This document shows positions 1 to 64,000 of a stretch of DNA of 64,000 bases, piece by piece (position 1 is the first letter of the stretch; each line of letters begins with the position of its first letter). The stretch is from Novibacillus thermophilus. GTDB lineage: Bacteria; Bacillota; Bacilli; Thermoactinomycetales; Novibacillaceae. A program made the translations under genes and the position numbers. The notes beneath the pieces were generated by a model. The model saw only the letters and a list, made by a program, of their open reading frames with translations, was not told where the DNA came from and did no database searches. Location of the stretch: positions 930,001 through 994,000 of the forward strand of contig NZ_CP019699.1 in assembly GCF_002005165.1 (NCBI RefSeq), given 5' to 3'.

Positions 1-663
1 GCGGGCAACATGGGGACAGTCCCGCCTCTTCCTGGATTTCTGGAAGGGTTGCGGGAAGTGACGACGGAGTTCGGGGCCTTGCTCATTTTCGACGAAGTGA
101 TGACGGGATTCCGCGTCAGTTACGGAGGAGCCCAAAGCTATTATCGTGTCACTCCCGACATTACAACCCTTGGCAAAGTGATCGGCGGCGGATTGCCGGT
201 CGGGGCGTACGGCGGGAAGCGCGACATAGTGGAACAGGTAGCCCCTTCCGGTCCTATCTACCAGGCGGGAACACTGTCGGGGAATCCGCTGGCGATGACG
301 GCCGGTTACACCACCTTGCGGGAATTGGGGAAACCGGGTGTGTATGACGATTTAATCAGCAAAACGAAGCGGTTGGCGGAAGGGTTTCGCGAAGCGGCGG
401 AAGATGTGGGCGTCCCGTGTCAGGTCAATCAAGTCGGGACGATGCTGACGTGCTTCTTTACAGATGGGCCGGTGACGAATTACGAGGAAGCGTCCCAAGT
501 GGACAAAAAACGCTTTGCCGCGTACTTCCGCCGCATGATTGAACAGGGAATTATGATTGCTCCGTCTCCGTTTGAGACGATGTTCATGTCTACGGCGCAC
601 ACGGACTCCGACATTGAACAAACGGTTGCAGCCCATCGAAAGGCGTTAGAAAGTTTAAGGTAA
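1..663 (+). CDS. hemL: Glutamate-1-semialdehyde 2,1-aminomutase, C-terminal part
   Basis: This is the 3' half of a HemL gene; the frame is open to the window edge (first codons read AGNMG), so the true start lies upstream. HemL is the PLP enzyme that converts glutamate-1-semialdehyde to 5-aminolevulinate for heme synthesis. The PLP-lysine segment [14 protein letters not shown], the upstream [10 protein letters not shown] segment (the PLP-ring Asp) and the family end [13 protein letters not shown] are all visible. In Bacillus, hemL is followed by spoVID-ysxE-valS; here about 19 kb of other genes intervenes. Identity is secure; only the truncation is imposed by the window. Confidence 0.96.
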
Positions 664-680
664 GTCTCCGATGAAGGGAA

Positions 681-734
681 AGGGGTTGTCCAGGTAGTCA
701 GTGAAAGCTGATAGTCTGTGACAACCTCTTTTTT
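681..734 (+). terminator. Probable hemL terminator
   Basis: GGTTGTC (684-690) pairs with GACAACC (720-726), with an inner weak TCAG/CTGA pairing, and is followed by TCTTTTTT. It lies between the convergent hemL and enolase-superfamily genes. The loop is long, so confidence is moderate. Confidence 0.5.
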
Positions 735-739
735 GACGT

Positions 740-1864
740 TTACAGTTGGGCACGATATTTCACAATTTTCTCTTCGTCAATTGTGCAACCGATTCCGACA
801 TCATTGGGAAAGTGGATACATCCGTCACGAATTGTGGTGCCGGAGTGAACCGCATCGTCAGCCAGAAAAAGAGGACCGTTCAAATCAACAGGGGTCGTAA
901 TGTTGAGGGCTCCGAATAAGTAGGCGCTGGCGGTGAGGCCGATGGTCGATTCAGTCAACCCGCCGCCGAGTAAATCCAGACCAGCTTCCCGGGCGATTAG
1001 ACCACAAAGGCGGGCGTAATACAGGCCCCTCATTTTGGACGTTTTGATGACGATCGTATCTGCTGCTTCTGTACGGACGGCATTCACGACGTCCCGGGGG
1101 GACCACACACTTTCATCAAGGGCGATAGGGACGCCAGCTCGGGCTCTCAACCTTGCGTGGCCGAACAAATCGCCTGCAGGGAGGGGTTGCTCGAACACAT
1201 CGACCCCGACAGCTTCCATGTTTTTTGCCAACTGAATCGCTTGACTCAGCGTGTAAGCCTGGTTGGCGTCCACTCGGAAAAAGAGATCAGGGGCCGCTTC
1301 TTTGACGGCTCTAATGACATCAATGTCCCTTTTTGGGGTTAACCCTACTTTGACATCTAACCCTTTGTAACCTTCTGCTTTCGCCTTTGACGCTAACTGA
1401 GCGGCTTCTTCTGGGTCGCTTGTACTAATTAAGTAAGACAGTTTAACAGGACCGGGGATAGCCTCTTGCCAGACTCCGGGCAACGGTTTGTTTTCGCTTC
1501 TGGCTGCTAGGTCGTGTAAAGCGAGATCAATGGCCGACTTGGCAATGGGCTGACCGATCGTCGTTCCGGATGCGATTTCTAGGTTCATCCTTTGGTGTAA
1601 CGTTTTAAAACAGAGCGGACTTTTTCCTATGAGGGCAGGGCCTAAATACTTGCGGATCGTACTCGTAACACTCTCCAGTGTTTCATAGCTCCACCTGCGA
1701 CTCGGTCGGGCCTCTCCCCACCCGACTGTTCCGTCATCTGCTGTTATTTTGACATAAACGTGAGTCGCACCGCTCTCTTTACTTCCAACCGAACCGCCGG
1801 AAATGGAAAAATTGCGCTTCATCGGGAAGATGAGCGGAAACACATCTATCCTTTGAATTTTCAT
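740..1864 (-). CDS. Mandelate racemase/muconate cycloisomerase-family enzyme (enolase superfamily)
   Basis: A 374-residue enolase-superfamily protein of the muconate-lactonizing subgroup (dipeptide epimerases, N-succinylamino-acid racemases, cycloisomerases). The metal-ligand series is visible as RVDANQAY, VFEQPL and IALDES, and the strand-6 lysine as VIKTSKMRG. The strand-2 KxK motif reads LDVKVG, so its second, normally catalytic, lysine is kept while the first is Asp. Start: ATG with GGAGGT just upstream on the minus strand. It stands alone, convergent with hemL and divergent from the kinase gene at 2102. Substrate cannot be told from sequence. Confidence 0.85.
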   Translation of the reverse strand: MKIQRIDVFPLIFPMKRNFSISGGSVGSKESGATHVYVKITADDGTVGWGEARPSRRWSYETLESVTSTIRKYLGPALIGKSPLCFKTLHQRMNLEIASGTTIGQPIAKSAIDLALHDLAARSENKPLPGVWQEAIPGPVKLSYLISTSDPEEAAQLASKAKAEGYKGLDVKVGLTPKRDIDVIRAVKEAAPDLFFRVDANQAYTLSQAIQLAKNMEAVGVDVFEQPLPAGDLFGHARLRARAGVPIALDESVWSPRDVVNAVRTEAADTIVIKTSKMRGLYYARLCGLIAREAGLDLLGGGLTESTIGLTASAYLFGALNITTPVDLNGPLFLADDAVHSGTTIRDGCIHFPNDVGIGCTIDEEKIVKYRAQL

Positions 1865-2101
1865 CGTTGACCTCCAAATAAATCAACAGCTTTTATAATT
1901 CATATTACATTAGCTCTGTTGACGATTAAATGGCGATAAATCTGATCCACGACATATGCGGTTTCACGAAGCGGTGCGACAGGTGACAAAGAACACATTG
2001 CATTTTTTCGAAAAAACTTCTTTCAGAGGTGAAAATTGTTTTAAAATGAGTTTGTAGAGAACACATTTTTATGAAAAATGCTGAAGGCAGGAGTGTTTGT
2101 C

Positions 2102-3823
2102 GTGTTAAAGCTCCTTTCTCGGTTCAATACGATCAAGAATAAAATTTTGTTTAGCTATGTCCTTCTATTAATCATTCCTTTGTCTTTAGTTGCAATGGTG
2201 AATTATATTAAAAGCGCTAACATTTTAGAAGAAAAGGCGGTTGAACAGTTTGACACCGTATCTCAACTGGCCAATCAGCAGTTCGATCAATTTTTTATAG
2301 ATATCGATAATCTTTCTAAAAACATTTTTCAAAGTTCTGTCGTTCAGAGACACTTGACGCAGCCTTTTGTTCCCTCAAATGAATATTATCGAGGCGAAGT
2401 TGAAATATCCGCTTTTCTAAAAAGGATTTGCGACCTAAAGCCGGATATTTCGAGCATCGTGATTTACGGGTCCAACAACCGGAATTACTACTATCACCCG
2501 AAAAGGCGCTGGAATTCGTCTTACGACGGTACTCAAGAGCAGTGGTATCAAGAGGCGGTAGCCAAGGACGGGGCGTGGGTGTTAAGCGGACCGAGAGAGG
2601 ACAGACAGCTGTATAACAAATTTGATAAAAGACCTGAGCAGGTGGTGACGTTCAGCCGCGTCATTAAAAATTTGAAAACGCTGGACCCTATCGGGGTCCT
2701 TGCCATCAACGTCGAAATTGAAACCCTTGAACATTTAACGGGAGTGGATACTGGCGAGAACAACCTGGTCATTTTAGATAAAGAAGGAAAGCCTGTTGTG
2801 GCGAGTGAAGAGTTAAGCAAATGGGAGAACAGAGATGAGTTGTTGCAAGTGAGTACAGTGTCACCCGTGACGGGTTGGACCTCGACTTATTTTGCCGATA
2901 AAACCGAGCTGGTTAAAAAATCTAAACACATTCGCAACTTTATGATAGGCTTGACGGTTTTGCTCCTTGTCATGGCGCTTTTTCTGGCGAATTACATCTC
3001 TTCGGGAATTGTGAAACCGCTGTCCCGTTTAAAGTTAAAAATGAAAGATGTCGAAAAAGGAAACTTTAACAGCTGGCAAGCTGTACCTGTGAGTCAAAGG
3101 GATGAAGTGGGGGAGTTGACGCAAGGGTTTAATCACATGGTCGAACAGATCGAGGCGTTAGTAAACGAAATTCAAGAGCGTGAGCGGCAAAAAAGGGAGA
3201 CAGAGTTAAGTGCGTTACAGGCGAGAATCAATCCCCATTTCATGTACAATACGTTGAACGGCATGCGGTGGATGGCCCTCATGGAGGGGAATCAACGCTT
3301 GGCGGAGTTGATCAGTTCGTTTGTCTACCTTTTAAAATTTAGCGCTAAAAACCAAGACAATTTGATTACGCTAGAACACGAGACCCGTCTGCTGAAGTAC
3401 TACGTAGATTTGATGAAAATGCGGCATGAGCCGTTTGAATTTCGGATACGGATGGGCGAATGCATGAACGACCACAAGGTCGTGCCGTTTCTGTTGCAAC
3501 CGATCGTAGAAAATGCCATTTTTCACGGTATCGCTCCGTTGAAGAGAAAAGGGAACATCGATGTCGATTTATACGTTCAGGACGGGATGAACGTCGCCGT
3601 CGTCCGCGATGACGGTGTCGGGATGGAGCAGAAACAAACTGAATCATTGCTGTCGGACGAGCAGAAAGACGGGCACGGCGAGCATTTTAACAAAATCGGT
3701 TTAAAAAATGTGTGTGACCGGTTGCGGTTGCAATTCGGTTCACCTGCTTCTTTAGATGTGACGAGCAAACCGGGCTGTGGTACAGAAGTTCGCGTCATCT
3801 GGCCAATTACTGTGAGAAAGTAG
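2102..3823 (+). CDS. YesM-type sensor histidine kinase
   Basis: Membrane sensor kinase of the LytS/YesM class, which typically pairs with AraC-type response regulators controlling carbohydrate genes. Order of parts: TM segment near residues 14-36, extracellular sensor region, second TM near 278-303, HAMP, His_kinase domain with phosphoacceptor motif NPHFMYN near 377, and an ATPase domain with DDGVGM. GTG at 2102 is chosen because AGGAG sits 8 bases upstream; an in-frame ATG at 2078 lacks a ribosome-binding site. The next gene is its likely partner, 15 bases downstream. Intergenic 1865-2101 also contains a perfect T6CGA6 palindrome at 2003-2016 of unknown role. Confidence 0.92.
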   Translation: MLKLLSRFNTIKNKILFSYVLLLIIPLSLVAMVNYIKSANILEEKAVEQFDTVSQLANQQFDQFFIDIDNLSKNIFQSSVVQRHLTQPFVPSNEYYRGEVEISAFLKRICDLKPDISSIVIYGSNNRNYYYHPKRRWNSSYDGTQEQWYQEAVAKDGAWVLSGPREDRQLYNKFDKRPEQVVTFSRVIKNLKTLDPIGVLAINVEIETLEHLTGVDTGENNLVILDKEGKPVVASEELSKWENRDELLQVSTVSPVTGWTSTYFADKTELVKKSKHIRNFMIGLTVLLLVMALFLANYISSGIVKPLSRLKLKMKDVEKGNFNSWQAVPVSQRDEVGELTQGFNHMVEQIEALVNEIQERERQKRETELSALQARINPHFMYNTLNGMRWMALMEGNQRLAELISSFVYLLKFSAKNQDNLITLEHETRLLKYYVDLMKMRHEPFEFRIRMGECMNDHKVVPFLLQPIVENAIFHGIAPLKRKGNIDVDLYVQDGMNVAVVRDDGVGMEQKQTESLLSDEQKDGHGEHFNKIGLKNVCDRLRLQFGSPASLDVTSKPGCGTEVRVIWPITVRK

Positions 3824-3838
3824 GAGGGGGATTACGAA

Positions 3839-4579
3839 GTGAACGTGTTGCTAGTGGAAGATGAGTTACTCGTGCGTTCTGGGATGAAGTCAATTGTCGA
3901 CTGGGAATCGAACGGTTTTAAGTTGGTTGCCGATGTTTCACACGGAAAGGAAGCGTTAGCCGTTCTCGAGCAAGAGCACGTCGATATTGTCATAACAGAT
4001 ATCCGGATGCCGGTCATGGACGGGCTAGAACTGATTGAAACTATACGGGAAAAGGGAATCCCTTGTGAAATTGTTGTGTTAAGCAGTTACGACGACTTCC
4101 AATACGTGCGCCAAGCGATGAAATTCGGGGTTCGGGACTACATACACAAACCGATGTTGACCCCGGACGAAATGATTGAAACGTTAAAAAAGGTAGCAGA
4201 CGAACTGATCAAACAGCAATCCCTTGAACAGTACCGCCAGCTCATCGTAGATGCAGCAGACGAGAGTCGCCAACTCGTATTAAAAAAAGTGGCACAAAAG
4301 GCGCTCCGTGGGCCGGTGGCGTTAGACCCTAAACTAGCGGAAATGTTAGATGGACATTATGTTGTAGACGGAACCTTTTTCCTTGGTTTGCTCTGCACTT
4401 GCGATCACCAGCGGATATGGGAGGGCCTGCAACCACTGAATGCGGAAGACGCTGTGAATCAATCGCTCCGCGCTGTCTGGAATGAAAAGACCCGCGATGA
4501 GATCTTGTTTTTTAGGCAAGTTGACAACTGGGTATTTTTTTACCGGTTGAACAATGTGATCGGTTCAACCGTTTTATAA
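3839..4579 (+). CDS. YesN-type response regulator, truncated (no DNA-binding domain)
   Basis: A CheY-like receiver occupies about residues 1-120, with the acidic start pocket, phosphoacceptor D near 54 in ITDIRMPVMDG, and conserved lysine in HKPM near 104. It is followed by part of the linker typical of YesN regulators. YesN proteins are usually around 500 residues and end in an AraC-type helix-turn-helix; this one stops at 246. Just past the stop, another frame (4579-4611) reads NYAEQHFKLE, which resembles the first helix of an AraC domain. Adding one T to the TTTT run at 4572-4575 would join it in frame, but the rest of the domain is still absent. GTG start with TAGGAGGGGG upstream. It probably cannot act as a DNA-binding activator. 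Confidence 0.85.
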   Translation: MNVLLVEDELLVRSGMKSIVDWESNGFKLVADVSHGKEALAVLEQEHVDIVITDIRMPVMDGLELIETIREKGIPCEIVVLSSYDDFQYVRQAMKFGVRDYIHKPMLTPDEMIETLKKVADELIKQQSLEQYRQLIVDAADESRQLVLKKVAQKALRGPVALDPKLAEMLDGHYVVDGTFFLGLLCTCDHQRIWEGLQPLNAEDAVNQSLRAVWNEKTRDEILFFRQVDNWVFFYRLNNVIGSTVL

Positions 4580-4621
4580 ACTACGCGGAGCAGCACTTTA
4601 AATTGGAGAGGAGAGGGGGAA

Positions 4622-5938
4622 ATGCGACTGACGCCGGAAGGCCCGGCGCTTCAGCCCGTTTGGTATGAAGCCCCTTTTGAAAAAGGGTGGATCGACATTT
4701 GTGCGGTCGATGTGTTTAAAACGATGGTCTTCCTTCAGCAAGGTGATCAGCCTGTGCGTCACGACGGGGCCCCTGCGCCTGACGGCACCGCTCCCCTCGA
4801 CGACGGTATTTTAAAAGCGGAAGACACGTTGCAGCAAGATTGGGAGTGGGATCGAAGGTTTACACCTTCTGGCGGTGCATACTTTGCGTTTCCTTACAGC
4901 GATCTGTGGCGGGAGGCGGTCGTGCGCTGCCTTGTAAAGTGGGCTTTGCGGCAGGGATATACTATTCCGGTTATAGGATACTGGCCTGCTGGTGTTAAGG
5001 CTGTTGCACACCTATCACACGACAGCGATTTAAACATCGATGCGTCAGCAGAGACGACGCTGGATCTGTTGAAACCGTTTGCGGTGAACTCTACCTGGTG
5101 CATGATGGAACCCGGATACAGCCCACATATTTATGAGCGAGTAAAAGAAGCCGGTCACGAACTGGCGCTTCATTACAATGCGCTGGAAGAGCAAAACGGA
5201 AAATGGGATAGAAGGGAATTCAGGCGCCAGTATCACTGGTTAAAAGAGGTGGCCGCATTAGATGGCGTAACGAGCAATAAAAATCACTACACTCGTTTTG
5301 AAGGGTGGGGAGAGCTATTCGCTTGGTGTGAAGAATGCGGCATCGAAGTGGACCAGACGAGGGGGCCGAGCAAAGGAGGGGACCGGGGGTTCGTCTTCGC
5401 TACGTGTCACCCGTACAAGCCGATCGCATGGCACGACGAAGAAAACCGCATTTACGACTTGTTGGAAATCGGATTTTTGACACAAGACCTCGACCTTTCA
5501 GATTACTGGGGGAAAAGTGACATTGTGTTTCCTTTACTTGATCAAGTGGAAAGGGTGGAAGGCGTCGCCCACTTTCTGTTTCACCAGGTGCACATTCACA
5601 ACAGCGAGTCTGTGCGGAAAGCGCTAAAAACGCTGTTGGCGGAAGCAATTCAGCGTGGAATGCCTTGGTGGACGTCCCAGCAAATAAACCGGTGGGAAAG
5701 GGCGCGCCGCTCTGTTCGCATCGAAAAGGGGTCCATTTCAGCGGTCGAAGCTGAACTAGACGTTACTAGCGACACCGGGTTAAAAAGAGGCGTCATTCAC
5801 ATACCTTTAGAAGAGCGAGCGGAATACGGACAGGTGACGAGACGGTGGGGGGTTCCTTGTCTCAGCATCGTCACTGACATCGCACCTGGGACGACGTCTT
5901 TAAAAATGGAATTAAACCAAGGAGAGGGAGCCCGATAA
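4622..5938 (+). CDS. Polysaccharide deacetylase-like (NodB-fold) protein
   Basis: A 438-residue protein without signal peptide or TM segment. A NodB-type carbohydrate-esterase core is suggested by the Asp-rich motif HLSHDSD, by HELALHYNA (histidine motif 2), by NKNHYTRFEGW and by a late FHQVHIHN. These resemble the metal-binding and catalytic positions of deacetylases, although spacing is atypical. A roughly 110-residue N-terminal extension and a C-terminal beta-rich tail are unassigned. A strong purine-rich RBS precedes the ATG, and the next gene begins two bases after the stop, so they are co-transcribed. Likely acts on a sugar or amino-sugar intermediate in the cytoplasm; this is inference. 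Confidence 0.7.
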   Translation: MRLTPEGPALQPVWYEAPFEKGWIDICAVDVFKTMVFLQQGDQPVRHDGAPAPDGTAPLDDGILKAEDTLQQDWEWDRRFTPSGGAYFAFPYSDLWREAVVRCLVKWALRQGYTIPVIGYWPAGVKAVAHLSHDSDLNIDASAETTLDLLKPFAVNSTWCMMEPGYSPHIYERVKEAGHELALHYNALEEQNGKWDRREFRRQYHWLKEVAALDGVTSNKNHYTRFEGWGELFAWCEECGIEVDQTRGPSKGGDRGFVFATCHPYKPIAWHDEENRIYDLLEIGFLTQDLDLSDYWGKSDIVFPLLDQVERVEGVAHFLFHQVHIHNSESVRKALKTLLAEAIQRGMPWWTSQQINRWERARRSVRIEKGSISAVEAELDVTSDTGLKRGVIHIPLEERAEYGQVTRRWGVPCLSIVTDIAPGTTSLKMELNQGEGAR

Positions 5939-5939
5939 A

Positions 5940-7169
5940 ATGACAAAAACGACCGATCCTGCGTTAGCACTGCACGGGGGACCGAAAGTCAAGACAGAGC
6001 CGTTTTCCACAGGGAAGCGCTTTGGGCTGGAAGAAGCTAAACATCTGCTTGAAGCGTTGGAGCAGAATACACTTTTTTATCATTCTGGTGAAAAGGTTAA
6101 AACTTTTCTCGAAGAATTTAATCGCCTCTACGGTGTGCAATACAGTGTCGCGACCTCTTCCGGCACGGCAGCGATTCACGTCGCATTACTCGCTTGCGGG
6201 GTAAGTGTCGGAGACGAAGTGATCACGTCCCCGATCACCGATATGGGGACGATTGTGGGGATTTTGTATCAAAACGCCGTACCGGTTTTTGCCGATTTGG
6301 ACCCGTATACGTACACTATGGACCCAAAATCGGTGAGGGAACGCATTACACCCCGTACTAAAGCAATCCTCTCGGTTCATCTGGCGGGCAACCCTTGCTC
6401 CATGGACGAGATTATGGCCATCGCCCGGGAACACAATGTAAAAGTCGTAGAAGACTGTGCACAAAGTTACTTATCTTATTACAAAGGAAGACTGGTCGGC
6501 ACCATCGGGGACTACGGCTGTTTCAGCACGAATGACTTTAAGCACATCTCCACTGGCGACGGAGGAATCGTCACTGTCAATTCGGGTGAAGAAGATGACT
6601 ACCACCGCGTTCACGCGTTTGCTGACAAAAACTATAGACGGTTTGGAGACAGCGTCAATCGGGATGTCGAGATGTTAGCGCCGAACTACCGCATGACGGA
6701 GTTACAAGGCGCGGTCGGTATCGCTCAATTGAAAAAACTGCCCTGGATTTGTAAAACGAGACAGGTGTACGGTGACCGCATTACGGAGGGGATTTCAGGT
6801 CTTACGGGTGTCTTCCCCCACAAAGTGACGGAAGGTGGCACGTGTTCCTACTGGTTTTACATGTTCCGGGTCATGTGCGACCGCGATCGGTTTTCAGACG
6901 CTTTGAATGCGGAAGGCATTCCGAGCTCTGCCGGTTACATCCCGCAAGTGGTGTACCGGTACAGTCTTTTTCAAAACCGCCAGGCGTACGAAAGGAGTCG
7001 CTTTCCCTTTGATTTAAGTAATGTTCGGTACGATTCCAACCTGTGCCCAAACGCCGAAGCCATTTTACAGACGGCTATCCGAATTCCGGTCAGCGAATTT
7101 TACTCCGAACGGGACATAGACGACATCATCCAAGCTGTACGTAAGGTCGCAAACCATTTGACTGCATAA
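5940..7169 (+). CDS. DegT/DnrJ/EryC1/StrS-family aminotransferase
   Basis: A 409-residue PLP-dependent sugar aminotransferase-fold protein. Typical features are LALHGGPKVKT at the start, the TSSGTAAIHVAL cofactor-binding segment, VEDCAQSYLS, and the PLP lysine (about K201) in STNDFKHISTGDGG. The family transaminates keto-sugars or makes 3-amino-5-hydroxybenzoate and related compounds. Beside Gfo/Idh dehydrogenases and isomerases it suggests synthesis or breakdown of an aminated sugar or cyclitol, somewhat like ntdA-ntdC in Bacillus. ATG start directly after the preceding stop with GGAGAGGGAG as RBS. The exact substrate is unknown. Confidence 0.88.
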   Translation: MTKTTDPALALHGGPKVKTEPFSTGKRFGLEEAKHLLEALEQNTLFYHSGEKVKTFLEEFNRLYGVQYSVATSSGTAAIHVALLACGVSVGDEVITSPITDMGTIVGILYQNAVPVFADLDPYTYTMDPKSVRERITPRTKAILSVHLAGNPCSMDEIMAIAREHNVKVVEDCAQSYLSYYKGRLVGTIGDYGCFSTNDFKHISTGDGGIVTVNSGEEDDYHRVHAFADKNYRRFGDSVNRDVEMLAPNYRMTELQGAVGIAQLKKLPWICKTRQVYGDRITEGISGLTGVFPHKVTEGGTCSYWFYMFRVMCDRDRFSDALNAEGIPSSAGYIPQVVYRYSLFQNRQAYERSRFPFDLSNVRYDSNLCPNAEAILQTAIRIPVSEFYSERDIDDIIQAVRKVANHLTA

Positions 7170-7200
7170 GGTAGACGACAGTTGAGGAGGGTGTGCTTTT

Positions 7201-8106
7201 GTGGGACATGAGATGAAAATAGGCATGATCGGTTTGGATACGTCGCACGCACCGGCTTTTACCGAGTTGCTAAACGATCCCGGCCACCAATATCACGTTC
7301 CCGGGGGAAAGGTGATTGCCGCTTTCCCCGGAGGGTCACCGGATTTTGAATTGAGCTACTCCCGCGTTGACACGTATGCGAATCAACTTCGGGAACATTA
7401 CGGTGTCACGATCGTCGATTCTCCCGAAGCGGTGGCAAAACAGTGCGACGCCATTTTGTTAGAATCTGTCGACGGGCGCGTTCACGTGGAACAGTTTAAG
7501 CGCATTGCACCTTATTGCAAACCAACGTTTATTGACAAACCGTTTGCCGTTTCTAGCGCTGATGCCGAAATGATCTTACGAGAAGCAGAGAAATACCGAG
7601 TCCCTGTGATGAGCTGCTCGGCGCTCAGGTATGCCGAAGGGTTTAGGGGGGCCCTCGATGACGAAGAGAGCGGTCCTGTTATTGGCGTAGACGCTTACGG
7701 CCCGATGGAGCTCCAACCGACCCAACCGGGGTTGTTTTGGTATGGCATTCACACAGTGGAAATGCTTTTTGCCGCCCTGGGAAGAGGGTGCCGACACGTG
7801 AGAGCGGAAGCGAACGATGACTTCGATGTCGTCGTCGGAGTCTGGTCAGACGGACGCTTGGGAACCGTGCGAGGAAACCGTCAAGGGAATCGAACGTTTG
7901 GCGCACTTCTTCATCGGAACGAGAGGACGCACTTCGTAGACGTGTACGCAGATGAAAAACCTTACTACGCCAGTTTGTTGGAGCATATAATGACAATGTT
8001 CAAGACGGGAGAAGCCCCCATACATCCAGAAGAAACTTTGGAAATCGTTCGTTTCATCGAAGCAGCGAATGAAAGTCGCAACAGTGGAAAGACGGTCCGC
8101 TTATAA
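7201..8106 (+). CDS. Gfo/Idh/MocA-family oxidoreductase
   Basis: A 301-residue NAD(P)-dependent dehydrogenase-like protein. The N-terminus MKIGMIGLDTSHAPAF is a Rossmann strand-loop-helix with an atypical glycine loop, and FIDKPFAVSSADAE holds the EKP-type motif as DKP. A GTG start at 7201 has GGAGGG 9 bases upstream; ATG at 7213 is an alternative. It follows the aminotransferase by 31 bases in the same operon. Family members oxidize sugars, inositols or sugar acids at a carbon alcohol. This one is shorter and more divergent than the copies at 9001, 14031 and 15043. Confidence 0.82.
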   Translation: MGHEMKIGMIGLDTSHAPAFTELLNDPGHQYHVPGGKVIAAFPGGSPDFELSYSRVDTYANQLREHYGVTIVDSPEAVAKQCDAILLESVDGRVHVEQFKRIAPYCKPTFIDKPFAVSSADAEMILREAEKYRVPVMSCSALRYAEGFRGALDDEESGPVIGVDAYGPMELQPTQPGLFWYGIHTVEMLFAALGRGCRHVRAEANDDFDVVVGVWSDGRLGTVRGNRQGNRTFGALLHRNERTHFVDVYADEKPYYASLLEHIMTMFKTGEAPIHPEETLEIVRFIEAANESRNSGKTVRL

Positions 8107-8155
8107 ACGCATGGCTTGTGTGCCTCAATTTTTACGATGAAGGGATGTTGATCAC

Positions 8156-8998
8156 TTGCTTAAGGGAATCAACCAGTGGTGCTTTCCACAGGGCACTTCT
8201 TTGGAAGAAGTTTTTGAACACTCCAGTTCTGCCGGTTTCGACGTCGTTGAATTAAATCTCAACCCTGTCGGCGGAGTCGGGCTCACGATGGACACAACGG
8301 TGAAAGAAGCGGAGGCGATCGGGAAACTCGCTCTGAAATACGGTTTAAACCTCCAAAGTTTGTCGACAGGGTTGTTGTGGGAATCGCCCCTTTCAGATCC
8401 AGATCCTAATGTCCGGGAACAAGGGAGAAAAGTCGTGTTAAAGCAACTGGAATTGGCAGAAATACTCGGCATTGATACAGTTTTGGTCGTGCCAGGCGTT
8501 GTGAACGCAAACACGCCTTATGAGGTGTGTTACAAAAACAGTCAGGAAGAGATTCACAAACTGATTACAACAGCGGAACAGCGAAACGTCGTCATCGGGA
8601 TCGAAAACGTGTGGAATAAATTTTTGCTTTCTCCTCTCGAGATGGCCGCGTACGTCGATCAGTTTGAGTCGGACTGTGTAGGCGTGTACTTCGACGTCGG
8701 AAATGTCCTCCCATTCGGTTATCCAGAACAGTGGATCCGCCTTTTAGGAGAGCGAATTCGAAAGGTACACGTGAAGGATTTCTGTACGAAGGTAGGGAAC
8801 ATAGACGGTTTTGTCCCTCTATTGGCCGGAGATGTCAATTGGAAAGCAGTGTATGCGGCGTTATGTGAGGTCGGTTACGATGGCGCACTTACCGCTGAGC
8901 TCAGTCCATACAAACAGGCGCCGTTTCAGCTCATTTACGACACGTCTCGGCATTTGGACATGATCATGAGACGTGCAAGTATAAGGGAGGAGCGGTAA
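8156..8998 (+). CDS. Sugar phosphate isomerase/epimerase-like TIM-barrel protein
   Basis: A 280-residue xylose-isomerase-like (AP_endonuc_2) TIM barrel. Metal-ligand motifs typical of the family appear as GIENVWNKF (Glu), YFDVGNVL (Asp), RKVHVKDF (His) and LTAELSP (Glu). TTG start at 8156 with GAAGGGA upstream. It ends two bases before the next dehydrogenase gene. Such enzymes commonly pair with Gfo/Idh proteins in inositol and sugar catabolism, converting keto-sugars or keto-inositols. It is a distant paralog of the gene at 9991. Substrate unknown. Confidence 0.85.
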   Translation: MLKGINQWCFPQGTSLEEVFEHSSSAGFDVVELNLNPVGGVGLTMDTTVKEAEAIGKLALKYGLNLQSLSTGLLWESPLSDPDPNVREQGRKVVLKQLELAEILGIDTVLVVPGVVNANTPYEVCYKNSQEEIHKLITTAEQRNVVIGIENVWNKFLLSPLEMAAYVDQFESDCVGVYFDVGNVLPFGYPEQWIRLLGERIRKVHVKDFCTKVGNIDGFVPLLAGDVNWKAVYAALCEVGYDGALTAELSPYKQAPFQLIYDTSRHLDMIMRRASIREER

Positions 8999-9000
8999 TC

Positions 9001-9957
9001 TTGCGAGTCGGGATGGTTGGAGCTGGCGGGATCGCCAGCACCCACTTGCACCATTTGAATCTCAACGAGCAAGTGGAACTCGTCGCCGTTTGCGACATAA
9101 ATGAAGACGTATTGAGTGCGAAAGCGACAGAGTACGGTGCCGCACCGTACCGTGACGTGGAAAAAATGCTGGATAAGGAAAAATTAGATGTCCTGTTCGT
9201 CTGCGTACCTCCTTTTGCCCACGGCACCATCGAAGAAGAAGCGGCAGCGCGGGGGATTCATCTTTTTGTGGAGAAACCGGTCGGCTTGGACATGAACACT
9301 GTAAAGCAAAAAGCGAAGGCGATTGAAGCATCCGGTGTTTTGGCAGGTACCGGCTATTGTCTGCGGTACCTCGATACCGTTCAGAGATTGAAGGAATACA
9401 TAATAGACAAAACGGTCGCCATGGTTCGCGGTTACTATTTAACAATGTTTGTTTCGACGCCGTGGTGGCGGGACATGTCCAAATCGGGCGGGCAGCTCGT
9501 CGAACAGGCGACACACATTGTCGACCTCATGCGCTACTTCGCAGGGGATGTGGAGAAGGTATCTGCGGACATGGCCCTGTGTGCCATGCACGATGTCGAA
9601 GGACTGAACATCCCCGATGTAGGGTCAGTGAACGTAGTGTTTACATCCGGTGCAATTGGACATATGGCGACGTCCTTCACCCAACCGGACCACCGTTCGG
9701 GTGTGGAAATTTTGGGACGGGACTTCCGCGCCGTGATAGATGGGACTACCCTCTCAATCGCAGAAGGGGACTGCACGACAACGTACAGAAGCAGTGTCGA
9801 TTTTTACAAAGAACAGGACGATGCGTTTATCGAAGCCGTTAAAACGGGTAATCCGAGTTTAATACTGGCACCGTTCAAAGAAGCAGTGAAGACATTGCAA
9901 ATAACTTTGGCTGCAAACGAATCCGCGAAAAGCGGGAGCAGTGTCTGGTTAAGATGA
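9001..9957 (+). CDS. Gfo/Idh/MocA-family oxidoreductase
   Basis: A 318-residue NAD(P)-dependent sugar dehydrogenase-like protein. The Rossmann motif VGMVGAGGIASTHL is at the N-terminus, HLFVEKPVGLD near residue 90 is the EKP signature, and the family central His-Asp pair is probably in QATHIVDLMRY near residue 170. TTG start preceded by GGGAGGAG. It lies between the two TIM-barrel isomerases in a close operon. Likely oxidizes a hydroxyl of the same or a related substrate handled by the neighbours; specific substrate cannot be assigned. Confidence 0.88.
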   Translation: MRVGMVGAGGIASTHLHHLNLNEQVELVAVCDINEDVLSAKATEYGAAPYRDVEKMLDKEKLDVLFVCVPPFAHGTIEEEAAARGIHLFVEKPVGLDMNTVKQKAKAIEASGVLAGTGYCLRYLDTVQRLKEYIIDKTVAMVRGYYLTMFVSTPWWRDMSKSGGQLVEQATHIVDLMRYFAGDVEKVSADMALCAMHDVEGLNIPDVGSVNVVFTSGAIGHMATSFTQPDHRSGVEILGRDFRAVIDGTTLSIAEGDCTTTYRSSVDFYKEQDDAFIEAVKTGNPSLILAPFKEAVKTLQITLAANESAKSGSSVWLR

Positions 9958-9990
9958 CTCGCCAGCGAAAAAAGTTCGGGAGGGTTCACC

Positions 9991-10818
9991 TTGAAATTAG
10001 CCCTTAGCATGTGGAGTGTGCACCGCACGGTACAAGAAAGAGATTGGACTGTCATCGACTTTTTATCCTACTGTCGGGACGAAGGTGTCGAAGAAGTAGA
10101 ATTGCTGGACGTCTTTTGGCATGACGTCGAGAGGGAGTTGCCGAGGGTGATTCAGTACGCCTCTGATTGCGGGATACGCATCGCGAGCTACGCAGTTGGA
10201 AACGATCTCGTGCAATTCGACAGAGGCGAGCGAAAGAAGGAGTTGAAAAAAGTACTAGACGGCATAAACATCGCTAGAAGGCTAGGTGTGCACATCGTTC
10301 GCGTCTTTGCCGGCGACGTAAAAAAAGGTTTGTCGTATGAGGAGGGCAGAGGGTGGATTATAGACGGATTGAAAAAAGCGACAAAAGTGGCTGAAGAACA
10401 AAACATAATGCTCTGTTTAGAAAACCACGGCCATTTTGCCGGAAAGAGCGAACAAGTGAAAGACATCGTCGAACAGGTCAATAGTAACGCGTTCCGTTTG
10501 ACGTACGATGTCGGGAACTTTTTACTGGTGGATGAAAACCCTTTAGAAGCGCTTGACGCTTTACTGCCGTATGTAGAGCACGTACACGTAAAAGATTTTA
10601 AATTGCAAACCGGCGGGCGTTTCCGATCCTTGACCGGGAAAGTGTATGAGGGCGTCTCGGTCCATGAAGGCGATGTCAACGTGCCGGTTGTGCTAGAGCG
10701 GCTGAAGAACTGCGGGTACAAAGGGGCTATTGTGTTGGAATACGAAGGAGCTGGGAGCGAACTGGAGGGGATACAGAGGGGGTATCGCAACTTTGAAAAA
10801 ATAGTCAGTCGACGATAG
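9991..10818 (+). CDS. Sugar phosphate isomerase/epimerase-like TIM-barrel protein
   Basis: A 275-residue xylose-isomerase-like TIM barrel with metal-site motifs LCLENHGHF (Glu), LTYDVGNF (Asp), VEHVHVKDF (His) and IVLEYEG (Glu). TTG start at 9991 with GGGAGGG upstream. It is the second such enzyme in the cluster and again directly follows a Gfo/Idh gene, so the dehydrogenase-isomerase pair occurs twice in tandem (7201/8156 and 9001/9991). A role in interconverting keto-sugar intermediates is inferred from family and context. Confidence 0.85.
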   Translation: MKLALSMWSVHRTVQERDWTVIDFLSYCRDEGVEEVELLDVFWHDVERELPRVIQYASDCGIRIASYAVGNDLVQFDRGERKKELKKVLDGINIARRLGVHIVRVFAGDVKKGLSYEEGRGWIIDGLKKATKVAEEQNIMLCLENHGHFAGKSEQVKDIVEQVNSNAFRLTYDVGNFLLVDENPLEALDALLPYVEHVHVKDFKLQTGGRFRSLTGKVYEGVSVHEGDVNVPVVLERLKNCGYKGAIVLEYEGAGSELEGIQRGYRNFEKIVSRR

Positions 10819-10865
10819 GTGAAAAGATAGTTTGTCTCACTCTCTGAAATGGAGGGAGAGTTTTG

Positions 10866-12110
10866 ATGCGTAAACCGTTCATACTCCTTTTGATTTTAAT
10901 CTCCTTACTCGTCGGGTGTGGCAGTGGACAAACGGACGGGGCAGTGGAGTTAGATGTAGCCTTGTGGGACCCTGATGTGAGTGAAGCAGTGGCAAAGTCA
11001 GTTCAGGCGTTTGAGGAGAAACACCCTGACGTCAATGTGAACGTCACCTACACGCCGTACAATGACTACTTCACGAGACTGCGCACGAGCTTGGCAGGCA
11101 AGAAAGGGCCTGACGTGTTTTGGATGAACGGGCCAAACTTTTATCAATATGCCTCTTTAGGGTTAATAAAAAATCTGCAACCTTTAATTGAACGCGACAA
11201 TCTGGATACGAGTGTCTACACGCCTGCACTCAAAGAATTGTATGCTTACGACCAGAAATTGTATGGACTTCCATATTTTCAAGACGTCATCGGCTTGTTC
11301 TTCAACAAAAAACTGTTTGATGAGGCGGGCATTCCATACCCCGACGAAACTTGGACGTGGGAGACTGTTGAAGAGGTGGGGAGGAAGCTGACCGATAACA
11401 AGAACGGCATCTACGGGTACATCGCCCCGTATTCGAATCAGCAAGGATATTACAATTACATCCACCAAGCAGGCGGTTACGTCATCAATGAGGACAAAAC
11501 TCTGTCAGGCTTTGATGCTCCAGAGGCGAAGTCTGCGTTCAAATGGATGAAAAGGATGATGGACGAAGGAATATCTCCAACGGCTAAAACGCAGATTGAA
11601 TCAGGGATTAACCAAATATTCGGTTCAGGAAAAGCGGCAATGCTGCCACAGATTTCCGTGAACGCCCCCGTTTTGTATGACATGCTGGGAGAGGATTTAG
11701 GGGTCGCCCCTTTGCCAAAAGGGAAAGAGCGAGCAACGATCATTCACGGGCTCAGCTGGGTGATGAACAGCAATACAAAAAGTGAAAAGCTCGCATGGGA
11801 GCTGTTGAAAACATTGTCAAACGAACAGTCTGAACAGTGGCTGGCTGAAACAGGGTTTAGCATCCCGGCTTACAAAGGGACAGAGGAAGCTTGGATTAAA
11901 TCCATTCCTTCTGTCGATTTGCAGGTGTTTATCGACAGTCTTGAATTCGGGGTCCCTTACCCCGTGTCTGAAAATACGACAAAATGGCAGGATGTTGAAA
12001 ACGAAGAAATACAAAAAATGCTTTTAGGCCAAACGTCGATCGATGAAGCGACAGAGGCCGTGGCCGAGAAGATGAACGAAATTTTAGCTGATCAGAGTAA
12101 AGGGCCTTGA
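10866..12110 (+). CDS. Sugar ABC transporter substrate-binding lipoprotein
   Basis: A 414-residue extracellular solute-binding protein, family 1 type. The N-terminus is a lipoprotein signal peptide: basic start, hydrophobic LLLILISLL, and lipobox LVGC with the cysteine near residue 19. The mature part shows the usual features: VTYTPYNDYFTRLRTSLAGK, PDVFWMNGPNF and GLPYFQDVIGLFFNKKLFDEAG. ATG 10866 is preferred to TTG 10863 because GGAGGG lies 9 bases upstream. It captures a sugar for the two permeases that follow. No ATPase gene is nearby, so a shared MsmX-type ATPase is expected. Confidence 0.92.
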   Translation: MRKPFILLLILISLLVGCGSGQTDGAVELDVALWDPDVSEAVAKSVQAFEEKHPDVNVNVTYTPYNDYFTRLRTSLAGKKGPDVFWMNGPNFYQYASLGLIKNLQPLIERDNLDTSVYTPALKELYAYDQKLYGLPYFQDVIGLFFNKKLFDEAGIPYPDETWTWETVEEVGRKLTDNKNGIYGYIAPYSNQQGYYNYIHQAGGYVINEDKTLSGFDAPEAKSAFKWMKRMMDEGISPTAKTQIESGINQIFGSGKAAMLPQISVNAPVLYDMLGEDLGVAPLPKGKERATIIHGLSWVMNSNTKSEKLAWELLKTLSNEQSEQWLAETGFSIPAYKGTEEAWIKSIPSVDLQVFIDSLEFGVPYPVSENTTKWQDVENEEIQKMLLGQTSIDEATEAVAEKMNEILADQSKGP

Positions 12111-12161
12111 CAAAACTGAATCGCTTGTAACCGTCTTACGGTTAGGAAGGGAGGGTGACAG

Positions 12162-13100
12162 GTGAAGCAACCAGTCTTTTCAACCACAGTACGCCAAAGG
12201 AAGCCTGTTGGGCATAGATCGAAGGCCAAAAGGAAAGAAGCGATGTGGGCTTATTTGTTCATAGCGCCTTTAGTGTGTGGGCTGGGCATTTTTTATATGG
12301 CGCCTGCCGTAACATCCTTTTATCTGTCCTTGACCGAGTGGGACGGATTGACCACTCCCCATTTCATCGGTGTGCAAAATTTCATTGACTTGATGCAAGA
12401 CGGGACATTTTTGCGGTCCGTGTGGAATACGGTCCTTTTTACACTAGGAGCTGTACCTTGTTCCATTGCGCTGGCCACAGTCATCGCGGTGCTGCTGAAC
12501 CAGAAGATTAAAGGAGCGGTCTTTTACCGCACGTTGTTTTTTATACCGGCCATTACGATGCCGATCGCAGTTGGGATGGTCTGGAAGTGGCTGTACAACT
12601 CGGACTTCGGTATGATCAACGTGGTCCTCGGTTTTTTGCGGCTCCCTCAACCTGAATGGATTTTTGACGAAAGAGTCGCACTCCTTTCCGTCATTGTCGT
12701 GCAAATCTGGATGACGGTAGGATACAATATTGTCATTTTACTTGCAGGCCTCCAAAGTATTTCTACTTCTTACTACGAAGCTGCCACACTGGATGGAGCA
12801 ACTGATTTTCACAAGTTCTTGCATGTTACGCTGCCCTTGTTGACACCCAGTTTATTCTTCGTTTTAGTCACGTCGTTGATCAGCTCGTTGCAAGTGTTCG
12901 ATTTGATCTTTGTCATGATCGGGGATAACTTTGCGCTGCTCGAGCCAACCCGGACAGTCGTGTACGGGGTGTGGGAGAGCGGATTTAAATACTTTGAGAT
13001 GGGGTATGCTTCCGCACAAGCCTTAATTTTGTTCACCGTGATTCTCGTGCTCACCCTTTTTCAGTTCTATTTTCAGAAAAAGTGGGTTCATTATCAGTGA
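12162..13100 (+). CDS. Sugar ABC transporter permease (MalF/UgpA type)
   Basis: A 312-residue membrane protein with six predicted TM segments. The EAA loop that contacts the ATPase reads YYEAATLDGATDFHKFLHVT. A long basic N-terminal tail precedes the first TM. GTG start with AAGGGAGGG upstream. It lies between the binding protein and the second permease and forms the heterodimeric channel with the latter in the cytoplasmic membrane. Its substrate should be that of the cluster, probably an oligosaccharide or modified sugar. Confidence 0.92.
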   Translation: MKQPVFSTTVRQRKPVGHRSKAKRKEAMWAYLFIAPLVCGLGIFYMAPAVTSFYLSLTEWDGLTTPHFIGVQNFIDLMQDGTFLRSVWNTVLFTLGAVPCSIALATVIAVLLNQKIKGAVFYRTLFFIPAITMPIAVGMVWKWLYNSDFGMINVVLGFLRLPQPEWIFDERVALLSVIVVQIWMTVGYNIVILLAGLQSISTSYYEAATLDGATDFHKFLHVTLPLLTPSLFFVLVTSLISSLQVFDLIFVMIGDNFALLEPTRTVVYGVWESGFKYFEMGYASAQALILFTVILVLTLFQFYFQKKWVHYQ

Positions 13101-13121
13101 TGGGAGAAAGGAGGGCAAGTG

Positions 13122-13943
13122 GTGTATCCGTCGACTAAAAAAGTTGCCATCCACTTGGTGCTCATAGTGGGATCGCTCGTCATGGTCGCCCCTTTTTTGT
13201 GGATGTTGTTCACGTCTTTCAAATCGTTTGCCGAATCGATGCAAGTGCCGCCGACGATTTTACCGAAAGTGTGGAGACTGGATAATTACGTCGAGGTCTT
13301 CGAGAAAGTCAACTTTTTGACCTATTACCTGAACACGATCTCGGTCACAGTGGGCCGAACAGTCGGTCAGCTCATCCTTTGTTCTTTAGCGGCTTTTGCT
13401 TTTGCAAGAATGTCGTTTCCGGGGAAAAATGTCATTTTCATCGCTTTGCTCTCAGTTTTGATGGTCCCTTCTCAAGTCGTGATGATCCCAAGCTTTGTCA
13501 TTGTCAGGGAGTTGGGGTGGTTTGACACACTTTACGCGTTAATTGTACCGGGTATTTTCAGCGCATTTGGGACTTTTTTGCTGCGCCAATTTTTCATGTC
13601 GATCCCGAGAGAATTGGATGAAGCGGCTAAAATTGACGGATGTTCTTACTTTGGAATTTACTGGAGAGTTGTGCTCCCCTTGTCGAAGCCGGCGTTAGTC
13701 GCTCTCGCGATTTTTACAATTTTAAATGCGTGGAACGATTTTCTTTGGCCCCTCGTCGTTACAAGCTCGGATTCGATGAGGGTACTGTCGATCGGAATAG
13801 CGTCGTTCCAAGGGGAGTATGCGACGGAGTACCCGTTGCTGATGGCCGGGGCTTTGATGGCTTCCTTGCCGTTGATTCTCATTTTTATCTTTTTACAGCG
13901 GTACTTTATTGAAGGGATTACAATGACCGGGATGAAAGGGTGA
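13122..13943 (+). CDS. Sugar ABC transporter permease (MalG/UgpE type)
   Basis: A 273-residue permease with six TM segments and the EAA loop ELDEAAKIDGCSYFGIYWRV. The C-terminal RYFIEGITMTGMKG is the classic ending of MalG/CUT1 permeases. GTG at 13122 gives 6-base spacing from AAGGAGGG; GTG at 13119 is possible. It pairs with the permease just upstream. Followed by four further metabolic genes probably in the same transcription unit. Confidence 0.92.
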   Translation: MYPSTKKVAIHLVLIVGSLVMVAPFLWMLFTSFKSFAESMQVPPTILPKVWRLDNYVEVFEKVNFLTYYLNTISVTVGRTVGQLILCSLAAFAFARMSFPGKNVIFIALLSVLMVPSQVVMIPSFVIVRELGWFDTLYALIVPGIFSAFGTFLLRQFFMSIPRELDEAAKIDGCSYFGIYWRVVLPLSKPALVALAIFTILNAWNDFLWPLVVTSSDSMRVLSIGIASFQGEYATEYPLLMAGALMASLPLILIFIFLQRYFIEGITMTGMKG

Positions 13944-14030
13944 TGTCAAGAGAACGTCTTTAAATGCCTAAAAGAGAATGTGAGAAGGAAATGAGTGCGA
14001 AAAGACTTATAATTGAGGAGAATGAAGACT

Positions 14031-15041
14031 ATGTTAAATGTGGCTGTTATCGGATTAGGAACGATGGGGAACGTGCACGTTGAGGCGTGGTCCCGTATTT
14101 CCGACGTTAATGTAGCTGCTGTGTCGGCACTGGACCGAGAAAAAACTGAAGCTGTGGCCTCTCGGTATGGTGCAAAACCGTATTCTCAACTGGAAGCACT
14201 CTTGGAACAGCCAGATATCGACCTCGTCGACATTTGTTTGCCGACTTATCTTCATAAACAGTTTGTGACCAAAGCAGCGGAAGCGGGCAAGCACATCATT
14301 TGTGAAAAGCCTCTCGGGCTGGACGTGAAGGAAGCTCGAGACATGATAGACATTTGCGAGCAAAACGGCGTTGAACTGTACGCGGCGCAAGTCGTCCGCT
14401 TTTTTCCCGAATATGTGAATGCCCGTGTACAGGTGAAAAAGGGCAAGATCGGAAACCCGGGGATCGTGCGCTTGTCGCGCGGAGGCCCATTTCCGCGGGC
14501 GTGGGAAAATTGGTATGCCGACGAAAAGAAGAGTGGCGGGCTCATTCTCGATATGATGATTCACGATTTCGATTGGCTCAGGTGGACATTCGGAGAAGTG
14601 GAGCGAGTCATGGCCCGTCGCGTTGTGCGTTCAGAGGGGACAAATCCGCTGCAGTACGTACTCGTGACACTGAGAACAGAAGACGGAGTGATAGCACACG
14701 TGGAAGGGACGTGGGCCCACCCTTCGTTTCGCACCTCGTTTGAAATTGCCGGGGACAAGGGGATGATCGTGCACGACAGCCGAGACAGCGCTCCCCTCTC
14801 CCTTCAGTTGCGCGCACATGAGGATAAAGGGGTGGATCCAGGTGTTGCAGTGCCGGAAAGCCCTCTTCACAAAGACCCCTACCAAAGGCAGTTAGAACAT
14901 TTCTCGAGATGCCTTATGACCGGTGCCCGCCCAATCGTGACGGCGCATGACGCATTGAAAGCCGTTGAGATTTCACAGGCTGCGCTAAAATCTGCATCCT
15001 CCGGAAAACCGGTAGAAATTGTAAAATACGAGGTGAATTGA
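14031..15041 (+). CDS. Gfo/Idh/MocA-family oxidoreductase
   Basis: A 336-residue NAD(P)-dependent dehydrogenase. The Rossmann motif VAVIGLGTMGNVH, the signature IICEKPLGLDVKEA, and the catalytic-type segment LDMMIHDFDWLRW (His and Asp positions) are intact. ATG 14031 is chosen because TTGAGGAG is 10 bases upstream; ATG 14022 is too close to it. It is followed after one base by another Gfo/Idh gene, and the two are likely diverged paralogs. It resembles myo-inositol 2-dehydrogenase-type proteins, but substrate is not determined. Confidence 0.88.
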   Translation: MLNVAVIGLGTMGNVHVEAWSRISDVNVAAVSALDREKTEAVASRYGAKPYSQLEALLEQPDIDLVDICLPTYLHKQFVTKAAEAGKHIICEKPLGLDVKEARDMIDICEQNGVELYAAQVVRFFPEYVNARVQVKKGKIGNPGIVRLSRGGPFPRAWENWYADEKKSGGLILDMMIHDFDWLRWTFGEVERVMARRVVRSEGTNPLQYVLVTLRTEDGVIAHVEGTWAHPSFRTSFEIAGDKGMIVHDSRDSAPLSLQLRAHEDKGVDPGVAVPESPLHKDPYQRQLEHFSRCLMTGARPIVTAHDALKAVEISQAALKSASSGKPVEIVKYEVN

Positions 15042-15042
15042 C

Positions 15043-16026
15043 GTGAACATTGGCATGATCAGCTTTGCTCACATGCACGCGAACAGTTATGCGAAACATT
15101 TACACCGTCATCCTGAATCAGAGTTAACAGCGATTTGGGACGATGATCCTTCCAGGGGACAGCGAGCTTCAGACGCATTTGGCGCGCGTTACTACGACGA
15201 CCTCGACCAGTTCTTACATTCTGATGTCGACGCCGTTTTGGTTTGTTCGGAGAACGCCAAGCACCGGGATCACGTCGTGAAAGCCTCTCAGGCAGGCAAA
15301 CACGTCTTGTGTGAAAAGCCGATAGCGACAGAAATACGCGATGCGGAAGAGATGATCGACTCCTGCAGGGAGCACGGCGTTATTCTCCAAATCGCTTATC
15401 CCGTTCGCTTTGCTCCGTCTGTAGAGAGAGTGCGAGACATGGTTCAAAACGGTGAGTTAGGGGACATTTTAGCCATTAACGGAACGAACCACGGGCAGAT
15501 GCCTGGAGGTTGGTTTGTTCAGAAGGAGATGTCCGGGGGAGGCGCAGCCACGGATCACATCGTTCACGTTATGGACCTTGTACGTTGGATGTTGAACGAT
15601 GAAGTTAAAAGTGTGTATGCGGAAATGGATACGCGCTTTTACGACATCGATGTGGAAGATTGCGGGATTGTCTCGCTGGAGATGGAGTCTGGAACGATCG
15701 TCACCATTGACCCGAGCTGGTCACGGCCGAAGACGTTCCCGATGTGGGGAGACGTCAAAATGGAAATGATCGGGACAAAAGGAACGCTTTCAGTAGACGT
15801 GTTCAAGCAGTCTGTTCTTTATTTCAATGACCGAGATGGCAAGGTGCAACAGCTGCCATGGGCAGAAGATATGGACAGACGCTTGATAGACGACTTCTTG
15901 GACTGTATTAAACACAACCGAGCCCCTTCCATCACTGGAGAAGACGGGCTGCGCACATTAGAGGTCGTCAAAGCGGCGTATGAGTCCCATGAGTCAAAAA
16001 AAGTCGTGCAGCTGACGAGACGCTAA
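15043..16026 (+). CDS. Gfo/Idh/MocA-family oxidoreductase
   Basis: A 327-residue dehydrogenase-like protein. It carries VLCEKPIATEIRDAEEM, the usual EKP motif, and ATDHIVHVMDLVRW at the catalytic His/Asp region. The N-terminus IGMISFAHMHANSYAKH departs from the canonical GxGxxG loop and is closer to the 7201 copy. GTG start with GAGGTG overlapping the end of the preceding gene; coupled translation is likely. Fourth Gfo/Idh gene in the cluster. Confidence 0.86.
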   Translation: MNIGMISFAHMHANSYAKHLHRHPESELTAIWDDDPSRGQRASDAFGARYYDDLDQFLHSDVDAVLVCSENAKHRDHVVKASQAGKHVLCEKPIATEIRDAEEMIDSCREHGVILQIAYPVRFAPSVERVRDMVQNGELGDILAINGTNHGQMPGGWFVQKEMSGGGAATDHIVHVMDLVRWMLNDEVKSVYAEMDTRFYDIDVEDCGIVSLEMESGTIVTIDPSWSRPKTFPMWGDVKMEMIGTKGTLSVDVFKQSVLYFNDRDGKVQQLPWAEDMDRRLIDDFLDCIKHNRAPSITGEDGLRTLEVVKAAYESHESKKVVQLTRR

Positions 16027-16061
16027 AAACTATCTATTTGAATTAAAGACAATTAATAGAC

Positions 16062-16091
16062 TTGTCTGTAAAGGGAACGAACCGATAGAAT
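16062..16091 (+). promoter_or_regulatory. Candidate SigA promoter
   Basis: TTGTCT (16062-16067), an 18-base spacer and TAGAAT (16086-16091) lie in the 102-base gap before the epimerase gene. This would give the last three genes of the cluster their own transcript. Confidence 0.5.
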
Positions 16092-16128
16092 ATGAGGACA
16101 CCATGATCGAAAGGAAGTTAACCGTTAA

Positions 16129-17145
16129 ATGAGAACAGTCCGTGAATTGGAAAAGGTCTTGGCAGAGCCGTCAGATTCTTTGATGCGCGATATGGCAGCA
16201 TTGGACGGTGATATTCTTATCCTCGGCGTCGGTGGCAAAATGGGCCCTAGTCTTGCACGGTTGGCGCGAAACGCTATTCAGCAGGCTGAGGTAGATAAAG
16301 AAGTGATAGGCGTTTCCCGCTTTTCATCCGGTAGATTGCGCGAAGAGCTTGAGGCAGACGGCATTAAGACAATGGCGGTCGATTTACTTGAAGAAGAGCA
16401 GTTGAAATCGCTTCCGGAAGTGAAAAACGTCATCTTTATGGCTGGCAACAAGTTTGGGACGACGGGAAACGAACACTTTAGTTGGGCCATGAACACCTAC
16501 TTGCCAGGGCGGGTGGCTGAAAAATTTAGGAAATCCCGCATCGTCGCTTTTTCCACTGGAAATGTGTATCCGCTCACACCCCTTGCGCTAGGGGGAGCAT
16601 CGGAAGATTACCCGCCGAACCCCGTTGGGGAGTACGCCCAGTCATGTTTGGGGCGGGAACGCGTTTTGGAGTACTTTTCACACAAGTACGGGACACCCGT
16701 CGTCCTTTTCCGGTTGAATTATGCCATTGACATGAGGTACGGAGTTCTTCTAGAAATTGCAAAAGCCGTTAAAGAACAGGAACCTATAGATCTCGCGATG
16801 GGGCATGTAAACGTCATTTGGCAAGGGGACGCAAACGAAATGGCGATTCGCGCATTCACGTGTTGTTCCAGTCCGCCACGCGTTTTAAACGTGACGGGAC
16901 CGGAAACAGTGTCCGTTCGCTGGTTAGCTGAACGATTCGGAGAATTGTTCGACGTTACTCCACGATTTGTAAATGAAGAACAGGACACGGCCCTGTTAAG
17001 CAATGCATCCCGGTCGCACCAGTTGTTCGGATACCCGAGAGTCTCTCTGTTGCAGATGGTGGAGTGGACCGCTCAATGGGTAGAAGCAAACGGCTTGACC
17101 ATAGACAAACCGACCCATTTTCAAGAGAGACAGGGGGCGTTTTAG
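16129..17145 (+). CDS. NAD-dependent epimerase/dehydratase-family protein
   Basis: A 338-residue extended short-chain dehydrogenase-like protein. The nucleotide-binding loop is ILILGVGGKMGPSLARL near residues 27-43. The usual SDR catalytic YxxxK is not obvious: the expected region reads GEYAQSCLGRERVLEYF, with Tyr followed by Arg/Glu positions, so activity may be altered. The C-terminal part (LNVTGPETVSVRWLAE) is typical of sugar-nucleotide epimerases. ATG start with AAAGGAAG upstream. It is followed after two bases by the DHDPS-family gene, with which it probably works. Confidence 0.78.
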   Translation: MRTVRELEKVLAEPSDSLMRDMAALDGDILILGVGGKMGPSLARLARNAIQQAEVDKEVIGVSRFSSGRLREELEADGIKTMAVDLLEEEQLKSLPEVKNVIFMAGNKFGTTGNEHFSWAMNTYLPGRVAEKFRKSRIVAFSTGNVYPLTPLALGGASEDYPPNPVGEYAQSCLGRERVLEYFSHKYGTPVVLFRLNYAIDMRYGVLLEIAKAVKEQEPIDLAMGHVNVIWQGDANEMAIRAFTCCSSPPRVLNVTGPETVSVRWLAERFGELFDVTPRFVNEEQDTALLSNASRSHQLFGYPRVSLLQMVEWTAQWVEANGLTIDKPTHFQERQGAF

Positions 17146-17147
17146 CC

Positions 17148-18218
17148 GTGGCTGACCAAAAAACGTTACCCCCTTCCGTAAAAAGGGCGTTGCACGATGG
17201 CGTTGTCATTCCGGCACACCCCCTCGCCCTTACCGCTGCCCGAACGTTGGACGAGCGGAGGCAAAAAGCCCTCACGCGGTATTACATCGCTTCCGGAGCT
17301 GGCGGTATTGCCATAGGAGTGCATACGACCCAGTTCGAAATTCGAGACAAAGACGTCAATTTGTTTGAACCCGTACTGCGGTTAGCCGCTGAAACTGTGG
17401 AAGAGGCCGTGCTGGACCGACCGTTTGTCAAAGTTGCGGGCGTTTGTGGTCCGACAGCGCAAGCTGTATCAGAGGCACAGATCGCCGCTGATCTCGGCTA
17501 CGATCTGGGGCTCGTCAGCTTAGGCGGATTAAGTGACTGGACAGATCGAGAACTGATTCAGCACGTTGAAAAAGTAGCCGACATTCTGCCTGTTTTTGGT
17601 TTTTACTTACAGCCTTCCGTTGGCGGTCGGAGGCTGAGTTACGACTTTTGGCGTGAACTTGCAGAAATGCCAAACGTCATGGCGATTAAGATCGCACCGT
17701 TTAACCGATACCAAACGTTAGATGTTGTGAGGGCCGTATGCCATTCGAGTCGCAGTGACGAGATCGCGCTGTACACAGGAAATGACGACAACATTGTGGC
17801 GGATCTCCTGACAACGTACCGTTTTTGCGTAGAAGGGAAAGTAGTCGAAAAGCGTATAGTCGGCGGTTTACTCGGTCACTGGGCGGTATGGACGAAAAAA
17901 GCAGTCGAACTACTGGAGGAAATCAAAACAGTTCGTGCCAAAAGGGAAACAGTACCAGCTGATCTCTTGACAAAAGGAGTGGAAATAACGGATGCCAATG
18001 CCGCTTTTTTTGACCCGTCCAACGATTTTGCAGGGTGCATCCCAGGGATACATGAGGTGTTGCGAAGGCAGGGCCTCCTAGAGGGAAGGTGGTGTCTAAA
18101 CCCGAATGAAGAGCTGTCAGAGGGACAAAAAGAAGAGATTGACCGGGTTTACCGGGATTACCCCTATTTAAATGACGATGACTGGGTGATGGCACACCTT
18201 CAGGAGTGGTTGAAGTAG
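17148..18218 (+). CDS. Dihydrodipicolinate synthase-family aldolase/dehydratase
   Basis: A 356-residue class I aldolase-fold protein. The Schiff-base lysine is about K181 in NVMAIKIAPF and the conserved tyrosine lies in FGFYLQPSVGG. The family includes DapA, N-acetylneuraminate lyase, 2-keto-3-deoxy-sugar-acid aldolases and hydroxypyrroline-carboxylate deaminase. It is about 60 residues longer than DapA (usually near 290), with an extended C-terminus ending in a helical NEELSEGQKEEIDRVYRDY stretch. GTG start after CAGGGGG. In this operon a keto-deoxy sugar acid is a likely substrate; that is inference. Confidence 0.85.
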   Translation: MADQKTLPPSVKRALHDGVVIPAHPLALTAARTLDERRQKALTRYYIASGAGGIAIGVHTTQFEIRDKDVNLFEPVLRLAAETVEEAVLDRPFVKVAGVCGPTAQAVSEAQIAADLGYDLGLVSLGGLSDWTDRELIQHVEKVADILPVFGFYLQPSVGGRRLSYDFWRELAEMPNVMAIKIAPFNRYQTLDVVRAVCHSSRSDEIALYTGNDDNIVADLLTTYRFCVEGKVVEKRIVGGLLGHWAVWTKKAVELLEEIKTVRAKRETVPADLLTKGVEITDANAAFFDPSNDFAGCIPGIHEVLRRQGLLEGRWCLNPNEELSEGQKEEIDRVYRDYPYLNDDDWVMAHLQEWLK

Positions 18219-18243
18219 TCACTCATACGGAGGGGCGTTTGTC

Positions 18244-19587
18244 ATGACGCGAAAAATGGGAATCGCCATCGGAGTGATCGGCCATGACGTTCTCGTACAA
18301 AAAATGGTTTCGGCGTTAAAGTTGTTCCCTAACTTTTATCCGATGGTGCGTGTGTACGAGAATGAACACGAAGTGCCGCCATTAGTTGAATCGCTAAAAG
18401 ACGATGTAGAGGTGTTGTGTTTTTCAGGGTATCGCCCCTATAGGAGAGCAATGGACTGTTTGAATTTGCACATTCCAGCACATTATGTCCCACTGTCTGG
18501 GGCGGGGTTGTACAGTGCGTTATTCCGCTTACAAAAAAGGTCGAGTTTAGACAAACTGTCCATTGATTCCCTTTCAGAGGCAATCGTGAAGCAAGCGTTG
18601 CGCGAATTGGGGGAAGGCGATTCCGAACTGATTGGCTTTCCGGAATTACCTTCTAACACGTTGGAAGAAATTTTGCGTTTTCATCAAGAGCAATTTTTGG
18701 AAAAAAGGTGTACCGGTGTGTTAACCGGGGAGAAAGCAGTTGCAGATCGTCTGTCAGCTGCTGACGTACCGAACGAGTGGGTGATGCCGACGCAGCAGGA
18801 TATTGTGGTGTCACTGGAACGGGCTCTTCTCTCCACGGAGTCGAGGCGGATGAAAGAGTCACAAATTGTCGTCGGGCTCATTCAAATTAACGATTTTAAC
18901 CAGTTGGTCGAAAACACCTCTTCAGAACACGAAGTGCAAAAAATGAAACTCGACATTCACAGAGTGTTTCTCGATTACGTGAAGTCTCTGGAAGGGCATT
19001 TAACCAACCTCGGCGGAGGAGAGTATCTCTTCTTTACCACCCGTGGTATTTTTGAACGGGAGACGAGAGGGTATAAATATATTCCCCTGCTACAAGAAAG
19101 TGAAAAGTCGTTGGGCCTGTCCTTGCGTATTGGGATCGGGTTCGGCAGGTCGGCTAACGAGGCCGGTACGCACGCCAGGTTGGCCCTTCGCCAATCGAAG
19201 GAAGCCGGTGGCAATGTTTGTTACATCGTCAGAGAGGATAAATGCGTCATCGGACCGGTGGAAATGAAGCCCCCGCTTGTGTACGACTTATCCGTAACAG
19301 ATAAAGAGCTGCTTTCAAAAGCGGAAAAGGCGGGGATGACGGCCACATACATGAGTAAACTGCTGGCTCAAGTGAACGCGCACGGCAAGGTGGAATATAC
19401 AGCACAAGAACTGGCTCCTATTCTGGGTGTTACCGTTCGAAGCACACATCGGATCCTGTTGCAGTGGCTTGATGCGGGCGTGGTTGAGATCGTCGGGGTT
19501 GAGAAAGTCGCGACGAAAGGGAGGCCGCGGCAAATTTACCGCCTTTCTTTTCTTAACCGAAAGCATGCCGAAAGTGATGAGCGCTGA
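18244..19587 (+). CDS. Transcriptional regulator with degenerate GGDEF-like domain and C-terminal winged helix
   Basis: A 447-residue soluble protein I do not place in a named family. Residues about 1-130 are alpha/beta and resemble a ligand-binding receiver. The middle region has a nucleotide-cyclase-like fold hint: GLIQINDFNQLV, then NLGGGEYLFF in the position of GGDEF with Asp replaced by Gly, then RIGIGFGRSANEAGTHARLALRQSKEAGG, the usual C-terminal part of such domains. The end (ELAPILGVTVRSTHRILLQWLDAG) is a winged helix-turn-helix. ATG start with CGGAGGGG. It closes the sugar cluster and may control it in response to a bound nucleotide or metabolite. Confidence 0.7.
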   Translation: MTRKMGIAIGVIGHDVLVQKMVSALKLFPNFYPMVRVYENEHEVPPLVESLKDDVEVLCFSGYRPYRRAMDCLNLHIPAHYVPLSGAGLYSALFRLQKRSSLDKLSIDSLSEAIVKQALRELGEGDSELIGFPELPSNTLEEILRFHQEQFLEKRCTGVLTGEKAVADRLSAADVPNEWVMPTQQDIVVSLERALLSTESRRMKESQIVVGLIQINDFNQLVENTSSEHEVQKMKLDIHRVFLDYVKSLEGHLTNLGGGEYLFFTTRGIFERETRGYKYIPLLQESEKSLGLSLRIGIGFGRSANEAGTHARLALRQSKEAGGNVCYIVREDKCVIGPVEMKPPLVYDLSVTDKELLSKAEKAGMTATYMSKLLAQVNAHGKVEYTAQELAPILGVTVRSTHRILLQWLDAGVVEIVGVEKVATKGRPRQIYRLSFLNRKHAESDER

Positions 19588-19675
19588 CAGTTGCTACGAT
19601 GCCAATTCAAGGTTCTAATCTCCCTTAAGAGCTCATATCTTGTAACGATTGATTGCTTTCTTGGGGGGATGAGCA

Positions 19676-20899
19676 TTGACGGGCGACGAGCAATCCCAAT
19701 TGCGGTTTGATATTTCTGAGAAAATAGCTTTTCAGAAGGGGCAACCGGGGATCGACACATTGCTGTCCCTGGATTTGACCCCGGAAGTTCGGATCGAAGA
19801 CCTCGGAGCCAACGTGAAAATTGAAGGCGTCATCCGGTTGAGTGGAACGTATCTCGGCGAGTCTGAACGGTCTGAACCGTCAGCAGATGTGAGGGACTGG
19901 GACGAACAACTGGAAGCAGAAGAAATTGAGTATATTATCCCGCTGGAAATTACGCTGCCGTCAGAACGCATTGGGCAGCTTGAAGACATTACGGCCGAGA
20001 TTCAGTCGTTTGACTACGACGTGTTGTCCTCACACGAATTAGGAATTGAAGCGGTTTTAGTCATTGACGGATTACAACTCGGAAGCAGCGCGGGACATAC
20101 GATTGCCAGTTTCGGTAAAGAAGAGGAAGAGTCAGAAACCGCGTCCGAGGGAGGGGCCCATGACAAAGACGGTGAAGCCCGAGACGCAAAAGACGTGCCA
20201 GAAGCCCCTTTCGGACTGAGACCCCAGCCCCTTGAGCAGCACGGTCATGCATCAGGTGAAGATGTTGCACCAAAGGAGCAAAGTGACGGTGTAGAAAACG
20301 ACGACCTCCGCGAACAGGAGGGTAAAGCCGAGGAAGCAGCCGATGGGGACAGTGCAGGGTCCGCATCTGAACCAGTCGTTGAAAGGAAAGAAGACCGTGA
20401 GCAGTTGACGGACAAAAGGGGCGACACTGAAGGAGAGGTGCCGCACCACGAAACTAAAATCCATTTTCGCAAAAAAGAAGAAGAAGACCATACACCTGAT
20501 GCCGTTCCGCTCAACGAGTTGTTGCACGAATCACCCGACGCCCTTTCCCGGGATGTTGGAAATATGTCCGGAGGGGAAGGTGCACAAGAAACCAAAGGGA
20601 CTGCCGAGACTGTCGAGGAATCGGGTGAAGCGACCGCTGCGGAGGAAACAGGTGACCTTCCTGGAGAACAAACAGACGATGAGAAGAAGTACGTCGGCAT
20701 CGAGTGGATGAAGGAGAAGTTGGGCGGAGGAGAAGACCGCTTCCACCGCCTCAAAATTGTAATCGTACAAAAAGATGATACGTTGGAAGCTATTGCAGAC
20801 CGCTACAATCTGTCGTCAGTAGAGCTCTTGCAAGTGAACAAATTGCAGACCGGGCAACTTGAAGAAGGGCAAATGATTTACATTCCCGTGCACGACTGA
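19676..20899 (+). CDS. spoVID: Stage VI sporulation protein D (SpoVID), LysM-containing
   Basis: A 407-residue spore-coat morphogenetic protein required for coat encasement of the forespore. The N-terminal domain (about 1-135), starting RFDISEKIAFQKGQ, matches Bacillus SpoVID, which has the same FQKGQ segment. A long acidic Glu/Asp/Gly-rich linker (about 140-345) follows, and a LysM domain (about 355-405; IVQKDDTLEAIADRYNLS) ends the protein. TTG start with GGGGGG upstream; an ATG at 19669 is out of frame. Gene order spoVID-ysxE is conserved, but the usual upstream neighbour hemL lies 19 kb away. Confidence 0.93.
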   Translation: MTGDEQSQLRFDISEKIAFQKGQPGIDTLLSLDLTPEVRIEDLGANVKIEGVIRLSGTYLGESERSEPSADVRDWDEQLEAEEIEYIIPLEITLPSERIGQLEDITAEIQSFDYDVLSSHELGIEAVLVIDGLQLGSSAGHTIASFGKEEEESETASEGGAHDKDGEARDAKDVPEAPFGLRPQPLEQHGHASGEDVAPKEQSDGVENDDLREQEGKAEEAADGDSAGSASEPVVERKEDREQLTDKRGDTEGEVPHHETKIHFRKKEEEDHTPDAVPLNELLHESPDALSRDVGNMSGGEGAQETKGTAETVEESGEATAAEETGDLPGEQTDDEKKYVGIEWMKEKLGGGEDRFHRLKIVIVQKDDTLEAIADRYNLSSVELLQVNKLQTGQLEEGQMIYIPVHD

Positions 20900-20928
20900 C
20901 AGCGTGAAAGAGAAGGGGGCGAATAACC

Positions 20929-21957
20929 GTGGGTAGCGGTCCGCAGCCAGGTCAAGTGTTAGACCAGGCGCTCCGGATGTACGCATGGCATCTCCGGAAA
21001 GTCACAAAAGTACGTGGTGCGTTTCGAGTTCAGACTGAGGCGGACACATTTGCCCTGAAACCGGTCCGCGTGAAACGGCAGCGCTTATCCTTTTTGCAGA
21101 AGGTGAACACACACTTAGACGACCACAATTACACCCATGTTCTGCCGTGGCTGAAGGCGAAGAACGGTGAACGCTATTATGCCGACGAAACGGTGGCGTT
21201 CTATGCCACCCCGTGGTTCGGCGCAGAGTGGACGCCCAATGCTTCTCTCTCCGAAAAACGCATAATACAGTCGTTGGCCGATTTGCACCGGTTGACGGAA
21301 AACGCCGGCTTTGGAACAGGTGGTGCGGAACCCCAGTTTAAAGAAACCGTTAGACGATGGAACGATCAAAAAGAGCAGGTGGAGCATTATGCGGAGAAAG
21401 CGAGAAAGCGTACGTACCCTTCGCCGTTTGACACTGCTTTCTTGAATCACGTCGACGAGCTGGTGCACGCCGCATCGTTTGCCCTAAACGGATTAAAGAG
21501 ATTGTCAGAATATGATGCGCGAAAACCGTTTCGCCGCGTGTTTTGTCACCGGCGCATCCACCGCCACAATCTGTTGGTCCTCGGGGACGACTGGAAGTGG
21601 ATTGACTTTGATCACGGCGGATGGGACGTTCCCATGAAGGATTTGGCCCTTTTCTTTCAACGCTTTCCGCCAAAGGGCGAAACTCCGCCAGAGATCCTCG
21701 AGAGCTGGTTAAAGGCTTATGAGGCGACGCTTCCACTCAGCCCGCGCGAGAAGCAATGGTTCTGTATCTTTATCGCGTATCCGGACCGGGTCATCAAATG
21801 GCTGAACCGCTATTACGGTCACGACGGTTCTGTCAACGAGCTGTTTTACGTCCAAGAGCTGGAGCAGGAAATTCGCTGTTTTCAGCAGCTCAAACAGTTC
21901 GCGAAGCATGTTTGGCCGAAAAAACGGGAGAAAAGACAAAAGGTGTCCACGCCGTAA
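20929..21957 (+). CDS. ysxE: CotS/YsxE-family spore coat protein, kinase-like fold
   Basis: A 342-residue protein of the CotS/CotI/YsxE family, related to aminoglycoside phosphotransferases. The Mg-binding-like IDFDHGGWD is present near residue 225, but the catalytic-loop HxDxxxxN position reads HRRIHRHN, so Asp is Arg and catalysis is unlikely. Position directly after spoVID is the Bacillus ysxE position, which supports the name. GTG start with AGAAGGGGG. Its role is probably structural, in the spore coat. Confidence 0.87.
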   Translation: MGSGPQPGQVLDQALRMYAWHLRKVTKVRGAFRVQTEADTFALKPVRVKRQRLSFLQKVNTHLDDHNYTHVLPWLKAKNGERYYADETVAFYATPWFGAEWTPNASLSEKRIIQSLADLHRLTENAGFGTGGAEPQFKETVRRWNDQKEQVEHYAEKARKRTYPSPFDTAFLNHVDELVHAASFALNGLKRLSEYDARKPFRRVFCHRRIHRHNLLVLGDDWKWIDFDHGGWDVPMKDLALFFQRFPPKGETPPEILESWLKAYEATLPLSPREKQWFCIFIAYPDRVIKWLNRYYGHDGSVNELFYVQELEQEIRCFQQLKQFAKHVWPKKREKRQKVSTP

Positions 21958-21988
21958 GCGCCCGCTCCAACTTCTGGAGCGGGCGCTT
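21956..21988 (+). terminator. Strong hairpin at the end of ysxE
   Basis: A perfect 13-base inverted repeat, AAGCGCCCGCTCC and GGAGCGGGCGCTT, with a 7-base loop. It has no U-tract after it, so it may be a transcript-end structure or a weak terminator. Confidence 0.6.
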
Positions 21989-22102
21989 AACGTATAGAGA
22001 GTGTCATCTAATTGTCAGATTTCACCTTCCAGTCCGTCGTATCCGGACGTTATACTTAAAATTACCAGAGTTGCGGGTTTGTGTTTTCCGTGGACTTTTA
22101 TT

Positions 22103-22351
22103 ATGATGACAGTAGTGTTTCACGAAACATTATGGTCGGAGGCTGTTATGATAGCGTTTATTGTCCTTCTCGTGCTGACGAGTTCTGTTTTTTTATTTCT
22201 GTGGGTCTTGCACTTGACGTCGTTATGGCGCAAGCCGAGTGGAAAACGTGATGTGACGGCCGTCATTTGGACGGTTATACCGGGAGTTATACTGATCGGG
22301 CTGGGTATCATCGGTCCGTTTATCGTCCGCAATTTGCAAAACTTATCATAA
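22103..22351 (+). CDS. Small membrane protein resembling the COX2 transmembrane hairpin
   Basis: An 82-residue protein with two TM segments (about 13-33 and 52-73). The second, VIWTVIPGVILIGLGII, and the link before it resemble the TM hairpin of cytochrome oxidase subunit II (typical IWTVIP-IL). There is no cupredoxin domain and no CuA ligands. It precedes heme O synthase, in keeping with a role in oxidase assembly, but that is inference. The RBS is weak. Alternative: an unrelated two-TM protein. Confidence 0.55.
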   Translation: MMTVVFHETLWSEAVMIAFIVLLVLTSSVFLFLWVLHLTSLWRKPSGKRDVTAVIWTVIPGVILIGLGIIGPFIVRNLQNLS

Positions 22352-22441
22352 ATATTTTCTGCAGAAGGTGACGAATTTGGAACGGGACATGAGCTACAAC
22401 TCGACGTCGGAATCGGCAGTGGAGCAGGAACAGGCCCCCCG

Positions 22442-23344
22442 GTGACAGAACCGTTGCACTGGCGCGACTTCATCACTGTCACAAAAACAGGTATCGTGAA
22501 ATCGAATGTGCTCAGTGCAGCGGCCGCCTTTTGGTTGGCGGTACAGACAGTCGGCAGATCTGGAACCGACTTCTCAGGGCTATCCGGGTTTTTACTTTTT
22601 TTGTACACGTGTGTCGGAACAGCGCTCATCATAGCTTCGGGGTGTGTATTAAACAATTATTTAGACCGCGACTTGGACAAAAAGATGGAACGGACAAAAC
22701 ATCGTCCGTCGGTTCAACGCTTTGATTCCAGATTGTTGCTCGGTTACGGGATTGTGCTCGGGATTGCCGGTACACTGCTGTTGGTGACACTCGTCAATTT
22801 AATAACGGCTGTTTTAGGTCTCTTGGGCATCTTTTTCTACGTCATCGTCTACACCTTGTGGATGAAGCGGACGACCTCACTCAACACGGTTGTCGGCGGG
22901 CTATCTGGCGCCATTCCGCCGATGATGGGTTGGTGCGCGGTGACAGGCGGCTTGGATGCAGGCGCGGGCCTCCTGTTCGTCATCATGTTTTTGTGGCAAC
23001 CGCCTCACTTTTTGGCATTGGCCATGCTTCGCTCGGAGGAGTACCGCGTTGCCGGCTTTAAGATGCTTACGTCCGAAAGCGGTGCGAAGGAAACTAAGTG
23101 GCAAATGTTGCTTTGGACGACGGCACTAGTTCCCGCCTCCCTACTCCTCTACTTACTGCCGTCCCTCGGTGACCTCTACTTAACCGTGATGACGATTTTG
23201 GGCGGCTTTTACGTCGCGTACGCGTTGCAAGGTGTGTACGGCAACGCCCCAAACGAGAAACAGTGGGCAGGCAAGATGTTTGGCTATTCACTCATTTACT
23301 TGGTCGTCATGTACGCGGTCATATTTGTTGACGCTGCTCTTTAG
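22442..23344 (+). CDS. ctaB: Protoheme IX farnesyltransferase (heme O synthase), 5' end possibly frameshifted
   Basis: A UbiA-fold prenyltransferase that farnesylates heme B to heme O in the membrane. The Asp-rich motif NNYLDRDLDKKMERTKHRP and the LWQPPHFLALAM segment are diagnostic; about eight or nine TM segments follow. The open frame from GTG 22442 lacks a good RBS. TTG 22377, with AGAAGGTG upstream, starts a 22-codon frame ending at TGA 22443. Adding one C to the C6 run at 22435-22440 fuses it in frame as EQAPPVTEPLHW, matching the length of Bacillus CtaB. So either a homopolymer error or a leader with GTGA coupling is present. Confidence 0.9.
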   Translation: MTEPLHWRDFITVTKTGIVKSNVLSAAAAFWLAVQTVGRSGTDFSGLSGFLLFLYTCVGTALIIASGCVLNNYLDRDLDKKMERTKHRPSVQRFDSRLLLGYGIVLGIAGTLLLVTLVNLITAVLGLLGIFFYVIVYTLWMKRTTSLNTVVGGLSGAIPPMMGWCAVTGGLDAGAGLLFVIMFLWQPPHFLALAMLRSEEYRVAGFKMLTSESGAKETKWQMLLWTTALVPASLLLYLLPSLGDLYLTVMTILGGFYVAYALQGVYGNAPNEKQWAGKMFGYSLIYLVVMYAVIFVDAAL

Positions 23345-23409
23345 GACAGGTGTTTCGAACAAGCCTCTGAAGGTGTTGAATCCCTGGGATAGATAGATTC
23401 GGAACTGAA

Positions 23410-23435
23410 TGCCCCCTTGAGTGGGGCTTTTTTTG
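23410..23435 (+). terminator. Rho-independent terminator after ctaB
   Basis: GCCCC/GGGGC stem around 23411-23428 followed directly by a run of eight T. Confidence 0.8.
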
Positions 23436-23519
23436 TAACGTGTTTTACCAATACGAAATGAAACGGTGAAAAGCGGGATACACTACTGATACAACACGAT
23501 TTGAAAGGCAGGGATGTCG

Positions 23520-23690
23520 ATGGTTAAACCGCATCAAGAGCGGAAGCACAGAGGGACGAAGCGGAAGTGGCCGAAAATCGAAGACACAGAGTTCGGAAAA
23601 GAACGGCTAGTGTCTCAAGCTGTGCAACGCTCGTACAATCAAAGCGGTCTGGAAGACGAGCCTCTTTCGGAAGAAGATGAAACGCAGTAA
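23520..23690 (+). CDS. Small hypothetical protein, 56 residues
   Basis: A short open frame between two terminators. It begins MVKPHQERKHRGTKRKWPK and ends in an acidic GLEDEPLSEEDETQ tail, so it is basic at the front and acidic at the end. ATG 23520 has AAGGCAGGG six bases upstream; ATG 23514 is in frame but too close. It is highly charged and without TM segments, like small spore-formation-associated proteins, but I do not recognise it. Confidence 0.6.
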   Translation: MVKPHQERKHRGTKRKWPKIEDTEFGKERLVSQAVQRSYNQSGLEDEPLSEEDETQ

Positions 23691-23714
23691 ACTTGAAAAA
23701 CTTGAGCTTCGTTT

Positions 23715-23750
23715 GCGGGTTTGCGTCAAAGCGTAAAGCCCGCTTTTTTT
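23715..23750 (+). terminator. Rho-independent terminator after the small ORF
   Basis: GCGGGTTTGCG (23715-) pairs with CGTAAAGCCCGC including one wobble, followed by eight T. Confidence 0.8.
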
Positions 23751-23763
23751 ACGAAAAAAAGGA

Positions 23764-23796
23764 TTGTCCATGTCCCATTATTTTATTATAATAAAA
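23764..23796 (+). promoter_or_regulatory. SigA promoter with palindromic candidate operator over -10
   Basis: TTGTCC (23764-23769), 17-base spacer and TATAAT (23787-23792). The perfect 16-base palindrome TTTTATTATAATAAAA (23781-23796) covers the -10 box and is a plausible operator for the HTH-cupin regulator encoded about 130 bases downstream. Confidence 0.65.
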
Positions 23797-23929
23797 CTAA
23801 ACAGGAATATTTTTAAAAAAATTAATAAAAAAGGGAAGGGAATTGACCGCTGAGGGGATTGTTTTCAGAAAATGAAGCATTGCAAACGACTGGGATCTCA
23901 TTTGCTGAAGCTTTTCCAAAGGAAAGATC

Positions 23930-24472
23930 ATGATGATGTTTAGCGGTACGAGAATTCGCGAACTGCGGAAGAGAAAAAAAATGTCGTTAACGGAGTTAGC
24001 GCAGAAGTCAGGGTTAAGTGCGGCGACAATCAGTCAGATTGAACGCGACAACGTCGATCCGACGCTGACCACGCTGTACAAAATCTGTAAGGCACTGGAC
24101 ATTACCCTTGTTTCCTTGATTTCTAATAACGGGACGCCTGAGAGAGTGGTAAGAAGAAATGACAGAAAAACGATGTTTCTGCCTAATTCTAAAGTAAAAT
24201 ACCAGCTGTTGACGCCGGGTGTGAAGGACAACCTGGAAATGCTCTTGATTGAACTCGAACCGAAACAGGAAGACCGTCAAGTGATCACACACACGGGAGA
24301 GGAGTGCGGGTTTGTCCTGCGGGGAAAGATGGTCGTCGTGTTAGACGATGAAGAATACGAACTGGAGGAAGGAGACAGTATTTATTTTGACAGTTCCATT
24401 CCCCACCGATTTATAAATCGCGGAGAAGAGAAGTGCGTGTCTATTTGGGCGATGACACCGCCTACCTTTTAA
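23930..24472 (+). CDS. XRE-family regulator with C-terminal cupin
   Basis: A 180-residue regulator. An HTH_3 domain (about 8-62: LAQKSGLSAATISQIERDNVDPTL) is followed by a cupin barrel (about 105-175: THTGEECGFVLRGKM and SIYFDSSIPHRFINRGEE). Such PuuR/SutR-like proteins sense small molecules, often amino acids or amines, and control adjacent oxidase genes. Three consecutive ATG codons (23930, 23933, 23936) follow AAAGGAAAG. It heads a tight operon of four redox genes, starting 47 bases downstream, and probably regulates itself and them. Confidence 0.9.
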   Translation: MMMFSGTRIRELRKRKKMSLTELAQKSGLSAATISQIERDNVDPTLTTLYKICKALDITLVSLISNNGTPERVVRRNDRKTMFLPNSKVKYQLLTPGVKDNLEMLLIELEPKQEDRQVITHTGEECGFVLRGKMVVVLDDEEYELEEGDSIYFDSSIPHRFINRGEEKCVSIWAMTPPTF

Positions 24473-24519
24473 CAGGGCTAGATTGTCATAATTGGACAGA
24501 AAGAAAGGGGACAGGCGCG

Positions 24520-24792
24520 ATGGATAAACTGATGATTTGTCGATGTGAAGAAGTGACTCTTGCGGACATTCAAACAGCCGCCAGTCAGTACAAATGTTCA
24601 GCCCGGGAAATCAAACTGCGGACGAGGGCCGGAATGGGGTACTGCGGCGGACGGACTTGTCGATCGGCCGTTGACGCCATTCTGGAAGAAGTGACGGGAG
24701 AAAAGCCGGGGCACGATATTCCGCTGAAAGTGCAGCCTCCCGTGAGACCAGTCTCTCTATCCGTTTTGAGGAGTAGGTCGAGCGATGAGTAA
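24520..24792 (+). CDS. BFD-like [2Fe-2S]-binding protein
   Basis: A 90-residue protein with the four cysteines of the bacterioferritin-associated-ferredoxin fold: ICRCEEV (CxC) and YCGGRTC (CxxxxC). This fold is found as a small subunit or domain in HcnABC, octopine/nopaline oxidase and hydroxyproline dehydrogenase complexes. ATG 24520 follows GAAAGGGG. Its stop overlaps the start of the next gene (24785). It probably relays electrons from the flavoprotein subunits. Confidence 0.85.
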   Translation: MDKLMICRCEEVTLADIQTAASQYKCSAREIKLRTRAGMGYCGGRTCRSAVDAILEEVTGEKPGHDIPLKVQPPVRPVSLSVLRSRSSDE

Positions 24793-25186
24793 GAATCGAA
24801 TTGTAAACCACCCTATCCTGGGAAAACTGAAAGAAAGAAGAGTCGTCACTTTTACGTTTGACGGAAAGACGTATGAAGGTTATGAAGGGGAGACGATAGC
24901 TGCGGCTCTGTTGGCAAACGGTGTCCGGACGTTGCGGGTGCATGAGGAAAGTGGGACTCCGCGCGGTATTTATTGCAATATCGGGCACTGTTTTGAGTGC
25001 CGTGTGCGAGTCAATCAGTCGAACGGCGTACGTGCATGCCTAACGGAACTGGAGGACGGCATGGTCATCGAAAGCGGGAAGAGACAACCGGCGCCCTTGA
25101 TATCAACGAAAAAAACAGGTGACTTGCCCCGAACTTACGCCGAATTCAAGAAAGAATACGGGGATGAGGGGGATCCGCATGTATGA
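24785..25186 (+). CDS. (2Fe-2S)-binding subunit, HcnA/SoxA-N-terminus-like
   Basis: A 133-residue Fer2_4-type ferredoxin-like subunit. The cluster ligands are seen as GIYCNIGHCFECRVRV and VRACLT, in the plant-type ferredoxin pattern. It corresponds to HcnA of hydrogen cyanide synthase or the N-terminal part of sarcosine oxidase alpha. It overlaps the preceding gene by 8 bases (ATGAGTAA) and the following flavoprotein by 8 bases, so stoichiometric translation is likely. Subunit of the same complex. Confidence 0.87.
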   Translation: MSKNRIVNHPILGKLKERRVVTFTFDGKTYEGYEGETIAAALLANGVRTLRVHEESGTPRGIYCNIGHCFECRVRVNQSNGVRACLTELEDGMVIESGKRQPAPLISTKKTGDLPRTYAEFKKEYGDEGDPHV

Positions 25187-26402
25187 CGTCGTCATCATCG
25201 GAGCTGGCCCTGCCGGGCTGTCGGCCGCCATTGCGTGCCGCGAATGGAACATGGACGTTCTCGTGATCGATGAATTTCCTAAACCGGGCGGAAGGCTCCT
25301 CGGTCAACTTCACCAGGAGCCGAATGGCGAGTGGTGGAACGGAATCGAAGAGGCGAACACTCTCCTGGAAAGGACGAAATCCCTCAACACCGACATCCGG
25401 TGCGGTGTTTCAGCCTATCACATAGAGAAGCAAGACGGTGGTTTTGCGGTCCATACGTCTAGCGGCATTTTCAATGCGAAAACCCTTCTCATTGCGACAG
25501 GTGCAGCAGAAAAACCGACTCCAATCCCGGGCTGGACACTTCCGGGGGTCATGTCGATCGGTGCGGCGCAGGTGATGACGAACGTCCACCGTGTTCGTGT
25601 GGGACAAAGGGGGATCGTCGTCGGAGTCAACGTTTTGTCGGCGGCCATCGCACGTGAGCTGCAACTGGCCGGAATCGAACTCCTCGGCATGGTGCTTCCT
25701 GCTATAAATCCTGTGACATCCCGTCATGGCCATCCCAAAAAAGTCATGGAAGGCTTAGTACGCATCGCGCACTTGGCGCCTTCTCCCTTGATACGTTTGG
25801 GCAGCAAATGGGCAAAAGCGACTTGGGCGCAGAACTTGGCTGTCACACTGTATCCTAAGGGCGGAGTGAAATTGTGGGGAATGCCGGTCCACATTCGAAA
25901 AGCTGCCACTGAAATAAACGGCAAAACAGAAGTAGAATCGGTGACGATATGCGACATTTCCCCTGATGGAGAACGTGTGCCGGGAAGCGAGAAAACCGTC
26001 GACGTTGATTTTGTCTGTATTGCTGGCGGGCTTTACCCTCTCGCAGAGCTGGCAGCCGTCATCGGGTGTCCATTCCAGTACATCGAAGAACTCGGCGGCC
26101 ACGTCCCCGTGCACAACGAAAAAATGGAGACGCCGGTAGCGGGGATGTATGTGGCAGGAAACATTACAGGGATCGAAAGTGCAAAAGTGGCCAGGGCACA
26201 GGGCACTGTGGCAGGTCTTTCCATCGTCAGGCGACTGTTGGGAAATGTTGCGGACTTAGGTTCTAAATTGGATGAAGCTGTACAAAATGTAAAAGACATT
26301 CGCGGACAAGCCACGATCCAATTCCATCCCGGGATTGATGAAGGGCGTGCCAAAATGAATAAAGCATTTCTACATTATGCAAACCGTAACGCAGATGTTT
26401 AA
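25179..26402 (+). CDS. FAD/NAD-binding oxidoreductase, HcnB-like alpha subunit
   Basis: A 407-residue pyridine nucleotide-disulfide-oxidoreductase-like flavoprotein. The FAD Rossmann motif VVIIGAGPAGLSAA is at residues 3-16, a second motif LIATGAAEKPTPIPGW follows, and MYVAGNITGIESAKVA near the end is the FAD-closing segment. ATG 25179 follows GATGAGGGGG. It matches the alpha subunit of HcnABC or hydroxyproline/sarcosine dehydrogenase-type complexes, which accept electrons from the beta subunit. Confidence 0.88.
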   Translation: MYDVVIIGAGPAGLSAAIACREWNMDVLVIDEFPKPGGRLLGQLHQEPNGEWWNGIEEANTLLERTKSLNTDIRCGVSAYHIEKQDGGFAVHTSSGIFNAKTLLIATGAAEKPTPIPGWTLPGVMSIGAAQVMTNVHRVRVGQRGIVVGVNVLSAAIARELQLAGIELLGMVLPAINPVTSRHGHPKKVMEGLVRIAHLAPSPLIRLGSKWAKATWAQNLAVTLYPKGGVKLWGMPVHIRKAATEINGKTEVESVTICDISPDGERVPGSEKTVDVDFVCIAGGLYPLAELAAVIGCPFQYIEELGGHVPVHNEKMETPVAGMYVAGNITGIESAKVARAQGTVAGLSIVRRLLGNVADLGSKLDEAVQNVKDIRGQATIQFHPGIDEGRAKMNKAFLHYANRNADV

Positions 26403-26474
26403 ATCCGGGAAGCTAGACGCTGGAAGCACGGGCGCCGACATAAACGACGAAACGAAAGAGGGAGGGAATAAAAG

Positions 26475-27650
26475 ATGACACGGGAAAGGCAGGCGGAAGT
26501 GGCCGTAATCGGAGGTGGCATCATCGGATGCGCCATTGCTTACTATGTTTCAAAATCCGGTATGGATTGCATGTTAATCGAAAAACACGATGTTGCCAGC
26601 GGAACATCCTCCCACTGTGACGGGAACGTGACGATCGTAGACAAAGATCCGGGATTTGACAGCCAAATGTCCTTAGTCAGCCAAAATCTAATGGTGGATC
26701 TGGCTAAAGAGCTTGACATGCCATTTGAATACCGTGCACTCGGCAGCATACTTGTGTGTGAAAATGACGCCGAAATGGAGGCTGCAGAGGAATGGGTCGA
26801 CATCCAGAAAAAAGCCGGGTTGAAATTTAACCTGCTCGATCGCTCAGACATCCGTCAAGAATCGCCGTACTTTGCCGACGACATTCCGGGCGGATTGGAA
26901 TGTGAGACGGACTCGCTGATCAATCCCTATTTGTTTTGCTACGCTTTGATTGACAAAGCCACACAATACGGCTTGAAAGTGCACACGTTTGCAGAAGTGA
27001 CGTCCATATCCAAGAAAGAAGACTTTTGGATCGAAACGACAAAAGGCCCTTTTACGGCAAAGAAGGTCGTCAACGCGGCCGGGGTTTGGGCTCCGTTCAT
27101 CGGCAAAATGCTCGATGTGGAGATTCCCATCGTGCCGCGGAAGGGACACATCATGGTCGGTGCGAGACAAAAGCCGGTCATGATGCGAAACGTGATGGAA
27201 TTTGGCTACTTGATGAATAAATTTCAGCGCGAACGTATCGCCGATCCCGAAACGCTGGAACACGGAGTGGCCCTGGTGCTGGAACCGACGGAGAACCAGA
27301 ACTTTTTGCTAGGGAGCAGTCGGCAATTTGTCGGTTTTGATGGAAGTGTAGACATGCGTGTTGTGAAGACAATGGCAAAAAGGGCTTTGCGGTTTTTCCC
27401 CAAAATGGACGATTTCAACATCATCCGGACGTATACCGGCTTCAGGCCGTGGACGAAAGACCATTTGCCCATCGTATCGGCCGTCGAAAAAGTGCCCGGA
27501 TTTTACATTGCAGCGGGACATGAGGGTGACGGCATCAGTTTAGCTGTCGTGACTGGAAAGATAATCGAAGCATTAATTGGTGAACAGGATACGGTGATTC
27601 CCGTCGACCGGTTGAGGTACGATCGTTTTTATGAGACGGCACGGGCATAA
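26475..27650 (+). CDS. DAO-type FAD-dependent amine/amino-acid dehydrogenase (beta subunit)
   Basis: A 391-residue D-amino-acid-oxidase/glycine-oxidase fold protein. The FAD motif VAVIGGGIIGCAIAYYVSK, then VNAAGVWAPFIGK and the C-terminal GFRPWTKDHLPIVS and AAGHEGDGISLAVVTGK are typical. In HcnC and D-hydroxyproline dehydrogenase beta this subunit oxidizes the substrate C-N bond. With the three genes upstream it likely forms a complex oxidizing glycine, sarcosine, hydroxyproline or a similar imino or amino acid. Substrate cannot be fixed here. ATG start with GAGGGAGGG upstream. Confidence 0.9.
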   Translation: MTRERQAEVAVIGGGIIGCAIAYYVSKSGMDCMLIEKHDVASGTSSHCDGNVTIVDKDPGFDSQMSLVSQNLMVDLAKELDMPFEYRALGSILVCENDAEMEAAEEWVDIQKKAGLKFNLLDRSDIRQESPYFADDIPGGLECETDSLINPYLFCYALIDKATQYGLKVHTFAEVTSISKKEDFWIETTKGPFTAKKVVNAAGVWAPFIGKMLDVEIPIVPRKGHIMVGARQKPVMMRNVMEFGYLMNKFQRERIADPETLEHGVALVLEPTENQNFLLGSSRQFVGFDGSVDMRVVKTMAKRALRFFPKMDDFNIIRTYTGFRPWTKDHLPIVSAVEKVPGFYIAAGHEGDGISLAVVTGKIIEALIGEQDTVIPVDRLRYDRFYETARA

Positions 27651-27655
27651 TTGAT

Positions 27656-27684
27656 TTGACTTTTGTTTTTGGCGTCAGTATGAT
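27656..27684 (+). promoter_or_regulatory. SigA promoter of valS
   Basis: TTGACT (27656-27661), 17-base spacer and TATGAT (27679-27684). Transcription would start near 27691, at the beginning of the T-box leader. Confidence 0.8.
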
Positions 27685-27690
27685 AGTAAC

Positions 27691-27957
27691 ATACATTGGA
27701 ACGATGGTGAGACAAGCTTTGAAGGGGAGGAGTACACAGCGAAAGCTTTAAGAGAGGTTGGCGCGTGGGCTGAGACGCCGACTAAGCGGACACTGTGGAA
27801 CGTCGTCCCGGAGCTGCCAACCTGAACGCCGCGGCGAGTAAGGTTGGCCGGTCGCAGGCCGTTATCCGATCGAGGGCACAAGTGTGCGACTTGTGAACGA
27901 AAGGTGGTACCGCGGAAACAGTCTTCCGTCCTTTATGGGATGGGAGACTTTATTTTT
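27691..27957 (+). ncRNA. T-box riboswitch, tRNA-Val responsive, upstream of valS
   Basis: The conserved T-box AAGGTGGTACCGCGG is at 27901-27915, in the antiterminator region. A terminator hairpin (about 27920-27949, AGTCT...AGACT) with a T-rich tract follows. Stem I elements (AGTA near 27731, AGAGAG near 27752) and the CCGTTATC segment near 27860 are visible. Two overlapping GTC triplets at 27802-27807, after GGAAC and before CCCGGAG, are candidate valine specifier codons. Uncharged tRNA-Val binding would prevent termination and switch valS on. The specifier assignment was not folded and is tentative. Confidence 0.92.
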
Positions 27958-27991
27958 TGGGTGATCATGAGTATCGAAAAGGAGGATTCCG

Positions 27992-30661
27992 ATGTCTGGA
28001 AAACAGGCGGAACGAATCGAGCGTACAAATTTGCCGAAAACGTACGACCCGAAAGTGACAGAAGACAAATGGTACAGTTACTGGTTAGAAAACGGGTTGT
28101 TTAAAGCGAAGGGAAAGAGCGAGAAAGGAAAGTTTTCCATCGTCATTCCTCCGCCGAACGTGACCGGCATGCTGCACATCGGCCACGCTCTGGACTTTAC
28201 GCTGCAGGACATCTTGATCCGCTTTAAGCGCATGCAGGGGTACGACACCCTGTGGCTGCCGGGAACAGACCATGCCGGCATCGCCACACAGGCAAAGGTC
28301 GAAGCGAAGTTAAAGGAAGAAGGCTTTTCCCGTCACGACCTCGGTCGGGAAAAGTTCCTGGAGAAAACGTGGGAGTGGAAAGATCATTACGCCCGGATTA
28401 TACGTGATCAGTGGCGGAAAATGGGCTTGTCCCTCGACTACTCCCGGGAGCGGTTCACGATGGACGAAGGACTGTCAAAAGCGGTGCGGGAGGTTTTCGT
28501 CCGTCTGTACGAAAAAGGGTTCATTTACCGCGGCCAGTACATCATCAACTGGGACCCCGAGACGCGCACGGCACTGTCTGACATTGAAGTCGAATACAAG
28601 GAAGTGACCGGCGCCCTCTACCACATGAAATACCCGCTCAAAGACGGCAGCGGGCACATTACTGTCGCCACAACCCGTCCGGAAACGATGTTAGGCGATA
28701 CGGGGGTCGCCGTCCACCCTGAAGACGAGCGGTATCGCGACCTCGTCGGCAAGACTGTCGTTCTTCCGGTCGTCGGCCGGGAAATCCCGATTGTCGCCGA
28801 TGACTACGTCGACCCGTCATTCGGCAGCGGTGCAGTCAAAATTACCCCGGCCCACGACCCGAACGATTTTGAAATCGGGAAACGTCACGGCTTGCCCCAA
28901 GTGCTCGTCATGGACGAATCGGGAACGATGAATGAAAATGCCGGACCGTACAAGGGGATGGACCGCTTCCAGTGCCGCAAACAGATCGTATCTGATCTGC
29001 AGGAAGAAGGCGTGTTGTTCCGCATCGAAGAGCACGTCCACTCGGTCGGGCACAGTCAGCGCTCTGGTGCTGTCGTTGAGCCGTATTTGTCCACGCAGTG
29101 GTTTGTGAAAATGCAGCCGTTGGCTGAACTCGCAGTCAAAAAACAGAAAAGCGGAGAAGGGGTCCGCTTTGTACCAGAGCGCTTTGAGAAAATCTACTTG
29201 CACTGGATCGAAAATGTACGCGACTGGTGCATTTCCCGCCAGCTCTGGTGGGGGCACCGCATTCCGGCGTGGTATTGTGACTCGTGCGGGGAGACGACCG
29301 TCTCCCGGGAAGATGTCACCCGCTGCGCTCACTGCGGCAGCGAACAGATTCAACAGGACGAGGACGTATTGGACACGTGGTTCAGTTCGGCCTTGTGGCC
29401 GTTCTCGACGATGGGGTGGCCGGAGGAGACGTCAGACTTGAAGCGCTACTTTCCGACAGACGTGCTCGTCACCGGGTACGACATTATCTACTTTTGGGTG
29501 GCGCGTATGATTTTTACCTCACTGGAGTTTACAGGTGACATTCCGTTTCGCGATGTCCTCATTCACGGCCTCGTGCGCGACGCAGAAGGGCGCAAGATGT
29601 CCAAGTCCCTCGGAAACGGCGTGGACCCGCTGGACGTCATCGACCGTTACGGCGCAGACGCCATGCGCTACATGCTCTCCACGGGCATTACTCCCGGGCA
29701 AGACTTGCGTTTTCACTGGGAGCGGGTAGAGATGGCCCGCAACTTCGCGAACAAGATTTGGAATGCGTCCCGCTTCACCTTGATGAACATAGAAGGCTTT
29801 TCGGCAGACGACGTTGATTTGTCCGGTCCGCTCAGTACAGCAGACAAGTGGATGTTGCACCGCCTTACGGAGACGGCACGGGAAGTGACGCGCCAGCTCG
29901 ACCGGTACGAATTCGGGGAAGCCGGGCGCACCCTTTACACGTTTATATGGGATGAGTTTTGCGACTGGTACATTGAATTGGCAAAGCTCCCGCTGTACGG
30001 GGATGACCGGGACGCGAAGCGCACGACCCAGTCTGTTTTGACGTATGTGTTAGATCGCACTTTGCGCCTGTTGCACCCGTTTATGCCGTTTATAACGGAA
30101 GAGATTTGGCAACACTTGCCAACTAAAGGGATCAGTATTTCCGTGTCACAGTGGCCGGATGTCGACACCGGCTACCGATTCCCTGAAGCGGCGGAACAGA
30201 TGGCGTTCATCATGGACATCATTCGCCATGTACGCAACATACGCGCCGAGGCTAACGTTCCTGCCAACAAGTCGGTGGAGCTCATCGTTCGCCCGGACGA
30301 GGCGCACGCGGCCGTTGTAAAACGCCACCAGTCGTACATCGAGCGGTTGGCGAAAACGGACAAACTGACGATTCAACAAGATGTCGAACGGCCGGAAAAA
30401 GCCATGACGGCTGTCGTGTCCGGGGCGGAACTGTTTCTCCCCCTCGCGGGCTTGATCGATGTCGATAAAGAGCTGGAACGGCTGCACAGCGAACTTGAGA
30501 CACTGAATCGGGAAGTTGAGCGCGTGGAGAAAAAACTCGCCAACGAGGGGTTTGTCTCGAAAGCGCCGAAACACATCGTTGAGGCGGAGCGGCAAAAAGG
30601 CGCCGACTACCGTGAGAAGCGGGAGAAAGTTCTAAAGCGCATTGCCGAACTGTCAGGGTAA
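27992..30661 (+). CDS. valS: Valyl-tRNA synthetase
   Basis: An 889-residue class I aminoacyl-tRNA synthetase that attaches valine to tRNA-Val in the cytoplasm. HIGH is at residues 62-65 in [10 protein letters not shown] and KMSKS near 535 in [11 protein letters not shown]. The editing (CP1) domain motif [12 protein letters not shown] and a C-terminal coiled-coil tail ([20 protein letters not shown]) are present. ATG with AAGGAGG upstream. It is preceded by a T-box and overlaps slightly with the region before folC. Confidence 0.98.
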
Positions 30662-30677
30662 AGGGTCGGTCGTCAGT

Positions 30678-32000
30678 ATGGAGAATCCATCAGTCCAAGC
30701 AGCTCTCGCCTGGTTAAAACGATTCGACCGGTTCCACATCCGCCCCGGCCTCGAACGGATGGAAGCGATGCTGGAAGCTCTCGGGCATCCAGAACGTGGG
30801 CTCTCTTTTCTGCACATTGCAGGAACGAATGGAAAAGGGTCCACCGGCGCTTTTTTGGCAGGAATGCTGCGGGAACTCGGGTTTTCCGTCGGCGTTTTTT
30901 CCTCGCCGGCCATTATGCATGAACTCGACCGCATTCAGTATAATGGAAGTAGGATCGGAGACGCGGAATTCGTCGCTTGCGCTGAACGACTGAAAAGAGC
31001 AGTCAGTGCACGACAAGACAGACCGACTGAATTTGAAGTCATCACCGCGTTAGCCCTCGTTTACTTTGAAAGGGTTCGTCCCGATTGGGTCATTTGGGAG
31101 GCTGGTTTAGGTGGGAGGTGGGACGCGACGAATGTCGTCGAACCCCACGTCGCCGTTGTGACGAATGTCGGGCATGACCATCTGGATGTGTTAGGAAACA
31201 CCCTTTCAACAATCGCAGCAGAAAAAGCCGGGATTGTTAAAGCCGGTCACCCCGTCGTCACGGGGGCAGAAGGAGTGGCCGAGTCAGTTGTTAAAAAGCG
31301 CGCTGGACAACTGGATTGCCCGTATTACCAACTGGATTCCTGCGTTCGTACGGTCGCTCATGTCAAAAGAGAAGAAGGCTCTTCTTTTACCTATACGGGC
31401 TTGGAACGTACGCTGCACGATCTCACCATCACCCTCCCGGGAGAGCACCAAATCCGAAATGCGGCGTTGGCCCTTTTGGTGTTGGAAGTGTTGTCCCGAC
31501 AGGGGTGCGTGACGTTAGATGACACCGCCATAAGACGTGGACTTCGCCGCACGAAATGGCCTGGAAGAATGGAATTAATTTCAAAGCATCCCCGCATTTT
31601 GCTCGATGCTGCTCACAATCCCGAGGCAGCGGCACGGCTCAAAGAGGCGTTGCCAGCGTATTTTACGTACCGCCGGTTGTGTGTGATTGCTGGGATTTTT
31701 GCGGATAAAGACGTGATGTCCGTTTTGAAGCCTTTTGGAGAACTGGCAGACTGCTTCATTTTAACGTCCGGCGACCATCCCCGCTACATGCCGGCTGATG
31801 CGTTGGCGAACGTGCTGGCGAACGAGTGCAGTTGTACCGTCAAGGCCGTGCCGACAGCGGAAGAAGCCGTACAAGAGGCGGTGAAGATGTGTGGAACGGA
31901 TGATTTAATACTAGTGGCGGGGAGCCACGATTTGATGAGCACCGTGAGAAAGTACATCGTGTCGGATTTGAAAGCAAAGGTTGGTGATGATGGACGGTGA
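30678..32000 (+). CDS. folC: Folylpolyglutamate synthase/dihydrofolate synthase
   Basis: A Mur-ligase-family enzyme, about 440 residues, that adds glutamate to folates. The ATP-binding loop HIAGTNGKGSTGAFLAGML is near residues 47-65; WEAGLGGRWDATNVV and DAAHNPEAAARL are family motifs. ATG 30678 was chosen since the frame opens inside valS; TAAAGGG lies upstream. The stop overlaps the MurC start (GTGA at 31997), so the two are coupled. Order valS-folC is conserved in Bacillus. Confidence 0.96.
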   Translation: MENPSVQAALAWLKRFDRFHIRPGLERMEAMLEALGHPERGLSFLHIAGTNGKGSTGAFLAGMLRELGFSVGVFSSPAIMHELDRIQYNGSRIGDAEFVACAERLKRAVSARQDRPTEFEVITALALVYFERVRPDWVIWEAGLGGRWDATNVVEPHVAVVTNVGHDHLDVLGNTLSTIAAEKAGIVKAGHPVVTGAEGVAESVVKKRAGQLDCPYYQLDSCVRTVAHVKREEGSSFTYTGLERTLHDLTITLPGEHQIRNAALALLVLEVLSRQGCVTLDDTAIRRGLRRTKWPGRMELISKHPRILLDAAHNPEAAARLKEALPAYFTYRRLCVIAGIFADKDVMSVLKPFGELADCFILTSGDHPRYMPADALANVLANECSCTVKAVPTAEEAVQEAVKMCGTDDLILVAGSHDLMSTVRKYIVSDLKAKVGDDGR

Positions 32001-33385
32001 ACACTCCAGAACACGTTCATTTTGTCGGGATCGGCGGCTACGGGATGAGTGCCATCGCCCGCGTCATGCTAGACATGGGATATAAGGTCAGCGGTTCTGA
32101 CGTGGCACAAAAAGAGTTGACGGACCAACTGTCCGAGCGGGGAGCCACCGTTTACATCGGACATGAGGCAAACAACGTGAACGGAGCCGATCTCGTCGTA
32201 TACTCAACTGGCGTCCCGGAAGACAATGTCGAACTGAAAGCCGCCGAAGACAAAAGAATCCCCCTGTTGCACCGCTCGCAAATGTTGGCGAGGCTGTTAA
32301 ACGAACGCAAAGGGATCGCCGTATCAGGTGCACACGGCAAAACGACGACATCTTCGATGATCGCACAAGTGATGGAAGAGTGCGGTGTTGACCCGACATA
32401 CGTCATAGGCGGCGAAGTGGTTGGGTTAGGGGGAAACGCCAAAGCGGGAAACAGTGAATACGTCGTGGCGGAAGCGGACGAAAGCGACGGTAGTTTTTTG
32501 GAGTACTTTCCGTATTTGGCCGTTGTGACCAACGTGGAGGCAGACCACCTGGAAAACTACGACGGTTCATTTGACAACTTAAAAGAAGCTTACAAACAGT
32601 TTTTAAGTCAAGTGCGCCCGGGAGGGGCGGCGGTCGTGTGCGGCGATGACCCGTACATTCAGGAACTGTTGCCCGGAATGCGTTCTGAAGTCGTCACGTA
32701 CGGATTGGAGCGGGACAGAGATTTCGCGGCGACAGATATTCAAAACGCCAACGGAAGAACGGTTTTTACCGTTTGGGAAAAGGGAGGGCGTCAAGGGAAC
32801 GTGACGTTGTCTTTCCCCGGGCGGCACAACGTGTACAACGCGCTGGCGACGATTGCCGTATGCCGTCACATCGGCCTTCCGTTTCAGGACATTGCCAAAG
32901 CTTTGCCCCATTTTAGCGGGACAAAGCGGCGGTTTCAGCTCGTCGGGGAAGTGGACGGCATCACCGTGATCGATGACTACGCCCACCACCCGACGGAAAT
33001 TGAGACCACGATCGAAGCGGCGAACGCTTTAAACAAGCGGATCATCGCTGTCTTTCAGCCGCAGCGGTACTCGCGTACATATTTTTTGCTTGACGCGTTC
33101 AGCCGTGCTTTTGGCAGGGCAGATGAAGTGGTGATGACCGACATTTATTCCCCCGTTGGCGAAGCTCGAATCGAGGGTGTCAGCTCAGAGCGGCTCACAC
33201 AGCTCATTCGGGAGAACAGCAACCCGAATGTCATCTTTTGCAAAACGAATGAAGATGTTCACCACTACTTGATGGAGCGTGTGAAACCGGGTGACCTCGT
33301 GCTGACGATGGGGGCGGGAGACATCTGGACGGTGGCCCACAAACTGGTTCAGACCCTTCACGCACGGTCTCTCAACCAACCTTAA
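31997..33385 (+). CDS. murC: UDP-N-acetylmuramate--L-alanine ligase
   Basis: A 462-residue ATP-dependent ligase that adds L-alanine to UDP-MurNAc at the start of the peptidoglycan stem peptide. VHFVGIGGYGMSAIARV is the UDP-binding start, GAHGKTTTSSMIAQ (near 111-124) the P-loop, and IDDYAHHPTEI the C-terminal domain motif. GTG overlaps the folC stop. In Bacillus murC lies elsewhere, so its place between folC and comC differs from that model. Followed by a terminator. Confidence 0.96.
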   Translation: MNTPEHVHFVGIGGYGMSAIARVMLDMGYKVSGSDVAQKELTDQLSERGATVYIGHEANNVNGADLVVYSTGVPEDNVELKAAEDKRIPLLHRSQMLARLLNERKGIAVSGAHGKTTTSSMIAQVMEECGVDPTYVIGGEVVGLGGNAKAGNSEYVVAEADESDGSFLEYFPYLAVVTNVEADHLENYDGSFDNLKEAYKQFLSQVRPGGAAVVCGDDPYIQELLPGMRSEVVTYGLERDRDFAATDIQNANGRTVFTVWEKGGRQGNVTLSFPGRHNVYNALATIAVCRHIGLPFQDIAKALPHFSGTKRRFQLVGEVDGITVIDDYAHHPTEIETTIEAANALNKRIIAVFQPQRYSRTYFLLDAFSRAFGRADEVVMTDIYSPVGEARIEGVSSERLTQLIRENSNPNVIFCKTNEDVHHYLMERVKPGDLVLTMGAGDIWTVAHKLVQTLHARSLNQP

Positions 33386-33403
33386 ATACAACATTGTGGC
33401 AAC

Positions 33404-33438
33404 ATGGCGGAGCACCACCAGCTCCGCCGCATTTTTTA
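33404..33438 (+). terminator. Rho-independent terminator after murC
   Basis: Perfect stem GGCGGAGC (33406-33413) and GCTCCGCC (33421-33428), 7-base loop, then a short T-run. Confidence 0.88.
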
Positions 33439-33573
33439 GTCCAAACGCCTCTGTTAAACGGTGTTGTGTTCAGCTAGAATAGTGGTAAAGGAGAAATGGG
33501 ACAACCCTACAGGAAGTCATTTTCCCTGTGCAATGTCTCACACGGCAAGTAAGAGTTCATTTGGAGAGACAAC

Positions 33574-34332
33574 ATGGATGCGTTTTCTTACGTTTTGTTT
33601 GGTTTGTTCGGACTTATCGTGGGAAGCTTTCTCAATGTCGTCGCATTGAGGGTGCCGGCAGGAGAGTCAGTTCTCATGCCACGGTCCCGATGTCCCGAGT
33701 GTAAAGAGACGCTCACCCCGCTTCAGTTAGTGCCGGTCGCTAGTTACTTGATTCTCCGCGGACGCTGCCGCTACTGCGGGACAAGCCTTCCCCTTTACTA
33801 CCCGCTGACGGAAGCAGGGACAGCTGTCCTGTTCGTGCTGGCTTACGGGCGGTGGGGATGGTCCCTTGAATTGTTGGTCGCCTTGCCGCTGTTGTCAATT
33901 CTCGTCGTCATTACACATACCGATTTACGGCTGAAGCTCATTCCAGACAAAGTGACGATTCCCGGCATGGTCTACTTTTGTCTGTTGAGGTTGTTTGTCC
34001 GCTCCGACCCGTGGTGGGAATACGCATTAGGTTTTGTCGTCGCCGGCGGTCTGCTGATGCTTATCGCTGTTTTAAGTCGCGGCGGCATGGGGGGCGGCGA
34101 CATCAAACTGATGGCTATGGCCGGGCTTGCCATCGGGTGGAAGTATGCACTCTTCGCCTTTATGATGGCCACGTTACTCGGCGGACTAGTCGGAATGGGG
34201 CTGCTCCTTTTAAAAAGAGCCGGGAGAAGAGACGCCATTGCTTTCGGTCCTTTTCTCGCCATCGGCATTGCAGCGTCCTATATGTGGGGAGACGTTTTAT
34301 GGCATTGGTACTGGAATGAGGGCTTAATTTAA
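33574..34332 (+). CDS. comC: Prepilin peptidase (ComC/PilD)
   Basis: A 252-residue membrane aspartyl protease that cleaves and N-methylates prepilin-like competence and pilus proteins. The cytoplasmic zinc-binding region has CPECKETL and CRYCG, and the two catalytic aspartates lie in THTDLRLKLIPD and GGGDIKLMAMAGL. Seven or eight TM segments are predicted. The place after folC/murC matches Bacillus comC. ATG start; GGAGAGAC upstream. Confidence 0.95.
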   Translation: MDAFSYVLFGLFGLIVGSFLNVVALRVPAGESVLMPRSRCPECKETLTPLQLVPVASYLILRGRCRYCGTSLPLYYPLTEAGTAVLFVLAYGRWGWSLELLVALPLLSILVVITHTDLRLKLIPDKVTIPGMVYFCLLRLFVRSDPWWEYALGFVVAGGLLMLIAVLSRGGMGGGDIKLMAMAGLAIGWKYALFAFMMATLLGGLVGMGLLLLKRAGRRDAIAFGPFLAIGIAASYMWGDVLWHWYWNEGLI

Positions 34333-34352
34333 GGTAAAGGAGTCAAGGAGAC

Positions 34353-35312
34353 GTGTGGCGTTCACGTTCCTTTTTAGGACTGGAACTGAAAGATGACGTG
34401 TTCAAAATAGTCGAATTAATGAAGAGCGGCCGCGGAGTCCGTTTGGAGCGTCTTGTATATGAACGGATTCCGAACGGTTTCATTTCGGAAGGTGTTGTTC
34501 TGGAACCGAAGCGAGTGAACGAGCTGCTCGGCGCAGCGGTCGCAGGTGAAGATTTTCAGACGCGCAAGGTACACATCTCTATAGACAGCCCCCACTTTCA
34601 GCTGATGACAAAAACATATCCCGCCATGAAAAAGAGACACTTGCGGCGGGTGATTGCATCAGACATCGCGGAAAAAATGGAGCTTTCGATTGAAGATCCG
34701 TGGTACGAAGTCATCAGTTTAGAGAAACCGGACAACCAGGATGAACACAGTGAATGGAAAGTCCTAATCGTCGTGACATCTGAAGCATTTGTCCGATCGT
34801 ACGTTCAGTTGGTCCGTTCCAGCGGTCTTAAGCCGGTCGGAGTGGATTTGTCTCCTCTAGCCGTTCACCGCTGGCTCACATACAGTCGTCCTGCCGACGA
34901 GCTGGCAGAGAAGGTGCTCATTGTGAACTTGTCGTCCCGCGGTGCCCATGTGAGCGTCATCAAGGGGAATATTCTCACCGCATCACATTACGTCCCGCTT
35001 CCGGCTCTGTCTTTTTCATCAGGAACGGCGGACGTGAAAGCGGGCGTTCGCCAGTACGCGTCGCACCTTATGCGAAGCGTCGTGTCGACTGTTGGCAGGG
35101 ATGATGCGATCGGCGAGTGGACGTTGACAGGCGAAGGCGTGCCCCTTGCCGACGTTCGGGATCGGTTACGCGAGGAAATGAACGTGCGGATCAGTGTCAT
35201 TTCTGGTGAAGTTCCCGTCAGCGACTCGCTTCTTTACCGACCCATCGCCCAGTTAAAGCCCGGGCTCTGTTTGCCGATGGGACTGGCTTTGAAAGGACTG
35301 ATACGTTCGTGA
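34353..35312 (+). CDS. pilM: PilM-like type IV pilus assembly protein
   Basis: A 319-residue actin-fold-like cytoplasmic protein. FLGLELKDDVFKIVELMKSG resembles the PilM N-terminal strand pair, and VLIVNLSSRGAHVSVIKGN the phosphate-2 region. It starts 20 bases after comC at GTG and overlaps the next gene. In Gram-negative pili PilM, PilN and PilO form an inner-membrane platform; the same set here in a Gram-positive suggests a type IV pilus or competence platform. Confidence 0.85.
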   Translation: MWRSRSFLGLELKDDVFKIVELMKSGRGVRLERLVYERIPNGFISEGVVLEPKRVNELLGAAVAGEDFQTRKVHISIDSPHFQLMTKTYPAMKKRHLRRVIASDIAEKMELSIEDPWYEVISLEKPDNQDEHSEWKVLIVVTSEAFVRSYVQLVRSSGLKPVGVDLSPLAVHRWLTYSRPADELAEKVLIVNLSSRGAHVSVIKGNILTASHYVPLPALSFSSGTADVKAGVRQYASHLMRSVVSTVGRDDAIGEWTLTGEGVPLADVRDRLREEMNVRISVISGEVPVSDSLLYRPIAQLKPGLCLPMGLALKGLIRS

Positions 35313-35914
35313 ACATAAACTTAATGCCGCGGGAACCGCTTTTTGACCGGTTTTATCACGTGTGGCTCGCGTTGACGATTCTAAGCATCATCGCCTTTGC
35401 CGTTCTCTGTTACTACGTGTACGCGCTGGAAACGGAGACGGTTCAAGCGTTGCAGGAGCAAAATAGTGAAATGACCCGGACAAAAGAAGAGCTGTCTCAA
35501 GAATTGGCGGCATACCGGGAGCGGGAAGCGTTTTGGCAAGAGAACGAACCGTACTACGTCTACCGAGACGCTGTGGAGGCGCAAGGGGCAGTGTCACACG
35601 CGTGGGATGAGATCTTGTCCGCGATGGAAGAGGCGTTGCCTTCAGGCGGGCAACTGATTCAGGTAGAGGTCACCGAGCGTGTGGCACAAGGCCTTGCAGT
35701 CGTCCATTCGGTAGACGGCGCCGCGTCGTTTGTGCAGCGCATGCACGATGTGCTGCTCGTCGAAGATGTGGCACTGGAAGCAGTCAATGCTCCAGAGGAG
35801 TTTGCTCCGCTGCACGTTGAAGGAGAGCAGGCCAGCGTCATTCGGTTTCGCTTGACCGCGGCTAAACCAGAACAGTCTGATGCGGAAGACAGGAGACCAG
35901 AGGATGAAGCGTAA
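35309..35914 (+). CDS. pilN: PilN-like type IV pilus assembly protein
   Basis: A 201-residue bitopic protein with one TM segment (about 18-38: WLALTILSIIAFAVLCYYVYAL), then a coiled coil and an alpha/beta domain. The start MNINLMPREP is the PilM-binding segment (typically INLLP). GTG overlaps the pilM stop. It forms a heterodimer with the PilO-like product encoded next. Confidence 0.82.
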   Translation: MNINLMPREPLFDRFYHVWLALTILSIIAFAVLCYYVYALETETVQALQEQNSEMTRTKEELSQELAAYREREAFWQENEPYYVYRDAVEAQGAVSHAWDEILSAMEEALPSGGQLIQVEVTERVAQGLAVVHSVDGAASFVQRMHDVLLVEDVALEAVNAPEEFAPLHVEGEQASVIRFRLTAAKPEQSDAEDRRPEDEA

Positions 35915-36988
35915 GTGGAAATGGGCTGAAATCAAAGCCAGAGTCAAGTGGAAGTCCCCCGCCGCGATGCTCACGTTGCTCTTTGCCGGTCTTGGCGTGG
36001 TCCTTCTCGTTTCAGGCCCCCACATTTGGGAACAGTGGCGACTGATTGAACAGCTCAAAGAGGAGCAGTCGGCACTGGAGATGTACATTGCCGACGGCCA
36101 AAAACGGTTGGACGAAGAAGAGCCACATCCGATGGAACCGCTGGATGAACACACATTAATCCGGTTGCAGGAGCAACTCCCCTCGAGGAAGATGTGCCGC
36201 GGTTCACCGCACAGCTGTCGGAGGCTGCCCGTCAGGCGGGTATGACGTTAAACGGCTTACATGTCGCCCGGAGCGAGGAACTGTTAAACAAAAAGGTGGC
36301 CCATCCAGGTTTACTTCCTGAAGGAGATGAGGATGCGAAGGAACCAGTGAGAGAGCAAGAGGAGGCACAAAAAGACGAGGCGCATGAGAAGGATAACGAA
36401 GCGAGCGAGGGAGAGAGGTCTGAGCTGTTACAGTTTAGCGCTGACTCATTTTCGAAGGAAGTGGATGCAACCGCCCGCACGGAAACAGGGGTAGAGCGTC
36501 TGTGGGCCGACGTCTATTTAGAAGGGTCTTATACCCATTTAGCCGACTTTTTTTCACGGCTGAAGCAGCAACCGCGGTTAACGGAAGTCGTCGCCTGGCG
36601 GTACGTGCTTCCCCGCGACGGTGTTCCCAGCAATATTCGGGTTCGGTTGAACGTCCTGTACTACGTGGACGACCGATTGACGGATTTGCCTTCCTTGCCG
36701 GAACTGGACATTCCGGAAGGCAGCGGTCAGCCGATTCGTGTCCTCCCCGAAGAGCCGCAAACGGAAGAGAAAGAAGACCACGAGTCCCGCAAAGGCGAGG
36801 ACGGTCCGTTTTTCGTCCCTTACCCCTTTGTCCCGAATGAAGACGGCACCGGATTTGTCCCGTACCCGTGGGAGCCAGGAGAGGAATTCCCGGCGCTAGA
36901 ACCGCCGCCGGATGACGGACTGCCGGCAGACATCGACGTGACAGAGGAGAAGGGAGCTCTGCCGGATTTTGCGCCAGGTGACAATTAA
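35904..36988 (+). pseudogene. pilO: PilO-like pilus assembly protein, interrupted by a one-base frameshift
   Basis: Two overlapping frames make one protein. The first (35904-36245) has a TM segment and coiled coil and reads IRLQEQLP before leaving frame. The second (from GTG 36194) reads VPRFTAQLSEAARQAGMTLNGLH. Adding one C to the C4 run at 36179-36182 joins them as LQEQLPLEEDVPRF. The restored protein (about 360 residues) has an acidic insert around residues 130-175, a PilO-like alpha/beta domain, and a Pro/Glu-rich tail with PYPFVPNEDG and FVPYPWEPGEEF. Overlaps pilN. It is more likely a sequence error than a true pseudogene, given two other poly-C breaks in this window. Confidence 0.75.
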
Positions 36989-37056
36989 GTACAAGCAGTT
37001 CTAACGTCCCTGTCCGTGCATACACTGATACAAAGGTGGACAGGGAGTCGATTGAA

Positions 37057-38130
37057 GTGGATACACCGCGTGTTCATGTACGGGGAAAAAAAGATGCGTC
37101 AAAGGGGAAAGGACGTTCGGACACCCTCCACTGGGCTAGCCGAAGACAAAAGCCGCTCCCTTTAGAACGAGAGCCAATTCCCGAACGGGAACATAAACCA
37201 GAGGATTATTGGACGCCTTACTTACAGAAGCGAGGGCGCCCAATCAAGAAAAAAAAGCGCAGACCAAAACGGCGGGCGTCCTCTGCCAACGCCACAGCGC
37301 CCGTTAAAGACAACAAACAGTCGCTTTTAAAATTGATCGTCTCAGGAGGAAGTGCTGTTTTGGTCGGCACTCTGATGGGGCTCATCATTTTAAATGTGTT
37401 CGTGGAAGGGAGCGGATCGGATTTGCCCAATTCGATTGACACTCATACAGAAGGATCTGCACAGACAAGCGAAAGTACGGACGACGATGCGGCCGGAAGC
37501 GGCAGCGTGTTCCTTCCGGAAGTAAACCCAGTCTGGGTGCAAGGTGGAGTATACTCCAGCCAGGAAGGGGCGGACGAGCTGGCTGAGGCGCAACGCGAAA
37601 ACGGTTTGGCTGCTGTTGTTCTGCCGATGGACGGGCAGTACCGGGTGTTTTTTGGTGTCGGTCTGTCAGAGGACGATGCGTCAGACATTGCGACGCAGTT
37701 GGAAGATGAGGGGTTGGACGTGTACTTGAAGGACGACTTATCCGTCCCGTCCGTCTCGCTCAGCGGAGTTTCCGCCCAACAAAGCCAGATGTTAAAACAG
37801 TTGGCAGAGGCCGGACAAAAGGCGGTGAACCGTTTGGCCGCGTTATCCACAGCGGGGGTGGGCGGCCAGGACATCAGCGGCAATTTAAGGCGTGACATGG
37901 AATCCATCGAGCGGTCACATCGGACGTTTCTTACTGCGTTCGGTAAAGTGGAGACAGCGTTACCTGACGAACAACGACAGGCGGTGCAGGTGATGGATCA
38001 ATCTTTGGCACAAGCGGTGGAAGCAATTCAGCAGTATGATCGGGAGTCTTCTCTCCCGTATTTGTGGCAAGTTCAAGAAGGGATCATGCACTATTTGATG
38101 GCGTACCGGCAGTTGAGCGGCGTCGATTGA
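37057..38130 (+). CDS. SPOR-domain sporulation protein (SpoIIB-like)
   Basis: A bitopic protein of about 357 residues. A basic cytoplasmic N-terminus (KKKKRRPKRRAS) is followed by a TM segment (about 96-118), a Ser/Thr/Asp-rich stretch and a SPOR domain (about 170-235: VWVQGGVYSSQEGADELA). A helical C-terminal extension ends the protein. Bacillus spoIIB, a SPOR protein for septal peptidoglycan dissolution, lies between comC and radC, which fits. GTG 37057 has CAGGGAG upstream; GTG 37036 is possible. Confidence 0.75.
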   Translation: MDTPRVHVRGKKDASKGKGRSDTLHWASRRQKPLPLEREPIPEREHKPEDYWTPYLQKRGRPIKKKKRRPKRRASSANATAPVKDNKQSLLKLIVSGGSAVLVGTLMGLIILNVFVEGSGSDLPNSIDTHTEGSAQTSESTDDDAAGSGSVFLPEVNPVWVQGGVYSSQEGADELAEAQRENGLAAVVLPMDGQYRVFFGVGLSEDDASDIATQLEDEGLDVYLKDDLSVPSVSLSGVSAQQSQMLKQLAEAGQKAVNRLAALSTAGVGGQDISGNLRRDMESIERSHRTFLTAFGKVETALPDEQRQAVQVMDQSLAQAVEAIQQYDRESSLPYLWQVQEGIMHYLMAYRQLSGVD

Positions 38131-38164
38131 CGAATTCACCATGCGACTTTCATAGAAAGTGGAC

Positions 38165-38203
38165 AACTTTCGGACACTATGACAGTGCCCGGAAGTTTTT
38201 TAT
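38165..38203 (+). terminator. Terminator after the SpoIIB-like gene
   Basis: AACTTTCGG...CACT and AGTG..CCGGAAGTT form an interrupted inverted repeat (38165-38197) followed by a T-run. Confidence 0.7.
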
Positions 38204-38266
38204 TTGCCTAACACACGGCGGAGTGGGATAATAGTTTTGCGATTTCAAGTAAAGGGGACATTCTAC

Positions 38267-39688
38267 ATGAAATACCGTAGGGAACGTGATCTTTTGGGGG
38301 AAAAACAAGTACCGGAAGATGCCTACTACGGCATTCAGACAGTGCGGGCGGTGGAAAACTTCCCGATCACGGGGTCCCCGCCGCACCCGGAACTCATTCG
38401 TGCGTTAGCGGTCGTGAAAAAAGCCGCTGCCCGGGCCAACGCCCGTGTCGGCACACTGCCGCAAGACATAGCGGACGCCATCATACAGGCGGCGGACGAA
38501 ATTATACAAGGAAAAATGATGGAACAATTCGTGGTCGACGCCATTCAGGGCGGTGCCGGGACATCGATCAACATGAATGTGAATGAAGTGATTGCGAACC
38601 GGGCTATCGAACTCCTAGGCGGAGAGAAAGGCGACTACACGAAAGTGAGCCCGAACTCCCACGTTAACATGGCGCAGTCGACGAATGACGCTTTGCCGAC
38701 GGCCATCCATATCGCAGTGCTCCGCTTAGCCGACGGATTGTGCCAGTCGCTGCAGAAGCTTCTTGAGGCGCTTCGGCAAAAAGAGAAGGAAATGGACGAT
38801 GTGATTAAAATGGGGCGTACCCACTTACAAGATGCCGTTCCCATTCGCCTCGGACAAGAATTCGGGGCGTACGCGCGGGTGATCCAACGGGATTTGGCTC
38901 GCGTCCAAGAGTCTGTGAAGCACTTGTACGCTGTCAACATGGGAGCGACAGCTGTCGGAACCGGTTTGAACGCGTTGCCCGAATACATGGAGTACGTCAC
39001 GCAATTTTTGGCAGAGGAGACAGGACTCCCTCTCAAGCAGACCGAACACCTGGTAGACGCCACACAGAACACAGACCGCTATACACAAGTGTCGGCCTCG
39101 TTAAAGATTTTGGCGATTAATCTGTCCAAGATAGCCAATGATTTGCGGCTGTTGTCTTCTGGGCCCCTCACGGGGTTAAATGAAATCAACCTCCCGGCGC
39201 GGCAGCCCGGGTCCTCCATTATGCCGGGCAAAGTCAACCCGGTGATCGCTGAAGTGGTCAACCAAATCTCTTTTCAAGTGATCGGGAACGACCATACGAT
39301 TTCGCTCGCGTCGGAAGCAGGCCAGCTGGAACTAAATGTGATGGGGCCTGTACTCGTGTTCAACTTGCTCCAGTCCCTGACAATATTGCGCAACGGCATT
39401 CGCGTGTTTACCCATTACGCCATTGAAGGGATTACCGCCAATGTCGAACGATGTCGTGAGATGGTGGAAAACAGCGTCGGCATTATTACCGCCATCAACC
39501 CCCACGTCGGGTATGAAACAGCGTCGCACATCGCGAAGCTGGCGCTGTCCACCGGACAGTCGGTTCGAGAAATTTGTTTGGAATACGGTTATTTGACGGA
39601 AGAAGAATTGGATACGATCTTGGATGCGAAAGAAATGACCGAACCGGGAATTTCGGGTGAAAAATTGTTGTTCCGCGACCGCAAGTAA
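38267..39688 (+). CDS. aspA: Aspartate ammonia-lyase
   Basis: A 473-residue fumarase/aspartase-family enzyme that deaminates aspartate to fumarate. The signature GSSIMPGKVNP and the active-site TNDALPTA and GRTHLQDAVP segments are intact, and the N-terminus ERDLLGEKQVPEDAYYGIQT is typical. ATG 38267 is chosen because AAAGGGGA precedes it; the frame extends further upstream. In Bacillus maf lies here, so aspA is a lineage-specific neighbour. A 199-base gap with a nested hairpin follows before radC. Confidence 0.96.
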   Translation: MKYRRERDLLGEKQVPEDAYYGIQTVRAVENFPITGSPPHPELIRALAVVKKAAARANARVGTLPQDIADAIIQAADEIIQGKMMEQFVVDAIQGGAGTSINMNVNEVIANRAIELLGGEKGDYTKVSPNSHVNMAQSTNDALPTAIHIAVLRLADGLCQSLQKLLEALRQKEKEMDDVIKMGRTHLQDAVPIRLGQEFGAYARVIQRDLARVQESVKHLYAVNMGATAVGTGLNALPEYMEYVTQFLAEETGLPLKQTEHLVDATQNTDRYTQVSASLKILAINLSKIANDLRLLSSGPLTGLNEINLPARQPGSSIMPGKVNPVIAEVVNQISFQVIGNDHTISLASEAGQLELNVMGPVLVFNLLQSLTILRNGIRVFTHYAIEGITANVERCREMVENSVGIITAINPHVGYETASHIAKLALSTGQSVREICLEYGYLTEEELDTILDAKEMTEPGISGEKLLFRDRK

Positions 39689-39887
39689 TCTTGTCACGTC
39701 CTGTCTGCTCTGTTAAACTGAACGTTAGGCAATTAAGGCAAAAAATGTGTCTGTTTTTGACGAAGAAGAGAATTTAAAAACCGTTATCGTATGGGGAACA
39801 CGATTCGGACGGAAAGACTCTCCGTGGGCAAACGGCCTTGATGTTTTCCGTCGGCGCGAGATTGGGAACGTGAGGGGGCACTGACGG

Positions 39888-40586
39888 TTGGCTGATCGTG
39901 AAACGAAGGGCGTCATGATTCGGGACGTTCCGCCAGACGAACGCCCGCGTGAACGTCTGATGCAGTACGGGGCAGCGGCGCTCTCTAACGCGGAGTTGCT
40001 AGCCATCCTACTGCGGACTGGAACGTCGTCTTTGTCAGCTGTTCATTTGGCGGAACGGATCTTGGCGCACACAGGCGGTCTAAAAGGACTGACGGACAGC
40101 ACCATTGAGTCGTTAGTCGAACTGAAAGGCGTCGGTCCCGCAAAGGCGATTCAAATACTGGCCGGTGTCGAATTGGGGCGCCGCATCTCGCGGAGTTTGC
40201 CGGAAGAGCGTTTCACGGTGCGGTCACCGCAAGATGCCGCAGACTTGATGATGGACGAGCTGCAGCATTTGGCGCAGGAACATTTTGTATGCCTGTTTTT
40301 AAATACGAAAAATCAGGTCATCGGTAAAGACACCATCTTTATAGGCAGTTTGAACGCCTCCATCGTCCACCCTCGGGAAGTCTTTCGCAGGGCGATCCAA
40401 CGTGCCAGTGCCGCTGTCATCTGTTTGCACAACCATCCGAGTGGTGACCCGTCCCCGAGCGCGGAAGACCGGAATGTGACGAAGCGATTGCAAGAAGCGG
40501 GAAAGCTGCTAGGAATTGACGTGTTGGATCACATTATTATCGGCGAACAGTCCTTTTACAGCATGAAAGAAAACGGACTGATGTAA
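39888..40586 (+). CDS. radC: DNA repair protein RadC (JAMM family)
   Basis: A 232-residue UPF0758/RadC protein. An N-terminal helix-hairpin-helix-like region ([17 protein letters not shown]) is followed by the JAMM motif [15 protein letters not shown] near residue 180, with the metal-binding histidines. TTG start with TGAGGGGG upstream. Its place before mreB is conserved in Bacillales. Exact function in repair or recombination is unclear. Confidence 0.95.
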
Positions 40587-40617
40587 CATACGAGCAGATG
40601 AAGGGAGTAAACGTGAG

Positions 40618-41652
40618 ATGTTTGGAGGATTTAGCCGGGACTTAGGGATCGACCTGGGAACTGCGAATACCCTTGTCTACGTCAAAGGAAAAGGGATTGT
40701 CGTGCGTGAGCCGTCAGTCGTCGCCATTGACACGGATTCAGGGAACATCAAAGCCGTGGGCGACGAAGCTAAAAAAATGATCGGGCGCACGCCCGGAAAC
40801 ATTGTCGCCGTCCGCCCGATGAAAGACGGGGTCATTGCAGATTACGACACGACGTGGACGATGATTAAATACTTTATCCGGCAGGCACAACGGCAGCGGC
40901 CGTTATTCAACCGCCTTCCGAATGTGATGGTTTGTGTTCCATCCGGTATTACCGGTGTTGAAAAACGGGCCGTCGAAGATGCGACCAAACAAGCGGGGGC
41001 CAGGAGTGCCCTCACCATCGAAGAGCCGTTTGCAGCCGCCATTGGAGCGGATTTGCCCGTGTGGGAACCGACTGGGAGCATGGTGGTGGACATTGGCGGG
41101 GGAACGACGGAAGTGGCCATCATTTCCCTCGGGGGAATTGTGACGAGCAAGTCGACTCGCGTGGCCGGCGACGACATGGACGATGCGATTATTCAACACA
41201 TTAAAAGGACGTACAACCTCATGATCGGTGAACGGACCGCCGAGACGTTGAAAATTGAGATCGGTTCGGCAATGGCGCCGGAAAACGAAGAAGTGATGGA
41301 CATTCGCGGTCGCGATTTAGTCACGGGGTTGCCAAAGACGATTCAAATATCGTCATCCGAAATCGCGGAAGCTTTGTCAGACACTGTCAATTCTATCATT
41401 GAGGCAGTCAAAATTTCTTTGGAAAAAACACCTCCGGAATTGGCAGCGGACATTATGGATCGAGGGATCGTACTCACAGGTGGAGGTGCTTTATTGCGGA
41501 ACTTGGACACGCTGTTAAGCCACGAAACCGGCATGCCTGTACTCGTCGCAGAAAACGCTTTGGACAGTGTGGCACTCGGAACGGGGCGTGCACTCGAAAA
41601 CATCCATTTGTTTAAATCACGTGGGTTGTCGTTGCGATCATCGCGGAAATAG
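40618..41652 (+). CDS. mreB: Rod shape-determining protein MreB
   Basis: A 344-residue bacterial actin homolog that guides lateral wall synthesis. [18 protein letters not shown], the phosphate-1 loop, and [18 protein letters not shown], the phosphate-2 loop, are intact, as is [15 protein letters not shown] (adenosine loop). ATG with AAGGGAG upstream. Followed by mreC and mreD in the usual operon. Confidence 0.98.
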
Positions 41653-41663
41653 GTGCTGTATTG

Positions 41664-42566
41664 ATGTGGTTTCGGCTGTTCGGAAATCGGAGACTGTTAA
41701 TTTTGTTGACTTCCCTCGTTCTGCTGATCATCGTCATGAGCATCACAGGGGGGGAACGGGAACAGTTATCTTGGCCAGAAAAGGTGTTCAAAAGCTCAGT
41801 GGCCAAAGTGCAGGCTCTGTTTTACAAGCCTGCCGGAATTGTAGCGGGATTTTTTGAGGACATTTCGCGAATCCGCTCTTTGCACGAGGAAAATACGATG
41901 CTCCGGCAAAAATTAGAAGACTACTTGAGATTGCAAAATGAGGTAGCCGAATTAAAGAAAAAGCAGAGCGAATTGGAAAAACTGGTTGATTACACTGAAG
42001 AGTGGAAAGAGGATTACGTCGTTGCTCAGGTCGTGGCCAGAAGCCCCGACCGTTTCAACGATGTCCTTGTGATCGACCGTGGTAGAGAGGATGGTATTCG
42101 CCCGAACATGCCGGTCATTACACCTGAAGGATTAATCGGCCGGATCGAAAGTGTGACCGACTCCATGGCCAACGTACAGCTCTTGACGAGTTCCCGCTCG
42201 GAGGGGATGCTGAATGCGCCGGCTATAGCGGCAGAGGTGAGGGAACGGGATGCATTTGGCATCATTGAAGGGTATGACCACGAGAAAGAAGCCCTCATAC
42301 TGTCGATGATTGATTCAGATGTGGAGTTGAAAGAAGGGGATACGGTCGTCACCTATCACCAGTCCGAAATATATCCGCCGAACTTGCTCATCGGGACTGT
42401 GGAGGAAGTAGGAGCGGGTATTTACGGCTTGGACAAAATGGCCTTTGTGAAACCGACTGCGAGCTTTCACCGCCTGCAGTATGTCATGGTCGTACAGGAC
42501 TCGGAAAAAATTGAAGTGCAAGAGCACTTAGACGAAACCGATCGGGATGAAAACGGAGGGGATTAG
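41664..42566 (+). CDS. mreC: Rod shape-determining protein MreC
   Basis: A 300-residue bitopic protein with one N-terminal TM segment, a coiled coil (about 70-115) and the beta-barrel MreC domain (GLIGRIESVTDSMANVQLLT, PPNLLIGTVEEVG). ATG 41664 has AGGTG upstream. The G7 run near 41747 stays in frame, which shows that not all homopolymers in this window are disturbed. Ends with MreD one base downstream. Confidence 0.95.
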   Translation: MWFRLFGNRRLLILLTSLVLLIIVMSITGGEREQLSWPEKVFKSSVAKVQALFYKPAGIVAGFFEDISRIRSLHEENTMLRQKLEDYLRLQNEVAELKKKQSELEKLVDYTEEWKEDYVVAQVVARSPDRFNDVLVIDRGREDGIRPNMPVITPEGLIGRIESVTDSMANVQLLTSSRSEGMLNAPAIAAEVRERDAFGIIEGYDHEKEALILSMIDSDVELKEGDTVVTYHQSEIYPPNLLIGTVEEVGAGIYGLDKMAFVKPTASFHRLQYVMVVQDSEKIEVQEHLDETDRDENGGD

Positions 42567-43085
42567 ATGATGCAGCGCCTGTTGTTCATCTTGTTCCTTC
42601 TCTTTCTTTTTATGTTGGAAGGAACGGTCATGCAATTTTTGGTCCCTGATGTGTGGGGTGCCAATTGGACGGTTGTCCCTGCGTTTTCACTTGTGATGGT
42701 GGTCCTCATTTCATTTTACTTTCCCGGTCATCAAGGCATTGCGTACGGAAGTATCCTCGGTTTGATGCACGATCTCACCTTTGGGCACGTGATCGGCGCG
42801 TACTTGTTCAGTTTCACTTTGGCTGCGTACTTTACCGAGCAAATGGCCAAACAGTACCGCCGACACAGTGTGCTGGTCGTCGTCGCCACCTTGGTGGCAC
42901 TCACCATGCAGCTGTTCGTCATTTACGGTTTGTACAGCCTGTTTGACATCACACAGATGGGATGGAATTGGATGGTGTACAGACTGTTGGTCCCCTCTCT
43001 CCTGTTTAATGTGCTGTTTACCATCGTGTTGTTGCGCCCGTTAAAGCGGTGGTTGGCCAAAATGGGGGCGAGTGTGGAAGAGTAG
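42567..43085 (+). CDS. mreD: Rod shape-determining protein MreD
   Basis: A 172-residue polytopic membrane protein with about five TM segments, in the mreBCD position. The ATG is directly after the mreC stop with ACGGAGGGG upstream; ATG 42570 is equally possible. It forms the elongasome core with MreC and the RodA/PBP2 system. Confidence 0.92.
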   Translation: MMQRLLFILFLLFLFMLEGTVMQFLVPDVWGANWTVVPAFSLVMVVLISFYFPGHQGIAYGSILGLMHDLTFGHVIGAYLFSFTLAAYFTEQMAKQYRRHSVLVVVATLVALTMQLFVIYGLYSLFDITQMGWNWMVYRLLVPSLLFNVLFTIVLLRPLKRWLAKMGASVEE

Positions 43086-43169
43086 TGTAAGCAGTGAAAT
43101 CCTCGTGAAAAAAGCAGGAATTGAGGAGATCGTGCCGAATTGCTTTTACATAAGGATGGAGTGACGTTC

Positions 43170-43850
43170 ATGGAACGTGTGCAACACGCCGTCGTTTCCA
43201 TCAAGGGAACGAAGGACGGGCTCGTGTTTTTCTTGGATGATCAGGTCGACTTTACTGAATTATTAGAAGCGTTAGAACGAAAATTGACGGACAAACAGGC
43301 CCGGCTGTTGAACGGGCCGGACATTTCGGTGCACATTCAGTTGGGGAAGCGAAGAGTCTCTGCTGCCGAAAAACAGGCGTTGCGGGCGATGTTGGCGAAG
43401 CGGCCGAATTTGATCATCACCTCTTTTGAATCGAGCGTTGACGTCGACGGTTGCACTGACGAACCGCTAAACTGTATGGAGAACGTATCGACGACTGTCC
43501 GCGCCGGACAAGTGTTGGAAGCGAAAGGCAGCTTGCTTTTGCTAGGGGATGTGAACCCTGGCGGGACCGTCCGATCCGGCGGTCACATTTTCGTCCTCGG
43601 TTCGCTGAGGGGGGTGGCCCACGCGGGCATACGTGGAAACAAGCGAGCGATCATCGCAGCGTCCCACATGTCTCCGACACAGCTTCGCATTGCCGACGCA
43701 ATTAACCGGTCTCCGGATGGGACGGGGGATCACGGCTCGTTGATGGAATTTGCCTATTTGTCCGGAAAGCAGATCGCCATCGAACGGATGAACCGCTTAT
43801 ACCGCGTTCGTCCCGAACTGCAAGACAGAACGAACTGGCAACGCGTTTAA
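43170..43850 (+). CDS. minC: Septum site-determining protein MinC
   Basis: A 226-residue FtsZ polymerization inhibitor. The N-terminal MinC domain (IKGTKDGLVFFLDD) and the C-terminal beta-helix with GDVNPGGTVRSGGHIFVLGSL are typical. ATG 43170 has GGATGGAG upstream; the frame extends further up without a good start. It works with MinD, encoded next. Confidence 0.95.
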   Translation: MERVQHAVVSIKGTKDGLVFFLDDQVDFTELLEALERKLTDKQARLLNGPDISVHIQLGKRRVSAAEKQALRAMLAKRPNLIITSFESSVDVDGCTDEPLNCMENVSTTVRAGQVLEAKGSLLLLGDVNPGGTVRSGGHIFVLGSLRGVAHAGIRGNKRAIIAASHMSPTQLRIADAINRSPDGTGDHGSLMEFAYLSGKQIAIERMNRLYRVRPELQDRTNWQRV

Positions 43851-43901
43851 CTAGGCGTATAGAATGTGGCACGCGTCTGTCCGTCACGAGGAGGGGGCGT
43901 T

Positions 43902-44699
43902 TTGGGAACCGCATTTGTGATCACATCAGGTAAAGGCGGTGTTGGAAAAACGACGACTTCGGCTAATGTCGGCACTGCCCTTGCCCTGTCTGGAAAAAAA
44001 GTATGTTTAGTAGACGCCGACATAGGGTTGAGAAATTTGGACGTCATGATGGGGCTAGAAAACCGCATTGTCTTTGATTTAGTAGATGTGGCCGAAGAAA
44101 AGTGTCAGATGGAACAAGCTCTCGTCAAAGACAAACGGTTCGAAGACCGCCTGTATTTGCTTCCTGCTTCACAAACGAAAGAGAAGTCGGCTGTCACCGC
44201 AGAGCAGTTTGCGGCCATGGTGCACAGCTTGAAAGCGGATTTTGACTACGTCGTCATCGACTGTCCTGCCGGCATTGAGCAAGGTTTTCGCAACGCGGTG
44301 GCAGGTGTAGACGAAGCGATCGTCGTCACGACTCCCGAAAACACGGCCGTGCGCGACGCAGATCGCGTGATCGGGCTGTTGGAGAAAGAAGGCCTTGACA
44401 TGCCGAAGCTGATTATTAACCGCATCCGACCGCAGATGGTTAAAGAAGGTGACATGTTAGAAATAGACGAGATTGTGCAAGTGCTGGCCATTGATTTGCT
44501 CGGTGTGATTCCTGACGACGAACGCGTCATTAAAGGGTCGAACAAAGGAGAGCCGACGGTGATGGACCCCGACTCCCGTGCCGGGATCGCCTATCGCAAT
44601 GTCGGGAGACGCATTTTGGGAGACGCTGTTCCTCTCATGCCGCTCTACGAAAAGGGCGGGTGGTTGGCGCGGGTGAAAAAATGGTTCGGGGTTACGTAA
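43902..44699 (+). CDS. minD: Septum site-determining protein MinD
   Basis: A 265-residue membrane-associated ParA/MinD ATPase. The deviant Walker A is ITSGKGGVGKTTTSANV, with VDADIGLRNLDVMMG as switch region. A C-terminal amphipathic helix (WLARVKKWFG) is the membrane-targeting sequence. TTG 43902 with GAGGAGGGGG. It positions the MinC inhibitor at poles. Confidence 0.96.
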   Translation: MGTAFVITSGKGGVGKTTTSANVGTALALSGKKVCLVDADIGLRNLDVMMGLENRIVFDLVDVAEEKCQMEQALVKDKRFEDRLYLLPASQTKEKSAVTAEQFAAMVHSLKADFDYVVIDCPAGIEQGFRNAVAGVDEAIVVTTPENTAVRDADRVIGLLEKEGLDMPKLIINRIRPQMVKEGDMLEIDEIVQVLAIDLLGVIPDDERVIKGSNKGEPTVMDPDSRAGIAYRNVGRRILGDAVPLMPLYEKGGWLARVKKWFGVT

Positions 44700-44770
44700 G
44701 CTCGTTCATATTTGGTCGTCCTTTCTCATACTTTGTACAAACCGTCTAAATGAGAGAGGATGAGCTGAAC

Positions 44771-45523
44771 GTGAAGCAGGTTGACCGTCGCATTAAGAAA
44801 AGGCGTGACGAACGCATTCGTTCCCTCCAAAGCACCCACTCGCCGTGGCCTGCCGTCCCCCGCAGCTTATCCAGTGCGGAAGCTCGCAGTACGACGTCCC
44901 TTCGACCGGTGTCTTCGCGAGAACGCCGGCGTAAAAAGCGCGGCAAGTTGGGCGTACAAGTACTGATCGCGTTCTTACTGCTCACGTTTACGTACGTCGT
45001 TTTTCAATCCGAGTCCCCAACGGCGAAGCATGTACAAGCCTTTATAACTGAAGTCATGCAGCGCGATTACAACTTTCAGGGGGTGGCTCAGTGGATTGAA
45101 GCCCATCTAGGGAGCATGCCTGCCATCATTCCGACGTTTTCCAGAAATGATGCCACCCGGGAGAAAGGATTGCAGCCGACTGCGTGGGCTCTACCGGTTC
45201 AAGGTGAAGTCGTGGAACGTTACGGAGAAGGTCATCCGTATGTGACTTTCTCCACCTTGAACGGACAAGTGTCGGCGAGCGCCGAAGGACTGGTCGCTTT
45301 TGTCGGGGAGAGAGAGGGGTGGGGGACTTGTATCATCGTTCAACACGCCGGTGACATGGAAACGTGGTACGGTCCTTTGTCAGATGTCGCAGTGGAGCAG
45401 TCCGATTGGGTCCAAGGGGGCCAATTACTCGGGCAAGCGACCGCGTTAGAAGGAACGGTTCAGTTTGGCATGAAACGTGGAGGACACTTTGTCGACCCGC
45501 AAGACGTGATGCATGTTGATTGA
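44771..45523 (+). CDS. spoIVFA: SpoIVFA-like sporulation protein with degenerate M23 domain
   Basis: A bitopic protein of about 250 residues: basic N-terminus, a TM segment (about 65-83: VQVLIAFLLLTFTYVVFQ) and a C-terminal LytM/M23-like domain (LPVQGEVVERYGEGHP). The M23 zinc ligands are not obvious, and the end GHFVDPQDVMHVD is typical. SpoIVFA inhibits and anchors the intramembrane protease SpoIVFB during SigK activation. GTG 44771 is chosen for RBS spacing; ATG 44750 is an alternative. It overlaps spoIVFB. Confidence 0.87.
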   Translation: MKQVDRRIKKRRDERIRSLQSTHSPWPAVPRSLSSAEARSTTSLRPVSSRERRRKKRGKLGVQVLIAFLLLTFTYVVFQSESPTAKHVQAFITEVMQRDYNFQGVAQWIEAHLGSMPAIIPTFSRNDATREKGLQPTAWALPVQGEVVERYGEGHPYVTFSTLNGQVSASAEGLVAFVGEREGWGTCIIVQHAGDMETWYGPLSDVAVEQSDWVQGGQLLGQATALEGTVQFGMKRGGHFVDPQDVMHVD

Positions 45524-46391
45524 TTGGCCGTTTCGGTCTGTACGCTTTCGGGTCCACCCCTGCTTCTGGCTGGTCGTTGTGCCGACCGTTTGGAGTGGAT
45601 ACTTTCTAGAAGTTGTCACGTTGTTCGGTTTAATCCTCATACACGAATTAGGACACGTCAGTGTGGCACGCCATTTTGGGTGGCGCATGACGGAAATTGA
45701 ATTGCTCCCTTTTGGGGGCGTGGCGAAAACAGATGAGTGGGGGACGGTCCCAGCGAAGGAAGAAATGCTGGTGGCCATTGCGGGACCGGCCTTCAATGGC
45801 ATTGTGGTCGTTTTTGGAGCTGGGTGCTATCTGTTCGGTTGGTGGGATACAGAGTGGGCTCAGTTTTTTGTAACAGCCAATATGTGGTTGGCAGGGTTTA
45901 ACTTGTTACCGATTATTCCGTTGGACGGCGGCCGCATTTTACAGGCTTTTTTGAGTTATCGCTTTCCTTTTCGGACGTGCATCACTTCTTCACATTTGAT
46001 TAGTTTCACACTGTCCTTTGGAATGTTAGCGGTGAGCGTGATTCCATTCGCGTACGGAGGACCTCCGCTGTTCAATGTGGGGGTCATTGCCTGTTTTTTA
46101 ATGATGTCCAACGCCTTCATGTGGTACCAGAAACACTATCAGTTCATGCGGTTTTTAATCCAACGGCAGGTTGACGACGTGCCGAAAGAAAGGCCGGTGT
46201 TTCCTTTGCTCGTCTCACATTGTGATACCGTTCAGTCGACTATTCGCCGCTGGAAAAAAGAAGCTTATCACGTCATGGTCGTCCGGGACGACAGCGGGAA
46301 AGTGCTTCGAGTGTTGCCGGAAGAGCGGTTACTGGACTATTTTTTAGCGACTCCTTCTCCCCGAGCGACGATAGGCGATCTCCTTGACTGA
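45513..46391 (+). CDS. spoIVFB: Intramembrane metalloprotease SpoIVFB
   Basis: A 292-residue M50 (site-2) protease that processes pro-SigK in the mother cell. HELGH is at residues 44-48 (LIHELGHVSVARHFG), and NLLPIIPLDGGR near 131-142 supplies the third metal ligand. A C-terminal CBS-like region follows the TM core. ATG overlaps the spoIVFA stop. Order spoIVFA-spoIVFB before rplU is conserved in Bacillus. Confidence 0.94.
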   Translation: MLIDWPFRSVRFRVHPCFWLVVVPTVWSGYFLEVVTLFGLILIHELGHVSVARHFGWRMTEIELLPFGGVAKTDEWGTVPAKEEMLVAIAGPAFNGIVVVFGAGCYLFGWWDTEWAQFFVTANMWLAGFNLLPIIPLDGGRILQAFLSYRFPFRTCITSSHLISFTLSFGMLAVSVIPFAYGGPPLFNVGVIACFLMMSNAFMWYQKHYQFMRFLIQRQVDDVPKERPVFPLLVSHCDTVQSTIRRWKKEAYHVMVVRDDSGKVLRVLPEERLLDYFLATPSPRATIGDLLD

Positions 46392-46464
46392 ACAGGGCAA
46401 CCGTTTTAAGCTTATGGTAGTCTCAAGGGGCCACAGCATACTTCAACACGTTCGGAGGATCGTA

Positions 46465-46944
46465 ATGAAGACATCTTTCAGTTCGCTTGACTTCAGGCAG
46501 ACGATGGGGAAGTTCGCCACCGGGGTGACGGTTGTGACGACACCTGATGGAGAAGGGGTGCACGGCATGACGGCCAATGCGTTCATGTCTGTTTCACTGG
46601 AGCCCCCACTCGTCCTCGTTTCAGTGTCTAAACGGGCCAATACCCATCGGAACATTAAAAAAGCTAACTGTTTTGGCGTTAATATACTACGTGACGATCA
46701 ACGGGACCTTTCGGACCACTTCGCAGGAAGGCGGAATGCCGATTTAGAGCAGAAGATGCAATACTACTGGCATCACGACATACCGCTGTTGTCGGATTGT
46801 CTTGCGAACATCGCCTGCCGCTTGTGGGCGAGTTACGACGGTGGCGACCACACGCTGTACGTCGGAGAAGTCTTCGCCCTCAAACACAACGAGGCGAATC
46901 CGTTAATTTTCTTTGAGGGAAGTTATCGTACTTTAGAACAGTAG
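46465..46944 (+). CDS. Flavin reductase-family protein
   Basis: A 159-residue FMN-binding split-barrel protein of the flavin reductase-like family (HpaC/FRP type): FATGVTVVTTPDGEGVHGMTANAFMSVSLEPPLVLVSV is the flavin-binding beginning. ATG 46465 has CGGAGGAT upstream. Such enzymes use NAD(P)H to supply reduced FMN or FAD to a monooxygenase; no partner is in this window. It is not part of the conserved Bacillus spoIVFB-rplU layout. Confidence 0.85.
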   Translation: MKTSFSSLDFRQTMGKFATGVTVVTTPDGEGVHGMTANAFMSVSLEPPLVLVSVSKRANTHRNIKKANCFGVNILRDDQRDLSDHFAGRRNADLEQKMQYYWHHDIPLLSDCLANIACRLWASYDGGDHTLYVGEVFALKHNEANPLIFFEGSYRTLEQ

Positions 46945-47023
46945 TATGTGTCACTGCGTTGGGACTGATCGACGTGCGCTAGCTTGAGAAGGCCATTGAA
47001 AGGTGAACGTGTGCACTTTTGCC

Positions 47024-47147
47024 TTGACCGGTGCATTTTGATTGTGATATTCTTTATGAGTATGCTTTAACCGCTCGGCGTCGGTTTTTTTTAAGCTTTA
47101 GCACCGAACGCTGGCGAGTCTGAGTGTAGAGGAGGTGCATCGACGAG
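47024..47147 (+). promoter_or_regulatory. Promoter and leader of the L21 operon
   Basis: TTGACC (47024-47029), 18-base spacer and TATTCT (47048-47053) precede a leader with a short CG-rich element and a T-rich stretch near 47086. Bacillota rplU genes carry an L21 autoregulatory leader; this region is in the right place, but I did not fold it. Confidence 0.5.
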
Positions 47148-47459
47148 ATGTACGCTATTTTTGAAACAGGCGGCAAACAGTACAAAGTACAAGAGGGTGA
47201 CACCCTTTTTGTGGAAAAGCTGCCGGCCTCTGAAGGGGAGACTGTGCAGTTTGACAAAGTGCTGTTGGTCAAAGACGGCGATGAGGTCAAAGTGGGCACT
47301 CCCGTCGTAGATGGAGCGAGTGTTCAGGCAACCGTCGATGAACATGGTCGAGGGAAAAAATTGACGGTATTCAAGTATAAACCGAAGAAGAACTACCACC
47401 GTAAACAGGGTCACCGTCAACCTTACACGAAGATCAAAATCGAAAAAATCGAGGCATAA
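47148..47459 (+). CDS. rplU: 50S ribosomal protein L21
   Basis: A 103-residue ribosomal protein, [18 protein letters not shown] at the N-terminus and [19 protein letters not shown] at the C-terminus. ATG start with AGAGGAGG upstream. First gene of rplU-prp-rpmA. Confidence 0.98.
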
Positions 47460-47468
47460 AGGCCGACC

Positions 47469-47798
47469 ATGGTTACCGTACAGGTTACACGCGATACAAT
47501 TGGTCAGTGGATACGGCAAGTGTCTATATCCGGTCACGCCCTATACGACGATTACGGGAAAGACATTGTATGCGCCGCTGTATCGTCGGTCTCGATTAAC
47601 ATATTAAACGCAATCGAAACCCTCTTAGACGTTTCTCTGGAGATGGAAGAGGGTGAGGACAGCATCGTGGCACGCGTTCCCGACATGGAGGAGCCCAATC
47701 GCGCTGAACACGTTCAACTGTTAATGGAAACACTTGTGTATTCCCTGAACGCGATCGCAAAGGAGTACCCTTCCTTCGTTTCGGTGAGGGAGTCGTGA
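47469..47798 (+). CDS. prp: Ribosomal-processing cysteine protease Prp
   Basis: A 109-residue YsxB/Prp protease. The catalytic His and Cys are visible in SGHALYDDYGKDIVCAAVS. Prp removes the N-terminal extension of L27, encoded next, before ribosome assembly in Bacillota. ATG start 9 bases after the rplU stop. Confidence 0.95.
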   Translation: MVTVQVTRDTIGQWIRQVSISGHALYDDYGKDIVCAAVSSVSINILNAIETLLDVSLEMEEGEDSIVARVPDMEEPNRAEHVQLLMETLVYSLNAIAKEYPSFVSVRES

Positions 47799-47837
47799 GA
47801 CGACGCGACGACTTAGATGTGGAAAGGAGTGAGCACC

Positions 47838-48128
47838 GTGTTGAAGTTGAATTTGCAGTTTTTTGCCCAGAAAAAGGGTGTCGGATCCACGAAGAACGGA
47901 CGCGACAGCATTTCCAAACGTTTAGGGGTTAAACGGGGTGATGGCCAGTTCGTATCCGCAGGCAGTATTATCGTGCGCCAGCGTGGAACGAAAATTTACC
48001 CCGGCGTGAATGTCGGTAAAGGCGGTGATGACACGCTGTTCGCGAAAGCGGAAGGTGTTGTCAAATTCGAAAGCTTTGGCCGCAACCGCAAAAGGGTGAG
48101 TGTATACCCGCGAAGCGTGGAAGCATAA
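47838..48128 (+). CDS. rpmA: 50S ribosomal protein L27 with cleaved N-terminal extension
   Basis: A 96-residue L27. The start [10 protein letters not shown] followed by [14 protein letters not shown] matches the Prp cleavage site, so mature L27 probably begins at the glutamine or lysines after FFA. GTG 47838 has AAAGGAG upstream; TTG 47841 is an alternative. Followed by a terminator. Confidence 0.97.
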
Positions 48129-48138
48129 CGATCAAGAC

Positions 48139-48167
48139 GACCCCGGTGCCTGCCGGGGTTTTTTTGT
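48139..48167 (+). terminator. Rho-independent terminator after rpmA
   Basis: CCCCGG...CCGGGG hairpin with a short loop, followed by seven T. Confidence 0.88.
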
Positions 48168-48216
48168 GAGATCAGTTCCTGTACAATAAAGACGGAGAAG
48201 ACTTGAGTAGACGGGA

Positions 48217-48942
48217 ATGGTGGCGATGGCAGAAAAGCTTAAAAAAGCTTTTCGTGCGTTTATTCCATACGTCCCGGCAGTCGTGTGTTTTGTGGCATCA
48301 CTGTTCGGGGAAAAGGTGACGGCCGCTTTTCTTGTGACGACAGGCGTCGTATGCCTGACAGCGGTGGTTTGTGTACAGCAGCGCCGCGAGACACGCGATC
48401 AAGACGATTGGATCGCATGTCTTAACGTGAAGCGGCATGACTGGCTGAATCATATACAAGTGATAAAGGGATACTTGACTTTAAAGAAACATGACCGTTT
48501 ACAGCCGTACTTAGAGCACATAATGTCGGAAATTGAGCAAGAGAGTAAGATCTGTCACCTCGGATACTCTCCTTTGTCTCGCTACTTACTCACACGCCAG
48601 TTGCTCAACGACAGCATTCTCCACGTACATATTGTCGAGGGTCTCAAAATCGCAAACGACGGGCAAGGGGAAAGACTGATGAAGACGATACAGGAAGTCG
48701 AATCCTTTGTGCGCAACGTATACGCGAAAATTCCTGAGCCGCAAGCAAAAATTGAGATGACACTGGCTCCGTTCGAGGGAGGCATCATGCTCTATATCGA
48801 TTTTCCTGACCACTTCCGGCTCAGGAGAGCTTTAAGAGAAGCCGACTGGACTGGATTGCGCAACAAAGTGTCATCCCGTAACGGGGAAGTCTTCTTCCAC
48901 AAAGGAGACCTTGCGGCGGCATGCAGTGTGCGCATCGTTTGA
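48217..48942 (+). CDS. spo0B: Sporulation phosphorelay phosphotransferase Spo0B, membrane-linked
   Basis: A 241-residue protein. The phosphoacceptor helix KRHDWLNHIQVIKGYL (His near residue 74) matches Bacillus Spo0B, which moves phosphate from Spo0F to Spo0A. Unlike the soluble Bacillus protein, this one starts with two hydrophobic segments (about 15-28 and 34-52), so it is probably membrane-attached. The C-terminal kinase-like domain is degenerate, as usual. Followed by obgE as in Bacillus. ATG 48217 or ATG 48226. Confidence 0.9.
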   Translation: MVAMAEKLKKAFRAFIPYVPAVVCFVASLFGEKVTAAFLVTTGVVCLTAVVCVQQRRETRDQDDWIACLNVKRHDWLNHIQVIKGYLTLKKHDRLQPYLEHIMSEIEQESKICHLGYSPLSRYLLTRQLLNDSILHVHIVEGLKIANDGQGERLMKTIQEVESFVRNVYAKIPEPQAKIEMTLAPFEGGIMLYIDFPDHFRLRRALREADWTGLRNKVSSRNGEVFFHKGDLAAACSVRIV

Positions 48943-48984
48943 CGTGACGCGTTGGAGAAGGCGATGAAAGTAGGTGAACTCTGG

Positions 48985-50262
48985 ATGTTTGTCGATAAAG
49001 TAAAAGTATACGTAAAGGGAGGAGACGGGGGAAACGGAATAGTCGCGTTCCGTCGGGAAAAGTATGTCCCGAACGGCGGACCGGCGGGGGGTGACGGCGG
49101 CAGGGGCGGAGACGTCATCTTCGTCGTGGACGAAGGATTGAACACACTGATGGATTTGCGCTACCAACGTCACTATAAAGCTTCGCGGGGCGAACACGGG
49201 AGGAGCAAATCCCAGCACGGCAGAAACGCCGATCCGTTAAAAGTGAGAGTTCCCCCGGGAACAGTGTTGATCGACGACGAGACAGGTGACGTCATTGCCG
49301 ATTTGACGGAGCACGGGGAAGAGGCTGTCGTTGCTAGAGGCGGACGAGGCGGGCGAGGGAATACCCGCTTCGCTACTGCGTCCAATCCAGCTCCGAGTAT
49401 TTCAGAAAACGGAGAACCGGGGGAAGAGCGGTGGATCGTGTGTGAACTCAAAGTGTTGGCAGACGTTGGCCTGGTAGGATACCCGAGTGTCGGAAAGTCA
49501 ACCCTTTTGTCGGTCGTATCCGCTGCAAAGCCGAAAGTCGCCGCTTACCACTTCACGACCTTGAGCCCTAATCTCGGCGTCGTTGACGTAGGCGACGGCC
49601 GCAGTTTTGTCATGGCCGACCTGCCGGGGCTCATTGAAGGCGCCCATCAGGGGGTCGGTTTAGGCCATCAATTTTTACAGCATATCGAACGCACCCGCTT
49701 GATCGTGCACGTGGTGGACATGGCCGGTTCCGAAGGGAGAAATCCGTTTCTCGACTGGCAAAAAATAAACGAAGAACTGAAACTTTACCAACACAACTTG
49801 TCCGACCGCCCGCAAGTGGTAGCTGCGAACAAAATGGATTTGCCTGGAGCTCAAGAGAACCTGCACGCGTTTAAGGAAAAAGTGGGAGACGCTGTCCCCG
49901 TCTACCCGATTTCGGCCGTTACCCGGAAAGGGGTTCAGGAACTGATGTATCAAGTGGCAGATCGGCTGGACCGCCTGCCGAAACGGTCGCTTAGTCAAAA
50001 AGGCCGTACAACGGAAGGCAAAGTTTTTCGCGTGCCAGAGGAGGAAGCGTTTCGCGTGCGGCGAGACAATGATGCGTATGTTGTAGAAGGGCCGCGGTTG
50101 GAAAAGTTAGTTAAAATGACGAATTTTGGCCACCGTGATTCGATTGAGCGCTTTGCCCGCACGATGAAGCGAATGGGAGTGGATGCTGCACTGAGGGAGA
50201 AGGGTGCACGAGACGGTGATACGGTCCGAATCGGCGATTTCGAATTTGAATTTGTCGAATAG
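48985..50262 (+). CDS. obgE: GTPase ObgE
   Basis: A 425-residue essential GTPase of ribosome maturation and stress control. The glycine-rich Obg domain ([20 protein letters not shown]) is followed by the G domain ([27 protein letters not shown]) and a C-terminal OCT domain. ATG 48985 has AGGTGA upstream; the frame is open further upstream. In Bacillus, pheB follows directly; here about 4.7 kb intervenes. Confidence 0.97.
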
Positions 50263-50372
50263 AGGCTAGGTTTCCATGTTGCTTAGCGGCACTGGCACAA
50301 GTCGTGAAAAAGTTAGACTCCCCTCTCCATGTGCCGATGCCATCAGAGTAACCGAGTTGGAGGGAATGACTG

Positions 50373-51083
50373 TTGGCGCAAAAAAAGAAGTCAAATTACA
50401 CTTTGGAAATCGTATTTGGCGGCTTGGTACTCGTCATCTTACTCGCGATCTTTGTCCCGTCGATCCTGGGCGGGTCGGATTCAGACGAATCGTCCCCGTC
50501 CATAGACGGGCCGAAGGAAGGGGTAGAGGTTCCGGTTGAAGAGCACGATCCTGTGCTGGGAGACGATGATGCACCCGTGACCGTTGTCGAATTTGTCGAT
50601 TACCAGTGTCCATCGTGTAAAGTGAGCGCGGAACAAACCCTTCCCAAAATAAAAGAGAATTACGTCGAAAGCGGTGAAGTTCGCTACGTGTTGAAAGACT
50701 TCCCGCTGTCGTCTCACCCGAACGCTGTCCCGGCTGCCGTTGCCGTCCGCGCGGCGGGGGAACAGGGAATGTACTGGGAGATGCACGACCTCGTTTTTGA
50801 AAACCAAAGTGAATGGGCGGAGTTAAGTGACGATGAACTGAACGACAAGTTTCTGTCCTACGCGGAAGAGCTAGGGTTAGACACAGAACAGTTTGCAGAG
50901 GACATCGAAAAGGATCAGTTAACAGATCGCGTGATGGCCGGAAGAAAATTGGGGGAAGATTTAGGTGTTCGGTACACGCCGACAATGTTTGTGAACGGCA
51001 AGGTGTACGAGGATCCTGTAGGCCCAGATGAACTCGAGGACATTATAGAAGAAGCGAAACGAACAGCGGACAGTTTGAAATAA
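50373..51083 (+). CDS. Thioredoxin-fold thiol-disulfide oxidoreductase (DsbA/BdbD-like)
   Basis: A 236-residue exported thioredoxin-fold protein. The signal-anchor (about 11-28: LEIVFGGLVLVILLAIFV) is followed by a DsbA-type domain with catalytic CPSC (C79 and C82) and a cis-Pro region YTPTMFVNG. TTG start with GGAGGGAATG upstream. Such proteins form disulfides in exported proteins; it lies immediately before the peptide-receptor locus but has its own terminator. Confidence 0.9.
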   Translation: MAQKKKSNYTLEIVFGGLVLVILLAIFVPSILGGSDSDESSPSIDGPKEGVEVPVEEHDPVLGDDDAPVTVVEFVDYQCPSCKVSAEQTLPKIKENYVESGEVRYVLKDFPLSSHPNAVPAAVAVRAAGEQGMYWEMHDLVFENQSEWAELSDDELNDKFLSYAEELGLDTEQFAEDIEKDQLTDRVMAGRKLGEDLGVRYTPTMFVNGKVYEDPVGPDELEDIIEEAKRTADSLK

Positions 51084-51107
51084 CTTAAAATAAAAAGCAG
51101 TCAAGGG

Positions 51108-51149
51108 ATAGACCGAGGAAACGTCTCTAATCCTCGGTCTATTATTTTT
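51108..51149 (+). terminator. Rho-independent terminator before the peptide-receptor locus
   Basis: Perfect 12-base inverted repeat ATAGACCGAGGA/TCCTCGGTCTAT (51108-51142) with an 11-base loop and a T-rich tail. Confidence 0.85.
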
Positions 51150-51172
51150 AGCGACGTTATTTTATAATTTTT

Positions 51173-51201
51173 TTGATTGGACTAAACTTTAGGAATATAG
51201 T
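51173..51201 (+). promoter_or_regulatory. SigA promoter of the Rap-like receptor gene
   Basis: TTGATT (51173-51178), 17-base spacer and TATAGT (51196-51201), about 85 bases before the GTG. Confidence 0.7.
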
Positions 51202-51284
51202 ACCATTGGGACAGCTTGCCACCTAAGTTAAACTAGAAATGAGTCATAACGTGTATAAATTTTAAGATAGGGGCGGTATTAGTC

Positions 51285-52385
51285 GTGATACGTGCGATTC
51301 CATTGGAGGGTGTGGTACATCAGTCGTATTTGAGGCGCTTGTGTGAAGAGATTGACAGAAATTTACGCGAGAACACGGATACGGGTGTATTCACTTTTTT
51401 GTACCGTTATTTTCAGACGTTATTGCAGCAGAGGCGGTTAGAGGAGCTTGAAGTGTTGATTGAAGCATTAGAATCGCATACGTTTACCGTTCATACCAAC
51501 AGGGTACACGCATTCGTCAATTACGTGAAAGCGTATTTGCGAAAGTCACAAGGAAATTTAAAAGAATCTGCTCATTGGTTCAGGGAGACATTAGTGAAAC
51601 ACGACGAACTTCAGCAAATCGGGATGGAGAATGTTGAGGTGGACTGCTACAAAGAACTGGGAAATTTAGAGTTTCACCAAAAGCTGTACAAATGTGCAAT
51701 AGATAAATATCAGTCTGCCATTAATCGTCTTCAGTTAAACGAAGACAGCCGTTATATGCTGGCGATCGTGATGTACAACATGGCGCTTTGCCAATATAAA
51801 CTAAAAAATTATCACCAAACACTCGAATATTTAAACAAGGTCATTCCCCTAGCAAAAGATACGAGTAATTCTTACTTACTTTTGGACACTCTAATTTTGA
51901 AATCGGCTCTGCTGTCCGAACATTTCAGACATTACGCTGAGGCGAATAAAATACTTGATCAGGCTTACGAAATTGCCCAGCGAAATCAACATTCGTCTGT
52001 CATGAACATCATTTGGAACAACTGGGGACATAACTTTTTTCACCTTAAACAGTATGTACTCGCGGAACAGGCCTTACAGCATTCCATCAGGCTTAGCCAC
52101 GAATCTAACGATCTGGAAGCCGAACTGCATTCCGGCTTGTTGTTAGCCGAAATATGGGTCGCTCAAGGAAGAGAAGCGGAGGCAAAACAACTTCTTAAGC
52201 GCGCCGTGGAAAATGCGTCCCATAATCGCCAGTACACGAAGGAGCTTCTCGACTGCCTAGAGCTGTTGGGACAATTGGAGACAGACGAGTCGCTGCGCCT
52301 CAAATACCTTGAAGATGCATACCAACTGGCCCTTAAATTAAAAAAACATCAAAAATCGACAAAGATTAAAAAAAATTTAACATAA
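51285..52385 (+). CDS. TPR-repeat peptide-receptor-like protein without HTH (Rap-like)
   Basis: A 366-residue all-helical protein with at least five recognisable TPR-type units, for example YKELGNLEFHQKLYKCAIDK, VMYNMALCQYKLKNYHQTLEY and IWNNWGHNFFHLKQYVLAEQ. Residues 1-65 form a helical N-terminal part with no helix-turn-helix and no signal peptide. Length and layout recall Rap proteins (about 375 residues), which dephosphorylate Spo0F or block ComA and are inhibited by imported peptides. GTG start; the repeat-peptide gene follows 78 bases downstream. Role as receptor for that peptide is inferred from family and adjacency. Confidence 0.78.
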   Translation: MIRAIPLEGVVHQSYLRRLCEEIDRNLRENTDTGVFTFLYRYFQTLLQQRRLEELEVLIEALESHTFTVHTNRVHAFVNYVKAYLRKSQGNLKESAHWFRETLVKHDELQQIGMENVEVDCYKELGNLEFHQKLYKCAIDKYQSAINRLQLNEDSRYMLAIVMYNMALCQYKLKNYHQTLEYLNKVIPLAKDTSNSYLLLDTLILKSALLSEHFRHYAEANKILDQAYEIAQRNQHSSVMNIIWNNWGHNFFHLKQYVLAEQALQHSIRLSHESNDLEAELHSGLLLAEIWVAQGREAEAKQLLKRAVENASHNRQYTKELLDCLELLGQLETDESLRLKYLEDAYQLALKLKKHQKSTKIKKNLT

Positions 52386-52399
52386 ATTAATAGAAAATA

Positions 52400-52426
52400 G
52401 AAGGAATTTGGATATTTTTGTCGAAA
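52400..52426 (+). promoter_or_regulatory. SigH-like promoter of the repeat-peptide gene
   Basis: GAAGGAATT (52400-52408) fits the SigH -35 RnAGGAwWW; after 11 bases GTCGAAA (52420-52426) fits -10 RnnGAAT in six of seven positions. Bacillus phr genes are typically driven by SigH, so this supports a pheromone role. Scored by eye only; a SigA match (TTGTCG-N16-TATCTT) overlaps it. Confidence 0.55.
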
Positions 52427-52463
52427 CAGTAAAATACACTATCTTGAAAAGGAGTTGTTCCAG

Positions 52464-52967
52464 TTGGTAGTCACTCGGTCAAAATGGATGTTGTGGTTGG
52501 CAGGTATCGTGGTGTTGACGGCGGCACTGGTCGGTCTTCAAGCAAAGTATGGATCGGTGGGCTCTGAAACGGCGAAGATCATGGTTCCGGGTCCCCATGG
52601 AATTGAAAAGCCGAAAATATTGGTTCCGGGTCCCCATGGAATTGAAACGGCGAAGATCATGGTTCCGGGTCCCCACGGGATTGAAACGGCGAAGATCATG
52701 GTTCCGGGTCCCCATGGAATTGAAACGGCGAAGATCATGGTTCCGGGTCCCCACGGGATTGAAACGGCGAAGATCATGGTTCCGGGTCCCCACGGGATTG
52801 AAAAGCCGAAAATATTGGTTCCGGGTCCCCATGGAATTGAAAAGCCGAAAATATTGGTTCCGGGTCCCCACGGGATTGAAACGGCGAAGATCATGGTTCC
52901 GGGTCCCCACGGGATTGAAAAGCCGAAAATATTGGTTCCAGGTCCTCACGGGATTGAAAAGGCTTAA
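52464..52967 (+). CDS. Exported precursor with ten tandem 13-residue peptide repeats
   Basis: A 167-residue protein: an N-terminal hydrophobic signal/anchor (residues 8-27), a short spacer, then exactly ten contiguous 13-residue units (residues 36-165) and a final Lys-Ala. Units are of two types, TAKIMVPGPHGIE (six copies: 1, 3, 4, 5, 6, 9) and KPKILVPGPHGIE (four copies: 2, 7, 8, 10); VPGPHGIE is invariant. No enzymatic domain. TTG 52464 has AAAAGGAG 9 bases upstream; TTG 52455 abuts the RBS. Sits just after a Rap-like TPR gene and under a SigH-like promoter, so it is a candidate multi-copy pheromone precursor. I know no named family for it. Confidence 0.85.
   Translation: MVVTRSKWMLWLAGIVVLTAALVGLQAKYGSVGSETAKIMVPGPHGIEKPKILVPGPHGIETAKIMVPGPHGIETAKIMVPGPHGIETAKIMVPGPHGIETAKIMVPGPHGIEKPKILVPGPHGIEKPKILVPGPHGIETAKIMVPGPHGIEKPKILVPGPHGIEKA
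52569..52958 (+). repeat. Ten tandem 39-bp coding repeats
   Basis: Ten in-frame 39-base units without spacers, together 390 bases. Two versions differ at the first codons (ACG GCG AAG ATC ATG versus AAG CCG AAA ATA TTG). CAT/CAC and GGA/GGG synonymous changes and a more diverged last copy (CCA GGT CCT) show recent duplication with some drift. Copy number could change by slippage or recombination. Confidence 0.97.
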
Positions 52968-53135
52968 CCGCTAGTCTGTTTTCTTGCGGATGATAACCTT
53001 AAAAAGAACTTTATTTTTACTAGTGATTGCGATAAAATTAAGAATAAGACAAGGAATATACAGGAAAAGGAAAAATTGTATCTTGTTGAGAATCGTGCTG
53101 GGGGACACTAACTGGAAATAGGAGGCCGTAACAAA

Positions 53136-54470
53136 ATGTCGCTAGAGCAGATAGAGCTGGGGAACATCATCCGCAAGAAACGCAAATCGCTCGGTTTGAC
53201 GCTGAACGATTTAGCGGGAGACAACATATCGGTTCCGACGATTAGTAACATAGAGCGCGGGGTCGTACACAATGTCAGTCAAGAGAAAATTGACTATTTG
53301 TTGGACAAGTTAGGTTTAGACGAGCAGGCCATTGAGCAAATGAAACAGTCTGATGTGGAAGAGCGGGAAGCGATCGAGTTTGAACTGTCCGTTATTCGTA
53401 ACTTGATTGAAACCCGCGTGTTTGACATCGCCCGCGAACGGATTTTAGCCTTGGAAAAGCAGGATGTTATTCACCATCACGAGGGTTTGTCGGCGCAGTT
53501 ACAACTGGCAAAAGGACATTTGTACCGCCGGCAAGATCAGTGGGATCGTGCGGCCCGCGCCTTTCGCAGAGTCATCCAAATGTCCAGAGAAGCGCAGTTA
53601 GATTCAAAAATGAATTTGGAAGCCGAGGCTTACTGTTATTTGGCCCAATGTGCGCTATATCACGATGAATATGAAAAGGCTTTAAGTTATGCCGATAAGG
53701 CGCTGAGCGCATTAAATAGAGAAGGGGATAAACCTTACCTGGAAGGCCGCATTTACTACGACAAAAGTGTCTTCCACTATTACCTGGAGGCGTACGCGCC
53801 CGCTTACGAATGCGTTCAAAAGGCGCGGGAAACCAGCCTAAAGGCGAAAGATATGCGTTTAGTCGCGTTGTCCTACAACTTAGAAGGGAATATTCTGAAG
53901 AAGCAAAAAATGTACAACCGAGCGACTTCCCTTTTTAAAAAGGCCGTAGACATTTGCACAACACACTTTCCCGACAGGGAACTCGCTAGTTTGCTCTTTC
54001 TGAATATGGGTGACAATTACTACAATATGAAAAATTACAAAGAAGCGTTGCGGAACTTTGAAGTCGCTCTTGACCTCGTGAAGGCCACCAAAGATAAAGG
54101 GATGCTAGGATTAGTCTACAGCTCCTTTGCCGAGGTGTACTTTGACCAGGGCGAGTATGAAAAAGCGGAGCATTTTGTAGACCAAGCGTTACCTTTGATC
54201 AAAAACAGGAATAACACCAAAACGATTTTGGAATATTTGCAATTTTTGTTGGTCAAAGCCAAACTCGAACTCCGTAAAGGAGACATTGATGCGTTTCTCT
54301 CCGTGTGCGAGGAAGGGATCCGCTTGGCACAAAAGAGCAAGAAATTTGACAAACAAAAGGAATTTCACTTTATTTTAGCTGAATATTACGATACAATTGG
54401 CAATAAAGAAAAATTTATACAGGAAACTGGTAACATGTACTTTGTCGAAAAGATGCGACAGGGAGGATGA
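53136..54470 (+). CDS. RRNPP-type regulator: HTH plus TPR domain
   Basis: A 444-residue cytoplasmic regulator. An XRE-type HTH (about 7-62: GLTLNDLAGDNISVPTISNIERG) is followed by a linker and TPR units (for example RIYYDKSVFHYYLEAYAPAYE, LASLLFLNMGDNYYNMKNYKEAL, GLVYSSFAEVYFDQGEYEKAE). This HTH-plus-TPR layout and length match NprR and PlcR-like receptors, which bind re-imported peptides. ATG with AGGAGG upstream. A 41-codon exported-peptide gene starts 5 bases after its stop. The target genes are not visible. High confidence in architecture; the peptide-sensing role is inferred. Confidence 0.9.
   Translation: MSLEQIELGNIIRKKRKSLGLTLNDLAGDNISVPTISNIERGVVHNVSQEKIDYLLDKLGLDEQAIEQMKQSDVEEREAIEFELSVIRNLIETRVFDIARERILALEKQDVIHHHEGLSAQLQLAKGHLYRRQDQWDRAARAFRRVIQMSREAQLDSKMNLEAEAYCYLAQCALYHDEYEKALSYADKALSALNREGDKPYLEGRIYYDKSVFHYYLEAYAPAYECVQKARETSLKAKDMRLVALSYNLEGNILKKQKMYNRATSLFKKAVDICTTHFPDRELASLLFLNMGDNYYNMKNYKEALRNFEVALDLVKATKDKGMLGLVYSSFAEVYFDQGEYEKAEHFVDQALPLIKNRNNTKTILEYLQFLLVKAKLELRKGDIDAFLSVCEEGIRLAQKSKKFDKQKEFHFILAEYYDTIGNKEKFIQETGNMYFVEKMRQGG
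54356..54384 (+). promoter_or_regulatory. SigH-like promoter inside the 3' end of the receptor gene
   Basis: AAAGGAATT (54356-54364) fits RnAGGAwWW and GCTGAAT (54378-54384) fits RnnGAAT exactly; the 13-base spacer is one longer than usual. It lies about 90 bases before the small peptide gene, matching the known arrangement of internal SigH promoters for phr genes at the end of rap genes. Confidence 0.6.
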
Positions 54471-54474
54471 TGTC

Positions 54475-54600
54475 ATGTTGAAAAAGTTAATTGTTTCCGC
54501 TGTGGTCGTTGCCCTTTTGACGTTACCGGTTACTGCCTTTGCGGCTGAAAGAGTGGTCGGCCACAGTTTTGCTCCTGGTCCAACTGTGAGTACTGAATAA
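54475..54600 (+). CDS. Exported signalling-peptide precursor (Phr/NprX-like), 41 residues
   Basis: A short protein with a classic signal peptide: MLKKLIVSAVVVALLTLPVT with AFA-A as a likely signal-peptidase site. The mature part ERVVGHSFAPGPTVSTE carries the candidate signal at its C-terminus. ATG 54475 follows GGGAGGATG and is 5 bases after the receptor stop, so the pair is cotranslated. Same size and layout as NprX, PapR and Phr precursors; it contains PGP, like the repeat precursor upstream. Confidence 0.85.
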   Translation: MLKKLIVSAVVVALLTLPVTAFAAERVVGHSFAPGPTVSTE

Positions 54601-54630
54601 TTGGCGTTCCAGTGAAACGTCACTTTCCTA

Positions 54631-54664
54631 AACCGTTTGCCTGCTCGGCGAACGGTTTTTTTAT
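54631..54664 (+). terminator. Rho-independent terminator after the peptide gene
   Basis: AACCGTTTGCC and GGCGAACGGTT (54631-54657) form a hairpin followed by eight or nine T. Confidence 0.85.
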
Positions 54665-54828
54665 ACTAAATAGTGTTTGTGCCTTTCAGTGTCGGACAGT
54701 TTCTCTTTGTACAGGTCCAACAGCCGCAAATAGTCCCGGTAGACGAGCTGTTCAAAAAACATGAGGCGCCGTTCCATTTCCTCTAAACGCTTTTGCATGC
54801 GGATCAAATCGCTTTTGACATAAGACAT
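54661..54828 (-). CDS. Small coiled-coil hypothetical protein, 55 residues
   Basis: A minus-strand open frame, beginning MSYVKSDLIRMQKRLEEMER and continuing RLMFFEQLVYRDYLRL, almost wholly helical with heptad pattern. The ATG at 54828 has AGGGGAG nine bases upstream. It converges on the peptide gene, sharing its terminator region. I do not recognise it; small helical proteins of this kind include Spo0E-type phosphatases, but no SQELD motif is present. Confidence 0.6.
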   Translation of the reverse strand: MSYVKSDLIRMQKRLEEMERRLMFFEQLVYRDYLRLLDLYKEKLSDTERHKHYLV

Positions 54829-54957
54829 CAAAGGTTTCTCCCCTTACATAGTAAAAAATGCCAGAGCTTAATTGCATTGTATGGCGTTGAGGGTCAATTT
54901 GCTTGTATTAACGGCCATTGATCAAAAAATGGTTCTCCGTGCAATTTAAAAAAAGAC

Positions 54958-54987
54958 TTGCCAGGCAGCGTCAACAGGGCTTATAAT
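54958..54987 (+). promoter_or_regulatory. SigA promoter of pheB-hom-thrCB-pheA
   Basis: TTGCCA (54958-54963), 18-base spacer and a consensus TATAAT (54982-54987), 44 bases before the pheB start. Confidence 0.75.
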
Positions 54988-55030
54988 GTCCACAGTGCAA
55001 AAACAACTGTCCCTTTCAGGAGGACGGAAA

Positions 55031-55480
55031 ATGCCGGATGAAACATTTTTTTTAGTGCGTTCAGACATTTTGCCCGAGACGATGATGAAAGTAGTAGAAG
55101 CGAAGGAACTGCTCGAGACGAGACAAGTGGAGACGGTCGGTGAAGCCGTGAAACGCGTTGGGTTGAGCCGGAGCGCTTTCTACAAGTACAAGGACGGTAT
55201 CCACCCTTTTAATGCCATGACGAAAGAAAAAATTGTAACAGTGTCCATGAATTTGGAACACCGGTCGGGGGTGTTGTCGAAAGTGCTCAGCTATGTGGCG
55301 CGCGTCGGCGGAAATGTGCTGACCATCAACCAGACGATTCCGTTGCAAGGACTAGCCAATGTGGCCATGTCAGTGGATACCGTGCAGATGGAACAGGGAA
55401 TGACGCAGTTTCTAGAAGGGTTGCAGGAAGTGGACGGTGTAAGAAAGGCATTTGTCGTCGGAAGAAGTGAAACGTTGTAA
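55031..55480 (+). CDS. pheB: ACT domain-containing protein PheB
   Basis: A 149-residue UPF0735 protein. An N-terminal HTH-like region (VGEAVKRVGLSRSAFYKYKDGIHPF) precedes an ACT domain (VTVSMNLEHRSGVLSKVLSYVA). ATG 55031 has AGGAGG upstream; the longer frame is not needed. In Bacillus it sits with obg and pheA; here hom-thrC-thrB stand between it and pheA. Probably regulates aromatic or threonine-branch amino-acid synthesis. Confidence 0.9.
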   Translation: MPDETFFLVRSDILPETMMKVVEAKELLETRQVETVGEAVKRVGLSRSAFYKYKDGIHPFNAMTKEKIVTVSMNLEHRSGVLSKVLSYVARVGGNVLTINQTIPLQGLANVAMSVDTVQMEQGMTQFLEGLQEVDGVRKAFVVGRSETL

Positions 55481-55499
55481 CGCGATAGGAGTGAGAGAG

Positions 55500-56798
55500 A
55501 TGGACAAACAAACTGTTAAAGTTGGCTTAATGGGCCTTGGGACAGTGGGAACGGGTGTCGTGCGCCTGATTGAAGGCCACCAGGAAGATTTGAGGAAACA
55601 GACTGGCTGCAACATTGTCATCGAGAAAATACTCGTTCAGGACAAGGGGAAAGAACGCAACGTGTCTGTACCCCCTGAAAAGCTGACGGACAATCCGCGC
55701 GACATACTGCACCACAAGGACATCGACGTTGTCATCGAAGTCATAGGGGGGATTGAAGCAGCGCGGACGTATGTGACAGAGGCGCTTTTAAACGAGAAAC
55801 ACGTGGTGACGGCCAATAAGGATTTAATGGCGCTGCACGGGGTTGAGCTGTTGCACGTGGCGGAAGAACAAGGTTGTGATTTGTTATACGAGGCGAGTGT
55901 CGCCGGCGGCATTCCCATCATTCGCACACTTGTGGAAGGGTTCGCCTCGGATCGGATTACGAAAGTCGTCGGGATTGTGAACGGAACGACGAATTACATT
56001 TTAAGCAAAATGAGTCAGGAAGGCGCTACGTTTGCAGCGGTATTGAAAGAAGCCCAGCAACTCGGATATGCTGAAGCAGATCCGACAGCCGACGTCGCAG
56101 GCCTGGATGCTGCGCGCAAAATGGCGATTTTGGGGACGCTCGCCTTCCGCATGAACGTGTCGCTGGAAGATGTGGACGTTGCAGGCATATCAAGTGTGAC
56201 ACCGGAGGATATCGAGTACGCCAAACAGCTCGGTTACGAAATGAAGCTCGTCGGGATTGCAGAAGACGATGACGGCACGATTGACATCAGTGTGCAGCCG
56301 ACGATGATCCCGCAAGAGCATCCGTTGGCTTCTGTGAACGGCGTCTTTAATGCCGTGTATGTATACGGGGAGGCCGTGGGAGAAACGATGTTTTACGGAC
56401 CGGGTGCGGGGGAACTGCCGACTGCGACTGCTGTCGTGTCTGACCTCGTCAACGTCGTCAAAAACATGCGGTTAGGAGTAAACGGTCGGGGAACGGTAGC
56501 CCCGTACCGCGAGAAACGGGTAAAAACGGCGGAACAGCGCTATGCCAAATATTTTTTGCGCCTCCATGTTGCGGATCGCGCCGGAGTGTTGGCTAAAATT
56601 ACACAGTTGTTTGCTGCCCATGACATCAGTTTGGAAAAAGTTCTGCAAGTGCCACACAACGGAGGACACGAAGCGGAGATCGTGATCGTGACACACAGTG
56701 CCAGTAAAGACGGATTTGAGCGCGTAGTAGAACAGATGCAGCAACTGGATGTCGTTCACGATGTTAAAAGCAGTTACAGAGTAGAAGGAAGTGATTAA
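55500..56798 (+). CDS. hom: Homoserine dehydrogenase
   Basis: A 432-residue NAD(P)-dependent enzyme that reduces aspartate semialdehyde to homoserine. The Rossmann motif [14 protein letters not shown], catalytic [10 protein letters not shown] and [24 protein letters not shown] are conserved, and a C-terminal ACT domain ends the protein ([21 protein letters not shown]). ATG 55500 has AGGAGTGAGAG upstream. First step of the threonine branch; followed by thrC. Confidence 0.97.
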
Positions 56799-56799
56799 T

Positions 56800-57870
56800 G
56801 TGTGGCAAGGTTTGCTGAGGCATTACCGCTCTTATTTACCGCTGACAGATGACACACCGCTCATCACATTGCTGGAGGGAAATACGCCGCTCATTTACGC
56901 GGAGCGCCTGTCCGACATGTTGGAGGCAGAAGTGTACTTTAAATTCGAAGGGTTGAATCCGACAGGTTCCTTTAAAGACCGTGGCATGGTCATGGCAGTA
57001 GCGAAGGCAATGGAAGAAGGCAGCCGTACGATTATGTGTGCGTCCACGGGGAACACGTCGGCTTCCGCTGCAGCTTATGCAGCCCGTGCAGGCCTCCGCT
57101 GTATCGTATTGATTCCGAACAAAAAGATTGCGGTCGGCAAACTGGCGCAGGCCGTCATTTACGGGGCAGAGGTGATTGCCATCGACGGAAATTTTGATCA
57201 AGCGCTGAAGTTTGTGCGCGAGATCACGTCATCTTATCCCATCACCCTTGTCAATTCGGTCAATCCCTATCGAATTGAGGGACAGAAGACAGCGGCGTTT
57301 GAGGTGTGTGACGCTTTAGGAGAAGCTCCGGACATTTTGGCGATTCCTGTCGGCAATGCGGGAAATATTGCGGCCTACTGGAAAGGGTTTAAAGAGTACC
57401 GGGAACGGGGAAAGACGGACACGTTGCCGAAAATGTGGGGGTTTGAAGCGGAGGGAGCAGCCGCTATTACCAAAGGACAGGTTATCGAACATCCGGAAAC
57501 GGTGGCGACTGCGATTCGCATCGGCAATCCAGCGAGCTGGGAGAAAGCAGCGGCGGCTGCGACGGAATCCGCGGGTTTCATCGGCATGGTGTCCGATGAG
57601 GACATATTGGAGGCGTACCGGTTCATGGCGGCTGAGGAAGGAGTATTCGCAGAACCGGCTTCTGCCGCATCGGTGGCTGGCGTGCTCAAGCAACACAGGG
57701 AAGGCAAATTGCAACCGGGAGATCGCGTCGTTTGCGTGATAACGGGAAACGGTCTGAAAGATCCAGATACGGCCATTGACGCCGTGAGTGTGACACCGAA
57801 GGTCGTTTCGGGGAATTTGTCTGAAGTGCTGCAAGCAATTGGTGTGGAAAGAGGGGACGTCGATGCGTGA
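56800..57870 (+). CDS. thrC: Threonine synthase
   Basis: A 356-residue PLP enzyme that converts phosphohomoserine to threonine. The PLP lysine is in [11 protein letters not shown], and [18 protein letters not shown] and [15 protein letters not shown] are diagnostic. GTG 56800 (reading MWQGLLRHY) fits the Bacillus start and has an RBS; GTG 56791 is too close to it. It overlaps the thrB start. Confidence 0.96.
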
Positions 57871-58836
57871 ACGAGTTGAAGTCGTCGCGCCAGCCAGTAC
57901 GGCGAATTTAGGCCCCGGTTTTGATTCGATCGGGATGGCGTTGAACCTGTTTACGACTGTGCGCGTCGAACTGGCAGAAGAAACGCGTCTATTTTTCCAC
58001 AGTGACTCGCTGGCCGGTTTGCCGACTGGCGATGATAATTTACTGTTGCAAGTGATGCAAAAATGTTTCGCCGAGCAGGGAAAAGAGCTGCCGCCCCTCC
58101 ACGTGCACGTGTGGAGCGACATACCGTTGACGCGCGGACTGGGGAGTAGTGCCGCAGCGTTGGCTGCCGGCTTGGTGGCGTCGAATGCGCTTTTGGGCGA
58201 AGTGTACAGCTCGGAGGATTTAGTGCAGTTAGGGACTGCGTGGGAAGGTCACCCGGACAATATCGGCGCCAGCCTGTTAGGAGGGGTGGTCATTGGGTCG
58301 TGGGACGGTCAACACGCCTCAGTCGTGCGTGTAGAGTCCCCCCACTAGATGTTGTCGTGGCGGTGCCCCAGTTCGAACTGCCGACGAAACGCGCCCGCAG
58401 CGCTTTGCCGGAGAAGATCCCGTTTAAAGACGCCGTTCTCTCGAGCAGTAAAGCAAATGTGCTCACGGCCGCACTCATCACAGGACGCTGGGATTTACTC
58501 GACGCAGCGATGTGCGATTTACTGCACCAACCGTATCGCGCCCAGTTTATACCGGGGATGACTGACATTCTCAATACAGCGCGGGATCACGGCGCGTTAG
58601 GAATCGCTTTAAGTGGGGCCGGTCCGACCCTGTTGGCCTTTACGCGTGAAAAAACAAAACTGACGCGCTATTTGAAGGACGCTTTCACCCGTTACGGTGT
58701 TCCGGTGAGCATTCTCCACCTGAAACCGTGGGATACAGGGGCTGTGGTCCGATTGACAGAACCTCGACAAACGTGTACAGTGTTGAGAAAACGAGATAAC
58801 CGCCCGATCACAACATCTGAAGGAGCTTCTTCATGA
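57863..58836 (+). pseudogene. thrB: Homoserine kinase, interrupted by a one-base frameshift
   Basis: Two overlapping frames make one GHMP kinase of about 324 residues that phosphorylates homoserine. The first (57863-58348) has PASTANLGPGFDSIGMAL and the ATP loop PLTRGLGSSAAALAAGL and ends VVRVESPH. The second resumes with PLDVVVAVPQFELPTKRAR and carries GIALSGAGPTLLAF. Adding one C to the C6 run at 58338-58343 joins them as ESPPLDVVVAVP. All motifs survive, so a homopolymer error is the simplest reading; a real lesion would make the strain need threonine. Start ATG overlaps thrC; the end overlaps pheA (ATGA). Confidence 0.88.
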
Positions 58837-59711
58837 AACGAAAGGCAGCTTATTTAGGACCGAAAGGCACGTTTACGCAAGAGGCTGCACAATATTTGTT
58901 ACCTGCCAGCCAATATGAGTTTATTCCGTTTAAGACCATTCCGGATTGCATCAATGCCGTCGACAATAAATCCGTCGATCTCGGCGTCGTGCCGGTTGAA
59001 AACACGATAGAAGGGTCCGTGAACCTCACCCTCGACTGGCTCGTGCACCAAGTGGACATCCCGATAACAGGAGAACTTGTATACCCGATCTCGCAACACT
59101 TGCTCGTACATCAGTCGCAACGGGATCTTCCGCTTAAAGCGTTCGAAAAAATTTTGTCACACCCCCAAGCGGTCGCCCAGTGTCAGTTGTTTTTGCGCGA
59201 AAACTTGCCGCAAGCAGAGATTGAGTATGCCAACAGTACGGCTGAAGCAGCTCAGGTGATCAGTGAGCATCCGACAAAACCGTGGATTGCCATCGGAAAC
59301 AAGTTGGCAAAAGATATTTATGAATTGAGTTTGCGCGCCGAATCAATTGAAGACAACGGAAACAACTTTACGCGTTTTATTGTCATCGGGCAAGAGTTGA
59401 AAAATGGAAGCCGAGATGTCCCCTATAAAACGAGTGTGCTCGTCACACTCCCGGAAGATTTTCCCGGAGCCCTTCATCAGGTGTTAGCCGTGTTCGCCTG
59501 GAGGAAAATTAACTTGACGCGCATCGAATCGCGTCCAACGAAAAAAGGACTAGGGAGCTATCACTTCTTCATCGATATTGCCATGGACGCCGAGAACGTT
59601 TTAATGCAAGGGGCTTTAGCAGAAATAGAGGCGCTGGGCTGTGGCATTCGTCTACTCGGATCTTATCCGTGTTTTGCCTACACCCAAAAGGCAAACTCTG
59701 TCACCCGTTGA
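58833..59711 (+). CDS. pheA: Prephenate dehydratase
   Basis: A 292-residue enzyme that converts prephenate to phenylpyruvate. AYLGPKGTFTQEAA starts the catalytic domain, GNNFTRFIVIG holds the conserved Thr-Arg-Phe, and the C-terminal ACT domain has the ESRP motif (RIESRPTKKGLGSYHFF) for phenylalanine feedback. The ATG overlaps thrB's stop. Confidence 0.97.
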   Translation: MKRKAAYLGPKGTFTQEAAQYLLPASQYEFIPFKTIPDCINAVDNKSVDLGVVPVENTIEGSVNLTLDWLVHQVDIPITGELVYPISQHLLVHQSQRDLPLKAFEKILSHPQAVAQCQLFLRENLPQAEIEYANSTAEAAQVISEHPTKPWIAIGNKLAKDIYELSLRAESIEDNGNNFTRFIVIGQELKNGSRDVPYKTSVLVTLPEDFPGALHQVLAVFAWRKINLTRIESRPTKKGLGSYHFFIDIAMDAENVLMQGALAEIEALGCGIRLLGSYPCFAYTQKANSVTR

Positions 59712-59736
59712 CAATCGGGATATGCACTCGTATAAT
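59708..59736 (+). promoter_or_regulatory. Consensus SigA promoter of ilvE
   Basis: TTGACA (59708-59713), exactly 17 bases, and TATAAT (59731-59736). The -35 box overlaps the pheA stop codon. Transcription would start near 59744, just before the riboswitch. Confidence 0.88.
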
Positions 59737-59773
59737 TAACATTAAATTGATTGTATACGGATTAGGTAAACTG

Positions 59774-59920
59774 TCAGGAGGGTGCCTAGGGTTCCGTTTT
59801 GGTTAAACAAAAGTCTGGTCCGAGCGGCACCGACATCGGATTCCGATGTACACCGTGAGGATAAAAACCTCCAGCGGCAGGTTCTGACGCCAGAATCTGA
59901 GTCGGAGGGATTTTTTTTAT
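59774..59920 (+). ncRNA. ykkC-class riboswitch, probably the ppGpp-sensing subtype (2a)
   Basis: The ykkC-core elements are visible: CTAGGGTTCCG near 59786-59796, CTGGTCCGAGCGGCACCG near 59815-59832 and GAGGATAAAAACC (59857-59869). They are followed by a terminator (CCTCC 59868 to GGAGG 59908, then T8 at 59911). ykkC variants sense guanidine (type 1), ppGpp (2a), PRPP (2b) or nucleoside diphosphates. The gene controlled is ilvE, and ppGpp riboswitches typically precede branched-chain amino-acid genes. Subtype is inferred from context; the aptamer was not folded. Confidence 0.82.
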
Positions 59921-59968
59921 TGTACTATTTGACAGAACATTACGACGGATTAATCGGAGGTGCTAAAT

Positions 59969-60871
59969 GTGGAAGAGCGGTGGGTTTACATGGACGGGGA
60001 GTTTGTTAAAAAGGAAGAGGCACGTATCTCGGTATTTGATCACGGATTTTTGTATGGAGACGGAATCTTCGAAGGCATTCGCGTATACAACGGCAATATC
60101 TTTCGCTTAAGAGAGCACTTGGTGCGGTTATACGAATCGGCGAAGTCTATCTTGCTCGAAATCCCCCACACACTGGAAGAGATGGAAAAGCTCGTCGTCG
60201 AGGCCGTGCGCAAAAATAAACTGCGCGACGCCTACATTCGACTAGTCGTGTCCCGCGGGGTCGGCGACTTAGGACTGGACCCGACGAAATGCCATAAACC
60301 GAGTGTCGTGATCATCGTGGATCAAGTCACACTGTATGCGAAAGAGCTGTATGAAAACGGTCTGGAAATTGTAACCGTCCCGACACGGAGAAACGTCCCC
60401 GACGCATTGAATCCTAAAATTAAATCACTCAACTACTTAAATAATGTGTTGGTCAAAATAGAAGCGAACCGCGCCGGGGTAGGGGAAGCGTTAATGGTGA
60501 ACGCTGACGGCTATGTGGCGGAATGTTCAGGGGACAACATTTTTACAGTCAAGCGAGGCGTCGTCTACACACCTCCCACCTACTTAGGGGCTTTGGAAGG
60601 TATTACGCGCCAGGCGATCATCGATATTTGTGACCGAGTCGGCTATACGGTGAAAGAAGAGCCGTTTACTCGCCATGACGTGTACGTTTCGGACGAAGTG
60701 TTTTTAACGGGGACGGCTGCCGAGGTGATCGCAGTGGTGAACGTGGATGGCCGAACAATTGGCAGTGGAAAACCGGGTCCAGTCACGCAGCACCTCTTGT
60801 CCGAATTTCGGAAATTAGTCGAGGTCGAAGGCGTGAAGGCGTTCGAGTCGATGACCCGGTCGGTGGGTTAG
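59969..60871 (+). CDS. ilvE: Branched-chain amino-acid aminotransferase
   Basis: A 300-residue fold-type IV PLP enzyme that transaminates the keto acids of leucine, isoleucine and valine. The PLP lysine is K152 in NPKIKSLNYLNNVL; VAECSGDNIF and FLTGTAAEVIAV are typical. GTG 59969 has CGGAGG upstream; GTG 59960 overlaps the RBS. It stands alone behind the riboswitch and ends before a terminator. Confidence 0.96.
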   Translation: MEERWVYMDGEFVKKEEARISVFDHGFLYGDGIFEGIRVYNGNIFRLREHLVRLYESAKSILLEIPHTLEEMEKLVVEAVRKNKLRDAYIRLVVSRGVGDLGLDPTKCHKPSVVIIVDQVTLYAKELYENGLEIVTVPTRRNVPDALNPKIKSLNYLNNVLVKIEANRAGVGEALMVNADGYVAECSGDNIFTVKRGVVYTPPTYLGALEGITRQAIIDICDRVGYTVKEEPFTRHDVYVSDEVFLTGTAAEVIAVVNVDGRTIGSGKPGPVTQHLLSEFRKLVEVEGVKAFESMTRSVG

Positions 60872-60899
60872 TCGTCCCTTTTTTCTACAACCGCAACGC

Positions 60900-60925
60900 A
60901 CTCGGGAGACTCCCGAGTTTTTTTG
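60900..60925 (+). terminator. Rho-independent terminator after ilvE
   Basis: Perfect ACTCGGGA/TCCCGAGT hairpin (60900-60918) with a 3-base loop and T7. Confidence 0.9.
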
Positions 60926-60984
60926 TGAGCAAATCGCCTAATCCCTGCATAGAATGGTAGTGACACTGTGTAGGGAGTGATGAG

Positions 60985-61545
60985 ATGAGAATTCACATCG
61001 TTCGTCCCGGGGATACGTTGTGGAAACTGTCCCAGAGATATAACGTACCTTTGCAGAAGTTGTTAGACGCCAATCCGCAAATCCAGGATCCGAACCAATT
61101 GAAGGTGGGAGAAAAAGTCCGCATCCCGACCGGCGGGATTCCGGTGAAACCTCCGTCGAAACCAGAGAAGCCCATGCCGCCGGGTAGGCCAGACAGGGGG
61201 GAATATCCGAGCTCTGAAAGGGGATGGGAAAGCGGAGGACATCGAGAGAGGTGGCCGACCATGCCGAGTACGCCCGGGACTCCTTACGGCGGAATGTACG
61301 GATGCTGGCCTTACGCCCCTTGGATGGGACCTCCTGGAATCCCCCACTATGCACCGGGGGCGTGTTTTCCGGAACCGTATTCCTGGATGGGATGCCAACA
61401 GCCCATGACGACCTATCCGATGCACGGGCCGTATTCGGCTCCCGGTGTAGGGATGTACGATCCGAGATATGATCAGCCGCCGTACGGAGCATCGCCGTAC
61501 GTACAGGACGGCGTTGATTCCGATGAAAGCAGCAGTTCCGTCTGA
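60985..61545 (+). CDS. safA: SafA-like LysM spore coat protein
   Basis: A 186-residue protein. A LysM domain occupies residues 2-47 (IHIVRPGDTLWKLSQRYNVP), then a Pro-rich linker and a Pro/Gly/Tyr/Met-rich C-terminal half (YGGMYGCWPYAPWMGPPG) without recognisable domains. SafA organises the inner coat and binds SpoVID. Position (after the pheA region, before ruvC) matches Bacillus safA. ATG start with TAGGGAG upstream. Confidence 0.88.
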   Translation: MRIHIVRPGDTLWKLSQRYNVPLQKLLDANPQIQDPNQLKVGEKVRIPTGGIPVKPPSKPEKPMPPGRPDRGEYPSSERGWESGGHRERWPTMPSTPGTPYGGMYGCWPYAPWMGPPGIPHYAPGACFPEPYSWMGCQQPMTTYPMHGPYSAPGVGMYDPRYDQPPYGASPYVQDGVDSDESSSSV

Positions 61546-61572
61546 TACACCCCTGGTCGTCATTTCGCTTTT

Positions 61573-61601
61573 AAGTTCCCTGTCTGAGGCAGGGACTTTT
61601 T
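61573..61601 (+). terminator. Weak terminator after safA
   Basis: TTCCCTG and CAGGGA (61576-61595) with a 7-base loop followed by T5. Confidence 0.6.
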
Positions 61602-61672
61602 GTGCTTTGCACATTTTTGCGCTTTGCCCCATACCTATGTTACCAAACGTAATACGATTGGGCGGGGACACG

Positions 61673-62602
61673 ATGCGCGTCGATTTAAAGGCTATAGAAC
61701 CATTTTTAAATGAGCCTGTCGTCCAGACAGGACTGAAAAACGGTTTTTTACTCTTGAAGACACCGAGTGCCAGGTGGCTGGCCAAGCCCGTTGACCATAC
61801 TGCAAAAATGTTTTGGTGGCAGCGGGCCGATCGGCTTATCCGGAAAAAGGGATTTCGGTCCATGCCGGATTTCTTTGTTTGGCAGGACAGATGGTTGGTG
61901 ATGCGTTACATTCCCGGGAGAACGGCACGATACAGAAATGTGTGGGATCTGCGTCAAAGCGCCGTGTTGTTGGCGCGCTTTCACCGGAAGGCAATAGCAG
62001 TGGAGACGCCTCCCGACTTTGATGTCAGGCGTACACTCGCTGACCGCCTCGTCAACCGGTTTGAACAGTATGAGAAAGTGTGTCGCCAGCTGTCAGCTTT
62101 TCCCCAGTTTGCATTTGCTAGCGAAGATTTTCGTCGACACGGAGAACGGGCGTTAAACCGAATTGACAGGACAGCGCTCAGAAGAGTCGTCTCTTCTGGC
62201 GTAGAGGAGGGGACGGTGGCCCATCGTGATCTGGCCAGCCACAACATATTAATTGGGGTAACAGGAAAACCGTGGTTGATTGATTTTGAGACTGCTGATC
62301 TCGATGCCCAACTGGGCGATTTGTGGCAACTGGCGAGCCGAGCCCTTGTGGAATGGCATTGGAATCCACACGTATTCGCCTTCATTTTGCGCACATACGA
62401 AGCGATTCGCCCCCTTTCGACAGATGAGAAGCGGCTACTGTCACAGTTGTTCTTGTTTCCGAACGATTTCTACCGGGAAGCATTAGGGTTAATTAAGCAC
62501 AGGCAGGGGTTTGACGAGCAGAAAGTCATCCCGTACTTACAGATGCTGGTCCGCGACGAAAGAAAGTGGAACGCGTTCCTGTCGTGGCTCGGAGTTGCCT
62601 AG
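61673..62602 (+). CDS. CotS/YutH-family spore coat kinase-like protein
   Basis: A 309-residue aminoglycoside-phosphotransferase-fold protein. The catalytic loop AHRDLASHNILI (HxDxxxxN) and Mg motif LIDFETAD are intact, in contrast to the YsxE-like copy at 20929. ATG 61673 has GGCGGGG upstream; the frame is open further up without a good start. In Bacillus the corresponding family includes CotS, CotI and YutH of the spore coat; CotI-type members phosphorylate other coat proteins. Confidence 0.82.
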   Translation: MRVDLKAIEPFLNEPVVQTGLKNGFLLLKTPSARWLAKPVDHTAKMFWWQRADRLIRKKGFRSMPDFFVWQDRWLVMRYIPGRTARYRNVWDLRQSAVLLARFHRKAIAVETPPDFDVRRTLADRLVNRFEQYEKVCRQLSAFPQFAFASEDFRRHGERALNRIDRTALRRVVSSGVEEGTVAHRDLASHNILIGVTGKPWLIDFETADLDAQLGDLWQLASRALVEWHWNPHVFAFILRTYEAIRPLSTDEKRLLSQLFLFPNDFYREALGLIKHRQGFDEQKVIPYLQMLVRDERKWNAFLSWLGVA

Positions 62603-62697
62603 TACTGACGCAACCGGTTATGATAAGATGGTAAAGAAATGGCCGAAAGAGACAGAGACCTTCGCCATTCAACACGCGATTTGAGGAGGAACTCGTC

Positions 62698-63447
62698 ATG
62701 GCCGGACATTCTAAGTGGAAAAACATCCAACACCGTAAAAATCGGCAGGACGTCGCACGGGGTAAAATATTTACGAAACTGTCGCGGGAAATTTACGTCG
62801 CCGCCCGTCAGGGCGGAGGTGATCCCGATACGAACCAGCGGTTGAGATTGGCCATCCAAAAGGCAAAGTCGGCCAACATGCCGAATGACAATATTGAACG
62901 CACACTTAAAAAAGCACTGGGCGAGACGGAAGGTGACCATTACGAGGAAATCACTTACGAAGGTTACGGTCCTGCCGGGGTCGCCGTATTGGTAGAAGTA
63001 CTCACGGACAACCGAAACCGGGCGGCGGCAGACATACGCCACATCTTTTCTAAGCAGGGAGGCAATTTAGGGGAAGCTGGCTGTGTCGCTTGGATGTTTG
63101 AGCGCAAGGGCGTGCTCACAGTTGACCGAGAAAAGACCGATTTGGACGAAGACAGTGTGATGATGAGCGCCTTAGATGCAGGCGCAGAAGATTTTGAATC
63201 CTCCAGTGACTCTTTTGACATTACGACGTCAGTGGAAGACTTTGAAACTGTCAAGGAAGCGTTGGAGAACGAGGGGGTGTCGTTCACTGCGGCCGACATT
63301 ACGATGGTGCCGCAAAACACGGTCCCGTTGGCCGGGGAGGACGCCAAGCGCATGCTCAAGTTAATGGAAGCCTTAGAAGACAACGACGATGTGCAAAATG
63401 TGTACGCCAACTTCGATATCGACGATTCGCAGTTGGAAAACTATTAA
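62698..63447 (+). CDS. yebC: YebC/PmpR-family protein
   Basis: A 249-residue protein, MAGHSKWKNIQHRKNRQD at its N-terminus and the family motif GGDPDTNQRLRLAIQKAK. YebC-family members act as transcriptional regulators or in translation of proline-rich stretches. ATG with GAGGAGGAAC upstream. Next to ruvC in many bacteria. Confidence 0.97.
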   Translation: MAGHSKWKNIQHRKNRQDVARGKIFTKLSREIYVAARQGGGDPDTNQRLRLAIQKAKSANMPNDNIERTLKKALGETEGDHYEEITYEGYGPAGVAVLVEVLTDNRNRAAADIRHIFSKQGGNLGEAGCVAWMFERKGVLTVDREKTDLDEDSVMMSALDAGAEDFESSSDSFDITTSVEDFETVKEALENEGVSFTAADITMVPQNTVPLAGEDAKRMLKLMEALEDNDDVQNVYANFDIDDSQLENY

Positions 63448-63461
63448 GGAGAGAGTGGCCT

Positions 63462-63983
63462 TTGCGCATTATGGGAATCGATCCGGGGATTGCCATTGTC
63501 GGCTTTGGCATCGTGGATCACGAGGGGAGCCGGTTAAAAGCGGTACATTACGGCAGTATACAGACTAAAGCAGAACTGTCGACACCGCAACGGTTAAAGC
63601 ACATATACGACCAGTGTACGGAATTGATACACACGTACAAACCGACCGTTGTCGCAGTGGAAAAACTGTTTTTCAACCGGAACGTGACAACGGCTTTTAC
63701 TGTTGGACAAGCCCGAGGCGTCATCGTGCTCGCGGCGGCGGAGGCCGGTGTGGAGATGACCGAGTACACACCGCTCCAAGTAAAACAAGCGGTTGTCGGT
63801 TACGGCCAAGCGGAAAAACACCAGATCCAGCAAATGGTCAAAATGCTACTCGCACTTCCGGAAACTCCAAAACCTGACGATGTCGCCGATGCCCTCGGCG
63901 TCGCCATTTGCGAGGCCCATTCGTCAAAATTGGCGCGGCAGGTGCATTCCGCCGACGGGCGAAACGGGGGGCGAGTCACGTGA
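63462..63983 (+). CDS. ruvC: Crossover junction endodeoxyribonuclease RuvC
   Basis: A 173-residue Holliday-junction resolvase. Catalytic acidic residues are D7 (MGIDPG), the Glu in VAVEKLFF, and the aspartates of PDDVADALG. TTG start with AAGGAGAGAG upstream. The stop overlaps the ruvA GTG. Bacillus subtilis lacks ruvC, so its presence fits a different Bacillales lineage. Confidence 0.97.
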   Translation: MRIMGIDPGIAIVGFGIVDHEGSRLKAVHYGSIQTKAELSTPQRLKHIYDQCTELIHTYKPTVVAVEKLFFNRNVTTAFTVGQARGVIVLAAAEAGVEMTEYTPLQVKQAVVGYGQAEKHQIQQMVKMLLALPETPKPDDVADALGVAICEAHSSKLARQVHSADGRNGGRVT

Positions 63984-64000
63984 TCGACTTCATTGACGGC
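63980..64000 (+). CDS. ruvA: Holliday junction helicase subunit RuvA, first codons
   Basis: GTG at 63980 overlaps the RuvC stop (GTGA) and reads MIDFIDG, the usual RuvA beginning (MI-F-xG). Only seven codons lie in the window. Order ruvC-ruvA is typical. Confidence 0.8.

Follow-up and report, generated by a model that had tools for sequence, protein, structure and literature searches.

The gene at 52455..52967 of the window (the whole 64-kb stretch of DNA that was analysed) encodes an exported-looking protein made of ten 13-residue units with an invariant VPGPHGIE, and it is rather likely to be the multi-copy pheromone precursor of an RRNPP-type system whose peptides are destined for the TPR protein encoded just upstream. 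The first-pass annotation had proposed both such a protein and its position next to an RRNPP-type TPR gene. The open reading frame, Tandem Repeats Finder and the codons bear out the former, and the array gene indeed adjoins the TPR gene 51285-52385, 69-78 nt downstream of it and on the same strand.

The array gene and its surroundings

The locus lies in what we take to be the rplU-rpmA-spo0B-obg-pheB neighbourhood of Bacilli; these gene names are backed by SPOB_a and ACT matches and by an L21 leader. Between obg and the ACT-domain gene are found, in this order, a DsbA-like gene, a terminator, the TPR gene, the array, an HTH-TPR gene, a gene for a 41-aa peptide and a second terminator. The features are as follows:

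47059-47131, + strand: ribosomal protein L21 leader (Rfam RF00559)
50373-51083: DsbA-like gene, named from reading its sequence
51107..51143, + strand: intrinsic terminator 5' of the operon (a 13-bp stem and an 11-nt loop, followed by ATTTTTA)
51285..52385, + strand: TPR protein without HTH, all-helical, probable receptor for the array peptide (Pfam TPR_12, 6.5e-15)
52400..52426, + strand: possible sigma-H-type promoter, weak (GAAGGAATT, 11 nt, GTCGAAA; one mismatch to the consensus)
52455..52967, + strand: array gene, with a hydrophobic N-terminus (...KWMLWLAGIVVLTAALVGLQA), then repeats
52569..52958, + strand: ten 39-nt repeats, [TAKIM/KPKIL]VPGPHGIE (Tandem Repeats Finder and translation)
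52538-52894, − strand: antisense ORF of the array, with IPWGPGT as its constant unit
53136..54470, + strand: HTH-TPR receptor, 444 aa, Alo/NprR-like layout (Pfam HTH_3, 5.1e-06; TPR_12, 2.5e-22)
54475..54600, + strand: single-copy 41-aa propeptide of the 53136 receptor, MLKKLIVSAVVVALLTLPVTAFAAERVVGHSFAPGPTVSTE, starting 4 nt past the receptor stop
54630..54658, + strand: intrinsic terminator at the operon end, strong (12-bp stem, T tail)

The loop of the first terminator is longer than the terminator scan permits, and this terminator was found by RNA folding (−21.9 kcal/mol for 51095-51160). Inside the four-gene group, where the array ends 168 nt before the HTH-TPR gene 53136, the scan scored no + strand terminator. 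From this layout, 51285-52385, the array, 53136-54470 and 54475-54600 probably form one four-gene operon between the two terminators. The upstream TPR gene had been recognized in the first-pass annotation, which did not mention the HTH-TPR receptor or the propeptide that follows it. As to the region 5' of the array, a scan for sites with at most one mismatch to the sigma-H consensus gave 10 on the + strand of the window and none on the − strand, for 3.25 expected per strand. A Spo0A-box-like heptamer, TGTCGAA, overlaps the sigma-H-type candidate at 52419; it occurs 15 times in the window for 13.9 expected, which is no enrichment. With one near-match each, not clearly enriched, there is a hint of a sigma-H promoter and of a Spo0A box 5' of the array. 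A short ORF (54661-54831, − strand) separates the TPR genes from the ACT-domain gene and has a similar-looking counterpart in genome G001 (L089, 3951-4217, − strand).

The array ORF runs from a TTG at 52455 or 52464 to a stop that ends at 52967 (167-170 aa). The start first proposed, 52464, stands as a TTG start, and the TTG at 52455, behind AAAAGGAG, is also possible; a ribosome-binding site is present before the ORF. The N-terminus contains basic residues and then a hydrophobic stretch (hydropathy filter), a putative Sec signal. The 39-nt units follow each other head-to-tail and in frame, and VPGPHGIE is encoded in all ten; on the 64-kb window Tandem Repeats Finder gave the array scores of 574 and 647, the sole other row scoring 56. 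Two types of unit, A (TAKIM, six units) and B (KPKIL, four units), each followed by VPGPHGIE, differ in three residues only (T/K, A/P and M/L), and K-I-[M/L]-VPGPHGIE is common to all ten. They run A B A A A A B B A B along the array and do not alternate as had been described. After the last VPGPHGIE come the residues KA, and the core is thus not C-terminal. The repeats contain no dibasic (Kex2-like) site. Pfam and NCBIfam gave no convincing domain or anchor for the array protein; two weak matches to repeat models in Pfam were below the cut-offs.

Across the ten units, nine codons are variable. The change is synonymous at six of them, which all lie in K-I plus the core, while the three replacing changes are all in the flank. 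Under a simple substitution model, four silent changes out of four in the 8-codon core correspond to p ~0.006, and six out of six in KI plus core to p ~0.0004, the latter for a region picked after looking. Since the units are nearly identical as DNA, part of the invariance of the core is due to recency. One antisense frame conserves residues about equally, with four of eight variable codons silent versus four of seven in the sense frame (nine units, each taken from its own end). The antisense ORF 52538-52894 does not begin until unit 9 and its N-terminus is not signal-like, and we take the IPWGPGT frame as a by-product of the codon register.

The two TPR proteins and the sister genus

With its 366 aa and its TPRs, the 51285 protein falls inside the 250-500 aa TPR receptor criterion of RRNPP(A), and Pfam detects no HTH model in it. 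It had been called Rap-like, a fair word for its predicted architecture, whereas a Rap ancestry or function is only putative. No Rap model is found among its Pfam or NCBIfam matches, and its nearest paralogues, the G001 ortholog aside, are HTH-TPR receptors that belong to the same two genomes (with E 5.0e-19 and 2.2e-18). Its AlphaFold2 model, built from an alignment of 68 rows, is an all-helical TPR structure (pLDDT 94.7) that fits RapI and NprR equally. In their apo forms these two are the best bacterial quorum-sensing structure matches: RapI with Z 24.8, rmsd 3.8 and 323 aligned residues (covering RapI 14-362), and NprR with Z 24.6, rmsd 4.7 and 322 aligned residues (NprR 67-394, that is, minus the N-terminal part). 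The eukaryotic LGN outranks both (Z 27.5), so that the TPR fold alone is unspecific. A single-sequence search with 51285 returned mainly generic TPR chains and no RRNPP receptor chain. Profile A2, in which 66 of 68 rows are HTH-TPR receptors, matches NprR (5dbk, 4.1e-14; 4gpk, 1.3e-13), RapF (5.7e-14) and Rap3T (2.9e-13), all of which rank under many generic TPR chains. No relative of 51285 was confirmed in genome_contigs. At the residue level, N246 had seemed near-invariant in the family alignment and was considered as a peptide-contact Asn lost in the G001 ortholog; it was dropped, since only 16 of the 68 rows of the wider alignment have N there. Position 165 (N in 49 of 68 rows and in 51285, K in the G001 ortholog) is too weak to use. 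The 51285-52385 and 53136-54470 proteins both match phrog_5208, a 372-position phage family of unassigned function (E 3.7e-08 and 5.9e-18, respectively).

The 53136 protein also matches RNPP_C, at 0.0015, which is below the cut-off of that Pfam model. The 54475 propeptide, exported-looking by hydropathy, is placed like those of the 53136 paralogues and contains PGP (core APGP); together the two genes fit an Alo/NprR-type pair, in which a short peptide gene follows the HTH-TPR receptor. Elsewhere, in genome G000, a Phr-like 46-aa gene (L075, 2860-3000, − strand) adjoins a truncated HTH-TPR receptor gene that contains an internal stop (G000:C1:3215505-3215963), and a transposase-like ORF is found near it.

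We then compared the locus with that of G001, which belongs to a sister genus and is the only other genome of the family examined. There, the DsbA-like gene is followed by the 51285 ortholog (40% identity over 318 aa) and then directly by a small reverse-strand ORF and the ACT-domain gene; the array, the HTH-TPR gene and the peptide gene are all absent from this locus. G001 thus keeps a 51285 ortholog without a precursor, meaning that the TPR-array pairing is not fixed. Judging from the two sequences, 51285 is common to both genera, and the array and the 53136/54475 pair have been gained here or lost in G001. Over its whole genome G001 gave 20 matches to the 53136 receptor, with two each in L077, L082 and L083. 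Among the matches listed, 10 of 16 receptor places have a gene for an exported-looking peptide of 38-48 aa located between −4 and +6 nt relative to the stop of the receptor gene; at the other six, no peptide gene was found. The closest G001 match to 53136 among those listed (L076, 51% identity) sits at another locus, and no array or peptide gene was found beside it. Several G001 propeptides are of the R-x-P-[IV]-V-x-x-[HN] type (stretches L077, L078, L079, L080, L081, L082, L083 and L085).

Multi-copy precursors in related genomes

No convincing homologue of the array was found in 60 relatives, where E < 1e-3 outside its own genome was reached only in G038, G020 and G042; stretch L042 holds a repetitive ORF, and L040 and L041 are known here by score alone. 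The PGPHGIE codon pattern occurs in one of 398 genomes of the class, which is its own. The VPGPHGIE pattern was met in 21 stretches of genome_contigs, each with a single copy that lies in an open frame and is not tandemly repeated. By their titles, 20 are from outside Bacillota and one is from Lachnospiraceae, and we took them as chance occurrences and not as relatives of the array. No array was found in phages or in viral contigs, and the plasmid search gave 7 records, all below 60% identity and with no pheromone gene named, which are other proteins, several of them repetitive. As far as these pattern and homology searches go, the array is private to this genome among the 398 of the class.

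The search for tandem-repeat precursors beside TPR genes that had been proposed with the first-pass annotation was run and gave a positive answer. The survey comprised 162 distinct receptors in 179 stretches, two of them the window's own, leaving 160; its sources were the 53136-receptor places among the matches listed, their loci, and the loci matching 51285. It covered the order, with at least one receptor (L067) from the class and not the order, and precursors were sought downstream of receptors only. Twelve of the 160 other receptors (among the matches listed) have a precursor with 2-7 copies:

L153 (G010), 2185-2472, − strand: seven copies of [TE][SG][AG]FPGP (7x T[SG][AG]FPGP)
L193 (G006), 3550-3817 counted on the reverse strand, − strand: six copies of [TE][SG][AG]FPGP
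L121: GNPGEY, four copies
L029: QSEPGGL, four copies
L156: NSEPGGL, three copies
L140: SEDPGMS, three copies
L031: three variant units
L131 and L132: two copies each, near-identical
L149, L122 and L212: two copies each

These and the window array were kept from 20 rows flagged as repetitive; the seven dropped (L073, L024, L147, L160, L038, L205 and a second frame of L193) were chance repeats, other proteins or a wrong frame. With ten copies, the window array is the longest among the receptors surveyed. L153 and L193, which come from two genomes of a single genus, are related precursors that differ in copy number (7 versus 6). Seven of the twelve arrays end exactly at the last copy, two (L153 and L193) end one residue later, and three (L131, L132 and L149) have a longer tail.

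All but three of the multi-copy precursors (9/12, the exceptions being L122, L149 and L212) have Pro-Gly in their unit. More generally, a propeptide filter was passed at 71 of the 162 receptors and not at the other 91 (among the matches listed), so that for many receptors no propeptide was found downstream. In the last 12 residues of the 71 filtered propeptides, Pro is present in 67 and Pro-Gly in 29, compared with 12.4 expected when the tails are shuffled; this set includes L136, L191 and L030, which look like non-propeptides, and related precursors count more than once in it. VPGPHGIE carries the Pro-Gly core of the surveyed propeptides, and close single-copy sequences are TNVPGHT (L135) and NPPAHGME (L078, in G001). 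Of all the evidence, this resemblance to the propeptides of relatives, a likeness and not homology, speaks most strongly for the repeat unit being a signal peptide.

Proposed signalling and comparison with known systems

If the array gene is the precursor for 51285, its hydrophobic N-terminal signal would direct export, likely by Sec, and extracellular proteases would cut between the repeats, the variable TA/KP pair being the likely linker. Each precursor would release as many as ten almost identical peptides based on [KI(M/L)]VPGPHGIE, to be imported by an oligopeptide permease as in the rest of the family and bound in the TPR groove of the 51285-52385 protein. Having no DNA-binding domain, this protein should, like Rap proteins, work through contact with a partner protein. 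The KA after the last copy would call for C-terminal trimming or for a mature peptide of greater length, as in L131, L132 and L149. The 53136 receptor and its single-copy peptide would constitute a conventional second channel in the same operon, and the two channels may cross-talk. We assign the array to 51285 as its most likely receptor because the propeptides found lie 3' of their receptor and 53136 has its own; this assignment rests on layout, the survey having sought propeptides 3' of receptors only. A more elaborate scheme is put forward tentatively. The HTH-less TPR receptor would be supplied at high dose by the ten-copy polyprecursor, and the HTH-TPR regulator by a single-copy peptide of related PGP core encoded on the same transcript. 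A recombination-prone copy number would determine how much signal each transcript yields, and with it the quorum threshold; units A and B would give two peptide species differing in processing or affinity.

Somewhat unlikely, in our estimate, is that the array is a pheromone precursor whose main receptor is 53136, or both proteins, the 54475 propeptide being a second ligand. The array ends close to 53136 with no + strand terminator scored between them, the receptor's own peptide also has PGP, and the array, 53136 and 54475 are exactly the block absent in G001, where 51285 stands without a precursor, so that this block may have been gained or lost as a whole. However, the surveyed propeptides lie downstream of receptors, where 53136 already has one (an upstream layout being outside the survey), and its closest G001 match has neither an array nor a peptide gene that we could find. 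It is improbable that the gene encodes a secreted or surface structural protein, VPG-rich and with elastin-like disorder. Elastin-type repeats are VPGxG, which VPGPHG resembles, and the weak plasmid matches are other proteins, several repetitive; but the array protein shows no convincing domain or anchor, its repeats amount to only 130 residues, it lies between two TPR peptide-receptor-type genes, and relatives have PG-repeat precursors beside receptors. Still less probable is a multi-core antimicrobial or modified (RiPP-like) precursor: multi-core precursors exist in RiPPs and identical cores with short linkers would suit one, but reading the translations of the long ORFs between 46 and 60 kb revealed neither a modification enzyme nor a dedicated transporter, and the core is devoid of Cys, Ser and Thr. 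The least probable reading, a decaying or fortuitous repeat without function, would agree with the near-identical DNA units (a recent expansion), the single genome in 398 and the TTG start, and is countered by ten units in frame, core changes that are only synonymous, a ribosome-binding site and a group of receptor genes.

Should the array indeed be a pheromone precursor, it would extend tandem precursors to ten copies, and the 10-100 aa length cut-off of a large genome scan would hide the most repetitive precursors. The array, the single-copy paralogues in its own genome, and the six- and seven-copy precursors that two congeneric genomes of the same order carry would then be natural material for relating repeat number to signal dose and quorum threshold.

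Multi-copy RRNPP propeptides as such are established (PMC5199041, PMC9765709 and PMC11343458, in the portions available). Repeated propeptides of NprR, AimR, PlcR and Rap have been published, with up to six copies stated in the accessible text (PMC9765709; also PMC5199041), and tandemly duplicated Phr propeptides, Phr105 and Phr3T, are described in Rap systems of Bacillus phages, with up to eight copies in the excerpts at hand (PMC11343458); the initial statement that precursors normally hold one copy, sometimes two or three, is therefore outdated. As far as these texts go, the array shares with them an exported or exported-looking precursor with several copies of one candidate pheromone beside a TPR receptor, and differs by its ten copies, its length, its two linker types and a receptor that is HTH-less and of putative Rap status. 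The 'strict' setting of RRNPP_detector, as given in the available part of its description, accepts propeptides of 10-100 aa (PMC10075063); this is a search setting and not a biological definition, and a precursor of 167-170 aa exceeds it and would not be listed. In AloR-AloP of Paenibacillus, an HTH-TPR receptor is followed by a short exported peptide gene, with many pairs per genome, and the 53136/54475 pair and the ten G001 pairs share this layout; unlike in the array, a multi-copy precursor was not met in the portion of that paper available (PMC7425212).

Seven precursors of relatives (L153, L193, L029, L156, L121, L140 and L031) are likewise multi-copy with a Pro-Gly core and lie directly 3' of a receptor gene. 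In contrast to the array, they have 3-7 copies and a receptor with an HTH, overlap the receptor end (script-called), and end with their last copy or a single residue after it. Yeast alpha-factor is one secreted precursor with many copies of one signal, and the resemblance first drawn to it holds for the many copies per precursor; the array has no dibasic processing site, and receptor class and kingdom are different, making alpha-factor only a loose analogy. This locus or a ten-copy precursor was not found in the literature searched (including the accessible text of PMC12700828), which is no proof of absence. Within that literature, as far as its available text goes, the new elements are the ten copies, the precursor length of 167-170 aa, an operon with two receptors and a partner TPR protein that lacks an HTH.
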